64,000 bases of DNA. Origin: Echinarachnius parma (Eukaryota > Echinodermata > Echinoidea > Clypeasteroida > Echinarachniidae). Shown in pieces: positions 1 through 64,000 of this stretch. The position numbers were made by a program, and so were the translations under genes. The stretch is from positions 1-64,000 of the forward strand of contig JBAMJV010001384.1 in assembly GCA_037951105.1 (NCBI GenBank), read 5' to 3'. Positions within the stretch are counted from its first letter, which is position 1. The number at the start of each line of letters is the position of its first letter. The notes beneath the pieces were generated by a model. The model did not search any database, was not told the origin of the DNA, and worked only from the letters and a program-made list of their open reading frames with translations.

Positions 1-2580
1 GGAGCTAGACAGATTATTGTGAGGTTCGGTTATTAAACCGTCGTCCAACATTTTATTAATCTATAGGTAATAACAAAAATCATAAAATTCATAACTCCAC
101 CAAAATACATTGTCAAGTCCTAATCTTTTCAGAATAAATTTTAAAAATCATGATCTATAATATTTGAGGTTAATATGGCAACTTATATTTTTTAATTATT
201 TTGGGCTTGCAAAAGAGGGAATGCCCCTTTAAGATGGGTATACTCATGTCAACAGAGGACATGCAGATTGCAGAACATAGCGAGAAATAGCAACGACATG
301 AGACAGCATGTTGAATAAATATAGATTTAAGTGAATAGTTTTAATTGTTGATAATAAAACAAAGGAGATACTTTTCCTAAGTTTTCTTTTGTATTGCTTT
401 ACATTCTCTTCTGCAATGATGTTCTGTGTCTATGGTATGTCACGTATATTATTTCATTATCATATATAAGACTGTATTGTATTTAATAAAGTAAAGACAC
501 ATATTTACGGCAGTTAATGATGCTTGAAACATGACAACAAAGTAATCATTCTCAAGTTTATGTTCTTAAGACTTATAATTAAGACACACTAAAGTAATTT
601 TCTATTAAAACGGTGGTAAACCTGGTATAGACTAGTGGCAGAACCAGATATTGGCAAACTATACGGAGGGGCGCAATGGCTCTGACAATGGCGACAATGG
701 CGACAATTCATGGATGCCTAATTAGTCACCAACATAATTATATGCAAAATGATTATATGTTGGCTATGGTGTTAAGTTTAATGATTTAAATGTTTACGTT
801 TCCATACGGGGGCAGACGGGCGGGGGCGTGAACCAGCTCCTCCACAATCAACACTTTGCTGGCTACGCCACCATGGCCTCTGTAGTCGTAACTTATTTCC
901 TTCTCGTTTGCTTTTCTGATCAAGATTGGCGTTTCATAAATGTCACCCATTCGAGCCCAGCCCTTTTGCCGAACGACGATAAACGCTCTAGAGTATTATA
1001 CAAGCTCGAATATATCAATCAAAACAACCCGTCTTATATTGGATTATGGATGGATGGATGGATGGATGGGTCTATTCCAAGTCTGTCTGCGACGTTTACT
1101 GTCAACCCATGTTTACCCATGCGCCTGGTATTGTAGGGCCATTTTAACCCTGTTGGCGCCAATGGCGCAAATTATCCCCATGTTGACCTAAATGCAAAAT
1201 GCGTATAGGCACAAGATGCGATTTGGGGCGCGTTAAAAGTTAACTAGCAAGACGGTAATTTCGCTGCATGTGCGAGGCGTGTTAAGGGCTGTTCTTCTAG
1301 AATATTGCCATTTTCTTTTCTGCTCTCTTTGCCCGAGGTCTCGCGGTCCTATTTCGCCACAGTCAACTGTATCTTGTTTTGTTTTTGTCTCGAGTTTGAA
1401 AATCGCCACATCGCATCACAAGAGATACATAATATTGATATCAAATAGACCTACTTGGAAACCGTTTGCTCCAATCGCAAGTGTATCGTGTTTAATCTTG
1501 TTATTATGCTAACGTGTTTTGTGACACGATGCTGTACTGGACATCCTGATCTATAAACAATCGTGGTATTAAGGAAACAATGACCTTTGATTGCTTTACG
1601 TCACAAACGACTTGTATTGGGATCAAGTTATCTTGGGAGCTAAACTAAAGGGACAAGTTAGTCCATCCTGTATGGGAACTTGAAACGTATAGCATCGCAA
1701 GAATACTTGTTTAGTAAGTAAATCATCGTCACAATGTGAATGTTGCAGGTTTGGATGGACCCTGTTCACTTTTAGATAACCCACAATCCTTGTTTATTAG
1801 GGTGTGCAGAGCTATAGATCCGAAGTAAACAATTGTTCAAATTTATTTTGCTTGTTTTGTGGGGATTTAGATTTCCAATTTCAGCTATAATACATTCTTT
1901 GGCATCGCACTTAATTTCTGTGCGGTTCATCTTGTTTAATATTATACTTAAAGTGAATTACTTCTTTTATGTGTTTTTTTTAAACAAAAGATACCCCTTT
2001 TTAGGAAAAATAAACCCATTCCATATTTTGCTTCATGTGGACTATATGTTTTCTGTCAATATAGCTCATTAAGATTATTTACTTTTGTTTGTCATGGTTC
2101 CAGTGAGATGTTGATTTATACGCTATGTTCAGACTTTCCTCAATGATTAATTACTTACACCACATCTGTCCCATGACATAAGCTACGGTGTCAATTGCTC
2201 CGACAGTTTGTTTAATATATACGAATACAGCTTACTGACCCTAATAAACAAAACACTCACTAATCATAACGCTAACCTTAACCCGTATACCCCAACCATA
2301 ACTTTAATCCTAACACTAAACCCATACCGAACTCTTAACTTTCTCTAAATTGATTTTCTTTAAACACGGAGCAATTGTCGCCGGAGCATTATGACGTGTC
2401 ACCTCCACAGGCATGTGCCCTCCGACAACTTTATACCCTAATGACATGATTAATTATACCAACCATCAGACATGTGAGATACATCAAGCTAGATAATTCA
2501 CATTGGCTGTATGTAGCTCAATGTACATGGTAGGCATTATTATTATTTATGTTTTGTTTTTTGTATTATTATTATTATTA

Positions 2581-2630
<50 letters not shown>

Positions 2631-4565
2631 CACTTATCATAATGGTGATTAATCCTTGTTTTACCTGCCGTTGACAATATTTAAATTGGTAGATAATTGC
2701 AGTTACATGTTACCTCAGAGCCTTGGGATTGATGGCTTTTTTACAAACTTGTTTTTACAAAAAAAAGTTTTTCATTGTATTCAAATTTACAACGTGATTA
2801 TAATTATAGTTTGAAAGGCCATTAATAAAATAAATGAACATATTTGACTTGCTTGGCAACAGTGTAGAATAGCATTTTGAAAAGAACACGTGTGAAAAAA
2901 TTAATTTTAAAAGAAATGTTTATCTTGAAAATGCTTAATTGATGTATCGTTCCGCAAATAAGAGTCCTATATTCATATTTGTATGCATTATATCTTAAAA
3001 TGATTTTGTGAAATAAACACAAACTATGTAGATCTTTGTTTTTATTCAACCTAATGACAATGGTATCTAATAAGATAATTATCGACGCTTCTTAAAGTAA
3101 AGATATATTAAAAATTTACGTAGAACCAACAACTTGTAACAATACTTCATAATTATCGAACGAAGAGTTTCGTCCATTGTTTAGTTCAAATTGTCCTCAT
3201 TATTTTATGTATTTATGTATTTATCTTTATTATTTGATATCTAACTATCTATTTATTGGTATATTCATCCGGTTATTTATTATGTATATTAATTAATTTA
3301 TTATGCTTTGTTTCACAAATTCGGTGAATCAAACTACGTCCAGAATTACTCCTAAATTGAGTATGATATTGATGTTTTTTTCATCTTGAAATCTACGGGA
3401 GATGTAAACATGTTGTGTTTGTAGTAATTTGAACTACTAGCTTTTAATTGAATGTTGGTACGGTTTGCAAATGTTTTGGTGATCATAATAGCAAATCTTG
3501 GTCGTAATGGACCTAATTAAGCATTGATCATTAGTATGGGTGTTTAGCTAGCATGTGAAAGTAAACTGGAATTAATGAAATTGAAGAACGTTGTTGGTGA
3601 TTGTGACGCTTTACTAAAATATTGAAAAAGAAGTTAAATTTTTAAAATGACTATCAGTTTTTATTTGTTTCATTAAATGATTATATATTTCCAATCCAAT
3701 CACACATTGGAAGGCGTATCAGACAAACAAAAACAGGACTGAATACAAAATAATATTCTCTTTAAAAACATGAAATCAACTTACAAACTTCGCTTTACAG
3801 ATCCAGCTATATAACGAGGAAAAAATTGCCGCTAAAGGTCTTTTTAAAAATTTGTTATCGTCTTTCTCTTTTCGTCCCTCTTATATATATCTTCTCTTTT
3901 CAACTCGCCCAACATTATACCAATTATGATAGTGACGTGAAAACATTGTTAAAACTTGAACATCAGGTTTGGTATCATCGCTATACCACAACCTCTAGCC
4001 ACATGAAATACCCTGTCGCTGCTCCTCCCGGCTCCACTACCATATTTGGCAGTTGGGCGACGCGCTGATGATGCTCCTATACATGTAATGTATAGAACAC
4101 CCATTCACGTTGTATATCAATGTGGTGGTGGGACATGCATCTATGTAGATGACATGCGGCGATACTGGATTATGCTGTGTCCATCGTTTACTATAGGGTG
4201 TGCCATAAAATATCTTGTCCGTACTACTTACTACTGTTAAAATCATTGAAATAATATGTCTACGGATTCTAAACGATAAGCAGTTCTTGTAATGTGTAAT
4301 GATTAAGGGGTTGTCACGTGTTCTTCCAAACAAAATAATGTACATTCGTTATACTTTATCGCGTTGTTGTTGTTGTAATTTACACAATCGAATACAAAGT
4401 AAAAAGTGGATTTTAACGATATATATGTATAATATATACATTATGTACTTAAAATGTGTAGGGAAATGAACATCATTGACCAATTAGTTGATTACTAAAA
4501 AAAACACCAATATAATACCAATAATATAACACACACACACAAAACTTAATTTATTTGACTACTTA
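1..4565. other. Gene-free AT-rich stretch
   Basis: I see no supported exon here. The short open frames have no coding bias, splice context or recognisable protein. The only organised sequence is a run of ATGG units near 1049-1068, a long ATT microsatellite at about 2563-2629, and ordinary AT-rich DNA. It could be part of the upstream intron of the large exon at 13214, because that exon starts at a splice acceptor and its 5' partners are not in view. Confidence 0.6.
2563..2629. repeat. (ATT)n microsatellite
   Basis: About 22 nearly perfect ATT units, interrupted once by ATC near the left end. It is a simple-sequence repeat with no coding meaning. Confidence 0.95.
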
Positions 4566-4786
4566 AGCTGCGTTTCCACTAGAGCGAATTTCCGCGGCGA
4601 ATTTCCGCCGCGAACATTCGCACGGACCAAATCAGTGTTATTCATATATTATTCATATTTTATTCATATTACATGGCGAATATTCGCAAGCGAATTTTTT
4701 TAATCACTCCTCAGAGCGATTTTTTCAATAATTCGCTGCGAAAAAAAAAATTCGCCGCGGAAATTCGCTCTAATGGGAACGCAGCT
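4566..4786. mobile_element. Palindromic MITE with TTA target duplication
   Basis: The element starts AGCTGCGTTTCCACTAGAGC and ends with the near-exact reverse complement (AACGCAGCT). The complementary arms reach about 40 bp and contain GCGAATTTCCGCGGCGAA. It is flanked on both sides by TTA (4563-4565 and 4787-4789). A TTA or TAA duplication is characteristic of PIF/Harbinger elements, so I read it as a non-autonomous Harbinger-like MITE. No transposase is present. The superfamily call rests only on the duplication. Confidence 0.7.
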
Positions 4787-5428
4787 TTAAAGGTATGGCA
4801 GTGGTGTTTCATATAAAGTGTTATGTGGTATTGTTTGGCATGTCAGAGGCAGGATAATAGTAGAGATGAGATTATATAAGTTGTGGCAGGTCACGAATGT
4901 CGGTATACGGGACAAGGAATTCTCCCATAATTATATATTTTGATTGCATTGACACCAAAATATTATAGAACTTGGTAATGACAATGATTGCAGATTATAG
5001 CGCTGTGCGTAACTTATTCAGGCAGGTGGAATAAATCTGTTATAATCATCTTTTAATCACAAGGATTACATAATCGTATTATTGTGACATGTCATTGCAT
5101 CAAACATAGGAAATTATACCGATAAATGACCTGCATCATTAGGCTATTTTGAACTTGAATGTAAGTTAGAGTAACTTATCAGAACATAATATGTTCAAAG
5201 GTGTTTACTCTGTTCTCACATACACTTCATACTATACAAAACGCAAAACACGAGTTCGTCGAAAAGACATTCATACGTCTCGTGTACACTTACAATGTCG
5301 TAGTTAGATAACATCATGATAAGTACATTAATTCGGTCATTGCTTGTTGCTGAGTGGGTAAATTATGATAACTTGGCTGGCCTTAACAGACATCGACGTC
5401 ACGGCCAAATAAATAATACTTAAAGCCA

Positions 5429-5756
5429 GAAAGGGATCTAGTAACATTGTCCAAATCCAGACAACTTACTTAGAACTTCAGCGGTTCTCACATACCTCAT
5501 TGCATTCGTATTCCCTATTTCGTTAAAATATATTTACATTTGAAGTGTTCAGATTTTAAACTATCCACTGGATAGTTATAACTGTGTACAAAGTCAGTGC
5601 AATGAGTTAGCAAATATCACTTTTTGCTCATTTCTCGGCCATATAACATGCATGTGACGTGACATTTTCACACATTACCTATAATGAACATTTATAAGAA
5701 TTTAAAAAATACACATTTTATCAATCATCAATCACTTTTGCACATGTCAACAAAGT
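5429..5756 (-). mobile_element. AGGGATCTAGTAAC-family MITE, reverse copy
   Basis: Reverse-oriented copy of a family found at 5757-6146, 9082-9468 and 25213-25598. It begins AAAGGGATCTAGTAACATTG followed by GTCCAAATCC, which is the right-hand end of the family. It runs head to head into the forward copy at 5757. Shared interior blocks include the AATGAGC and CAAAGTGATATT segments and a GTACAAAGTCAGTGC block. Confidence 0.7.
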
Positions 5757-6146
5757 TTAAAGGGATCTAGTAACTTTGTTGGCATGTGCAAAAAGTGGTG
5801 AATGGTTGACTCAATGTATATTGTTGTTATCTAAAATGTCCACTGGGTATTGTGTGAAAATTCCAAGTTAAATGGACGTTATATGGCCGAGTAATGAGCA
5901 AATATGCAAAGTGATGTTCACTAACTCAGTGCACTGACTTTGTACACGGTTTCGACGATCCAGCGGATCGTTTAACATCTGAACACTTCAATCGTAAATA
6001 TCTTTTTAACGAAAGGGAAATTTGAAAAAAACCGAAACCGGTCCCATGCTTTTTTTGTTAATACGAACACAACAAGGTATATGAGAGAACCGCTAGAATT
6101 CCAATTGGATTTTGAGGATTTGGACAATGTTACTAAGTCCCTTTAA
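5757..6146 (+). mobile_element. AGGGATCTAGTAAC-family MITE, forward copy
   Basis: Begins TTAAAGGGATCTAGTAACTT and ends GTTACTAAGTCCCTTTAA, giving imperfect terminal inverted repeats with TTAA at both edges. TTAA is the target used by piggyBac-type elements, so this is probably a non-autonomous piggyBac-like MITE of about 390 bp. The TTAA could also be part of the repeat end. There is no open frame for a transposase. Confidence 0.7.
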
Positions 6147-6569
6147 TACTAGAGAAATCGACGTCACGGCCAAATAAATGAAGCACCCAGCTGTTATATT
6201 GGTATAAGTTGTAAGAGGACTTATTATTAACATTAAAGTGATCTATTAACTTTGTCAAATTCAACCAAAAATCACTTGGAGCTTCCACATTTCTCTTGTA
6301 CCTCTTTGTTTGGCTTATGGTATTAACAGAAGAATGAAATGGATTTTGAATATTCAACTGTCTAGCTAATTATGGATTCTCGATTGAATAAAAAGCGTTC
6401 TGCAACGCTTCATGATTGTAGTCAATATCAATGGGCAGGGGTGATAATATATTACATCCATTTTAACTTTTTGCACTCTAGGTAAACATTGTTCCTTTTC
6501 TATGAAACTATCATACATTATTCTCAAGAATCTTACCAAGACATTGGTATATTACTGAAGTGTCGAATA

Positions 6570-6787
6570 CCGTAAAACTTCGCCTATAGGCGGTACTGGT
6601 TCAATAGGGTTGTCTCAACTTTACATGATTATGCTATCATGAATATTCATTAAGACCTGCTCGAAGATCGTTGACAAAGGGCTAGATACATATTCATTAT
6701 ACTAGATCCTTGTGGACGCGGCTGGGGCTGTTGATTAATACCTGCTAATACTGTGAGATAGTAGCGCCTATAGGCGAAGTTTTACGG
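6570..6787. mobile_element. Short palindromic MITE with TA duplication
   Basis: Arms begin CCGTAAAACTTCGCCTATAG and end with the exact reverse complement, about 25 bp, flanked by TA at 6568-6569 and 6788-6789. A TA duplication suggests Tc1/mariner type. The 170-bp centre is unrelated sequence without coding capacity. Confidence 0.75.
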
Positions 6788-6840
6788 TATCAGTCTTTGA
6801 AAATCTGTTGAATTTAATGGATTACTTTAAACTTGTAGAG

Positions 6841-8140
6841 TGGTCTAGTAACTATACAGATATAATACAATAACTGACAAAGAGTTGATAAAAAAAAATT
6901 GTATGATATGATATGTCCACTGAGTTAAAAGCAGTGTTTACTAACTCATTGCCGTAAGTTTGTTCACAGTTGAAATGATTCCTATAATTTGTTTCAAATT
7001 AAATCCTACATATCTCAATAAGGAAGTCTACGTCATCCCTTGGGGTCGATCGCTACATCCCTTTCTTCAGCCCCAGCCCCTTTCAAATTGTTCATAATCA
7101 AGATGGCATTGACCCATTTCTATTATATGGTGGAATTAATTGTATCATTGTGGAGTAATTGCGTCTACGTGGCAGAAGGGGAGTGAAATAATATATTAAC
7201 CTTTTTTTAATGTAATTGATGTGGCGAGGTCTCTGGTTGCAGCACATATGTGTAGTCCTAGATTGATGGTGTGATGTGTGGTCTAGTAACTATGCTACAT
7301 TATTATTATACAATAACCAACAAAGAGTTGATAAACATTTTTATTTTTGTGATCTGCTATGTCTACTGAGTAGAAAACAGTGTTTGCCATACGTTTGTTC
7401 ACAGTTGAAATGATTCCTATAATTTGTTTCAAATTAAATCTTACATATCTCAATAAGGAAGCATACGTCATCCCTTGGGGGTCGATCGCTACACCCCATT
7501 CTTCAGCCCCAGCCCCTTTCATATTGTTCATAATCAAGATGGCATTGACCCATTTCTATTATAATGTATGATGGAATTAATTGTATCATAGTGGAGTAAT
7601 TGCGTCTACGTGGCAGAAGGGGAGTGAAATAATATATTAACCTGTTTAATCTAATTGATGTGGCGAGGTCTCTGGTTGCACCACGTATGTGTAGTCCTAG
7701 ATTGATGGTGTGATGTGTGGTCTAGTAACTATGCTACAGTATTATTATACAATAACCGACAAAGAGTTGATGAAAATTTTATTTTTGTAATCTGATATGT
7801 CCACTTAGTAGAAAACAGTGTTTACTATTTCTCATTACAATAAGTTTGCTCATAGTTGAAATGATTGAAATCTCCTAAGGAAGTATACGTCGTTCTTTAA
7901 TTGGGGGTCGATCACTACACCCTTTCTTCAGCCCCAGCCCCTTTCATATTGTTCATAATCAAGATGGCATTGACCCATTTCTATATGGTGGAATTAATTG
8001 TATCATTGAGGAGTAATTGCGTCTACGTGGCAGAAGGGGAGTGAAATAATAATATATTAACCTGTTTAATGGTATTGATGTGGCGAGGTCTCTGGTTGCA
8101 CCACGTATGTGTAGTCCCAGATTGATCCTGTGTTGTGGAT
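6841..8140. repeat. Tandem array, three units of about 439 bp
   Basis: The phrase TGGTCTAGTAACTAT recurs at 6841, 7279 and 7718, an exact 439-bp spacing for the second step and 438 for the first. Each unit contains GACAAAGAGTTGAT or CAACAAAGAGTTGAT, a GGTCGATC block, the AAGATGGCATTGACCC block and GGCGAGGTCTCTGGTTGC. The copies differ by small indels and substitutions, so the array is recent but not fresh. It shares the TCTAGTAAC start with the nearby MITE family, suggesting that a related element was captured and amplified. Short open frames inside are not genes. Confidence 0.85.
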
Positions 8141-9081
8141 TTAAGGTCGACATACAAGACAAGGAAATTAGTATTCTTCGCTGTAGAACTTTTAAAAAAG
8201 GGCCAGAGGGAAAAGGTGCAATTAAAAGAACTGTTAATTAAGAAAGAGAACGGTGAGTAAATAAAGAAAATTGATTTATTTCGATATAATCACGTTTGAC
8301 AAAACAAATGAAGCAAGTAGGTAAGATGACGAAACTGAAGACCATGCAGTTCTATTGAAGGGGTTAAGAATAATTAATATTATACACTATAGCATAGCGA
8401 GGGGGCTCCTGTGCTCAAGCCCCCTTCCCCCCAGCCACCCCCCCCCCCCCCCCCCTCCAATTAGGTTTTTTGTTTGCTTGTTAGCCAGTATTTTTTATTT
8501 TTAGGCTTTGAATAGCACAAATCCAAAAGTTTCCGGGGGCTCAACCCTCTGGACCTCAACCCTCTGGACCCCCCGCCAGAGGCCCTAAGGCAGTCATAAA
8601 ACAAAACGGATTGCGCTTACCCGCTCGCAGATTGGGGCCCGGCCCCCTTCCAAAATTCCTGGCGAAAACGTATCTTCATCTAATAAAGATTCTGTTATAA
8701 TATACATATAGGGTCGAAATTCAGCTCGCCTCTGCGTGGTTGACCGCATGCATGTTTTGATGGGACACCCTGTAATCACGCTCGGGTTTGTGAGATACGT
8801 ATATTATAGAGTCGACATTTGGGACTGGATTTGTACTTGTATAACATTGTCACGTGACACGAAGCGACGGGAGAGCGCCCTACTTTGCCTGACACGGCGT
8901 TTTAATGTGGAGTGATCAGATAATTCGTCATTTGTCTAAGTCAGCTGTTTGACAATTGATAATCATATTGGTGCAACAGTCGGGCACAAGTCATGACGCC
9001 GGGGGTGTTGGGAGTAAAGCAAAGGACACAGATTAGTGGATGGAGTGCTTAGCTTAGGAAGGGGTGAAGGACTAGACTTAA
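8141..9081. other. Gene-free stretch
   Basis: Nothing coding is supported. It holds a run of about 20 C near 8441-8456, flanked by short CCCC and CCTCTGGACC repeats, and otherwise unstructured AT-rich DNA. Confidence 0.5.
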
Positions 9082-9468
9082 TTAAAGGGATCTAGTAACT
9101 TAGTTGACATCTGCAAAATGTGATGAATGGTTGATAAAAATGTTTTTGTTTGTGTGTGTGGTCTTATAATATGTCCACAAAGTAATGTGTGAAAATGTCA
9201 TGTTAAATGCATGTCAAATGGCCGAGTAATGAGCGACAATGCAAAGTGATATTCGCATCCTCATTGAACTGACTTTTTACACAGTATAAATTTCCATTGG
9301 ATAATTAATAATCCGAAAACTTCAGTCGTAAATATCAGTTTAACAAAAGAGTAATTAAAAAAAAGGTCCATGCTTCTATTGATAATACGTATACAACAAG
9401 GTATGAGAGAACCATTAGAGTTCTAACTTAGCTTTGTGGATTTGGACAATGTTACTAGATCCCTTTAA
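9082..9468 (+). mobile_element. AGGGATCTAGTAAC-family MITE
   Basis: Complete copy of about 387 bp. It starts TTAAAGGGATCTAGTAACTT, ends GTTACTAGATCCCTTTAA, and carries the same interior blocks as the copies at 5757 and 25213. TTAA lies at both edges. Confidence 0.8.
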
Positions 9469-9944
9469 AGCAAAGACATTCAGATTATATTCAGATTTGC
9501 CAGGCCCATAATGGGTCATCTCTGTCTGGTGAAATATTGCATTACCAATTTGTTTTGAAATTATCAACTATCACACGAAATTGTGACCTTTTCTAACATT
9601 ATGATAGACTCCTGTGTTGATCATAACTGTATGGTGCCGTTTCAAAAAGTTTTTTAAATGTCATCCCTGTATAGCACATGAAAATCGCAGCTTGAAATCT
9701 AACGATTCTGTTTAGAACACAATGGTCTGATGTCGTTTCTAAGCCTTAAAGGGACAGCATCGCCACGCGCCAGAGTACGCCTTCCAAAGTGCTTAAAAGA
9801 AGGCGCCATTTTACATACGCACACCGCGTTGAAGTATGACTTCAACTGCCATTAATATAGATAGTTGCGGGATCGTTGCCGCACTCACGTACGATTCCAC
9901 TGGCGGGGCCCTTTCTTGATAAAACCCAATTTTTTAAATATCAG

Positions 9945-10024
9945 GGTAAGAGCCAATCAGCATGGAGCATTATAGCCGTTGCCATAGTAGTTGCCATGAT
10001 TGGGACATTTACAACATTAATATT
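9945..10024 (+). CDS. Possible transmembrane-coding exon (weak)
   Basis: After an AG at 9943-9944 an open stretch encodes a hydrophobic segment (SAWSIIAVAIVVAMIGTF then TTLIL) typical of a single membrane helix, followed by a GTAAAA that could be a phase-0 donor. If real it could be an upstream exon of the plus-strand gene at 13214, whose exon also starts in phase 0. The acceptor tract is poor and the area is rich in repeats, so I hold this as a candidate only. Confidence 0.2.
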
Positions 10025-10279
10025 GGTAAAACTTTATGAACATGGCGTACGTTGCCCAGTGCGCGATCCCGGATTTGCCGATGCAGTCACTTTATTAACG
10101 TTAATGTCATTCCCAGCACATAAAGTAGTGTTTCAAATTGAATGATGGGCCTGATATCGGATCCTCCTCGCCCAAGGACATGGGCGCAGACTGTCTTGCT
10201 GCATTGCGTGCATGCACCTGGAAATGTATGTCATTCGCAGATGCTAAACATGATATATTCATCAGGATCATAAATGATC

Positions 10280-10606
10280 TGGGGGGGGGGGGGGGGGGGT
10301 GTTTCACAAAGATCCTAAGATTAACTTAACTCTAAGTTGGACTAAAAAATTATGGAAAGCCATTTGTAGCCTTGGAATAAAATACATTCAAAAGCCAAAA
10401 TGCAAGTATTTTAGACTTTTCATGAATTTTACATCAATAAACATGACATCTCCTTGACAATAGAAAATATTAATGATTTGAATCAACATTTTATGCCTTT
10501 TAAAAGAACTTTTACAAAAAAAATCAACGAAACTAACGGCTTTCCATAATTGTTAAGTGCAACTTAGAGTTATAGTTCAACTTAGCATCTTTGTGAAACA
10601 CCCCCC
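10280..10606. mobile_element. GTGTTTCACAAAGATC-family MITE bounded by G and C runs
   Basis: Terminal inverted repeats GTGTTTCACAAAGATCCTAAG on the left and the complement ending GTGAAACACCCCCC on the right; a G run of about 18 forms the left edge. A second full copy lies at 50224-50540 and a right-end remnant at about 26702-26757. No coding capacity. The homopolymer edges may come from slippage at the ends. Confidence 0.8.
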
Positions 10607-11293
10607 TGGCGCTAAACGACACTCGAGAGTGTCCAATGCAAAGCGTCCCCTGAAAGCACTATATTATAGTCGTGTATTTATGTATTGATTGTGATGTCTG
10701 AGTTAACCTGTATGCCGTCATGTACAATGATTAAGTATTATGTTGATATAATGTGGCAATTGTGGACACACGGTATTTTTGTTTGTATATTATACTTTCC
10801 ATACTTCGTGTGACTTCGTTAATACAATTCTCTTTAATAAATAAATAGATAATCAAATTTATGGATACTTCTTTTTTTAACTAAGACCAAACACAAAAGT
10901 GATATGCGGTTGCCAGCGCGGGTTGTTATTATATATCATACCATATCCCTTCAAGATACCACAGCGATAATTATTGACTAGATAACTACAAAATTATTTC
11001 TTGTAACTTCTTGTTCATCTTTCGTTTTCATTGTACCGTCATTTTGGAACCTCTGCGACTTCTTAGCGTGGACATCTCTCGAGTTCGTTCTACACTGACA
11101 TATAGTAACTAAAAGCCTTAAAGTATCACCCCACAATGACCTAAGGGCTCTTTCTAGGTGTTATCTTCTGTATCTCCTATGGTATGACAACCATGCCAAA
11201 ATCGAAGGACTAGAAATCCCGACCAAAGGCCAGGTCTCGCCGCGCAGCACACTTGCAGCTTCCAACCGGTTTCCAAGATATTCGGAGATGAAT

Positions 11294-11440
11294 TATATAA
11301 AAGCGAATTCGTTTGCAAGTTGTATCATAGGTCAACGCTTGATTGAAGAAATACATTTAGTTGTTCATTACCCCGCTGTGTGTTATTTATATGCACGATA
11401 GAACATAGTGGGCGACCGGTCACCAAAGAGGTCCGACATG
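11294..11440 (+). mobile_element. Possible LTR end and primer-binding site
   Basis: A TATATAAAAG box at about 11294 is followed some 110 bp later by a segment ending in CA and then TAGTGGGCGACCGGTCACC. This resembles the junction between the 3' edge of an LTR and the tRNA-primer site of Gypsy/BEL-type retrotransposons. No gag or pol frame follows, so at most this is a truncated or solo remnant. The left LTR edge was not located. Confidence 0.3.
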
Positions 11441-11780
11441 TACTTCACGTCGAGTTAGAGACCGTATACGGACCCTGTATGGGGGCGAAGCCAGGTGAAA
11501 TCCATACGGGGAACAAATATTTTAGTGTGGGGCAACCTTAACCTGAAATTAAAATACGGTAGAAAACACATCCCGAATTAAGGCCATTCAAGTTTGCACC
11601 ATTACAATCGTATATGTTCATCATACAATGACGTAGGCCTAATTGGTATCAAGGGTAAATTCAGATTGGAGGCAAATAGTTCCATGATGGGGTGAGGTAT
11701 AGCCTTAACCAATAGGTAGAACGTTGTTATCAATTCATTAAATACATTTCAATTTAGGAAAGAAAATTGGGCTTCGCTTT

Positions 11781-11850
11781 GGGAATCGAACCCGAGACCT
11801 TAATCAGATAGCTAGATCGGTGTTCTAACCCGACTGAACCACAATGTCCT
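11781..11850 (-). repeat. tRNA-like SINE head
   Basis: Read on the minus strand there is an A-box-like TGGTTCAGTCGG and an exact B box GGTTCGATTCC at tRNA spacing. The presumed acceptor strands do not pair, so it is not a working tRNA gene. It is better explained as the RNA polymerase III head of a SINE whose body I could not delimit. Confidence 0.45.
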
Positions 11851-13213
11851 ATTAATGTTGGTACTTCCCAGAAACCCTTCCAGTTGTATTTCACTCCACA
11901 GAGGGGTAAAAGGATCACCATAATCTTCATATACACGATTTAATGTATACCATTGTGATATTAGACTTACTGGACTTGTCTGCCTACCAAAAAGTTAAGT
12001 TACTTATGCGTATGGAGACATGCAAGACCATGACGACGATGAACTGATTTAGACCTACATGTAAATATCTTTGGTAGATATCGAAGTAGTCGTGATAAGT
12101 TTCCGGCATTTACTATAATAATTCTGTAATTCAGAACAAATTTGCGTTTGACGAATATTGTTGTCAGGAAGATTGTGTTCATTTAAAAGTACCAAAGTAT
12201 AATCATGATAATGTAGTTTTACAAAATATTATCCTAAGGAAAAATCGTCCTGAATATCATGATTAGTTATTACTTTTATGTTTTATGTTCTCTATGATTA
12301 ACTTCTTAACCACATATCGCCTCCTTGTCGCTCTCATGCAGAATAAATATACATTTTGTGGCAGAACAATGAACTCCTAGCCACTCGTCTTATTCAACTG
12401 CGCAAACAAACAAAAAGTTGTCGTCAACTTGAAATTTGTTCCAAGACCAATACCCCAAGCATGCATTTTTCATGACCACGGTGCAGCTTGCGGCAGTTAG
12501 CACCACATAACTCGTTTCCACGTCAATTCCACTTAGTCGTTTAAGGTCACAGAAGCACCAGGCGCATCGAGGTGTTAAAGTTTTGCTGTCCATAGTGTTT
12601 ACATTGTCCTATCAGTGTACTGGCGTATAGTGGGGCTCAAAAGGGGTAAATGTTGCCTTTGAGGGGGACAGTCTGAGCTAAAAAGAAATGTGGTTGATAT
12701 ATGCTTTCCGTCATTATATTAATTTCCCCACACAGTCATTGACAAGGTGGTATTAAGGGGGCAAATGAATACCGCAGACAGGGGTGCAATTATTATGTCC
12801 CCCCCCCCCCCCTCTTCCTTAGGATTCTGTCATGTAAGTGTTACGCCATATGACTCTGATTGACAGATTAGGAACATGGCATCCACTAAACACACACTTC
12901 CGACGTGACCGATTGTTTTGAATAGTTATTGGGCGTGAATTCATGTCACATGTGGTGATCTTGTACAAGATAAATAATTCTTACGGTATTCTAAATACCA
13001 TTAATAGGGAAAAGGACGGTATTCTAAATTATATTTTGGTTACATGAGCTTGTCTCCAAATATAACTAATTCCCATTTTTGTTTTGTTTTTATCGATTTA
13101 TATTTCTTTAGGTTAGAACCGAATGTCGTTCAATTTATTACTACATAATTATTTAACATCCTGATGGTGAAATTGATGTTTATTTTCTTCCCCCTCATTG
13201 TTCTTCTACACAG

Positions 13214-15685
13214 ACGAACCTGCGTGACACCGGTGACACGCTCTCTCGGCAGATGGCGTCGATGTACAGGAACTTCCAAAAGGTGAAGGAAGATGACCAG
13301 GTGAGTGATGAGGGCGACACCGGGGACAGCGGAGACGAGATGATGAGGGACAAGAGCTGCGTCGATACGGAGGACGACGTCAACCAAATGACAGACCTCG
13401 ATGCCGACGAGTCCAGCATCTCCTCCCGGAAGGGGCCGCTACCTCAGGGACAGCTGGCCAACCTCCAGCGCAGAAAAGCAGCGGGGAACATCGTCAACAA
13501 TAAAGGGAGGCCTAGAGGCCAGAACAATGTGCAAAGAGGTAAAAATATGAACTCAAGGGACCCCAACGAAAATGATGTTTCATCAGAAATCAGCACGACA
13601 AGAAATCGAGAGCTTCCGCAGAGTGGAATGGACGGGGACATTGATGATGATGAAGACACCCTGAGTGAAAGCGAGTGCAGCGGGAACTGCCTTTGTTGTT
13701 CATCTATCGCTTCTTACCAAGGCATCCCGTGGACGATCAGACGCCCAAGCTCAGCAGAGACGACGGATTATGAAAGCGACAGTTCGGAGCTCGACAGCGA
13801 CTATGAAGATGATCGATACCGCTCCAAGAGAGCACCCCTCCATGCTCGGCTCAGCCCATTCTTTCATCAAGACACCAGCCACTCCGACAGCAGTTCTCCC
13901 CTGGAAGAAGAAGCAAGGAACAATGGGAAGAACAACAGCCTTGTCAAGAGAATGAGTCCTCTTGGATGTGAAAGCCCCAGTCAAAGCGATGGTCTCCCTG
14001 AATCCAAAAAGGAAGAGAAGTCAGGGTCGCCTAAGAAAGGTTCTACCGGTGGCCCTCCCAAGACAGCCCCCAAACCAGGCCCCAAACCGGCTCCAAAGCC
14101 CGCACCTAAACCTCCTCCTAAACCCCCAGCAAGGTCACCTCAGCCAAAGTCCAGAGATGTGAAGCAATCGGGAAATGTTGAAAAGCCCATAAAGAAAGAC
14201 AATTTTAAACTGGAGATGGCTCCCGTTGGCAAAAAAGAAAAACCATCGAGGCAAGAGTCTAAGAAAGAGAAGGCGTCAAATCAAGAGGTGAGCTTATCTG
14301 AAGCCGTTGCATTAGGAGCTGTCGCCAGGGCAGACAAATCTGGAACAGGAACGACACCACCAAAGAAAAGCAATGAAGAGCACAACGAATCTAGCAAGCA
14401 CAAACCCAGGCATGTTTCAAAGACTGCTATAGTTTTGCTCGACCCCGAAGCTGAGTTCAAGGACGGGGATACCATAAAGAAGAGATCTAATATTCTCCCA
14501 GCACAGCAACCTATCGAAGTTCCCCTATCTTATGTCGATAAGCACGGGTGTATTACGTTAACCCCCGATCCGAAGTTGGCCCCAGAAGCGTACAAAGCGG
14601 GTAAGACCATCACGTTCAGAGTCAGAGCCGCCAGTGAGAGTCCTGCAACAAACCCAGATGGACCCTTAACCTTCACCCCTACTTATGGCACAAAACCAAC
14701 CGTGACGGTAACCAACAGCTCTACCGCCGACTCCCCACCTGTAAGCATAGCTGCAGAAGAAATTGGACACGAGCACCAGATTCAAGTCACCCCAGAAGGC
14801 ATTATCCGACTCAGTAAGAGGAAACCGGTTCCGATGCAAGTCTTCATGCCGCAATTTCAACAGCATCACCAACAGCAGCCAAGTTCCACGATTACTCTGA
14901 ACAGTGCTGGCGGGACTACAAATGGTGATCACTCCGCATGTCCCAGTTGTCACCGGAAGGTGCGCACCACCGCGTTCGTACAACCACAACAGCCTTCCAA
15001 TCTTGCGAGCAACGTACGGGTTATTCGCATGTCGCCTGGAATCACTGCTTCGCCCGTCTCGCCTCAGCCACAGCCGCAGCCACAGGGCCGTGTCCATGTC
15101 ATCCAGAGGCAAACATCTAGTGGCTCTAGTCACGGCTCTCCACCGACAGAAAGGCAGCAGATCATAGTCCATCAGGAACCCGGTCAGAGGCAGCACATCG
15201 TCATCAAGCGGCAGGAACCTGGGCAGATGAGCTACCAGGTACAGCCTGAGCAGCAATATCAGCAGGTGCATCAGCAGGTGGAATATCCACAGGATTACTA
15301 CCAGCAGCAGGGATACACGCAACACGTCGGGTACCCACAGCACCCACAGCAGCAGGTGTACCAACAAGGGGGCTACAGTCAGCAGGTGTACCCTCAGATC
15401 CGTGTGCAGCAGGGCGACGGGATCTCCATACCGATCCAGCCTGGCACCCAGACGATTCGGCACGTCATCCAGCAACCCAGCGGTCACATCATCCAACAGC
15501 CCGGTCACCATATCATCCAACAACCGAGCCCTCATATCATCCAACACCCGAGCCCTCACATCATCCAACAGCCAATGCAACAGACCAACCGTTCAGGAGG
15601 AGTGGCTACCATCAGGTTCGGAGACGGGGCACCGATTAAAGTCACACCTGGGCAAGGTATGAGGTTTGTCATCAACCCCAAGTGA
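13214..15685 (+). CDS. Large last coding exon of an unrecognised acidic, PK- and Q-rich protein
   Basis: The exon opens after a good acceptor (pyrimidines then ACACAG at 13208-13213) in phase 0 and stays open for 823 codons to TGA. The first methionine is at 13253, but the 13 codons before it (TNLRDTGDTLSRQ) continue the frame, so this is more likely a 3' exon than a complete gene. Counting from that Met: acidic Ser/Asp-rich 10-60; a CSGNCLCC cluster at about 142; a Tyr/Asp/Ser acidic patch at about 170-190; PK-rich polyproline 268-297, suitable for SH3 binding; lysine-rich 298-345; one CPSC at about 562; glutamine/tyrosine-rich 667-722; and five tandem units around HIIQQP at 737-776. The composition suggests a largely disordered scaffold or regulatory protein. 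I do not recognise the family. GC content is clearly higher than in the flanks, as expected for coding DNA. Confidence 0.8.
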   Translation, partial: TNLRDTGDTLSRQMASMYRNFQKVKEDDQVSDEGDTGDSGDEMMRDKSCVDTEDDVNQMTDLDADESSISSRKGPLPQGQLANLQRRKAAGNIVNNKGRPRGQNNVQRGKNMNSRDPNENDVSSEISTTRNRELPQSGMDGDIDDDEDTLSESECSGNCLCCSSIASYQGIPWTIRRPSSAETTDYESDSSELDSDYEDDRYRSKRAPLHARLSPFFHQDTSHSDSSSPLEEEARNNGKNNSLVKRMSPLGCESPSQSDGLPESKKEEKSGSPKKGSTGGPPKTAPKPGPKPAPKPAPKPPPKPPARSPQPKSRDVKQSGNVEKPIKKDNFKLEMAPVGKKEKPSRQESKKEKASNQEVSLSEAVALGAVARADKSGTGTTPPKKSNEEHNESSKHKPRHVSKTAIVLLDPEAEFKDGDTIKKRSNILPAQQPIEVPLSYVDKHGCITLTPDPKLAPEAYKAGKTITFRVRAASESPATNPDGPLTFTPTYGTKPTVTVTNSSTADSPPVSIAAEEIGHEHQIQVTPEGIIRLSKRKPVPMQVFMPQFQQHHQQQPSSTITLNSAGGTTNGDHSACPSCHRKVRTTAFVQPQQPSNLASNVRVIRMSPGITASPVSPQPQPQPQGRVHVIQRQTSSGSSHGSPPTERQQIIVHQEPGQRQHIVIKRQEPGQMSYQVQPEQQYQQVHQQVEYPQDYYQQQGYTQHVGYPQHPQQQVYQQGGYSQQVYPQIRVQQGDGISIPIQPGTQTIRHVIQQPSGHIIQQPGHHIIQQPSPHIIQHPSPHIIQQPMQQTNRSGGVATIRFGDGAPIKVTPGQGMRFVINPK

Positions 15686-16550
15686 CGTTTGAGAAGTCTG
15701 AACTTTGATTCGAAATATGTTCGTGGATGAAGCCACCATAATGCATGTATACATGAAAGTCATGATAACTCAAGACCTTGGCCAACGGGAACAGAATGAA
15801 ATGTGATTTTACTCCATAAGGGAATAGCATTACGCAGGAAGAGGTTGTATAACACCATATCTGGAAGCTAATGCGGTGACCTGGTCACACATGTCAATGT
15901 ACACCAGATAAGTGCCTGAATTATACAATATTATGGCCAAGATGTACATGGTGTGTCATGTCTTTGACATTGACTATCATCAAACATGTCAAAGACACCA
16001 CGAAGTATCGGGCGTGGAAGAACAGTTGCTTGATCGTTCTAAGACCAACATTATTACTTTTACTGAGTGGACTGTATTGACATTGTAAGCTTAAAATATT
16101 ATTATAATAATGAGTTGAAATTGAATTAATGTTACATAGTAAATTACGTCTTCCGACATTGTATTTACCTTCAACATGTTTAAAAATCCATAATGGTAGC
16201 TATTGAACTTTTTCTTAATCACTTTATGATTGCTTAAGTCGAGGCATACAAGTAACATATTTCTATAGTTTAACATATTAATGCACCTTATATATTCTAG
16301 ATGACTTGTATTTTCTAGATGACTTGTAAATAAATCCGAATTAAGTTTTTGCCGTGATTTTGTCCCAATTCTTTTCGTTAGCAGATAGTGGCCTTTATGT
16401 CCAAGATAACGGCAATAAGAACGGCATTCCAGAGGTATTGTTTTAAAGGTGTAAATTTGAGGAACGATTTCAATCTACAGCTCCTATTGTAAATATGTAT
16501 CTATAAACAGATTTGGGTTTGGTGGCAAATATCTTACTCAATAAAAGTCA
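15686..16550 (+). other. Probable 3' UTR of the large exon gene
   Basis: AT-rich sequence after the TGA with AATAAA at 16329-16334 and again at 16540-16545. Either could be the polyadenylation signal. Exact cleavage sites cannot be read from the sequence. Confidence 0.5.
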
Positions 16551-18266
16551 TGTACCTAATTTATATCAGAAAAATAACCGTAATTTTGAAGAAATTAAAT
16601 TACCTGCTTTTATAGATTATAAGATAAAAGTTCGCTCAATGTAGCCTGTTCTTTTTATTTTTTTTCCTCTATTGATTAATATAGAAATAAATTATATTGA
16701 ATTAGAAAGTAAGAAAGAGCCCAGATGGACTCGAGATTGAAAAATTATTATTACAATGTTACAATTTGATAAAAGATGGGCTACACGATTGATATACTAA
16801 GTAATTATTTTCAAGTTTGTTATTATTATTTGACAGTAGTATTTTTAAACGATGAATGTTTGCATTAAAAATATCACTCCGCCTTATAGTTATACTTACG
16901 TAATTGTATTTTGATCGATTTGAAAGAAAAATATATAAATGATAATATACCACTGATCCCCGTTCAAATACATTATGTTAGGATTTTCCATAATTCCTCA
17001 TATTTTTTCAATTTCATTTTCATCTGTTACATATCCTCTATTTATAATACATGTATATATTCGTATAAGCGTGTCTTTTGTGTAACAATATTGAATTCTG
17101 AACGTAGGGTAATATTTAAGTTTAAGTTAAACATCTGTATACATTAGTATATTACGATTACACAAACAGGATAATAGTGTACTTCCCAGGGAAAGGCTTC
17201 CCAACGATAGATATAAAAGGTTAATATAATAAACATTGTGTGTAATGTATATATTATTTATCGGTATTATATTTCGAATAAAACAAAGAACTATTGTGTA
17301 TTAAAGGAAGTGCAATTATTGTTTCCCAAAATTTCTACTAACGAATGGAAGTGTAGGCAATAAGAATTACCCCTCTGGAAACGCAGATTATCTCATATTT
17401 TGTTTGAACTGCTTCATTGAAATCTTATTTTTTAAAAGAAGGAATTTACAATGCAACTGTCCTTTTGAGACAATTGCTGCAAAAATGATAGAAACACATT
17501 GCAAATTAATAGGTTGTGGCTGGATAATATGTTTCAACAGTTCTTTATCATGTTTATTGGATAATGATATGGTGAAATAAATAAGTATTGTGATATCATA
17601 TCGATCAAAAAAGGGTGTAGCTAAAGTCTGTTCTCATTGATGAAGTTTTTGAAATGTTTTTCATCATTATTATTATTATTATGATTTAAGTTATCATTTT
17701 AAGTGCACGTGCATTATTCAAATTTGAGTTTTGATGCAAACTGTGAACGTTCCATTGTAGTAAAGAAAATGTACGTAAATGAATATTATTATTTTTAAAA
17801 AGAAACTGTTTGTCTTTCCGTTTGATTTTTTTTTAATTTATTGAATATATTAAGTTCGTTTTTATGTATTATGATTTTACGGCATAATATTACTAATAAA
17901 TCGTGTGCGATTTGTGTCATCATTGCTTTAAAACCATTTAATTCATACTCTGTAAAGAAATTTAAATTATATTATTTTATGATATACGGATTTTGTTCAG
18001 GTTTATATTACAGTGACGTGCCTTACTATAAATTATGTTGACATGAACGTTATGTAATTAGAATATTTGTTTTTAGGATACTCAATCATATCATACCGAC
18101 AAATGGACAATATGGCGTTTTTAGGAAATCATTACAATCTGACAATGTAGACTTTTTGTAGACAATGTTTTTATTATAGTCATAACCACCTGATTAATAC
18201 CATGTGTACGTATTTAATGTCATCATGCTTAATCAATTGTAGCAGGATTCGCAAGAATAGTATTGT
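16551..18266. other. AT-rich intergenic stretch
   Basis: I see no supported gene; open frames are short and AT-biased. Part of it could be extended 3' UTR. Confidence 0.5.
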
Positions 18267-18714
18267 TTAAAGGGTACCACCACCCCAAAATAATATTGTT
18301 ATTAAAGAAAGGTAACATCTTTAGTAGTCCATTCCATCAACAAGTTCACAAAAATATGTTTCCAGAAGAAAAAAATATATAATTGGAAACGCATCACCAT
18401 TCTAAAGCATGCGTTCATGCGGTCTGAATTGCGAAGACTGCGATGCGTGCGGTGAATTGCAATGTGTGCAGAGCGAACGAATCGCCCGGGAATCTATTGT
18501 CTACAAACGTACGCGTGAATAGTATGGGCGCACTCGCAAATGGTTGGCCCGTATGGAACCAGGAAATAGCAGTGGTTCTGTAAGTGGTGGAAATTAATTG
18601 CTTTGTTTATGAATTACACAACCCTTTGCAAAATGTTGGGTATCTATTTGATATCACAAAACGGTACCAAAACATATAATAATGTGTTGTTCTTTGCCTG
18701 GTGGTCCCCTTTAA
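18267..18714 (+). mobile_element. TTAA-bounded MITE, family of about 440 bp, copy 1
   Basis: Starts TTAAAGGGTACCACCACC and ends TGGTGGTCCCCTTTAA, an imperfect 16-bp inverted pair with TTAA at both edges. Further copies lie at 23306-23736 (reverse) and 61625-62054 (forward). Shared interior blocks include CCATTCCATCAACAAGTTC, ACGTACGCGTGAATAG and TTTGATATCACAAAA. No transposase frame. The TTAA edges suggest piggyBac type, by inference. Confidence 0.8.
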
Positions 18715-19820
18715 GAGAGTACAAAACAAATGCTATGTAATAGACAGATCGAGGTAAATGTTCATGGTTTTCCATTGGCAACAATTGTGTGTATTTATGT
18801 GCCAGTTTCACAAGATTGTAGAGAAAGAGAGGTATGCATTTCTGTCAAGTGTAAGAGCAATAATAGGGATATGCGGACTCGAGTTGAAATAAGTTGCTGA
18901 AACGTATCTTAGCTTTACCTTTTCGACACTAAACAAATAATCTAAGACGCTATCATGGCATTTAATTAAATAAACTTTCCGACATTAAATGTGTCATCAA
19001 AACTTGTTAAGAAAAAAATTATCTAAATAAAGTAATCAGAAAGGTTGGCCCAAAAGTGTACAATTTAACGTCATACGCTCTATCTTTACAATTGTTGCTA
19101 CCATGGTAACTACCAATTAATATAAGCTATTCGTTAACAATTCATCCCCACCTACCGAGACTACGGAACTGAACCAAATATAGTCTGTGTTCGTACTTTA
19201 TTGTGTTTACATGCTGTATGATAATACTATTCAAATTATATTCTGCAGCATTGAAGTACATAATTCAACCTTTAAACCTGTTTATTTAATTTGGTCAGTT
19301 CGCTCGCGGATCGCTAGATCGCGAAGCCAACTTTTGCTTGGACCTGGAGAAGAGAAAAATGAGGTTAGTTTTTCTTTGTTTACAGAAGAATGATGGCACC
19401 TACAGCTATGAAATTGCATACGCGGCATAATACAAGTATTATACAGAGCTGTACCGAATTTGAAGCATTTTGGTAAAGGCGTACTGTCCCTTTAATTTTT
19501 ATTCTTTACACCATCTACTATACTTTCACAACAAATACGAGATAGTGCATGACGTGATAAGGTCGACGTAGTATGTATAATATTCACATTTGTTCTATGG
19601 ATAGCACATACGAGTGAGTTTTTCTTATTTATTTAAAAATGCCTTAACTTGCATATTATACGATTAACGATGAACTTCACTTATGATACACGCTTGTTTC
19701 TAACTTATGGTTGAATAACATGAATTATTAAAATGCTGTAACTTTGTATGCAGTGTTTTATCAAGCCTTAAACACAATGCCACGCCTTTTTTCTAAATTT
19801 CTTGTTAGTCACCATGTGAT
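18715..19820. other. Gene-free intergenic stretch
   Basis: No exon is supported. A sequence ending GTACTGTCCCTTTAA near 19494 resembles the TTAAAGGGACAG found at about 9748, so it may be the edge of another repeat, but a matching left end was not found. Confidence 0.4.
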
Positions 19821-19822
19821 TG

Positions 19823-20090
19823 ATGATGATGATGATGATATTGATAAGATGATGATAAAATTATAAGATGATGATGATGATGGTGATGGTGGTGATGATG
19901 AGATTATGGTGGTGATGGTGGTGGTGATGATGATGATGATGATAATGATGATGATGATGATGATGGTGGTGATGATGATGATGATGATGATGGTGATAGT
20001 ATTGGTTGTAGTGGTAATTGTGGTGGTGGTGCAAATGATGGTGTTGGAGGTGGTTAGGATGATGATGACGATGATGATGACGCAGAGGAC
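19823..20090. repeat. GAT/GGT microsatellite tract
   Basis: About 270 bp of imperfect GAT and GGT trinucleotides. Open frames on both strands reading poly-His, poly-Ile or poly-Met are artefacts of the repeat. Confidence 0.95.
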
Positions 20091-21150
20091 AATGATAACA
20101 AAGTAGTGAATATAGAGGTGGTAGCGATCGAGAGTGGTGTGGTTTAGTTGCACTTTTCTCCCCGAATTGGGGTGGAGGGATGGGGGAATGGATCAAAAGT
20201 ATATCTACGGGTGGGGGGAGTCCCTAACCCAATATTTGACCCCCATACTCAAACCTATAACCCCTACATCCGTAATCACAATCCCTAGTCCTAGCCTCCC
20301 TAAATTCAGATATTGCTCGTAAACAAAATGACGCACTGACCAAAAGTGATGCCATAAGACAAGATACTGGGCCTGTGTACTTGCCCCTTCCCCCCCCCCC
20401 CCCCCACTAAACAGTAACAAAAACTATAGCTACACCACTAATTGCAGGCGTTTCAGCCAATAAGAAAAAAAATGGGTCCAGTCCGAAGTTATGGTAGGCT
20501 CGTTATCTGTTCTCTCGACACGCACCCCCAGCTTGTGTTTGCAAAGACTATCTATTTTATCATCTGCGAGGAGACAGGAATGCAAATCTGCATCCCACAT
20601 CAAATGATGTGAGGGAGAGGTTTTTAACTCATCAAACATTCGCTCGATGCGAAAAGGAAAGAATAACATTGAAAGAACCTATACCCTAGCAAGCGGAAAC
20701 AATCAAGTTTCCCGACAGTGCATCGATCGTGAATGTTATAGAGAGAGCAACGGTTATTGAATTGGTCGTCTACAAATAATTTGTTATATACTTTAGAATC
20801 AAAATTATCATCACCCAAGCAGTTGATTTGAGAGGGGATTGTTTTAATATGTATTATTTTGTATTGCACAACTTATGGGGGGATGCATCCTCCTCTAGCC
20901 AGCTCCCCCCTCCCACGCCTATGGTACCTAACCACTAACTGGAAATATTATGATATAATGTTTTACAAAAATTAAACAAAACCTAGTGGGTATGTTTGCA
21001 TGTTTTGTACATTATGTACTGTATACATAGTAGTTGTCGTATAGCCCCCATCAAGTATCAGATTCAGATCTATGCTAAAACGCAAGTTCACATTCCTGGC
21101 TAACTAGTAACATGACGACGAATGCACGTCGGACGCTCGACATTTAATGA
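20091..21150. other. Gene-free intergenic stretch
   Basis: Contains a C run near 20391-20405 and no supported gene. Confidence 0.4.
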
Positions 21151-22180
21151 GGGATGAAGGATGCAATGAAAATAGAGAGAGAGGGACGGAGAGCCAGAGA
21201 AAGGATGAAAAAGGGGAGATGGGAAGAGAGAGGGGTAGAGAGAAAGAAAGTGAGATGGTGGAGAGAAAGAGAATTGAAGGGAGAATATCAAACAGAGATA
21301 GGAGGGGCCCCAGATAGGAAGGGGAAGAGAAGGAGAGAAATATCGAAGAAGGTGAGAGGAAAAATACAAAAGGAAGGCGGTAGAAAGAAGGGGGAAGAAA
21401 TAAAGGGAGATGGGGGAAAAGGAGATGGAGAAAGAAAAGGAGATAAAGGGAGAATATTGAATAGAGAAAGGGAAGGGATGATGGAGGAGAGAAAAAACGG
21501 GGTAAGAGAGAATATATAAAAGGATGCGGATTGTGGGAGGGTGGGAAGAGTAAGGGGAGAGAGTGAGAGCGTGAGAGGCAACGAGATAATAGATCGGGGA
21601 TTGGTGTCAAGTTGGATAGTCAATTTGAAGATAGAGAAGGGGGCTGAGAGAGGGGAGAAGAGCATGCTGGACGGGGTGACAGAATGGGTTGCATGCATAG
21701 GCGTACCGATGGGGGTATTTGCGGTGTTCAACACCCCCTTTAGCGAACAAAATTACTGTGTTATATAGGTATTCAAACACACCCCAACTACGCTAAAACA
21801 CCCCCTTGAAAAGTCCTGGGTACGTTTATGGTTTAGGGCGAGAGAAGTGAAGAATGGTAGAAGGATTGAGGGGTCGAGAGTGGAGTCAATATAAAGTAAG
21901 AGAGAGAGGAGAGGGACAGGGGTAGGAAGGGGCTGAATTATAATAGAGTGATGGCGGGAGGGGCATGCAATTGGGTTGGAGAGCCAATATAAAGTAAGAT
22001 AGAAGGGGCAGCATAAAAGATGGACAGAGGGGGCGAGGGAACTTGGTGGATGGGCAAAATAAAATGAGAACGAGGGAAGAGGAGAGAGAGACAGAGGGTG
22101 AAAAGGAAAGTCATATTTAGAGGACACTTTGTTGAAGGAAGGGGACAGAGAGGACGATATATTGAGCGGGGGTAACGGCG
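21151..22180 (+). repeat. Long purine-rich (GA) tract in two blocks
   Basis: The plus strand is almost purely A/G at about 21150-21560 and more loosely at 21840-22180 (AGAGAGG, GGGAGA, AAGGGG units). The mirror-prone purine strand could form triplex DNA. The long frames in this tract, encoding Arg/Glu/Lys or Ser/Leu/Pro, are compositional artefacts. Confidence 0.85.
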
Positions 22181-23305
22181 AAGCGTGGTCGGACTGATTG
22201 GGGGCACACCTTATGTTATTCTTTACAGGGTTTTGTTTCCGTTTTTTTAAGTAAAATAATTGGGGGGGGGGGGGGGGGGGGGGAGGGGAGCACGGTGCCC
22301 CCCGTAGCTATTCCACTAGAGAGGAGCGAGACAATGAAGGAGAGAGAGGGAGTAAGTGAAGCGATATTTGGAGGACACCGTTGTATTGAAAGGAAAATAG
22401 CTTTACTACTGAGGATTCAATTCCATGAGGACCTACAGGATGTGCTCGTTTGATGATGTACTATAAGGGACAGACTGGCCTGATAGCTCACTCATCAACA
22501 CTCCCTAAGCCTTCAGGTATGGGCTAATGTTCCAAGTATATATGGGTATATGAGCAGTGGCGTACGGGGAGTGTGGGGGGGGGGGGGGGGAGGCACGTGC
22601 ACCCCCCCTCCACAATTCTAAACAATACTTTTTTAAAAGGTGAAGATCAGTGGAAAAAATAAAGAAATACATACAATATGACCATGCTACGCCATTGTAT
22701 ATTGGTTTTAAAAAGCAAGTAAAGACAAAATGAAGGAATCTAAGGACAGAGAAGATAAAAATTAGAGAACATTTTTCACCCAAATAATCTTACACATTCA
22801 CCGATACACATCAATAAATAGAAAAGAGGTACCTTTCAATATGGCTTCTACAAGCATTTTCAGTACTTATAATATTGAGCATACATTGTACAAGTATTTG
22901 AAGGATTCAAACAACAACATTGCTACTTTTTAAAAGAAAGGTGCCATTTGATGCATCCACACAAACAATCATCATCCATTGCATAAATTCACCCTCTCCT
23001 ACATGTAATTATACTCATAATAACGGTAATGCCAAGAGAATTAGTATTTGAAAAGTTCATATCATGCATTAATGCAATAAGTTTATTATAATTTTTCTTG
23101 AGATTAATCAAATCCCTCTTTATGTACACACGCACACATTCATAATCAACATGGTTCAGGATTCAATATACATTAATATGAAACAACATAACTTCAGTTT
23201 AACTTGACAAAAGTTTGGAAGTTATTGGAATTACAAAAATACATAAGACTCATAAATCTTGCTAAATGATTTCACTCACACAAAGGTACAAATGGAGTGG
23301 TACTC
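22181..23305. other. Gene-free intergenic stretch with G runs
   Basis: G runs of about 22 near 22261-22283 and about 16 near 22575-22590, the latter followed by C-rich sequence. No coding region supported. Confidence 0.5.
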
Positions 23306-23736
23306 TTAAAGGGGACCACCAAGCAAAGGACAACACATAAATATATGTTTTGGTACCGTTGTGTGATATCAAATAGATGCCCAACACTTTGCAAAGGGTT
23401 GTGTAATTCATAAACAATGAAATTGATTACCACTACTCCATTATGGCATCATGGTTCCGTACGCGCCAAATGTTTTGGAGTGCGCCAATTCTATTCACGC
23501 GAACGTTTGGCGACAATAGCTTCACGGATGATGCGTTTGTCCTTGACAAAAGGTAGTCTTTGACTCTTCGTATGCAGACCCATGAACACATGTTGTAGTA
23601 TGGCTATGCGTTTTCCAATTAAATATAATTTTTCTGGAAACATATTTCTGAATTTTTTGGTGGAATGGACTGCTAACAATGTTACCTTTTATTTTTATTT
23701 ATAATAATATTATTTTGGGGTGGTGGTACCCTTTAA
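23306..23736 (-). mobile_element. TTAA-bounded MITE, copy 2 (reverse)
   Basis: Reverse-oriented copy of the element at 18267-18714. It starts TTAAAGGGGACCACCA and ends GGTGGTACCCTTTAA. The interior blocks match in reverse complement. Confidence 0.8.
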
Positions 23737-24536
23737 GATATTTGCTTATTACAAATTGAAAAGTAGTTTATTAGAAGATCTTAGAACTCTAAGCTAACAA
23801 CATGAAGATACCAATAATGTGGCTATATGTAGTTGTTCTTACATGTACTACCTATAGGTATACCTTAGTCTTAGTGGCCACCTGTCTATCGTGGCCAACC
23901 TGCCTATAGTGGCCACCAACAGTGATCCCCTGCAGAGAAAAACAATTTTATGGAGCCTGTCTACAGTGGACAAGTTTCATGTTTCCCTTAGGTGGTCATA
24001 AAAAGACAAGTTTGACTGTATTTAACATTAAATAATTATCAAGGTTATATTTATTAACCTAATCTGACATCCAAGTTGCATTTGTTTTTAGTGGGAAGAA
24101 CCAGAATCATAAAATGTAAAACAAAAATGAAATTAATACGTGTGGTTTGAGGTGAGAGGATTGGTAAGTCCTGAGAAGGACTGTTGGTATTCTTTCTAGG
24201 ATAGTCCTCAAAAGGACTGTGATAGTCCTAGAAAGGACTGTTGGTAAGGAGTGACGACGGACATACTTACAAGCAACATTTAAAAATGAAATTATCATAA
24301 AATACACTGTACATGTATGTATTACATCTGGAATATACATCGATACACAAGATACATGTAGTTGGAAATGCTACACAATTAAGCCTTTACGGCTATGAAA
24401 ATCTATGAATAGATGTACAGTTCAGATTTAAATCAATAATATCAAAAAGTAAATTTATAATAGAATACATGGAAGATCAATATAGTCTTCACAGACTAAA
24501 TATAAACTGTCATTTGTTCAGGAGTAATATACTGTA
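23737..24536. other. Gene-free stretch with repeat fragments
   Basis: Holds a degenerate GTGGCCACCTGTC-type repeat fragment at about 23860-24020, related to the element at 51439, and three 16-nt hairpins at 24167-24239. No exon supported. Confidence 0.45.
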
Positions 24537-24713
24537 CAGTTGAACCTCTTTAAGACGAGCTCTGTTACAACGAGTACCTGATATAGCAAGGTAATTTCAC
24601 AGGTCCAAGTTCTATGTATTTTATTGTTTTTAAGCCCTGATCTAAACGAGATATCTCATATAACAAGGTAAATTCAGTGGACCCAAGGTGCTCGTTATAA
24701 TGAGGTTTCACTG
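24537..24713 (+). mobile_element. TA-flanked CAGT MITE (Tigger/pogo-like)
   Basis: Begins CAGTTGAACCTCTTTAAGAC and ends AATGAGGTTTCACTG, forming diverged inverted repeats, with TA on both sides (24535-24536, 24714-24715). CAG ends with a TA duplication are typical of pogo/Tigger-type mariner elements. A related copy is at 54691-54865 in reverse. Confidence 0.65.
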
Positions 24714-25212
24714 TATTACAAACTCAAATATACATTATAAGCAGTCTTCAGGAACCACGAAAGTGATTACATTGCAGTATAGCTTTACATTTGACCCGTA
24801 CGGTTCCCTTCTGAAATCCCTTTATAGACTTTGTACATAACCAACCCGGTTCCTGTAGGCAACGGGTGAAGTATGTAAATGTAGGGAAAAGGTAAAATAC
24901 AATGTATATGAACGCTACTACACATACACTACACAAACAAAATATTGATAATTTGAAAGTCTTTATTACATGTACAATTGTACATGTAAAAGAAGCTCTC
25001 ATGGTCTCCTTGCATTAATGAATATTGAAGCTAAATAACAGTTTGGGAAACTTCTCAAAGATAAAATGCTTAGTACATAATTCCTTTTTATATGTTGTCA
25101 ACAAAAAATATGAATGAAAAGACAAATTTAATTGTTAAATTTGCTGCCGTCAGTGAATTTAGATAGAGAAAGTACAATTTAAAGACGGGGAAATGAGCTT
25201 GTAGTTGTGTGA

Positions 25213-25598
25213 TTAAAGGGACTTAGTAACATTGTCCAAATCCTACAAATAAAATTGTAATTCTAGCGGTTCCCTTATACCTTGTTGTATTCGTATTAAC
25301 AATAAAATCATGGGACAGGTTTCGTTTTTTCAAATTTCCCTTTCGTTACAAAGATATGTATGATTGAAGTATTCAGATAAGAAAAACTCCGGGTGAGTTT
25401 TTCTTCCGTGTACAAAGTGAGTGCAGTGAGTTACTGAATATCACTTTGCATTTTCGCTCATTACTTGGCCATACAATGTCCATTTGACTTGAAATTTTCA
25501 CACAATACCCTGTGGACATATGAGATAACAACAATATACATTGCATCAACCATTCATCACTTTTTGCACATGTCAACAAAGTTACTAGATCCCTTTAA
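25213..25598 (-). mobile_element. AGGGATCTAGTAAC-family MITE, reverse copy
   Basis: Starts TTAAAGGGACTTAGTAACAT and ends GTTACTAGATCCCTTTAA. Same interior blocks as 5757-6146 and 9082-9468 in reverse complement. Partial forward copies begin near 26224 and near 60990. Confidence 0.8.
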
Positions 25599-26893
25599 AA
25601 AGCAGAATGAGTATATTGACATTAATCCCATCAATTACTTTTTTAAGGTGGAAATATGTTCTGCTATTTGTAATGGAATAATACTTTTTGAATTTAATTG
25701 AAAAGGTTTCATTTATTGACCACAACATGCAGATACATCTAAAACTGTTAGGCATAACATAAGAATGAATTTGACACTTCAACTATTGAAACATTAACAA
25801 ATACATGTACAATAAGATAATACAAATACATGTACAACGCAAAGCAGGACATACTATTCTGAGTTATTGTACAGCAAAATACAATGCAATTTAGTTAATA
25901 GCTGAGTAAACACTAGTCCAAGACAGCAAGACACCACTTTGAATAGACTTCTTTAATGGGTGCAATTACAACACTTGCTATCTAAAATGGGTGTATCCAT
26001 AGGGCTAAAGTTACATTGCCATCTTCCCTTGATTCTATCTTGCAATACAAGCATCGTTTTTTTTAAAGTCAAGACTATTAAAGATTATCAAGCTTGGGGA
26101 TGCTACACCGCGGGTCACCTTTTTAAATTAGGCTTGTTTATGCGCACTGCATAACACTGAGCCAGTGTGTATTACGCACCTTCGCAAGGCGTTCGCAAGA
26201 TGGCGCCAGAGTACCTTTAAACTAAAGGGATCTAGTAACTTTGTAGACATGTGAAAAAAAGTGATGAATGGGGATAAAATGTGTACCGTTGTGATCTGAT
26301 ATGTCCACTGAGTAATGTGTGAACATTTTCACATCAAATGGATATTGTATGGCCAAGTATAAGCAAAACTGCAAAGTGATATTTGCTAACTCATTGCACT
26401 GACTTTGTACACTTATAAGCTACATGTACGTGCAAATGACCGCGTGCGTTACACGAGGTGTTCGCTATACGGGCTTGTCCCCAGCTTGTCGATATCTCCA
26501 GCCCAGCGCTAGTGGCCCGGACAGGTGCGAACGGGCTGTGGATTTATACATTTCACGGGCGGGTATTGGATTTCTTCCGATATTTCTGTATTTAATGATG
26601 CTTAGGTTTGGATTTTACCACACAAGCCCTATTTAAATACTTATTCAACAATATTTATCAATATAGATGTTTTCGGCTACTTTCCCAAAACTGGTATTGG
26701 GCTTTAAGTCTAACTTAAATCTAAGTTCAACTTAGAATCTTTGTGAAGCACCCCCCTGGACTGCTTGCTGTAAATCCCACTTCTCAATCAGCAACGGCAC
26801 ATATTACTGGTGCACCAAGCATAATAGCAACCTCTGAGTAAGGGATACCTGTCTTTGGTTTATAATTGGGCCTCGGGATGGGGGGGAAGCACG
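25599..26893. other. Downstream flank / 3' UTR of the GTSE1 homologue
   Basis: Contains a truncated MITE at about 26224-26410 and a right-end remnant of the GTGTTTCACAAAGATC family at about 26702-26757. The proximal part must include the 3' UTR of the minus-strand gene. I saw no convincing polyadenylation signal close to its stop. Confidence 0.4.
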
Positions 26894-26944
26894 TCACAGA
26901 TCAATCAAGTTCTCCCGGCCACGCTGCTGCGGTTTGGCGGCAGT
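26894..26944 (-). CDS. GTSE1 terminal coding exon 10, C-terminal LIDL
   Basis: 51 nt after acceptor CCCCTCCAG, phase 0. It encodes TAAKPQQRGRENLIDL and stops, so a clathrin-box motif forms the extreme C-terminus. Confidence 0.78.
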   Translation of the reverse strand, partial: TAAKPQQRGRENLIDL

Positions 26945-29900
26945 CTGGAGGGGCAGAAAAGGAGAGAGATACATGCTGATTAAAGGTACAGGTATATAGT
27001 AACCATTTCAGCAAAATAAAACAAGAAAAAAAGACAAGATTACCTCCCTTGACAGGTTCTATCAGTGTTTTTCTCTGCATGCAATAAACATGAGTAGTTT
27101 TGGAGAAACTATATACATGTAATGCTTTCACACAATATCATAGATTTGTTTGTACCTTGATAATGTCTGCCAAAACTTTTGATTACCAGGTCATTAGACA
27201 TACATACATACATAAACTGACAATTCCCCTCCAAAATGACCTCTTCAAATTTGAAAAAGAGGAATCTTTTTTGTTGAGAAGAATCTTGCGATGATATTGA
27301 TATATGATTAAAGTCTCAAATATCCCTTTTGAAAAAGTCTTGCGAAGTTAATGGATCACTTTAAGTAACTTGTTATCAAAAGATGGTTCAATAAGCCAAC
27401 TGGACTGATTTAAATGAGTCAAACTAAGGAAGAGTGAAGGATAAGGTACTAAAAACATTTCGTTCATCCATTCATTTATTTATCTAACTACAGTATATGT
27501 GTTTATCTTTCTCTTTGTGAAAGGTTAGATGCTCATATAACTGCCCATTGTACCCAAAGGGTTATAACATCAATTAGTCACACTTCGGAAGTTGAGACGG
27601 TTATTAGCAATAGAAGTCACAATAAGAAAGAGGAGAGGGGGCTATAATTGATATAGGAATAGGGGCATAGGGCCTGACTCATCCATGTTGTTTTTCTTTC
27701 CCTGCAGTGAGATTGAAAGGTCAATCGATGACGTCAATAAGCGGGGGAACACCCAATTAGTCATAATAATGAGGGGCAAGGTAATACTGCAATTATACCA
27801 ATGGCAGCTTACTTACTTAAGGGAAGGGGCAGTGATGCATCATCGCGTTGCATCATTTTGAATGTTATTGCCATCAGCTACAGTTTACAAGATGGATATT
27901 GTGAAATATAGCGCTTCTAGAAGGTTCTGAATAGTTGTGTAACGATTTCAATTTTTGATTTTTAACTGTTGATAACTTGAGAAGAATTTAAGATTTGTCA
28001 TAAAAAATAAGAAAACCATGACTGCATTAAGTATTTAACTATTTCTGAATTTCTGTTCACATATTACACATGTTTTTCTTGTTCTACAGTTAATTCTTCT
28101 AAATTTAAATGAGAAGAGATGTCTTTCAAGTTCAAACTTACCCTTTTCTCCTTCGGCGTTGCACTGCCAAAATCAATCAGCTGCAGAAATAAAAGCGAAA
28201 GAAAGATACTTAATTTAATAAATTATGATTCATGATTTTAACAAAACAAATTAAAAAAACTTAGATAAATAATGGTTCAAAAAGCACAAATGGGGAATGT
28301 TAAGTGATGTGACATGAAAATCACATTAGTAAATGAGAGTTAATTAAATTAGACACTTCCAAAACTGATTTACTTCCAAAATGAGCCTGGTCCTAAATAT
28401 ATTTGGGCTGGGGTTGATGGAGTGAATGTGTAAAAAACAAATGCCTTCAACAGAAACCAACAAACAAAATTACCATTCCAACAGCTTTATCCTTGGGTGT
28501 CATCGTCTTCAGTGGAGTAGTCTCTTTTGCAGTCCCCTGCACATTTGTTCTCGACCTCAGTACGTGAGCAGGGACGGGGGTCTTGGTGGTCATGAGATCT
28601 GGTGAGGCGTCCGATGGCTTGACCAAGCTGACCTCCTCTGATGGCTTAGCAACCTCCGCTTGATGATTGGGGTTGACCCCTCGAGGTTTGACCGCTTCCT
28701 CACTCATCTCGGGGGATAGCTTGAACTCCGGAGGGGTCTGGAGGGGGCTCAGAAAGAGTGGAGAGATCTCAACCTCATTCTTGGACTGACGAGTCGACAT
28801 AGTTCTGTTCATATTTGGGTATTAAAAGAAAAGAGAGTTCATAAAATACAAAGATGAATTTTCAGTCACTATTCCCAAATTAATGTTTCTCTTTTCCCAG
28901 CCTTGGGGGAAAGCTTGAACTCCGGAGGGGTCTGGAGGGGGCTCAGAAAGAGTGGAGAGATCTCAACCTCATTCTTGGTCTGACGAGTCGACATAGATCT
29001 GTTCATAAAATACAAAGATGAATTTTCAGTCACTATTCCCAAATTAATGTTTCTTTGTTCCCAGCCTTGGGGGATAGCTTGAACTCCGGAGAGATCTCAA
29101 TCTCATTCTTGGTCTGACGAGTCGACATAGATCTGTTCAAGTGAGAAACAAAGATTTCAAACTTAATGCTTAGTACTTATAGATCTATGTTTTGATTGGT
29201 GTGAATCTACAATATAATTGGCCTCAGTGAAGAGCTAAGCTAGAACTGGGGTTATGATCTAAAGGGGGCTCACGAAAAGCGTGGAGATCTCACTCTTAGA
29301 CGGACAAGCTGACATAGATGTGTTCATGTGACATGTTAATGTTGGGTAAAAGATACAATACTAAGAATTAAAGATCATCGAGCGGGGGGATGCTACATCG
29401 CCGGTCGGGACTAAGAATGGCATGTTGAACAAGGAAGCAGGAAGCAAGGAAGCAAGGAGTCCTTCTTAAAACTAAGATCAAAGTACATTGTACGTATTAA
29501 CAGTCTAGGGCAAGTACCAAAAAATATTATGATATTATGATACAACCATTGAACGGAAATTTATGTTCCCCTAGAAATATTATATTATGACAATTGAAGC
29601 CATTGACCAGACTATGTTCACCAAAAATATTAAGACAATTAAAGCCACTTAACTGTATTACACGTTCTAAACCCTAGCAATTTCCGCTTCAGTTCATGCA
29701 GAGTATATCCGGATACTTATTTTCAAGTCAATCCCATGAGTTTCTACTATGTTTACATCAAGAATTCCATGACTCTTTATACCAAGGTAAACAAGGTTCT
29801 TTTGACTTCTTTCAGTCCTTTTTGTAACAAATTGGGGCAGTACGTGTAAAGCCCTCTGCAGACAGAGCCGACTCGACCCGATCCGACTAGTTTCAATCAG

Positions 29901-31297
29901 GCTAGAGTTGGGCCCGGTCGGTCGGAGCCGATTCATCGCGTTGAATCGGCCCCACCTGGCATCCGACTGTCTCTCGACTGGCAAAATGTGTGTCGCGATG
30001 CACTGAAAACTGAGCCGATCGGAATGAAAACCAGACAAATCGGGTCGAGTCGGCTCTGTCTGCAGAGGGCTTAAGAGAATAGATTTGCCTACATCGTAGT
30101 ATTTGTCTACTGCCATTCCATGGATTTCCATGGTCCATGAGATAATTTCTGCTAAACTTTCAAAGTCTGATTTAAAACAAGACTTTTCTTTCAGGTTGCC
30201 AAAATAACACATCAGATAGACTCCCAGCATTGACTTGTGTGGTGGCCAATAAAAGAGTTTCTAGTGGCCAATGGCACCCGGGCAACTGTTAAGGCCCAAC
30301 CGTGCTGAAGGAAGGGGTTAATTTACCTTGGAGTAACAGGCCCCGAGGCCAGTCTGCTGGTAGGCCTGGTGACGGTACTGCCCATCTTGTTGGGAGTGGG
30401 GAGGCCGGAGCGGCGCCTAGCTGAAGCCGGGCCGACAGAGCTGGGAGGGATGGTGATGGAGGAGTGCCTGGTGTGGGAACGGGGCGTGCGTATTTGGGTT
30501 GGTGTCGATGGTCTCGGAATGCCGGCAATCGAGCTTCTCCTGTAATCAAAAAGAAGTAAGATGAAATTCTTAGATTTTTTAATTTAAATTTGTTATATTA
30601 TTTTTATTTTTTATTTTTTTTGGGGGGGGGGGGGAAGGGGGGGGGGGGGGTCATTTCTGGAGAAAATCACAAGTTTTTATTACACATTATGCATTTCCAA
30701 ATTATCATAGAGTGGAATCTCATTAAAACAAGCACCTTGGTCTCATTGAATTACCAATTTATAATCAAAGCTTAACAAAAAAAATCTAGAGCTCAGACCA
30801 GAAAAATTACATTGTTATAACAAAGAGAATTTTATTTAGAGGTTCACTGTTTCAATTTTGTTAAAAATATGACACGTAAATCTGGCCCTTTTTTCTCATA
30901 TGACATAAACGGTACCCTGGGGTACCAGACGAAAATCCGCCATTTTGTTTAATTATTTATTTAATTTTTAGGGCTGTACTGTGGGTATAGCGTGCATACA
31001 ATCGTGCGCTGCAGTGCATGCACAACGCAATACGGTTGTACTTCGAGTGGACACAAGATGGCGCTACACAACGCGGGATACCGGGGTACAACAGTACCCC
31101 GGGGTACTGCGTGTGTCATCATATTTGGATGAATATTGTTTGATGTCAGAATAATAAGTTCCATAAATTTGAATTAGACAAGCCAAAAGAGGGCGCAAGT
31201 TAAAAATAATCTCCCTGTCACATCAAGTACATGTAGCACTTTATAAAATGCTTTTATATTTATGATATTTCTAATACTGTCTGCGTATATAGAGGGC

Positions 31298-31331
<34 letters not shown>

Positions 31332-34300
31332 TAACCAACCAATCGATTAACCAACCAATCAGTAGCAACAAATTAATTAATCAAATGTGATACCTTGGTG
31401 TCGCTATTTTAGATGGCGTTGCGGCTGATGCTGCTCCTCCACCTGACAATAATCTCTTTGGCATCACCTTCTTCTCTTGAGGCTGACATACGGGGGTACA
31501 TGGGGTGCCTGCTTTCCTCTTGCCTGAAAAAAATGAGGATGAAAAAGAAAGTAAAACAAAACTACCACAACTAGAACAAAACACAGCTAAAAACTAAGAC
31601 TGTAAGTTTAAGCTAATCTGTTACTAAATGTTGCCATATCAGGCTGCTTTGAGTTGACTCATGATGCTTAAATCAGTCTCCAATGAGGAGACTTTTGCTG
31701 TTTCGCGGCATGAATCACGATGCAACTTCCGATCTCTAGCTTTGCAAAACAAAAACACTAGAACTTTATAATCTTCCCTCAATAGCATTTCAAATCCCTC
31801 GGAGAGAAACATTTCATGATGTTCCCACCACCGTCAGTTAACATCTATATAACATTGAACAGGCAAATTACTACGTTGAATTGATGAATAATTACCAGGA
31901 GGGAGCTGAGATGGAGGTGTGGTCCTTTTTGGATTTCCATCCCCCTGAGCTGTGGTGGATCTAGCAGAAAAACTCATGGTTGCCTTCATAGGTTGGGCCT
32001 TGTTAGGACCTGGTCCCGTTCCCCCAGTGACTCTCTGGCCCGGCCTCGTGATTGAAGAGGGCTTAACAAGACTGAGTTTCTTGATGGGAGCTTTCAAGGC
32101 TGATGGCTTTTCTAAAATAAAAAACAATGGATTATTAATGAATGAGTTAATTAAGTTTTGGAATTGGGACTGAAAGTCATGGTTGCGTTCATGGGATGGG
32201 GCTTGTTGGGGGTCAGGCCTGTTTCCCCAGAGGCTCTCTGGCCTGGCCTAAAGTTTGATGAGGGCTTTATTAGACTGGGTCTATTGCTGGGGACTTTCAA
32301 AGCTGATCAATGACATTGAAGTATGAGTTAACAGGGCTTTGTAACTGGGATTTAAAGTTATTGTTGAGTTCGAAGATTGGGGCTTGTTAGGACCTGGGTC
32401 TGTTTCCCCAGTGATCTGCTGTCCTGACCTAGTGTTTGACGAGGGCTTGATAAGACTGGGCTTCTTGCTTAGGTGCTTTCATGGCTCATGGCTATTCTGT
32501 AATATAAAAGCATGAAGTATTGAAGTATGAGTTAACTGAGCTTTGTAACTGGGACTGAAAGACATTGTTGCATTCGAAGGTTGGGGCTTGTTAGGACCTA
32601 GGCCTCTTCCCCCAGTGGCCCCATGTCCTGCCTAATTATGGACTACATGGTTCCATTAGCCTGGCTTCTTCTGGGGCTATCAAGTTTCAAGTGTTGTTTT
32701 TTTAGACGAAATATAAGGGATAACAATGATTTGAGTAAACTTGTCAATTTAATTACTTTAGCTCAATGAAACATGTTCATGCTGATAGAAATAAATTCTC
32801 ATACAAGTTTATTGCAAAAACAAAGAAAAAATATCAACATAGTAGTGAAGGAAGCTTTACACAAATATTTCCCATTGAATGATTAAAATATTTATAAATG
32901 AACTAAAATCATTTTGACATGTAGTGTTGATGCAATATGTCCACTGTAAATGTCAACATAAAACTTTCAGAATGCAAAATAAATTCTTACATATTAAAAT
33001 GTACCTGTTTTAGTTTCTGCAACTGTGCTTTCTCTCGTAAATCCAGGCTTTTTCAGACCAGTTGATTTTGGACTCGACTATAAAAAGAAAGATGAGTTAT
33101 ACATGTTTTCAGCATAACAAACTGATGCAAGATGTATTAATTACATAACATCCAGTGAAATCAAAGAACGGACACACATCTTTAATACATAGCTAGGGAA
33201 AATTGTCAAGTATTAATGTACCTAACATTTAATCAAATTTGTATACCATCACATACAAGAAATTTAGACAGAGTATGAATGCCAGTTAATACAAAATAAA
33301 TTAAAAACTTAAGTGCACAACACTGAGTGAAAACAAAATCTACACTTATGAATATTTATTCCACTTATAATGACATTACAAGCAAATATGACTAAGTTAC
33401 CAATCTCTTCACGGCTGGTTTGCGTAGTCCGCTGCCATTTGACGTCGCCCCTATCGCCTGAGTGCCGTTGACCTTTGCCACAGCCAAGGGGGCAGGTCTA
33501 CGCAGAGATCTTCCCCTCATTGGAAGCCTCGATCCCCGGCCATTGGGCTGGGCTATCTGCTGAGGGGGCCGCGGCTGGTGCAATTTGCTAGTCGCCATCT
33601 CTCTCTTCTCAGCCACATGCATTTTGGATTCATCCGCCACTGATTTTGCAGTGGGGTACGGACTGGGCTGGTTGGCGGCGACGGTGTACGTGTTGCGGCG
33701 AGGGTCATTGCGCATGTCACGCTTCACCTGCCGCTTGAAGCACTGCACGTTGGACATCTCCCCAGAATGATCATCCCCTCTCTCTTCCAAAGTCTTTGGG
33801 ACTCCCTCGCTCGCTCCAAGTCCAACATTGCTCAAGTCTTCCTTGATGGATGCCATCCCCGATGCAAGTTCAGACTGTTTACCCTTCCTTCTCGTGACGG
33901 GGAGCTGCGAGTCCGATTGTGAGCCCGTGCTGGAGGAAGTCGAAGACCCACTTTGGGATGATTTCTGCTCCAGCTCAAGGGCAATAGACATGGCCTCCTT
34001 GAAGAGATGCGCGTACTGTTCAGCACTGGGTGGGCTCATGGGCTTCTCTTCGGCATGAGTAAGTTCTGCATTTGTGGCCACGCACTGCTCCTTGAAGCCC
34101 ACCGGTCCCATGAAAACCTCATCCTCATCCTCCTCTCTGTCCTCATCATCCTCTGCCAGTTCTATCAAGGGGGCTGGAGCAGCGCTGCTCATTTATGACA
34201 GGAATGAAGAAAAATAATTAAAATGTATTTTACTTTATAGCCATTTATTTTGTAACTGTCTTTGTTAGTAATATTTTCATGCTTGTTCTATGAAATCATA

Positions 34301-36242
34301 GTACGTATTAATAAATGGAAGTCGTTGTGAATTGGATTGTAGTTTCTAGTGATTTTGTGATTTTACAAAAAAATTAAGATGCAAGTATGGAACTACACCA
34401 ATTTGTCACTCTTTCCATTTCAAATTTTGCATTTTGGAGTCATGAATCACCTGCAATATTCTTCATAATGTGACACTTGTTTAGTCATTTTTACATGAAT
34501 GAATCCTACATTAATTTTATATTTTGTATCTATAGATCTCTCAGCCTAAAACAATAATAGCACACAGTTCAACCGCATACAATTATAGCAAGTGTTTATT
34601 ATACAAAAATTCAGACCCTGAGTGTATGTCTATGAAAGTGACAGAATAATCAGCAAGTTGATTGTGGTCGCTACCCAGGAAGAAGTAATGAATACAATCT
34701 AAACCGAACACAAAAAGTAACTACCCCCCTAAACAAATGCTTAAATAATTTCATAACTAATAATTATCGCAAGCTATCATTTTACCACAATATTTCTACA
34801 GTTGTTATGAACATTTTGTGTGAAAATCAGAGATATCCATCACTTCATGGCTGAATGAGCACAGATTAAAGACAAAATGACCCACTTTCAAAAGTCACAA
34901 GAACTTGCGCATGCCTGTTCATTACATTGTTGTGAAACAGCACATGTGGCTGAATGCATTATTTATGGTTTATGAAACAATGCTGATTGAATTCAAATGC
35001 CATCCATTTTAATTTGTTAATGGCACATGTGGTTAAATGCATTAATTGCAATTGTAAAGCAGTGCAATTAAAATTTTCTCAATACTCAATAAACTGCAAT
35101 AATATCAATTTTGCGAATTTTGAAATATGACTATTTTTTATTAAATGTGTGCTTACTCAACCATGGATTAATGGTTACCTCTCATTTTTAAATATATTGT
35201 TTTCTTAACTATCATAGAAATATTTTGGTGAAACAAAATCTTGAAACGATTCTTGGTTATGAAATTATGAGCTTTTGTTTAGGGGGGTAGTTACTTTCTG
35301 TGTTCCGTTTAGTATAATACAGTGAGGGTGTGCAGAGTAAGAGTTTTCTTCTTCCTTGATTAGATACTATATTTGACTCAAGTGCCAGAACCTGTGTGCG
35401 GTACTGAACAGGACTTGTGTAGTGATCCTAGAAGACTCAAGCGATGTTTTGAACATCTAGATGTTCTTCCTCAAAGTTGTACCAAGTCTTTTCTTCTTAT
35501 TTTAACATTTAATGGACATTTTATTGATTTTAATAATACTTTGGTCCCACAATCCTAACAATTCAAGTGTTGTTTCTGCATGTAACTACTCACCACTCTT
35601 GCGGAGATACAGGAAGATCAAAGTCAAACATCTCATTTTCAATCAGGCCTAGTTCATCTAAAAGAGAAGATTTAAACAAAGCAGTAGGATTAGTTCATGA
35701 TATGAGTAAATGACATGAATGTATGTTTAAGTTGATGAAGTACCAGAAATTGTAGTTTACAGACATAGCAGGGCACTAGCACTTGCCCTATTGCCCGGGG
35801 CAAGTAAAAATTGATGTCGGGCAAGTAAAATTTCATAGATGGCCTAGTTTGGTTGCCCGATTGGGCAACTAAATTTTAAGTCCAACTACAAGAGAAAAAT
35901 GTCATCTAGAAGTAACAGGGCAAGTAAGTTTTCTATTCGGGCAAGTCAAACTTGAAAAGTTATGATTTTACTTGCCCTAATGGGCCAGTAGAGAAACAAG
36001 ATAGTGTGGAGGCTTGCATTAGGATTATCTTCTTTACACTTTACAAGAGGAAATTTCAATTGACAAGCATTTCTTCACTTAAATGCTCTTCTAAACAAAC
36101 TCTCTTTGAAGATGACATCACAAATTAATTTGAACTTTACATCCTTGAGAAATAAAATGTGACAACAATTTACTCCAAATATAAACAACATACCTCCCGC
36201 TGAGCATAGCTGTTGATCAACTGCGCCACTTGCTTGATCCAT
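26894..36242 (-). CDS. GTSE1 homologue (G2 and S phase-expressed protein 1), ten coding exons
   Basis: Ten exons join in consistent phase to 1953 nt, 650 residues: 36242-36194, 35657-35594, 34187-33401, 33077-33005, 32111-31896, 31523-31394, 30539-30327, 28804-28474, 28180-28142, 26944-26894. Matches to the vertebrate protein by recall: MFDFDL near residue 26; DEVFMGPVGFKEQC near 60 (vertebrate DEVFFGPFGHKERC); a YAHLFKEAMSIALELE helix; RRNTY; RRRSGLPTP; and clathrin-box motifs LIEL (45-48), LIDF (622-625) and LIDL as the very C-terminus. SRLP at about 257-260 fits the SxIP-type EB1-binding pattern. Human GTSE1, of roughly 740 residues, tracks microtubule plus ends, recruits to clathrin on the spindle and modulates p53. 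Those roles are known for the family and inferred here. The long frame starting at 34192 is not the true start: it lies inside exon 3 and has a stop immediately before it. Confidence 0.88.
28142..28180 (-). CDS. GTSE1 microexon 9, clathrin-box LIDF
   Basis: 39 nt, phase 0 on both sides, between TTTCTGCAG and GTAAGT. It encodes LIDFGSATPKEKR. LIDF matches the LI[DQ][LF] clathrin-binding motifs of human GTSE1 (PLIDF by recall). Being a multiple of three, it could be skipped without shifting the frame, changing the number of clathrin sites. Confidence 0.78.
28474..28804 (-). CDS. GTSE1 coding exon 8
   Basis: 331 nt, phase 2 in and 0 out, acceptor TATGAACAG and donor GTAATT. It encodes TMSTRQSKNEVEISPLFLSP, then acidic and Pro-rich residues with TP sites (TPLKTMTPKDK). 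Near-identical copies of its 5' part lie just upstream at about 28900-29320. Confidence 0.8.
28890..29325 (-). pseudogene. Partial tandem copies of GTSE1 exon 8
   Basis: Three segments repeat the first ~100 nt of exon 8, including its acceptor CAG: about 28902-29005 (nearly identical, STRQTKNEVEISPLFLSPL), about 29065-29130 (shorter) and about 29230-29320 (diverged). None keeps a clear downstream donor, so they are likely non-functional duplicates or decoy acceptors. Confidence 0.7.
29850..30071. mobile_element. Palindromic MITE with TAA duplication, copy 1
   Basis: Starts AGCCCTCTGCAGACAGAGCC and ends with the reverse complement, with more than 30 bp of matching arms. It is flanked by TAA on both sides (29847-29849, 30072-30074). 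A second copy at 53961-54182 is also TAA-flanked. A TWA duplication indicates Harbinger type. It lies in a GTSE1 intron. The 178-codon minus-strand frame across it is an artefact. Confidence 0.8.
30327..30539 (-). CDS. GTSE1 coding exon 7
   Basis: 213 nt with acceptor GATTACAG and donor GTAAAT, phase 2 on both sides. The correct frame has no methionine at its start and reads RRSSIAGIPRPSTPTQIRTP, then SARRRSGLPTPNKMGS and SRLASGPVTP. It resembles the human RRCSGLPPMTPKTM region. An open frame in another register here is a shadow. Confidence 0.82.
30615..30650. repeat. G-run in a GTSE1 intron
   Basis: Two G runs (about 12 and 12) separated by AAG. The sequence could form a G-quadruplex in the non-template strand. 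No coding meaning. Confidence 0.7.
31300..31371. repeat. (AATC)n microsatellite
   Basis: Tandem AATC units drifting into AACC units, within a GTSE1 intron. Confidence 0.9.
31394..31523 (-). CDS. GTSE1 coding exon 6
   Basis: 130 nt with acceptor TTTTTTCAG and donor GTATCA, phase 1 in and phase 2 out. It encodes KRKAGTPCTPVCQPQEKKVM and on to SKIATPR. TP dipeptides are candidate proline-directed kinase sites, in line with the cell-cycle control known for the family. Confidence 0.8.
31896..32111 (-). CDS. GTSE1 coding exon 5
   Basis: 216 nt with acceptor TTATTTTAG and donor GTAATT, phase 1 on both sides. It encodes a basic stretch beginning EKPSALKAPIKKLSLVKPSS and ending SQLPPG. Three partial copies of it lie upstream at about 32172-32690, described separately. 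Confidence 0.8.
32172..32690 (-). pseudogene. Three tandem partial copies of GTSE1 exon 5
   Basis: Segments resembling the exon at 31896-32111 recur with a period near 180-200 bp. The nearest, at about 32172-32300, reads without stops: ALKVPSNRPSLIKPSSNFRP, GQRASGETG, then NKPHPM. The second (about 32340-32480) also reads open (PSLIKPSSNTRSGQQITG). The third (about 32540-32690) contains stops. The first has a phase-compatible AG, but none has an obvious donor, and the first ends at an in-frame TAA. Likely decaying duplicate exons, though inclusion in some transcripts cannot be excluded. Confidence 0.7.
33005..33077 (-). CDS. GTSE1 coding exon 4
   Basis: 73 nt with acceptor TTTATAG and donor GTACAT, phase 0 in and phase 1 out, encoding SSPKSTGLKKPGFTRESTVA and a few more residues. 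Basic and Ser/Thr-rich, like the human middle region (GLKKTLLK by recall). Confidence 0.75.
33401..34187 (-). CDS. GTSE1 coding exon 3 (largest)
   Basis: 787 nt, residues 38-300. It carries LIEL, the acidic stretch, the DEVFMGP signature, the conserved helix with FKEAMSIALELE, a serine-rich linker, RRNTYTV and SRLP. The acceptor is GAGCAG, so splicing may use either AG (exon start 34187 or 34184). The donor is GTAACT after the TTG codon. Confidence 0.85.
34699..35312. mobile_element. Inverted-repeat element in GTSE1 intron 2
   Basis: Left arm CTAAACCGAACACAAAAAGT then AACTACCCCCCTAAACAAA. The right arm is its reverse complement with two or three mismatches. About 37-bp arms, 614 bp overall, AT-rich interior with no open frame. 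No clear target duplication. Confidence 0.65.
35594..35657 (-). CDS. GTSE1 coding exon 2
   Basis: 64 nt between a CTTTTAG acceptor and a GTGAGT donor, phase 1 in and phase 2 out. It encodes DELGLIENEMFDFDLPVSPQ. The FDFDL core matches the vertebrate N-terminus (KFDFDLSL by recall), which settles that translation starts upstream of exon 3. Confidence 0.8.
35765..36000. repeat. GGGCAAGTAA-type repeat cluster
   Basis: Repeated CTTGCCC and GGGCAAGTAAAA blocks on alternating strands. Diverged relatives are at about 36330-36420 and 49650-50220. It is a dispersed degenerate repeat; its family is unknown to me. Confidence 0.5.
36194..36242 (-). CDS. GTSE1 coding exon 1 (start codon)
   Basis: ATG at 36242-36240 has A at -3 and G at +4 and begins MDQASGAVDQQLCSAG. 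It ends with one base of a split codon before GTATGT. A weaker out-of-frame ATG lies 8 nt upstream (36250). The 5' UTR edge may be the AG just before CTCTGATG. Confidence 0.7.
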
Positions 36243-37148
36243 GATGACATCAGAGCTGGATTAGATATAATGGAAGTACAGAATCAAAGTTTCAAATCAT
36301 GTTATTTTATGACTAGATGGTATACACTAAGGCACTTGCCCTGTTGCCCAATTGCCTGTGACAAGTCAAAATTGATGTCGGGCAAATAAACATAATGGTC
36401 TAGTTTGGGTGCCTTTCTGTATACCTTTCTGTTTAACAACTAAATGAGAAATTGTAATTTATTATAAGTCTCATCTAGATTAGAATCAAGCAATAAATTT
36501 GCCAAGCAGATCAAACTACCTTACCTATTGTGATAATTGTTCTTTTAATTGACACTGATTTTAAGGTCAAGTAAATTGTATGTTTGGGCAGGTTCAATGT
36601 GAAAATTCATGAGTTAATTTCTTAACTGAAATGTTAGTTCATTTAGTTCGGATCGGCAAACAAATCTGAAATATCGGCACTTTTTTAGCAAAAGCTGTGT
36701 GATAGTCTGAAAGCTTTTGGAGCGTGCTGTTCAAGTATACATGTATACAGTACAGTGTACATCAACAATTTTGCGTTCCTAAATCTTTTGGGCTATCAAA
36801 GCTGGTGCTAAAAAAAGTGCCGATATTTCTGATTTGTTTTTTCCTATCCGAACCCAATTGACTCTGGAATCTGGATTATGAAGATAAACGTCCAATTTTT
36901 GTAAATTGTAATACCCCAAAAAAGTAAGAAATTAACTCTTGTACGATTTATTTTATTAAATGTTTTTTGTCAGCAAAAAGCAGTCGGAAGGGAATGCATA
37001 TCTTTGACTCATAACGATTTGTATAGCATGTAAACAAAACGTTTGAATGATAAATAAATGTTACAACTAAACACGTCTCATACAAATGTTCTTCTGAACA
37101 AGTTAGCGACTATAATTTGTTCCTTTGTTTGCATTTATATTTAGTCAA

Positions 37149-37283
37149 GATCTACAAATCTATCGTTTTCATGGCCTCTTTTACATTTAATTGCAGTCTA
37201 TTACTGTCTGCCATTCTTAAGAATGTCAGATAGTAAAATACTGCAATTGAAAAAGAGGCCATGAAAACGACAGATTTGTCTAT
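37149..37283. mobile_element. Hairpin element, copy 1 (CATGGCCTCTTT arms)
   Basis: Arms containing CGTTTTCATGGCCTCTTT and the complement AAAGAGGCCATGAAAACG fold into a stem of about 50 bp with few mismatches and a small loop. Outer parts (ACAAATCTATCG) also pair. It is related to 38172-38348, so it is probably a tiny foldback MITE. Confidence 0.7.
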
Positions 37284-38171
37284 CTACTTTTAATCATGCC
37301 ATGGTGGCATGGGCGGGGCAAGTCTCAGAAGAGAATTCTTGACTTTAAGCTTTGTCTTTAAGTAGCCTTTTTTTTTAGTCTTTACTTCTACGTCGATACT
37401 CAGCAGGATCTATCAATATTAACCCATAACTAAGCTCGGATATATATAACCATGATAACATTGTCATTGACACTGAATCATGAATTACAAAAACTATCGT
37501 TATATATTAAAACAATCAAAGTAATGTAATAACTTCAGTATTAAAAAAAAAAAAAAAAAAAATCTTTTTTTTATGAAAAAGAAAAGGTTGTTTACTTATA
37601 ATCATAATTATGTCTATAATGTTATTTTACATTATGTTAGAACTTAGGTTAGAACTTATGTTAGAACTTGCCAACACCCCTCGCGCAATTAAAGGGACAG
37701 TTCCTCTTTTGCAAGCCAAATTTCAAAAGTTGCGAGGTTATTGTCTTATATGAAAGAAAATGTCATGGACACAAACAAAAATTATTGTTGAATGTGCAAG
37801 AGAAAGACATTTGGTTTACATATTATAAATTACATTAATTACATTCATTATTTAAAAGTGATATTAGCTGTAAAATAATTGGTTAGTGTATAATACTGTG
37901 TCGGCCAATTACGACAGCCAAAAAAGTTTATGAGATGTATCAATAATGTAGTTTGACTTTGAGTGTATACAACAATTATTATTTGATCATGTGTTATGCC
38001 TGTTCATTCAACGTTGACGGTTGACAGTGTATGTATTTCAATTTCGACCGCCGCGATACCATGATCATGATTATGTTAGTGAGTGTATTTGTAATGATTG
38101 GTAAACTACAAAATTTAGACATTTAAAACAAAATCAATAGGACAATCAACCCTATGGCTATGAGTATTTTT

Positions 38172-38348
38172 GATCGACAAATCTAGCGCTTTCATGGCCT
38201 CTTTGACATTATTACTGGCATTTTTCAGTCGGCAGCTAGAATGCAGACAGTGAAAAATGCCAATAATAATGTCAAAGAGGCCATGAAAGCGCACCCTTGC
38301 AAGTCAAGGGGCTTACTGTATACTATAAGCGCTAGATTTGTTGATCTA
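38172..38348. mobile_element. Hairpin element, copy 2, near-perfect 42-bp stem
   Basis: Core 38186-38292: arms starting GCGCTTTCATGGCCTCTTTG pair over about 42 bp with a single C/T difference and a loop of about 24 nt. Outer arms ACAAATCTAGCGC and GCGCTAGATTTGT form a second nested stem. Same family as 37149-37283. Confidence 0.75.
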
Positions 38349-38784
38349 TACGAGTATGAGAGGAAATAAATAAATAAATAAACAAATAAATATATAATAA
38401 ATTCAATTGTAGGCCTACCACAAATACTGATACTGCCAGGGACATATCCTGAGTCGACTGACCCGACAAAATTGGTTTGAAATGGAATGAAATTGAAATT
38501 AAATTAAATTAAATTTATAATAATAAATATAAAGTCAGAGTCAGACGAATAAAATAAAAAATAATGAATTATAAACAAAGTTCATAAAGTTTGAAAGGTG
38601 CGTCATGACTTGACTCTTGAGACAATGATATGCGGGTTTCTTGTACGCTCATTAATATGCATGATATGGACTTGAGAGTAAGACGGTCTTAAGTCTGCTT
38701 TCAGAATACAAATAGTTACGTGTCCTAGCGCGTCTTATCTTTTCAAGTTAAGTCTAGACTCGTAACTCCCATCCCTAGGATTTT

Positions 38785-38960
38785 CAGAATGCCCCGGCAT
38801 GCATGCGGCCGCGGCACCCCTGCTCACATCAAACGAGCGGCCCGCAGCCCACCGCGCGCCGTGGTCGGCTTGCTCTCTCACCTGGCTGTGCCGCTGCTTA
38901 GAGCCAAAAACAGAGTAAACAATGATATTTCAAAAGAAAACAAACTTCTATATGAGAAAT
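38785..38960. promoter_or_regulatory. GC-rich patch between divergent GTSE1 and MANBAL genes
   Basis: A conspicuously GC-rich stretch (about 38785-38900, with GCGGCCGCGG and GCGCGCC) in AT-rich surroundings, placed between the two divergent genes. On the minus strand CAGCCAG|GTGAGA at about 38880 would be a good donor for a non-coding first exon of GTSE1. Promoter function is inferred from position and composition only. Confidence 0.3.
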
Positions 38961-39357
38961 TCTCCATCTGTATATTACACACATTCACAAGCATGCTACT
39001 CATCTCATAAAAAGAAACATTGTGGCATAATAATCAGTATTTTTCTTACCCTTTATGGCCTGAAACGAATGAATTAATTTGAATTGAGCGCTGTAGATTT
39101 TAACTTTGGAACGTTCCATTTATGAAAAGGGGACTATTTTAAAATCCGAGAAATATATTACAAATCATAAACATATTTTAATTACAAAACGTCATAGAAA
39201 TGATGGTCGATATTATTTCAAATTAAATAAATGTAAAACAGCAATATACGATTTATTTGTATATGAGTATATGAATAATAAAATATAGTAGCACTCTACA
39301 TCCCCATATATAAATAAATAGGTCCGTGTTATCTTATTTGTTGAATACGGGTACGGT

Positions 39358-39525
39358 ATGTCAAAGGTCAATCTTCGCATCATGGTGAAAGATCCCGAAT
39401 TTGCCGAAATAGCTTCTGTTGACGCCGTAGATTTCGTCCTCAAATACGGTCTTTTTCTTGGCGCGATTTTCCAATTAATTGCAATTTTGTCAATATTGGT
39501 GTTGCCAGGAAGAACTTCTGACAAG
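39358..39525 (+). CDS. MANBAL exon 1
   Basis: 56 codons from ATG at 39358 to the GTAATT donor. Encodes the acidic N-terminus and the whole membrane helix. Confidence 0.85.
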
Positions 39526-41862
39526 GTAATTATTCATATTTGACGAAGAAATGTGTTTTTTTACCCTAAATAATTTGACAACACACACGAATCTGTAACG
39601 CATGGGACTAAAGGCGCGCAAACACACACGTGATTTGCTATAGGCGGGTCTATGCATTGTTCGCACAGTTGAGTAATGGCGTCATGCGAGAATGTCCGCC
39701 ACTTTTCACCAATTCATTTCAATTAAATTTTCCCAGAAATGCTTAAAATGTATTAAATTACATATTTTCAATTATAATGTGCGTTGAATCTTAAGTTCGA
39801 TGTTAAATTTTTAGCGATTTTCAGGGGGCGAATTCATGACATTTTTAATTTTGGAAATTAATTATAAAAAAATTATTTCGAAGTCCGAAGACGAAGTTGA
39901 AATTGAATTGCAATTACTTAGTTACTTACTCACCACTGTCTTAATTACGTACTTACTTACCCACGTAATTACTTACTTACTTACGTAATTACTTGCTTAA
40001 CTAATTCATTATGAGTTATATTAAACGTGTCTTATCTTGTGTTTTTTTTAAGTTGATGTCGACATGATGAGGCATGTTGCCATGCCCATGAGTGACATCG
40101 TCATTGACATGTAAATTGTAACATGTTTTTTCCATTGTTTGTGTGTGTTTTCGAGTGTGTAAGTTGTAACTTGATCTTTGTTTTGGTTGGCTGGAAAAAA
40201 AAAGAAAAAGAATACAAAACAATCATCTTTTAGTTTTACCATGTTTACTAAGTAACCAAAAACCATGTTTTCTGGAAATTAATTCAATGAAACAGAATAA
40301 ATTTGTGTTAGTCTCATCTCATTCTCATGTTGTCATGACATGATCTTGACTCTTGTACTTGTTTCCTGCAACTGCAAGACTGCAGCTGCATGCCGAATCA
40401 AGAACAAATTTGTGTGGCCTAGCCCATTCGACATGTTCGAGCTACCAAAATCTATCATTTTTGTCCAGCCCACCGAGGTGGAGGCAGACAAAGTAAGGGA
40501 TCCAAATTGCGTCTGTCCGTCGGTCTGTCTGTCCGTCCGTCTGTCCGTGACGCTTACACAAATTTGAATAACTTATCAACCCTGCATCTGTTTGTAACCA
40601 AACTTGATTGGTAGATGCCCTATATCGGCCTCCATGCAATGCAGGAATTAATTTTTTAATTTTAGGGGGCTACTTTTCCAATCTGATGGGTATCCAGAAA
40701 TTTTTCACATAATAGTGATACCCTATGCCTATATTATTGGCTATCTACTGATTTCAGGGGGCTATTTTGAAAATTAGTGGGGGGCAAAATCGCCCTCGGC
40801 CCCCATATATTTCCTACCCTGCCTCCATGATATGCTGGGGTCAAAGGTCACATAAGTAGGTCAACGGTCAAATGAGGGTCAATGTGAAGTTTTGGGGGTA
40901 AGAGTCTATTTAGGGTCGATAACTTTCCGACCCTGCATCTGTTTGTCACCAAACTTGATTGGTAGATGCCCTGTACCGGCCTCCATGATATGTTGGGGTC
41001 AAAGGTCACATAAGTAGGTCAAAGGTCAAATGAGGGTCAATGTGAAGTTTTTGGGATAAGAGTCTATTAGTATTTTAGGGTCGATAACTTTCCAACCCTG
41101 CATCTGTTTGAAACCAAACTTGATTGGTAGATGCCATACATTGGCCTCCATGATATTCTGGGATCAAAGGTCACATAAGTAGGTCAAATGTCATATGAGG
41201 TGAAATGTGAAAGTTTTGGGGTAAGAGTCTATTAGGGTCGATAACTTTCCAACCCTGCATCTGTTTGTAACCAAACTTCATTGGCATGAATGCTCGCAAT
41301 TGGGCGAGACACGTTACGGCTATCGCCTTGTTCAATGCTGTGGCCTCTCTGGCCACTGGCACTGCATATGCACACAGCAAAGACCCAATTTTTTCTGACT
41401 GAAACTCATCTACTAACTAGTACTGACTACTAAACTTGTTTATGTACCGTTTCACGAAAGATTAAGTGTAGAACTGAACTTGTATTTCTTTATGTTCTTC
41501 TGCATGCATAATTAACATTCATCACATAATTGTTGCACCAGAACATTTGTAATTGCATGTAACCAACAAAATATCAGAATGTTTACTATTACTGTTACTA
41601 AGAACATGCCTCATCACGCGTTCCTGCTCTGAGCTGGACGTATTTATAACAAAGTTAAGAACGTGTGGGAAAAGACCATTCCTTTCTAAACTAATTAACT
41701 CTCAGATTGTTTACCAGATGGATTTTTGTTTTAACTAAGATGTCATTTTTGTTTTGTCAACAGGATATTGTTGGTGAGGCGGATGACCTGAATAATTCAG
41801 CTTCAGAAGGCCAGCAGGTTCCAGTGAAAAAGACAAAGCAGGAAAAGAAAAAGAAGAAATAA
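39358..41862 (+). CDS. MANBAL homologue (UPF0239 small membrane protein)
   Basis: Two exons, 39358-39525 and 41764-41862, join in phase 0 (donor AAG|GTAATT, acceptor CAACAG|GAT) to 88 residues, close to the roughly 85 of human MANBAL. The key segment is LKYGLFLGAIFQLIAILSIL, matching the human RYGLFLGAIFQLICVLAII by recall: one membrane helix preceded by a short acidic N-terminus. The C-terminal tail is acidic then very lysine-rich, ending EKKKKK. The molecular function of the family is not established to my knowledge. An optional extra exon may lie in the intron. Confidence 0.88.
40379..40492 (+). CDS. Candidate cassette exon in the MANBAL intron
   Basis: 114 nt open in the same phase (0 on both sides) between a pyrimidine-rich stretch ending GCAAG and a GTAAGG donor. 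It would insert 38 residues including KFVWPSPFDMFELPKSIIFV. It sits directly before a dispersed repeat, and no MANBAL I recall has such an insert, so it could be chance or transposon-derived. Confidence 0.3.
40525..41340 (+). repeat. Dispersed repeat with ~160-bp internal tandem units
   Basis: Opens with GTCCGTCC-type units, then repeats the block CCCTGCATCTGTTTG, ACCAAACTTGATTGG, GGGTCAAAGGTCAC about four times (near 40575, 40925, 41090, 41250), and ends in a GGGCGAGACACGTTACGGCT segment. The same element in reverse begins at about 63660 and runs off the window end. It lies in the MANBAL intron. No protein encoded. Confidence 0.8.
41764..41862 (+). CDS. MANBAL exon 2 (C-terminal tail)
   Basis: 33 codons including TAA: DIVGEADDLNNSASEGQQVP then a lysine-rich end. 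An AATAAA at 41896-41901 lies only about 34 nt after the stop. Confidence 0.85.
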   Translation, partial: DIVGEADDLNNSASEGQQVPVKKTKQEKKKKK

Positions 41863-42599
41863 GTTCAGAAATTTGGTAAATATTTAGGTTATTTCAATAA
41901 ATATAAATAATTGTCATAGGGCAATTCCAAGCAAACTTGAACAAAAATGTCACCTGTAGTATTACCACAAAATAACCTGTTTGGCATTGAAATCCTATGT
42001 CAATTATTTATGTTTTTATGATAAAAAGTAAAGAAATGTTTGTGGAAGCCATTAAATTTGCAAAATGTAAATGGAAAAGGGGTGAATTGTTTGTAACACT
42101 GACAATTTGTTTCTTACATCGAAAATTAATATATGGGAGGGTCATGGAATAAAAACCCCTGTATTATTCTTAGTTTAAGACTTGACTAAAGACTTTGGTC
42201 TTTCTAAACATTTCAGGGAAACCTGTGTAACAACAAACTCTTAACATTAACTCGAACATACCTTTATGTACATTTCAATCATTTAAATTGGTAAATTGAT
42301 AGATTTATCAAAAGTGACACAAAAAAATTGCATCAAAGCATGGGACTATACAATAGTTAACATGACTGGCAATGCTTAAGAATTGTTTATTTTATTTAAC
42401 TTTTCTACGTTTTATTTTATTATTGTGAAGAGAATAAAATCTTCCCATTTTACATGTTCATCATAATAGCTCCATGGATGTCCTTTATAATGTAAGTGGA
42501 AATTGTGTATGTTTTTTCTGTATTTCCCAAACTGTTATCGATATTTGGATCAAACTTTCAAACAGTGATTTGGATTTAGTACTTTGGTAGCCTATAGTT

Positions 42600-42890
42600 A
42601 TATAGTACTAATGTTGACAGCTAAAACTGCATAATTTGCAAGTTTTGATTGATTACTTTACTTTGGGCATTCAAAGTGGGCTGAAACAAGTCAGATTTTG
42701 TCATTATATTATTAACATTTCATTTTGTATGACCATTTTTAGTTAGAATATAGTACTAATGTTGACAGCTAAAACTGTGCATAATTTGCAAGTTTTGATT
42801 GATTACTTTACTTTGGGCTTTCAAAGTGGGCTGAAACAAGTCAGATTTTGTCATTATTAACATTTCATTTTGTATGACCATTTTTGTTTT
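42600..42890. repeat. 148-bp tandem duplication before the first coding exon of the next gene
   Basis: TATAGTACTAATGTTGACAG recurs at 42601 and 42749 and the following ~140 bp are nearly identical, including the TGACCATTTTT pyrimidine tract. The second copy ends in the acceptor TATTTAG used at 42898; the first ends in TTTTTAG, so a decoy acceptor exists. Confidence 0.85.
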
Positions 42891-42913
42891 TATTTAGAAA
42901 CCGAAACTTTAAC

Positions 42914-43548
42914 ATGGCAAAATCAAGAGCTAAATCCAGACAAGCAAAGTCAAGGCGGGTGACCACAGGGGCTCGTGGCCGGCCACCCAGCAACAAAAGT
43001 CCCGCCAAGGGAAAGACAAAACCCAAAGGCAAGCCACTGGAGATCAAGGTGTCCAGGTCGAGGGGCAAGAAGGATGGCGCCTGGGAGTCCCGGGCCGTCT
43101 TCTCGTCAAACACCTCCGGCACTATGTTCAGGAGCATCGGCATCAACACAGATCCTGTGGCGTTTGCCGAACCCATTGCCGAACCCAAGGGGCAGGGTTC
43201 CAAGAGGGCCAAGGTTCCCAAGAACGAGCCACTCCTCCAGAAGGTGGTGACCTACATGCGCACTTTCAACCACGCCCGGGCCCTCAGCGCCCTGCTGACC
43301 AGCCCCTCGGTGCGCAGCGCCCTCCCGTCCGTGGTCGAGGTGGAGGTTCGCAAGGAGGTCCAGAGATTCGTCAAGAAGCCCCTCTCCTTTCCCAGTCCTC
43401 AGATTGTTGCCACGGGAGACAAGACTCACCGCATCACAGAGTCGGCGTGGGGCCACATCCTGGCCGAGTTCAAGAAGGAGATGCCTGTGTTCTACATGGC
43501 CTGTCTGGCAGCCCTTGCTCCCAAGAACAAACAGTACACGGTCAATAA
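42914..43548 (+). CDS. Unrecognised 700-residue protein, exon 1
   Basis: Follows acceptor TATTTAG at 42897 with a short untranslated lead. It ends after two bases of an Asn codon at AA|GTAAGT. High GC relative to its flanks. The in-frame TAA after the donor confirms splicing is needed. Confidence 0.8.
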
Positions 43549-46500
43549 GTAAGTTCGTGGTGACCTAAATTTGTTTATAAAATGTATATGGAATTGAAGT
43601 CTTTTTTTTTGGTTAGAATTACTGGAAAGAGAATACATGTGGAAAACATTCTGAACATAACTCATCTCTCAAGTTGATTGGCTGATTGATTGAACATTGC
43701 TAGTACTTTGGCAGTCTTCACATCTAAGTTTTATAATATTTTGCCTTTTAAAAAAAATGATTAAAGTTACTTAGTACTGTGTTGAACGCAACAATTTGAG
43801 TTTTAGCCCAAGTATTTTTCAGACGAGTCCTGCATGGGTAAAGTAACTAATAACTCAAATTGATTGATTTTATTTTCTTATTCCTTTTCCTTTACAGCCC
43901 AGATAGCTACGAGGCTTCAAATAGAGGCAGACTTGGGATGATGATGACTATTCCTCTCTTCACTCGGCGTGAACGCAAGTTCCAGTACTTGTCCAGTCTC
44001 ATAGGCGGTCAGCTGTGGCGTCATGGCTGTAGACAAAGGGTTAGTATCATGTTTCCCGTATTAATGTTATGTCTACACTCAGTCCACTAGTGTTGTTTTG
44101 ATGCCATTAATTATTGTGGGAAATCAGAGCTTGCACTTGCCAGTGGCCTACGAGCCAATGGCCACCACAAATTTCATTTTGGCCACTAGAATCTCTTGTA
44201 TTGGCCACCAATGAATTAGGATCTATGGTGGGAGTCTATCTTGTGTGTCATTTTGGGCACCTAAAAGAAAAGCTTAACCCTAATCAGGCCGGGTTATTTT
44301 GGCTATGCTCTGGCTGGGGGGGGGGGTGGATTCCAACCCCCCTGAGATCTCGGCCGACAAACGCGCGGCCGCCACAAAATTTGGCACACAGATAGCTTGC
44401 GACATAATCTACAAGTTAAGTTAAATTCAGTTAAGTGAGAACATGTGAATGAATTTAGCTTTAACTAATACCCATTGAGGACTGAGCAGGAATTGTGGTC
44501 AACCAATATAAAATACTAACCGTCTTCAATTGGGTATACATCTCCTACCACTTTTAAATTTCTGCTTGTTTGGAAAAGAAGCCAACATTGTTGTGCGCTG
44601 AAATATAAATTTGATTTAATGCCAAACTCTCTATATCATTCTTGAGTATGATTAAGATCATTTGACAAATTTGCAGCTCCAAATTGTAAAATGTATAATT
44701 TGTATGCCTCCGCAACGAAGTAGCCGGAGGCATTATGTTTTCGGGTTGTCCGTCCGTCCGTACGTACGTACGTACATGTATGTATCTTGGGTGGCCAATG
44801 ATCTGATTAGATTTTGGGGTCATGAGGTCAAAGGTCAAAGGTCACAGAGCTCATTATATATGCAAAAATAGCTCGTGATCGCGTTATCTCAAGAAGGGAT
44901 TGACAGATTCTGACCAAACTTGGTACATGTATGTTCCTTGGAGAGCCAATGAACTGATTAGATTTTGGGGGTCATGAGGTCAAAGGTCACAGGGCTCATT
45001 ATATGTAAAAGTAGCTTGAGATTGGAAATCTCAAGAACTGAATATCAGATTTCAATCCAAATTGATACCTGAATGTATCTTAGGGAACAATGGTAGTCAT
45101 TAGATTTTGGGGTCATGAGGGCAAAGGTCAAGGTCACTGATTATGTGATACGTCAAGATCTAAAAGACAGAGTACCATCAAAATTGAGTTGACAGAATTA
45201 ATTCAGTGTATATGTTGATTTGGGCTAGATATAAATAAATTGCGTAATGGCGGAGGCATCATTTTCGACTGCGCGCAGTCGAAGATCCATCTAGTTTTAT
45301 TTTAATTTTCCCTCTCAACAGATTTTCCACGAGTTATATCGTCTTGGAGTCAGTCAAAGAAGACACGGATCGATGGATGCTGCCAGATGGCTCGAAGGTG
45401 AAACAACCAAGGGCCAGAGGGTGATGAAACCCAAATACCAGGTATGGTTGTCACCTTACCAAATTCATACAGAAAATAGTTACACATATAAATACATTTC
45501 ACTGCGTATGAAAGCAAATGCCTTCTGGGCCCTGTTGCAGAAAGAGTCGATTGTAAGAAAAGTGTAAGTCAGATCATGTGTTTTAAATGCGTAAATCTGA
45601 TCGGTTGAAACATGCACATTTTCTGATTTACCATTAATTGTGTAACTTACAATAGATTGTATCTCTTTCTGCAACGGGGCCCGTATGTATGTACGAGGTG
45701 AAATTACCAGCCATATAACAAAGATCTCACCCTTTTCACAATTTCTCTATGTGAAATGGACAGTAAATATTACCTTTGAAATCAATGTATTAGAGTGGAA
45801 GTTGTTAGTTGTGTCAAGATGGTATTGAAATACACAAGACTGTCTACATTTCACTACCATGGCTTTGTTAAACTTTCTTGCTTGGGAAATGATCTCCGTG
45901 TTACCTGTATTTTCTGTTATGTTGAAAGACTTGGTTACTTTCACTTCATCACTTTCATCAATGCTCTGTATCATTTCTCATTGAAACGATTTTATAACTA
46001 ACCCATTCAGGACTGGTCTCAGAAGTATGTTTAACCAAAGTAAACTTGTTTTGGATGTAAGGCTGTTGACGAGTCCCGGGTACCCGGGTCCCGCCGAAAA
46101 ATGTCGAGTCCCGGGCGCAAAAATCGATACTCGATATCCCGAAAAAAAGCAAAAAATTGATTTACGAATTTGCTGTATTTTATAAGATGATTTATTGTCA
46201 TAAATGCGCTGCATTTTTGTCACTTGAATGAACATGTTTCCCAGCGGCGTGACATGCCTATAGCGAAATCAACAAATTTATAAATTTCGGGTACCCGGGA
46301 CTCGCCCGAAAAATTATCGCGAGTCCCGGGTAGTAAATATACCCGAAATCGACAGCCTTATTTGGATGGCTTAAGAAAATTAAGTTCTGCAGCACTCTTC
46401 CCCATTAATTTGAGTTTCCTAATGTATTTTCTGTATCCTTTCTTACCATCACAGATTATGGATGAAGTTGAAGCCCTGCAGAATGGAGTGCTGCCCAGCG

Positions 46501-47660
46501 CAGAACGGTACGAGACGAGTGACGACGAGGGGAGTAGTGAGAGTGATGATGAAGAGAGCGAGGAGGAAGTGGAAGACTCCAGTGATGTCGACAGTGAAGA
46601 AGATCTGATGGAAGAAAGCGACGAGGAGGATGAGATAATGGCCAAGCCCGAGAGGGTGCGAGGTCGAGGCAAGAGAGGCCAGCACCAGGAAGTGATCGAG
46701 GAGGTCGTGATGGACGACAACTGGCAGAACGACGTCAGGGTCAGGAAGGGTACCTCTGATAACGTCATCTCGGAGATGAAGAAGATCGCCGAGCAGATGT
46801 CGGAGACGTCCGAGATGATGAAAACGTCAATCAAGCGGAAGAATAGAGGCAGAGAAGTTATCGCTGATGAGGTGCATGTGGTCTCTCAGGATAACAACCA
46901 GATTGTTGTCCAGGTTGGCAAGGATGGGATCCCAACGGGGATCCCAATCTCTCATGCTGGGATGCCCATCATGGTGTCCGGGCAAGATGGGACGGTGAAC
47001 ATCAACCAGGTGATGATGGGAGGGATACCCACGCAGATCGTCCAGCAGGAGGTGATAACCGACGATATGGACCCAGAGATGATGGCCGCTCAGCTCCTGC
47101 AGCACGTCCTACCCACAGAGATCATCACCTCCAGCCATAGCATTCCACAGGAAGTCGTCACCACGACGACAGTCCAGGCCGTGATCCAGGAGGGCATGCA
47201 GGAGGAGGTGGTATCCATTCAGGAGTCACAGCCTACCAGTGTTGCGGGACAGCAGACCATCGTCACCCAAAACGTGGTCCCGGAGGAGATGTTGCAGGAG
47301 CAAATCATCCAGGAGATCATTCCAGAGCATATCCTGCAGCAGGACGTCATCACAGAGACAGAGATGGTTGACCAGCATGGCCAGGTGGTGATGCAGGAAG
47401 AGGTGCAACAAGGGGAGATCACCACCCATGTCGTGCCTGCTGAGATCATCACCACCGATGAGGGCACTGGAGAGATGACGACGGTTGTTGTGACAACGGA
47501 AGTTGTGACAACGGATGAAGGGGAAACGCAGGTTGTGATGGTTTCCCAAGAGGAACAAGAACCGCAAACACCTAGCAAAAAGAGACCGGCAGACCCAGAA
47601 CGGGAACCAGAACAAGAAGGGAAGCGCAAGAGAAAGATCAAAGCACCATACTCCCCTTGA
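42914..47660 (+). CDS. Four-exon, 700-residue nuclear-type protein, family uncertain
   Basis: Exons 42914-43548, 43898-44039, 45322-45441 and 46455-47660 join in phase (2, 0, 0) to 2103 nt. ATG at 42914 has A at -3 and G at +4. Residues 1-60 are very basic (KSRAKSRQAKSRR); 110-259 form a globular part with LQKVVTYMRTFNHARALSAL and then GRLGMMMTIPLFTRRERKFQ, LWRHGCRQR, LYRLGVSQRRHGSMDAARWL; about 320-365 is strongly acidic; 370-660 is low-complexity Glu/Gln/Val/Thr-rich; the end has a nuclear-signal-like GKRKRKIK. The LYRLGVS segment recalls the conserved region next to DUF6589/KDZ-type transposase proteins of invertebrates, so a domesticated transposon domain is possible. That is inference, and I do not know its function. 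Confidence 0.8.
43898..44039 (+). CDS. Unrecognised 700-residue protein, exon 2
   Basis: 142 nt between TTTACAG and GTTAGT. Encodes NPDSYEASNRGRLGMMMTIP and on to GQLWRHGCRQR. Confidence 0.75.
44704..45296 (+). mobile_element. Dispersed element with GCCTCCGC / GCGGAGGC ends
   Basis: Starts ATGCCTCCGCAACGAAG with a nearby GCCGGAGGC and a GTCCGTCCGTACG run, contains three diverged blocks with GGGGTCATGAGG and CAAAGGTCA, and ends at GGCGGAGGCATCATTTTCGA. It fills the intron between exons 2 and 3 of the 700-residue gene. Similar gtccgtcc-containing repeats occur widely in marine invertebrates. No open frame. Confidence 0.65.
45322..45441 (+). CDS. Unrecognised 700-residue protein, exon 3
   Basis: 120 nt, phase 0 on both sides, between TCAACAG and GTATGG. 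Encodes IFHELYRLGVSQRRHGSMDA and ends MKPKYQ. Could be skipped without a frameshift. Confidence 0.78.
46058..46360. mobile_element. hAT-like MITE with perfect 8-bp target duplication
   Basis: Element ends TAAGGCTGTTGACGAGTCCC and the complement ending CGACAGCCTTA. Exactly the same 8 bp, TTTGGATG, lie on both sides (46050-46057, 46361-46368). An 8-bp duplication is the hallmark of hAT elements. Inside are repeated GAGTCCCGGG and CCCGGGTACCCGGG palindromes. It lies in the last intron of the 700-residue gene. Confidence 0.85.
46455..47660 (+). CDS. Unrecognised 700-residue protein, exon 4 (last)
   Basis: 1206 nt after ATCACAG to TGA. Acidic Ser/Asp/Glu block, then VV/TT/EE-rich repeats such as VVTTEVVTTDEGE, and a basic tail. 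AATAAA at 48178-48183 is a candidate polyadenylation signal. Confidence 0.8.
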   Translation: MMDEVEALQNGVLPSAERYETSDDEGSSESDDEESEEEVEDSSDVDSEEDLMEESDEEDEIMAKPERVRGRGKRGQHQEVIEEVVMDDNWQNDVRVRKGTSDNVISEMKKIAEQMSETSEMMKTSIKRKNRGREVIADEVHVVSQDNNQIVVQVGKDGIPTGIPISHAGMPIMVSGQDGTVNINQVMMGGIPTQIVQQEVITDDMDPEMMAAQLLQHVLPTEIITSSHSIPQEVVTTTTVQAVIQEGMQEEVVSIQESQPTSVAGQQTIVTQNVVPEEMLQEQIIQEIIPEHILQQDVITETEMVDQHGQVVMQEEVQQGEITTHVVPAEIITTDEGTGEMTTVVVTTEVVTTDEGETQVVMVSQEEQEPQTPSKKRPADPEREPEQEGKRKRKIKAPYSP

Positions 47661-49177
47661 TCGATAGCAACCTAGATTTATTTGTCATGGATGGAAATTG
47701 GTCCTGTTACAGCAGTTAACTTGTTCATATATATTGGAATTTTGATTCTTTTGATATCCAGTTTCAACATGTAAATATGTGTTATTGCAACCTCAGACAG
47801 AGAGTAAGTGACTGAATACTTGGCTTGAAATAAGTGATTTTGCCATGATTGGAACACTAGAGAGAGCGACATGAATATGCCAGTGACTTTGAAGTTGGAA
47901 GTATGAAAGTGCAAATATTCCTCCTTATTATAAAAGATGCAGTTACAGTGACCCATAAATAGCTGTATGATTTTTTTAAAACTTAGATTTTGTTTTCCAT
48001 CAACAGCTTTGTAGTCAGTTGTGCCTCTCAAAAGTCATACTGTGGAAATACTGTTCAACTATTATAATTGCAGCACAATGTGAACACCTCTTTAAGCGCA
48101 TTAATTTTATATGGGAAGTCTTGTCAGACATGAATAGAAGATAATTGATTTTCGTTATTGTCCAAAATGAGATTTGAAATAAAAAATGTATAATGCTATG
48201 AAATGTTTGTTTTCTGCTATATTTAAGCACCGTAATGGAACACCTGTACATATTCTAGATAATTATCCAAATATCCACATTTTGTTATTTTTGCTATTTC
48301 TGAATGTAAAAAATGTTTTTTGATGTGTATGAATTATGAAATAGGATGTAAATACTGGAAATTGATTTATCATTTCATTTAAGCTCTGTGCTAGTTGAAG
48401 CTTACATTATTTTATTCTAAGGTTTAACTTTTAAAAGTTTGATTGTTTGATATTTTCTTAATCAATTCATGTAAGTTGGATATATCTGTTCATCTGTAAT
48501 GGACAAAATGTGAAAACAAAATACCTTATGGTCTGAGAAAATGAATTGTCAATTCTGGAACTAATTTTATTTAAGTCTATGCCATATGTTTAAAAAAAAG
48601 GTTATGTAAATACTGAGAAAAATAGTTTTTGTATTGAATCATATGTGTTATAATATAGTACGAGTACATTTCAGAACCCAAAACAGAGCTTTTGTACAAT
48701 TTATGTAAAATTTGTGATTATTTCAGAAACTAAAAAATACCAGTATTTTTGTTCTCGAACATATTAATTTGATATGATTTTTCTTTTTTTCAGACTGAAT
48801 AACTTTTCACAAGAAGAAATGTATGCTAGTTTATTTCACGTCCCTTATAACAGGTCATAACGTTTGATTGCAGTTTGTGCACCACTTGTATGTTGTTGTT
48901 GTTTTTTTCATTTCATGTGTATCATTTAAAGCAGTCCATACAGGCTATCATGCTTTATTTTAGATATTGATTGTTACTTCATGTAATTGAACAATATTTT
49001 TACTGTAGGCAGCGTATCGTGGCGTGTTTATGTAGATTGTATACAAATTGTAAAGCAGGATCCATATTCATCAAACCACACTACTTAGTTAAGTTCCATA
49101 ATCAAGCTGCTGATTTGTTCTGTCACTATAAGTTGGTCGTCATGTGCTGGATGTGGTGATGTTCTAGTCAACCGGGT
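47661..49177. other. 3' UTR and intergenic stretch
   Basis: AT-rich 3' sequence of the 700-residue gene, then non-coding DNA. No further exon supported. Confidence 0.5.
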
Positions 49178-49414
49178 TATTAAACACCCTACTCTTTTCG
49201 AGAAGTAGACTAGGTTCTTTTCCGTTCATGAGATGTGACCGTCTCATACATGGGACCTCCAATTTGTTTACCTATCCAACGGACGGAGTGATTTCCGTAA
49301 ATCCTATCCTGCGTAGTACAGGATAAAAGATGCGGCGTACGATGGTAGGATTCGAACCGGGGATCCTGCGTGTCTAAGTCGGACATGCTCGCAACTGAGC
49401 TTACTCCCCTTCCC
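49178..49414 (-). repeat. tRNA-derived SINE
   Basis: On the minus strand the head has an A-box-like TAAGCTCAGTTGCGAGC and an exact B box GGTTCGAATCC at tRNA spacing. Its body contains ACTCCGTCCGTTGGATAGG and GGAGGTCCCATGTATGAGAC, like a body motif I recall in sea urchin and other deuterostome SINEs. The anticodon loop lacks the expected T33 and the acceptor stem is poor, so it is not a tRNA gene. Confidence 0.65.
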
Positions 49415-49639
49415 TAGAATATTTTAGATGATTGGTCTGTTTATGCAACAAGATATTGTTTTAGTTGCCAACTAAGGTTGACTTAGTAGGTAATAAAGGT
49501 TTACCCAGATAACCATAGTTTATGGTTAAGAAAACTGTGTGTTGCTTACTTGGCTCTAGCATCCAAACTAGACTTAGAATGGAACTAAACAAAGCGAGTT
49601 TGGTTCGGTGAATATGTACCCAAGGCTATACCAGAGCTC

Positions 49640-50223
49640 CACACTTACCTTTTTTGTCAGTGGCCCGGTCGGGCCAGTGAAAAAATTTCTTCCCCTTTTC
49701 TGGTTGCCCGAAGGGAAAACTTACTGGCCCGAAAATGTTTATTTCATGAGTAAACTTTTTACTATTCAAAATATCACTCTTTCCTAATCAAACCTGTGAT
49801 GGAAGAAAACTAGATTTGTCTAATTTTGTCAAGGTCGATTTGAAAATCTGCTTGCCCGATCGGGCCACCAAAATATGACTTTTATACATTTTTGCTGGCC
49901 CGAAGATTTCACTGGCCAGTAGGCCAGTGCAAGTGTCGAGCCCTGGCTTATACACAAACTGTTGTAGCCAGTGGTCCAGCTTGGCCATTACAAACAATTT
50001 TATCATACTTTGGTGGGCTGAAACCAAAATTACCTAGTTGCAAAATCAAATTTATTTTGTAAACTTTCAACTATTCAAATTGATGATCAAAACTGCAACT
50101 ATGGATTAATTATTCCATCATTGTCAAATGAAATTTGTAAATCTGTTTGCACAATCGGGTCACCAAAATATGACTACCTAGCACAAATTGATGCTTGCCC
50201 GGTGTCAAATTGTACTGGCCCAC
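49640..50223. repeat. GGCCCGGTCGGGCC-type degenerate repeats
   Basis: Two diverged tandem-like copies (about 49650-49950 and 49960-50223) rich in GGCCCG, CGGGCCA and CTGGCCC blocks, related to 35765-36000. No coding potential. Confidence 0.5.
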
Positions 50224-50540
50224 GGGGGTGTTTCACAAAGATCCTAAGTTGAACTTAACTGAAGTTGGACTTAAAAATTATGGAAAGCCATTAGTTTATT
50301 TGAAATGTTTTTGATTAAGTTCTTTTAAAAGGCATCAAATATTGATTCAAATCATTTATATTTTCTATTATCAAGGGGATTTCATGTTCTTGATGTAAAA
50401 TATATGAAAAGTCTAAAATACTTGGCATTTTTGCTTTTGAATATATTTTTTCCTAGGCTACAAATGGCTTTCCATAACTGTTATGTCCAACTTAAGTTCA
50501 ACTTAGGGTCTTTGTGAAACACCCCCCCCCCCCCCCCCCC
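50224..50540. mobile_element. GTGTTTCACAAAGATC-family MITE, copy 2
   Basis: Starts GGGGGTGTTTCACAAAGATC and ends CTTTGTGAAACACCCC, followed by a C run of about 18. Same family as 10280-10606. In that copy the homopolymer is on the opposite edge. Confidence 0.8.
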
Positions 50541-52158
50541 CAGGCTAGCGGGACTATGGGATTAAAGGATTTATGGGACTTAGACAACCATACTGTATAT
50601 TCCAAGTAGATACATTTGTATTTCTAAATTATGCTGCCATTTTTTATAAGAAATATTACTTGTGATAGTATTTTGGTGTCCAAGAAAGCCCACTTTGTGT
50701 TTCAATTTAAAGTCATACATTATTCTTTCTTCTTTTGGGAGGAAAATAAGAGAGAATATTCAATAAAAAAGTTGTAAATAAATGTTTCAGCACTCTCTCA
50801 CTGCGCCGAGCTGATTTATAATAGAATTCTAGTTTTGAAGTGCGTTTTTGAATAAATTCCTCCTTATTTTTTAATGTATGTATATTATTCTAGCAGAAAA
50901 CATGTACATGAATTTTAACAATGTAATGCTGGACAAAGAATCTTCTTAATCATATAATCTGGAAGGCTAGGTATGATTTGTCAATGTGTGTATCCATCCA
51001 TTCATTTGATTGTATTAACAATATGCCTCTATATTTCTTTATCCATTTTATTTTGTGTCATAGAGTTTTGCAAATGAAGCTTCTTTTTCCAGCAGTACTG
51101 ATTTTCCCCCTGTTGTTAATTGTGTTAATATGTAAAAGCTATATTTCATTTCTTACAAATTATTCCCTTACATTTTGCAGGAGTGGAAATAAATGTAGTC
51201 TCTGTAAAAAAAAAAATGTTTTAATGCGTCCTTACATGTATAATTGTTTACAATAACCCTGCAGATATAACCCAAAATAAGCTTAGGCTCAGTTCTCGAA
51301 TTAACAACGCATCAACACCCTTGCTCATACATGGGGGGGGGGGCATGATTTGACAAAACAATGAAAAAAAAAATGTATGGGTAAGAATATACCATGATTG
51401 TACCACCCCCCCCCCCCCCCCCCAGTCGGAATACACTACAGTCAAACCTGTACTAGTTGCCACCTGTCTATAGCGGCCAAATACAGTGTAATAAACACTG
51501 TCTATAGCGGCCACTCTTGCTGTTCCCCTTGAGCGGCTGCTATAGACAGGTTTGACTTTACATTACTTTACATCTTGATTTTGCAACATAAATCAACACA
51601 TACGGAGGAACCTGTTAAAAAGAGCTGTGATAACAACAATTAACCCTCTTGCAACAAGTAAACTATGCTGGTCCAAGCTCTTTATAATCATCCTTTTTTC
51701 CCCTGATACCCTTGCCATATCCAGGTAAAACAAAATAATGAACAGATAATTATGAAGCGCTTGCTGGGCTATCAAAAGGAACTTAAAGTGAGGCCTGTAA
51801 AGTGTCTAACTCCACGAAAATGACTTGGAGCTTCCTCGTTTGTCTTCTACCGGGTTGTTTAGCTTATGGCGAGAGAAGAATAAAATAGGGTTAGATTTTT
51901 TCAAATGCCCCTGTAGTATGACGATATCTATCATTCAGCTCAAAAGCGTATATTTTCGCTTTTTTAACCAGGAAAGCAGTGTTCTTTTTCAATGAAACTT
52001 TCACACATTAGGACATATCTTACAATGATTTTGGTACAGGATTGAAGTCTCAATTAAATGTCATTTTGGGCAATATCTGACACTTTACAGGCCTCACTTT
52101 AATTGTTATAAGAGGGTTTTCTTTTACAGTCCATGTGTATAGTATAGTGACCACCTAA
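50541..52158. other. Gene-free stretch
   Basis: No exon supported. Contains a C run at about 51403-51424 and the small TA-flanked element at 51439-51558. Confidence 0.5.
51439..51558 (+). mobile_element. CAGTCAAACCTG element, TA-flanked
   Basis: Begins CAGTCAAACCTGTACTAG after TA and ends GACAGGTTTGACT. The interior repeats CTATAGCGGCCA. Related fragments are at about 23860-24020 and 53560-53685. Likely a Tigger/mariner-type MITE. Confidence 0.55.
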
Positions 52159-53559
52159 TAGTAGGCTTGTTATTGAGGTCCGCCACTGCATTTTGGGGTA
52201 CAATTCTTTTACTAACTTCAACATATTCCTTGGATGAAAAGAAGAAAATTCATCCAAAGAGACACTCTGTATCTATGCAAATTAGGCCTAATTTCCATAA
52301 TTTATGCAAATTTATTCATGAAAATGGTGTTTTTATTGACATATTTGAAGGAGAACATATTCCTTGGATCAAAAGAAGAAAATTCATTCAAAGAGACACC
52401 CTGTTTATATGCAAATTAGGTCTAATTTCCATAATTATGCAAATGTTTTAATGGGAATGGGATATCTATGCCAATGGTGTTTTAATCAAGATATTGGAGG
52501 GAAAATATTCCTTGGATCAAAAGAAGAAAATATATCCAAAGAGACACGCTGTATCTATGCAAATTAGGCCTAATTTCCATAATTTATGCAAATGTATTCA
52601 TGGGAATGGGATATCCATACAAATGGTGTTTTTATTGAAATATGTCACAGATCATATTCCTTGGATCAAAAGAATAACATTCATCCAAAGAGACACTCTG
52701 TATCTATGCAAATAAGGCCTAATTTACATAATTTATGCAACTTGATTCATGGAAATGGGATATTTATGGACAATGGTGTCTTTTAAAGATATTTGACAGA
52801 ACATATTCCCATGAATAAATCTGCATGAATTAGGCCTCATTTGCATAGATGGAGAGTGTCTCTTTGGATAGTTTTTCTTCTATTGATCCAAGGAATATGA
52901 TCTCATAAAATATGTTAATAAAAACACAATTTTCATAGATATTCCATTCCCATGAATAAATGTGCATACATGTATATTATGGAAATTAGGCCTAATTTGC
53001 ATAGATACAGCGTGTCTCTTTGGATGAATTTTCTTCTTTTGATCCAAGGAATATGTTCTCTCCAATATCTTGATAAAAACACCATTTTCATAGATATTCC
53101 ATTCCCATTAATACATTTGCATAAATTATGGAAATTAGGCCTAATTTGCATATAAACAGAGTGTCCCTTTGGATATATTTTCTTCTTTTGATCCAAGGAA
53201 TATTTTCCCTCCAATATCTTGATTAAAACACCATTGGCATAGATATCCCATTCCCATGAAAACATTTGCATACATTATGGAAATTAGACCTAATTTGCAT
53301 ATAAACAGGGTGTCTCTTTGAATGAATTTTCTTCTTTTGATCCAAGGAATATGTTCTCTTTCAAATATGTCAATAAAAACACCATTTTCATGAATAAATT
53401 TGCATAAATTATGGAAATTAGGCCTTATTTGCATAGATACAGTGTGTCTCTTTGGATGAATTTTCCTCTTTTGATTCTAGGAATATGTATGCCAAGTTAA
53501 ACCTTTGTGCCCCAAATCGCAGTGAACACCCATATGTTGGGGTCTTAACAAGCCTACTA
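52159..53559. mobile_element. Foldback-like element: inverted arms of tandem 135-150 bp units
   Basis: The left arm holds forward units anchored on ATATTCCTTGGATCAAAAGA at about 52222, 52357, 52505 and 52654. The right arm holds the reverse complement (GATCCAAGGAATAT) at about 52884, 53041, 53190, 53339 and a diverged one at 53473. The outer ends are TAGTAGGCTTGTTA and its exact complement. The centre is near 52800-52860. Inverted arms built from tandem repeats are the defining feature of foldback elements. The many short open frames here are repeat artefacts. Confidence 0.85.
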
Positions 53560-53960
53560 TAATGTATTATGGGGAACAAGAACATTTGCCACTATAAGCA
53601 GGTTTCATGTTATTCAATGCAGGGAAGCGTTTTAGTGGCCACTATAGGCAGGTTGTCCACTAAGACAGGTTTGAATGTAAAGTGCAGAGCTCTTTATAAA
53701 TCAGGCTACCTGAAACGCAATGAAAAGGTTTTGCATCCCGTGTTTACAAGATAAACGAGCCATTAAAAATAACATGCGACGCCTTTTTCATACATATTTA
53801 TTGACATAATTCAAAAACTCTTCAGTACAGTATTGCCATATATTAAACATGTAGAAAGGACACAACTCACATTCACATTTTCCCCCCAACATATGTATGT
53901 CCTGCCCAAAAAAAATTAGTCCGCCACCCCCGAAAAAAAATAAAATCATTAAACAGATAA

Positions 53961-54182
53961 AGCCCTCTGCAGACAGAGCCGACTCGACCCGTTTCGACTG
54001 GTTTTCATTCGGATCGGCTCAGTTTTCAGTGCCTCGCGACACACATTTTGCCAGTCAAGAGACAGTCGGATGTCAATTGGGGCCGATTCAACGCGATGAA
54101 TCAGATCCTACCGACCGAGACCAACTCTAGCCCGATTGAAACCAGTCGGATCGGGTCGAGTCGGCTCTGTCTGCAGAGGACT
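53961..54182. mobile_element. Palindromic MITE with TAA duplication, copy 2
   Basis: Same family as 29850-30071. Starts AGCCCTCTGCAGACAGAGCC and ends GCTCTGTCTGCAGAGGACT, with TAA on both sides (53958-53960, 54183-54185). Confidence 0.8.
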
Positions 54183-56125
54183 TAATGTGCCACTTTTCAT
54201 ACTGGTAATATACTACTAATTTATAACTATAAACTATTCCTATCACTAGTTATATTGATTCCACTGAGGACTCAGAATTTACATGTATTCTAATATTTAT
54301 TGTTGATACATCTTCACAAGTGTCAAAGAGATTGCGTCGTCAAAGTCAGAACCACTCGGGCGGAAACGTACTTGAGCTCGCACGATGGTGCCTCCCTATC
54401 AACACTTTGTAAAGTGCCTACCATCTTTATGTCTTTACACTTGTCAGCCTTTATCAAAATAAAAAAATGATCACGTAGTTGCAACGGGATCTTTTGACAA
54501 GTTTGTTTTAAAAGCCAGCCTCCATATGTTGCACCTACAAATACAAAAAGTTACAGAATAATTGATTCAATGTTCATGATCCCAATCCCATATTCTGAAG
54601 CATCTTCATCTTGAATCGGTAAAAAATGGTTTTATCAGTTTTTGCATTCAAATTACCCTTCAAATATATTTTACCATGATGCCTAGCCTACAGTGAAACC
54701 TCATTATAACGAGCAACTCGGGTCCCATTGAATTTACTGTGTTATATCAGATATCTCATTGTATCAGAGCCTAAAAATAGTAAAATACATAGAACCTGGT
54801 ATGGAATTTCCTCGCTATGTCAGATATCTTGTTATAACTGAGCTCGTTATAAAGAGGTTCCACTGTATTACATTGACATGATTTTTTGTTCTACAAGTCT
54901 TTTCACTTGATCCTTTGAATGTCCCCCATTTCATTACACAAGAGAAAGTTCAGAGGTATATTAGTTCATTTTAAATGTGCTCAGTGGACAGAAAGGTAAT
55001 AATAATTTTAAAAACATATATTTCAACATTAATGAGATGAAATTTGAAAACCATCTTGATTGAATCGCTACCTGAAAACACATGCATGTTTAAGATATCA
55101 TGTTAGCTTTTAGTGGCACCCCGTTTATTGAAGTGATAAACACATTAATGTTAGTTGTAACTCTACCAAACATATACACATACTTAAATGGTGCTATTCA
55201 AAACATTAGTATTGTGAGGTATTAATATCTCAAAATAAGTGGAGAAAATTCATCGTAGAAAATAATTAAAACTGAAATATTCAACCGATACCTTATTGTG
55301 ATTAACTTTAACCTGTTCAGGACTGGTCCTGAAAATAAGTTTGGTTTTGGTCTACAGGCAATTTATGTTGCTCCAAAATCAAGTTGTCTTCAGTTGTACA
55401 GGAATAATGGTCAGTATAAATCACTACATAATTTTAAAGACGCTGCCACGTCGGTGAAATCAAAGAAAGTACGAAAAGTGAAATAAAACGGTGTGAAATC
55501 ATAGTTTTTAGCCATATCAAAAAGCAATACACCAAATGTCCAGACGCATGGCCAAGAAAATGACTGTATGTAAATTGAAAATATTTCTAATTTATGAACA
55601 ACCATTCTACATGAACAAACAAAAATAAAAGGGAATAGTACAACAACCACACATGATAATATCAAACTTGGGATAAGAAAACATTGGCAACATGAATTCA
55701 AGGAGGAAACAACTCACAAATTGAGAGCAGCATGCTGACAATGGCTACTTGGTCACTACTTGGTGCATGTAGAAGGATTGTAGAAAGATCATAATTACAT
55801 AAACATCTCAACATACTAATACAGTAAAGAGAGCACTTGTCCTGCACATTTTCCCTGTCCAAAGAGTCAAGATATTAATGGGGCGAGATGATCTGAGATT
55901 TGTGCTGGCCTGATTCTACGGTGGTCTCAAAACCATCAAAGAGATTTCTTACTTGGCTGATCATGAATAGTAACAAAAGGCACATGATACTAGAGCAGAA
56001 TACTCACTGCATTTAATACGGAATTTAAATTTAAATAGTCTGAATTCTTTCAGTGTATCATTTTATCGAATAGTGCGAAAAAAATATGAAATTTTGTAAT
56101 AAATAGAATCTCTTTATAAATATCA
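54183..56125. other. Downstream flank of the CRELD gene
   Basis: Contains the mariner-like element at 54691-54865 and otherwise no supported gene. Its right part should include the 3' UTR of the distal CRELD terminal exon; an ATTAAA on the minus strand near 56012 is a weak candidate signal. Confidence 0.4.
54691..54865 (-). mobile_element. TA-flanked CAGT MITE (Tigger/pogo-like), reverse copy
   Basis: Begins CAGTGAAACCTCATTATAAC and ends AAAGAGGTTCCACTG between TA dinucleotides. It corresponds in reverse to 24537-24713. Confidence 0.65.
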
Positions 56126-56469
56126 TCATAATTCTTCACGAGTGTCGGGAGTTGGTATTTCGTGGTTGAGTACATGTACAGTTTCCTCTGAAGAATCGTC
56201 TGGAGAGTGTTCCTGTAAACTCTTTGAACCATTTTGGTCAGAAACGTCCTTTAAATCACCAGGAGAGTTTGGAATCTCCCGACTATATTCTCGCTCGTCC
56301 AAGTTTGGGTTTGCATTTGGCCCATTTTCAACAGTGTCGGCACTATTAGCATTTCCCTCGACACCTATCCCTCCATCGGTCTCAGGAGCATCGTTCTCCC
56401 CTTCCGGAAGAGTGGCAGATTCCAATTCCCCCGATGATTCGTCAGACGCCTGGTCAGATTCATTGTTAG
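56126..56469 (-). CDS. CRELD distal alternative last exon (soluble form, REEL end)
   Basis: 344 nt after acceptor CCCTCAG, phase 1, completing a Ser codon. It is acidic and Ser/Asp/Glu-rich throughout (SDQASDESSGELESATLPEG) with no hydrophobic segment, and ends PDTREEL. REEL resembles KDEL-type ER retrieval signals (human CRELD2 ends REDL by recall). It replaces the membrane tail when the proximal exon is skipped. Confidence 0.75.
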
Positions 56470-59400
56470 CTGAGGGATGGCACGTGCACAGTAAAACAAA
56501 CAAAAAGAACAATAAAACTATGGGGTAATATAGATGGAAAGCACAAAACACATGAAAGAGTATAGATCAAAATCTACAAATTAATACTGCATATTAAAAT
56601 AAATATCAATCAAACACAAAAGAACACCAAAGGGTTAATATGTTTTGTCAGAATTTCACACATAAAAATGGAATATGTTTACCAACAAAACTGTAATTCA
56701 ACATTTAAACTGATTCATGCAAACATAAATACAGACTATAGCACTCTAATTTCAAACTATACTGTATAAATCATGGACAAAAATAGCAGGTATCACTGAA
56801 AGTACTCCACATGCACATATGGAAAGGGGGGGAAGTTTATCAATTGGTGTATTTTGGCCCAAACTTGCAATGAGAAGTGGAAGATGGATATTATATATAA
56901 ACTTGAAAATCCCATATGAATCTCCAAAGCAAATACAATCAGCCAAATACTACAGAATGAAGTCTTGGCATTAATTTTAAAAAAAATTGTCTAAAGTACT
57001 GAAGCTTCTGAACTACTGAACCATCTTATAACGTGGGGAAGTAGTTCCAAGTATATATTATATTCAAATACCAGTGATAAATTGTGACAAAAATGTCAAA
57101 AAAATTACAAAATGTACAATTGACAAAGTATAATGGAAGAATTACTTATTTATGCTAACATTCATGAATACAAAATTACATATATTAATGTATATAATAA
57201 AGCAAAATTACATATTAATAAATACAATTTCACATCATTCTACCAATTACAAAATTCTTCTAATGATTCTTCACATTTGTTTTTCTGCTGAATATATTTA
57301 TTACAACACGTCTATCAAAAACACATTTATTATTGCAGTATATCGAGAAAGTCCCAAGTCTGGATCCCACAATTGCACTTTATTTTTTGTTTTAATAATT
57401 GTTTTTTCAGTGCATTTCCAAGACCAAGATCAATCAGAAACATTAAAGGCCATCACAGAATATGAACATATCTTGGTGACACAATATGTGACCAGCTATA
57501 GCAAAACCCTGCACTTGTCGGTAACAATCAAAATGTAGATTTTCATACCATTAGAAAGGCCTCGTCATAAGCTTTCATTTGCTGCTTTGTTCTAACTAAT
57601 TGGTCAATAATTGAAGAAAAAAAAATTTGATTGAAAAGGTATGATTGTTTCAATTTTAGAATCATAAGTCTTTTACACACATTTTGTGAACTTAAAATGC
57701 CCATTTCTGCAAAACACGAATTACCGTACTGGGTTTTGCTATAGCTGGTCACATATCATAACTGACATTTGTTTACCTATACAATGGGACAATCAACATT
57801 TCGTTTAATTACATGTATAACATTGGTAACAGTTTTCTTTCATTATTTTGTGTCTATATGATGGATTTTAAAAATAGTATTGTATGTGTATGTTGGAAAA
57901 AAATATATGCATACATGATCTTCTCATGTCATATGATAATATTGATAATATTGACTATTAAACACCTTTACTAAATAAAACTAGACCCTTTAGTTTTCAT
58001 AAGAAAGTACACAAATTGATATGGACGGATGGGCAATTTTTCCAAACAATAGCTACATGATTTTTAACCTGTTCCCTTTGAGTTTCTGAGATCCCCATAG
58101 ACTTTGTACACAACCCACCTGGTTCCCGTAGTCAAGGGGTTAATTGAAAATGAGCTTATGTTGCCACAAAAGAAGATATGCTTTGCATAATTATGAGGGA
58201 ACATTTGCCTAAATATTCATGATTTCACATTACTTGGCCATTTAGACCCCCCCCCCCCCCCACCCCCCACCCCCAACTCGAATGTCTATGTGAATGGAAT
58301 TTGTAACATTTGTGACCGACCATAGCAAAACCCTGCACTTGTCTGTAAAAAATTAAAATGTAGATTTGCATACCATTATAAATGCTTTATCTCAAGTTTA
58401 ATTTGATGCTTTGTTCTAACAAATTGGTCAATTATTGGCAAAGATATGATTGTTTCAATGTTACAATCATAAGTCTTTTACACACATTATGTGAACTTAA
58501 AATGCCCTTTTCTTCAAAACATGAATTACCAACAAGTGCAGGGTTTTGCTATAGCCGGCACATTTGTCTGCAAATATATATACAGAAAATGTTAAATACA
58601 AAATAGCAAGAAATTATATTTCCTTTCATTATCATACCCTGGCTACCAACGTTAAATTTAAATCTCTTCTGTTTATAATTCCACATTCTCTTGTTTAAAC
58701 TTGTGTAAATATCACAGTCACAAAAGTCTATATCAAGAATACAAAACAGTATAGGCAAGCTTTTCATAAACAATAAACACAAATACTGTTGAATAAAACC
58801 ATGAAAATAATACAGTTATAGATGTAACTGAAATGGGTTTTCCATGACTAACTAGTACTGGGAAGAATTTAACTATATCAAAATGGAGGTTTTCACATTT
58901 GTCTTTCGAAATAAAATATATAGTACCATTTTCCTTACTGTTAATAATAAACCTGGATAGATATACCACTGCACAACCCTAGTATAAATGCTTCAAAATT
59001 ATAATATGAAACAAGTTACATACATATACATGATGTACATTACCTAACTCAAAAATTAAACTAGTATGTAGGTAAGAGCTGAAGAAAAAAACAATGTAAT
59101 ACATGTTTACGGTTTGCATGATTTTAGTATGTCTTTCCCACAGATAAAGTACACTTCACAATAAACTTGTATAATAACCTAGTTTAACATTTCTTCTAGT
59201 GGATTGAGAGAAATGTAAAGCATGGGTCCTACAAAAGTACAAAGAATATCTACCTGGGCCAAGTAACATAAAGAGTTACTATCAATTTATATGATCTATT
59301 GACTGATCATACAATTAATCGATTGATCATACAATTACTTGATCATGTGACAAATCATTATGGCATATCAATTGATCAAATGATAGAGCATTTGATAATA

Positions 59401-62400
59401 CAATTAATTGATTGTATGATCAATTAATCGATTGTACAATCAATTACTCCGCATATCCACTGATCGTACAATCAATTGATTGGTTTGTAACGGGGCCAAG
59501 ATTGCAAAGTCAATAAATAGAAAACTAGAGTTCGATGTGACTCGTGTCATGTGTCCATCGGGTACATGAACCTAGCTATATACCAGGCACCGACTCCTAC
59601 ACCGAAAAAAACGGCCATGATGGGGTTGCTTCGCGAGACCAGGACCGTCCCGATAAACATGAAGAAGTACAGGAGATAGACCAGGATCTCCTCTCTCAGG
59701 GTCATTTTTCGTTCGGGATCAAAGTCTGATTGCGATTGTGACATCTTACCTTTTACTGTGTGTTGAGAGAATATGAAGTGGAGTAAGGGTTGAGTGAGGG
59801 AATGGAGAAATATGAAGTGGGGAAATATAAAAATATGGAGTGTAGAAATAGGGATAGGAGGAATAATGGTGTGGAGAAATATTAGTTGGGATTTTTTTAT
59901 AGAGAGAAATATGGAGTAACGTGAGGGAGTGGTGAAATATGGAGAGAAGGAGTATGGATTGAATTGAGGGAGTTGAGAAATATGGATGGAGTGAAGTGAG
60001 GAGAAGAGGAACATGGAGTGGAGAAATATGGATGGAGTGAGGGAGCGGAGAAATATAGAGTGGAGGAATATGGGGTGGAGCGAGAAGAGAAAATATGGAA
60101 GGAGTGAGGGAGCAGGGAAATATGGAGTGAAGAAATATGAAGTGGAGGAGTATGGTGTGGAGTGAGGGAGTTAAGAATAAGGATTGGAGTGAGGGAGTTG
60201 AGTTTATGGAATTGAGCAAGGAAAAAGACATGTATGTTGGGCAAATGAATAGGCAGAACAAATAGGGGAGAAGAAAATGGAAGGGAGAAACAAAACATAA
60301 AATGAAATCAACAAATTGTGCACATAAAACAAATGATATACATAACTCAGTTCATAAAATTGTATTCCATATTAACAAAAAGTGTTTTTTTCACATATGG
60401 AAATAATGATAATAATAATAACGGTTATTTATATAGCGCTATTCCCGTGGGGATCATGAAAGAAAATTAAAGAGCAATTTTGTAACATGTTCCTACAAAT
60501 GTATTACATACTATCATTGAGAATACTGACCAGTATGAACCTCATGACTTTGCTCTGTTTCCTGGCAACCTGAAACCTTGCCCAAAGTTTGCCCTACATG
60601 GCAACCAAATAATAATGTATTCATGACAAACTATAAATATATAATTTAAATCATTTCAAACAGGTTATTCAGATCGAAACAGAATGAGCATGATAGTATA
60701 AAACTAGCGGGGTATCATGAATATGGGCTCTGGGGAGGGGTGCATAAAACTTTGAGTTGCGATCAATGGAACTCTGCAATCAAACGCATTACTGCAATTG
60801 AATGCAACTTATACAGGACATAGAGAGACTACGGGACTTAGGGAGACTTAGAGAGAATCACATGCAATCACTTTAATAGTGAGAATCACATGCAATCTTG
60901 CTTTTGATTTCAAAGATAACTTTGCACTTGCTCAAGGATCAAAAGCAAAGCTGCATTTGATATCCAATGCAATTTGTATGCAATGGATAAATCTAGTAAC
61001 TTTATTGACATACATGTGCAAAAATTGATGACTGCATGGTTGATAAAAAATGTATACCTTTGTGATGTGATATTTCCAAGAGCAATGTGTGAAAATTTAA
61101 TTGGTGCGGATGATTTGTTAGAGTTGCTTTTTAATCACTAATCTTTAATAATGCAACACTGAACTGAGCTCTACTTACACAATTCCTTGTCCATGCATTC
61201 CCCTCCGACTCTCTCGTAGCCCTCCGAACAGTCGCAGTAGTAGCTCCCCGGGACGTTGTGGCAGCTCATGTGTTCTGTCTTGCATATATCCTCCTGCTCA
61301 CACTCGTCGATATCTGGGGGGAACAAGTCCATCAAAACTTACAGTTCGCTCAAAATAAAAAAAATATATAATCATGTTTCGTTTTTATTTTAACAAGCCC
61401 ATAAAAGGATAGTACAATTTTCTGAGGCAATGAAAACTAAACTGTAATATTTTTTAATGCGATTTTAAAGAGAAAATAATCTTAGTATTTCAAAATAGAT
61501 TCAGAAACAGCCGAAATATTCATAAATATATCAAATTGGAATAAAATGTTTCTTTTTTAATTCTAACAAGCCCTGAAAGAGCTGGTACAGTTTTTTTGAT
61601 GTAATGGAAAACTAAGTGTAATATTTAAAGGGTACCACCACCCAAAAATAATATTCTTATCAATGACAGGTAACATCTTTAGTAGTCCATTCCATCAACA
61701 AGTTCAGAAAAATATGTTTCCAGAAAAAAGAAAAAAAATTGGAAAACGCATAACCATACTACAACATGTGTATATGGGTCTGCATGTACGAAGACTACCT
61801 TTGTCCAGAGTGAACGAATCGTCCGGGATTCTATTGTCTCCAAACGTACGCGTGAATAGAATTGGCGCACTCACAAATGTTTGGGGAGTACGGAACCAGG
61901 AAATAATAGTGGTTCCGTAAGTAGTGGTAATGAATTGCATTGTTTATGGATTACACAACCCTTTGCAAAATGTTGGGTATGATCTATTTGATATCACAAA
62001 AGGGTACCAAAACTTATAATGCTGTGTTGTTCTTTGCCTGGTGGTCCCCTTTAAACAATCTGTGATTTTCAAGACAAAATAAACTTAGTTTGATCAAAAT
62101 AGGCTCAGAAACAGCTGAAATATTCATAAACATATCCGATATAAATGGTGGGCCCCACATTGATTTGATTATTCAAAAAATATTTAGAATGCGATTAAAG
62201 CCTACACACTTTTGAAAAAATACCAATGTGGCTTTTAAATTGTGTTTTGATGATCTCTCTATTGAATCACTATTTTAACCAAACATCAAATTCACAATTT
62301 TTAGTGAGGAATGGTTGAAACTTTCAGGTGTTACATTGCTAGGATAGAACTCAACATCATCACATCATTCCTTGCCAATAACATAATGATTTCACTTGAT

Positions 62401-63550
62401 TTCCAATTGTTTTATCGTTCATGTGAAGTATCCAAATTTGGATACTTTTGACTACATTCAAAAAGCCATCCGGAATGCTTTCAAAATTCAATCTTAAATA
62501 TCTCCCTCATTATGGAGACATTTAAATAATCAAAACCCATTTGATTCTTCTGTTACCAAAAGCCAAACAAAAAGGAACAAGAGAAGTGCGAAAGCTCAAG
62601 TGAATTAAAATGGTTGAATTTTTGACAAAGTTAATAGATCACTTTAACTGGAAAGAGTCTTGTTATACGTACCACCACAGCCATCTTCCCTCATCACGTT
62701 GCCTGTCTTGCACTTAACGCATTTGTCCTTGCCAGGCCCCAAGCAACGGTCGCACAATACGTCACATTTTGAACACTTGTACGACCCTTCTGTGTTCTCG
62801 CAGAATTCATCGTCTTCGCACGTCAAGTCTCCAGCGTTGCACTCATCAACATCTAAAGGAAGAAATAAGAATAACACGAGATCCATTTCAGTGCTTGTTT
62901 TTTCAAAGAGTTTGTGCTAACAACGAAACATTAAGCTGGTCACGCAATTGGTCTTATTTTGATCCCTCTCTTGTGAGTTCCTGTGATATGTTTTGGAAGA
63001 ATTTATCTGCCCAAGTTGGGTCTCCAGATTTGCAATAATTTTTCATAATTCTCTACGACTGAGTAATCATAAATACAAATACAAACATACAATGATGTTT
63101 CAAGGAATGATGAAGTTTGGCATGATACCTTTTCATTGTTGTTTATTGATTGTTTGCAGGGATGTTCGTTAACTTGCTTGTTTGTGTAAACTTAAATGTT
63201 TTTGTCTTTTTGCTTTCGAATTTTGCTTTATTTGATTTTTTCTTGTTTGTTTATTTGCTTCATTTTGTTTGTAAAATGTATGTTTTTTGTTTAATAATTG
63301 TTCAATTATTGTTTGTTTGTTTAGTTTTTGGTTCTTTGTTTGTTAAATTGTCTCACTGTTTGTTTGATTGTATGTTTGTAATTTTTGTTTGTTTTTGTTT
63401 GTTTGTGTGTTTGTGTGTTTGTTTGTCTGTTTGTTTGGTTATTCTTACCTTGACATCCCAGCTCATCATCCCACAGCCAGCCTGCCTTACATTTCTTGCA
63501 TCCCTTGGGTCCCAGGGCTGTACACAATGCTGTGCATGATTTATGGCATG
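56126..63550 (-). CDS. CRELD family gene, 3' portion with two alternative last exons
   Basis: Internal exons 63550-63449, 62852-62673 and 61313-61179, all in phase 1, are followed by either 59755-59547 or 56469-56126, both phase-compatible. Domains in order: Cys-rich ACHKSCTALCTALGPKGCKK with GWLWDDELGCQ; DVDEC EGF unit; furin-like CDVLCDRCLGPGKDKC; then a calcium-type EGF (DIDEC to NVPGSYYCDCSEGY). This order and the GW...C-DVDEC linkage are those of CRELD1/CRELD2. The N-terminal half (CXXC and the WE domain) is beyond the right edge. CRELD proteins act in the ER on folding and receptor maturation. The proximal last exon gives two membrane helices; the distal gives an acidic soluble tail ending REEL. 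Confidence 0.85.
57485..57757. mobile_element. Inverted-repeat MITE, copy 1, in CRELD intron
   Basis: Begins TATGTGACCAGCTATAGCAA and ends with the reverse complement (TTTTGCTATAGCTGGTCACATA). A related copy lies at 58308-58565. Confidence 0.75.
58308..58565. mobile_element. Inverted-repeat MITE, copy 2, in CRELD intron
   Basis: Starts ATTTGTGACCGACCATAGCA and ends GGTTTTGCTATAGCCGGCACA, with the same AACCCTGCACTTGTC inner block as copy 1. A C run of about 16 lies 60 bp upstream. Confidence 0.7.
59284..59480. repeat. Cluster of TGATCA / ATCGATT palindromes
   Basis: About 200 bp in which TGATCA, CAATTGATTG, TTAATCGATTG and GTACAATCAATT recur on both strands. It lies just downstream of the CRELD proximal last exon, possibly in its 3' UTR. 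Probably a degenerate tandem or foldback repeat. Confidence 0.5.
59547..59755 (-). CDS. CRELD proximal alternative last exon (membrane form)
   Basis: Acceptor CACACAG with two leftover bases completes the T left by the cbEGF exon. It reads KGKMSQSQSDFDPERKMTLR, then two hydrophobic helices (EEILVYLLYFFMFIGTVLV; SNPIMAVFFGVGVGAWYIA) and stops after MYPMDT. Two closely spaced helices match the CRELD1 C-terminus. An alternative AG 5 nt downstream is out of phase by that count, but the one after AAAAG is phase-compatible, so the first residues are uncertain. Confidence 0.75.
59760..60235 (+). repeat. Purine-rich tandem tract (GGAGTGAGGGAG, GAAATATGGAG)
   Basis: About 475 bp of imperfect 12-16 bp purine-rich units directly upstream, in the transcriptional sense, of the CRELD membrane-form exon. 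On the transcribed minus strand it is pyrimidine-rich, so it may act as an extended polypyrimidine tract. Long Ser/Phe/Pro/Ile frames in it are artefacts. Confidence 0.8.
61179..61313 (-). CDS. CRELD internal exon (calcium-binding EGF)
   Basis: 135 nt, phase 1 on both sides, acceptor CCCCCAG and donor GTAAGT. Encodes DIDECEQEDICKTEHMSCHN then VPGSYYCDCSEGY. The DIDEC start and N before the VPGSYYC segment fit the cbEGF consensus. This exon is the last one shared by the two C-terminal forms. Confidence 0.85.
61625..62054 (+). mobile_element. TTAA-bounded MITE, copy 3, in CRELD intron
   Basis: Starts TTAAAGGGTACCACCACC and ends TGGTGGTCCCCTTTAA, with the interior of the copy at 18267-18714. 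Confidence 0.8.
62673..62852 (-). CDS. CRELD internal exon (EGF plus furin-like)
   Basis: 180 nt, phase 1 on both sides, acceptor CCTTTAG and donor GTACGT. Encodes DVDECNAGDLTCEDDEFCEN, TEGSYKCSKC, then CDRCLGPGKDKCVKC and ends REDGCGG/D. Confidence 0.85.
63160..63440 (+). repeat. TTTG-rich simple repeat
   Basis: Imperfect TTTG/GTTT units over about 280 bp in the CRELD intron. The frames of Phe, Val, Leu and Cys here are artefacts of the repeat. Confidence 0.85.
63449..63550 (-). CDS. CRELD internal exon (Cys-rich / furin-like)
   Basis: 102 nt, phase 1 on both sides, acceptor TTGTACAG and donor GTAAGA. Encodes CHKSCTALCTALGPKGCKKC then KAGWLWDDELGCQ. Confidence 0.82.
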
Positions 63551-63659
63551 CTGTACAAATAGAGGAAATCAATATCAAATCAATTGAAAATTATTAGAGG
63601 AAACAAAGGAGAAATACAATATGACTCATTCATGCATATTAGTCAAACCTTGTCTCTAC

Positions 63660-64000
63660 CAAGTGATACTAACAAGGCGATAGCCATAAAGTGTCTCGCC
63701 CACTTGCGCGCACTTGATCTCATTTGACCTTTGACCCCAGAATATCATGGAGGCCAATATAGGGCACCTACCAATCAAGTTTGGTTACAAACGGATGCAG
63801 GGTTGGAAAGTTATCAACCGTAATAGACTCTTGCAGGTAAAATTTCACATTGACCCTCATTTGACCTTTGACCTACTTATGTGACCTTTGACCCCAGAAT
63901 ATCATGGAGGCTAATGTAGGGCATCTACCAATCAAGTTTGGTTACAAACAGATGCAGGGTTAGAAAGTTATTCAAATTTTTGTAAGCGTCATGGACGGAC
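63660..64000 (-). repeat. Reverse copy of the GTCCGTCC dispersed repeat (truncated by window end)
   Basis: Begins with the reverse complement of the GGGCGAGACACG segment and repeats the CCAATCAAGTTTGGTTACAA block twice, ending at GTCATGGACGGAC. Matches 40525-41340 in reverse. Confidence 0.8.

Follow-up and report, generated by a model that had tools for sequence, protein, structure and literature searches.

A CRELD gene of the echinoid Echinarachnius parma with two candidate last exons, one encoding membrane helices and one ending in REEL

Described CRELD genes and the echinoderm locus

In Caenorhabditis elegans, crld-1 was described as using the alternative last exons 9a and 9b, which provide either two transmembrane domains or a KDEL ending, and the WE domain of its product was reported to carry an N-terminal CXXC (PMC6245729). 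Similarly, the account available for Drosophila Creld (isoforms PA and PB) stated one gene with alternative last exons (PMC12448699). For vertebrates, CRELD2 was described as devoid of the transmembrane domain and as ending in (R/H)EDL, an ER signal (PMC10018036).

The locus considered here was found in 64,000 nucleotides of E. parma DNA (the window; contig JBAMJV010001384.1, positions 1 to 64,000, assembly GCA_037951105.1). In its predicted form it resembles crld-1 (CRLD-1A and CRLD-1B) as published, with one gene, alternative last exons, a two-transmembrane form against a KDEL-type form and the CXXC of the WE domain. It differs in the soluble tail, of 114 residues with REEL here and of 25 residues with KDEL in the worm account; moreover, the C. 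elegans isoforms were reported from transcripts and mutants, whereas the echinoderm forms are predicted from genome sequence. Drosophila belongs to a different phylum, and the likeness to its Creld is one of published description. The WE domain, the EGF-like domains and the two C-terminal membrane helices are shared with vertebrate CRELD1, which, unlike the echinoderm form, is described as a separate gene, the other form being encoded elsewhere. A soluble form without a transmembrane domain and with a C-terminal ER signal is shared with vertebrate CRELD2, likewise described as a separate gene, with an EDL ending in contrast to EEL here. The preliminary description of this DNA had attributed membrane and soluble isoforms to crld-1, a statement found to be correct and even understated in view of PMC6245729 and, for Drosophila, PMC12448699.

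The gene and its shared exons

The locus is a CRELD gene. The minus strand carries the complete gene, in a 12-exon model with every junction GT-AG and in frame; exons 1–7 fall outside the window, further upstream on this contig. The shared part consists of ten exons, with a signal-peptide-like start, the DUF3456/WE domain and the EGF-like exons, and begins with a Met at 71016 and a hydrophobic run behind it (read by eye). On the joined exons, PF11938 (DUF3456) matched at 4.2e-8 (34.2 bits against a cut-off of 21.1) and PF07645 (EGF_CA) at 2.3e-11, above its cut-off and over two stretches, bearing out the CRELD identity proposed earlier; the matches of other EGF models stayed under their cut-offs. 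The CXXC of the WE domain is CDAC (residues 38–41). Among PDB sequences, the 10 matches at E up to 0.01 were all general EGF-domain proteins, with zero CRELD, and a search for relatives in viral contigs gave three pattern matches, none of them confirmed. Rfam and tRNA scans within the window gave no matches.

The three shared exons within the window all lie on the minus strand and run from phase 1 to phase 1. Exon 8 (63449..63550), Cys-rich, is preceded by TTGTACAG and followed by GTAAGA, with an in-frame join. Its CpG o/e of 0.00 is unlike that of the other exons measured, and CpG level is an imperfect exon mark at this locus. Exon 9 (62673..62852) encodes DVDEC...NTEGSYKC and a Cys-rich repeat, matches EGF_CA and was favored by the frame model by 33.6 bits over the next best frame. 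Exon 10 (61179..61313), the branching exon, encodes the shared calcium-binding EGF domain between CAG and GTAAGT; its donor (TGT/GTAAGT) is weak on the exon side and ranked at the 92nd percentile of GTs.

Two candidate terminal exons

The membrane exon, exon 11 (59547..59755, minus strand), follows ACACACAG, continues phase 1 of exon 10 and encodes 69 residues before a stop. Two hydrophobic stretches were found (19-residue Kyte-Doolittle maxima of 2.06 and 1.65), and helices at residues 19–42 and 44–63 were predicted by the structure model. The CpG o/e was 0.92, the right frame was not picked by the frame model (−1.7 bits), and the acceptor ranked no higher than the 90th percentile of AG sites, with a position-weight score of 1.0; the weights behind all such scores given here are approximate. 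No further copy of the helices was found among the best 150 of 1,098 genome candidates. A motif scan placed a candidate 3' end of the membrane transcript at 57297..57396 (minus strand), a cluster of poly(A)-signal hexamers with ATTAAA at 57396 and AATAAA at 57384, 57331 and 57302. Lone ATTAAA hexamers also occur at 58402 and 57809.

The soluble exon, exon 12 (56126..56469, minus strand), follows TCCCTCAG, also continues phase 1 of exon 10 and encodes 114 residues ending in REEL, then a stop. Its tail is acidic (30 D/E against 5 K/R) and free of hydrophobic stretches. The pattern [KRHQSA][DENQ]EL stands before one of 7,426 stops in the window and before one of the 8,721 contig stops with four open codons ahead, in both cases at the end of exon 12. 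REEL was reported as a recognised ER signal in POGLUT3 and P3H3, and in the one assay described for POGLUT3, with two KDEL receptors, its binding signal was about half that of KDEL. The frame model, which was not trained on exon 12, favored the right frame by 26 bits over the next best of six, with the exception of the last ~160 bases, where it was not chosen (−2.5 and −3.4 bits in the last two parts); the CpG o/e was 0.85. The 146-codon frame contains no Met, so exon 12 needs an upstream exon. On the opposite strand a 141-codon frame is also open over exon 12, and the tail as a genome query gave itself as the single significant match. The acceptor at 56469 scored 4.01 (97.5th percentile of AG sites on the contig strand) and was missed by the crude pyrimidine filter of the Markov comparison below. 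Two other acceptors keep the frame and were set aside: 56517, with a score of 1.07 close to that of exon 11, would translate a pyrimidine tract, and 56400 scored 3.32. The acceptor at 56469 is thus the best of three, not the sole choice. For the soluble transcript, an ATTAAA at 56012..56017 (minus strand), ~110 bases past the stop, is a candidate poly(A) signal.

The coordinates and phases assigned beforehand were right, with exon 10 (61313–61179) leaving one base and 59755–59547 and 56469–56126 continuing the frame to a stop. The claims of a two-helix exon and of an acidic REEL exon were upheld as well, the former by hydropathy and the two-helix model, the latter by composition and by its standing as the sole ER-type tail of the contig.

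Chance was assessed on 1,000 first-order Markov sequences of equal length, scanned for in-phase open continuations behind an acceptor-like site. Continuations of at least 69 residues occurred in 315 of the 1,000 and of at least 114 residues in 17, so an open in-phase continuation is by itself of little weight; an ER-type tail, in contrast, arose in none of them. The actual sequence of the region gave 11 in-phase candidates of at least 25 residues, namely the membrane exon, the REEL tail (with two starts) and eight others. The introns had CpG o/e values of 0.31 and 0.33 and the downstream sequence 0.51, against the 0.92 and 0.85 of the terminal exons, and the stretch between exons 11 and 12 (0.33, GC 0.31) is intron-like overall. 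Both terminal exons look coding on most tests.

It is very probable that this is a single echinoderm CRELD gene whose transcript ends alternatively in exon 11 or exon 12. This model is favored because both last exons follow phase 1 of exon 10, no stop of the contig other than that of exon 12 is preceded by an ER-type tail, hexamers of poly(A) type are found both in the interval from exon 11 to exon 12 and past exon 12, CpG in both exons exceeds that of introns and downstream sequence, and crld-1 and Drosophila Creld, as described, have the same arrangement. Counting against it are the frame-model scores of exon 11 and of the end of exon 12, the open frame opposite exon 12, the lack of CpG in exon 8 and the modest rank of the exon 11 acceptor. 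From the genome sequence we infer that both junctions are used. If exon 10 is spliced to exon 11 and the transcript is polyadenylated ahead of exon 12, the product would be a protein of 412 residues whose two helices anchor it in the ER membrane, whereas skipping of exon 11 and joining to exon 12 would give a soluble protein of 457 residues, which the KDEL receptor would return to the ER via REEL. By analogy with the C. elegans and vertebrate proteins, both forms may be disulphide-isomerase-like folding factors, one in the membrane and one in the lumen.

Weighing the alternatives

The proposal of a single CRELD locus in a deuterostome was supported, in that a second CRELD gene was not found among the best-scoring candidates of searches of the draft assembly. 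A tektin was identical to a sea-urchin chain at 130 of 139 positions, in keeping with an echinoderm close to sea urchins and hence with a non-vertebrate deuterostome. In a genome search that scored the best 150 of 198 candidates, all matches outside this contig started at query residue 51 or later and the top one (E 0.0014) was confined to the EGF part, which argues against a separate CRELD2-like gene missed by assembly or search; the draft nature of the genome (14,790 contigs), the restriction of scores to the best 150 of 1,098 and the best 150 of 198 candidates, and the DUF3456 search, which caught a single exon of the known CRELD gene, below cut-off, speak for such a gene, and it is judged highly improbable. 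Canopy genes as a hidden second CRELD were ruled out by motifs for eight of the ten other DUF3456 matches, whose loci we take by eye to encode canopy proteins; the remaining two came without a locus. Vertebrate CRELD2 has an ERSE promoter element (CCAAT-N9-CCACG); its exact form is absent from the contig, and of four copies with one mismatch the nearest lies 2.0 kb upstream of the start codon. Use of only one terminal exon, the other being a relic, is quite improbable, as each exon has kept its reading frame open, with a matching phase, a splice acceptor and a CpG level unlike that of introns, the helices are intact and the tail terminates precisely in an ER signal. The REEL exon is 4.7 kb away from exon 10 and 3.1 kb past the membrane exon, a distance that would suit its belonging to another same-strand transcript or being its own gene; the frame without Met, the intron-like stretch between the terminal exons, and a phase and a CRELD-expected ending that fit exon 10 make this extremely improbable.

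A different route to the soluble mRNA would take two steps, from exon 10 to the exon 11 acceptor and then from a donor six bases on to exon 12, leaving TAAAAG in the mRNA and competing with polyadenylation downstream of exon 11. TAAAAG (59750..59755, minus strand) would be a phase-keeping micro-exon between that acceptor and the strong internal donor AAG/GTAAGA, which ranked at the 99.8th percentile of GTs and scored like the exon 8 donor, whereas the exon 10 donor is weak; translation through the six bases stays in frame. The motif [AC]AGGTAAG occurs eight times on both strands of 94 kb, or about 0.0004 expected per any 10 bases, and the gene strand has six of these, among them two CRELD donors and the donor at 59750. 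However, attention fell on this donor only in hindsight, the bases also have a plain role as Lys-Gly-Lys codons of the membrane form, and 6-base exons are rarely recognised, so that the route is considered unlikely. It resembles the immunoglobulin mu switch with the order reversed, the CRELD membrane form being proximal and the soluble form distal. It is likewise doubtful that exon 11 is a composite exon and that the choice of form is one between two-step splicing and polyadenylation; if true, such a reversed-mu switch could have governed the balance between the membrane and the luminal folding factor in the ancestral state of one gene.

Meaning for the CRELD family

With alternative exon 11 or exon 12 endings as the preferred reading, a single gene with a choice of last exons, an arrangement published for C. 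elegans and stated to hold in Drosophila, would now extend to a non-vertebrate deuterostome. Among the top open-access literature matches listed, no report was found on isoforms of CRELD in echinoderms or in other non-vertebrate deuterostomes, and the matches listed for creld and sea urchin included a toxicology study. Provided that both junctions are in use, a single gene with two endings would be present in nematode, fly and non-vertebrate deuterostome, and this state would likely be ancestral to bilaterians. The simplest reading of this shared state is that a single ancestral gene made both isoforms and that these were parted between the two vertebrate genes, and CRELD1 and CRELD2 would then be a clear case of duplicates each retaining one splice form. 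Variants of human CRELD1 cause disease, and knowing which functions each isoform had before the split would help to interpret how the two human CRELD genes share their work.

The CRELD gene and its two possible last exons

The window forms the initial 64,000 bases of a contig of 100,220 bases, in a draft genome of 1.20 Gb and 14,790 contigs, and seven further exons on the same strand, the upstream part of the CRELD gene, were found outside it. These were located by CRELD-like motifs, with ends set by eye to fit GT-AG and the frame. The joined minus-strand model comprises exons 1 (71016-70867), 2 (69709-69627), 3 (68543-68489), 4 (67965-67857), 5 (66216-66178), 6 (65622-65573), 7 (64624-64498), 8 (63550-63449), 9 (62852-62673) and 10 (61313-61179, the shared EGF exon), followed by the predicted alternative last exons 11 (59755-59547, membrane) and 12 (56469-56126, soluble). 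All junctions of this twelve-exon model are GT-AG and keep the frame, with products of 412 residues through exon 11 and 457 residues through exon 12. A Pfam scan of the joined exons, in a version lacking the first six residues and with some exon ends as first read, gave DUF3456 (4.2e-8) and EGF_CA (2.3e-11), both above cut-off. A CXXC lies at residues 38-41 of the model, and a conserved N-terminal CXXC is reported in the WE domain (PMC6245729). Judged by its sequence, the minus-strand locus is a CRELD gene. Exon 10 leaves one spare base before GTAAGT, and a CAG precedes both last exons, each of which completes the split codon and stays open to its stop; sequence reading and translation agree with the preliminary description, which had placed two possible last exons in phase with the shared EGF exon on this strand.

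By eye, the end of exon 1 and its donor are present in about six tandem copies, the original included, at contig 70270-71016, followed by two degraded partial copies; these could be a source of exon-1 variants or a relic of local duplication. Elsewhere on the contig, an open frame at 33395-34192 (-) matched GTSE1_N (4.6e-12, above cut-off), and long coding-like frames at 13157-15682 and 46284-47657 (+), of 842 and 458 codons and low-complexity by eye, gave no significant Pfam match. A reverse-transcriptase-like retroelement frame (74711-76747) lies upstream of the CRELD gene and a PDZ-like exon-like frame (92121-92282, -) is part of a gene farther upstream, both by eye.

Coding character of the membrane and soluble exons

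The observed/expected CpG ratio was 1.10, 0.90, 0.92 and 0.85 in exons 9, 10, 11 and 12, respectively; the adjacent introns gave 0.31 and 0.33, and the sequence downstream 0.51. Unlike exons 9-12, exon 8 is without any CpG. A position-specific dinucleotide frame model, whose 2,112 training bases came from CRELD exons other than exon 12 and from a single long open frame at another place on the contig, put the reported frame of exon 12 ahead of its nearest competitor among the six by 26 bits. Its overlapping parts scored +16.2, +14.1, +10.4, -2.5 and -3.4 bits, the last two values leaving the final ~160 bases undecided by the model. When pieces were left out one at a time, the right frame was recovered for 8 of 11 CRELD exon pieces, with exon 11 among the three wrong ones.

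Exon 11 encodes 69 residues with two hydrophobic runs, and an AlphaFold2 single-sequence model of 68 of them (mean pLDDT 77.9, pTM 0.51) gave helices at 19-42 and 44-63, with pLDDT values of 52, 63, 89, 93, 92, 90 and 66 per ten-residue block, in keeping with the two membrane helices proposed earlier. With the best 150 of 1,098 candidates scored, a query of exons 10 and 11 gave 28 genomic matches at E ≤ 0.001. Two of these are strong and are the query exons themselves; within the same set, none of the other 26 reached past query residue 89, and their identity, over a stretch that starts at the opening residue of the EGF exon, is 29 to 56 percent. Tandem repeats at 59926-60197, pyrimidine-rich on the gene's strand, lie in the intron just upstream of exon 11 and may influence its recognition.

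The exon 12 product is acidic (30 D/E against 5 K/R), is without a hydrophobic stretch and ends in REEL, as first proposed. REEL is reported as the signal of POGLUT3 and P3H3, and in one assay with two KDEL receptors that of POGLUT3 gave about half the KDEL signal (PMC7803782/PMC8263409). The open frame alone is weak evidence, because frames of at least 114 residues behind an acceptor-like site arose in 17 of 1,000 simulated sequences, and frames of at least 69 residues in 315; an ER-type tail arose in none of the 1,000. In the window, [KRHQSA][DENQ]EL preceded one of 7,426 stop codons, and on the whole contig one of 8,721 stops with four preceding open codons, in both cases that of exon 12. 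A stand-alone ATG gene was excluded for exon 12, since its 146-codon frame contains no methionine. Searched against the genome, exon 12 matched only itself and one sequence at E 5.96 (all four candidates scored).

Gene number and host

Searching the genome with the DUF3456 model yielded 11 matches at E ≤ 10, of which the CRELD locus contributed one exon at 18.2 bits, under cut-off; the search is a weak test for a second CRELD gene because only that exon of the known gene was caught. The remaining ten fall on three other contigs (C2148, C179 and C11838), and eight, given as loci, we take by eye to resemble canopy proteins. Two very similar canopy-like loci, C2148:188888-199053 and C179:47709-54340, represent haplotype copies within the assembly or else arose by recent duplication. 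A better test used a 230-residue query (exons 2 and 4-9), with 122 matches at E ≤ 10 among the best 150 of 198 candidates scored, seven being exons of this gene. Within that set, the best off-contig match (E 0.0014) lay over the EGF part and none began before query residue 51; thus no second CRELD gene was found in the draft assembly by these searches, which scored only the top-ranking candidates.

A tektin exon of the genome aligned over 139 of 139 residues with chain 8snb_8J, 130 being identical; the match scored 275.8 bits, compared with 143.6 bits for the second-ranked chain, and 8SNB is reported as a sea urchin doublet (PMC10973386). COX1, on another contig (C14600), has 14 in-frame TGA codons. 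Against its best PDB chain, the single aligned AAA codon falls at Asn, ATA codons at Ile (12 of 18), Leu (3), Met (2) and Val (1), and four AGA codons at Ser, Ala, Gly and Val. The COX1 codons agree with NCBI table 9, the code of echinoderms and flatworms, the AAA part resting on one codon. Tektin and COX1 together point to an echinoderm near sea urchins, which supports the deuterostome host assumed previously.

Possible isoform choice and known cases

Candidate poly(A) signals cluster at 57396-57297, between exons 11 and 12, and another lies ~110 bases past the exon 12 stop. By the simplest route, exon 11 would be used and ended by the first poly(A) signals, or skipped for exon 12. Six bases into exon 11 (59755-59750, a phase-keeping length between acceptor and donor) stands an unexpected internal donor, AAG/GTAAGA, whose strength matches that of the exon 8 donor and exceeds that of the exon 10 donor; [AC]AGGTAAG-type octamers number eight on both strands of 94 kb. 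This donor may be chance or plain coding sequence; were it functional, two-step splicing competing with polyadenylation would yield the soluble form. From the genomic sequence we infer that either mRNA exists and that both are used, and the location and function of the two forms are likewise predicted.

The sole CRELD gene of C. elegans, crld-1, is reported to yield, via alternative last exons, a form with two transmembrane domains (CRLD-1A) and one with KDEL (CRLD-1B); vertebrates have two CRELD genes and Drosophila likely one (PMC6245729). This matches what had been stated of Caenorhabditis and vertebrates. The same arrangement is stated for the Drosophila Creld isoforms PA and PB (PMC12448699). 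The terms 'sea urchin', 'ascidian', 'deuterostome', 'ancestral' and 'duplicat' are absent from the main texts of both papers, and no echinoderm CRELD report appeared among the open-access papers listed in literature searches. Given these precedents in C. elegans and Drosophila, the one-gene, two-ending CRELD is an arrangement already known, and the branch on which it is placed here is new.
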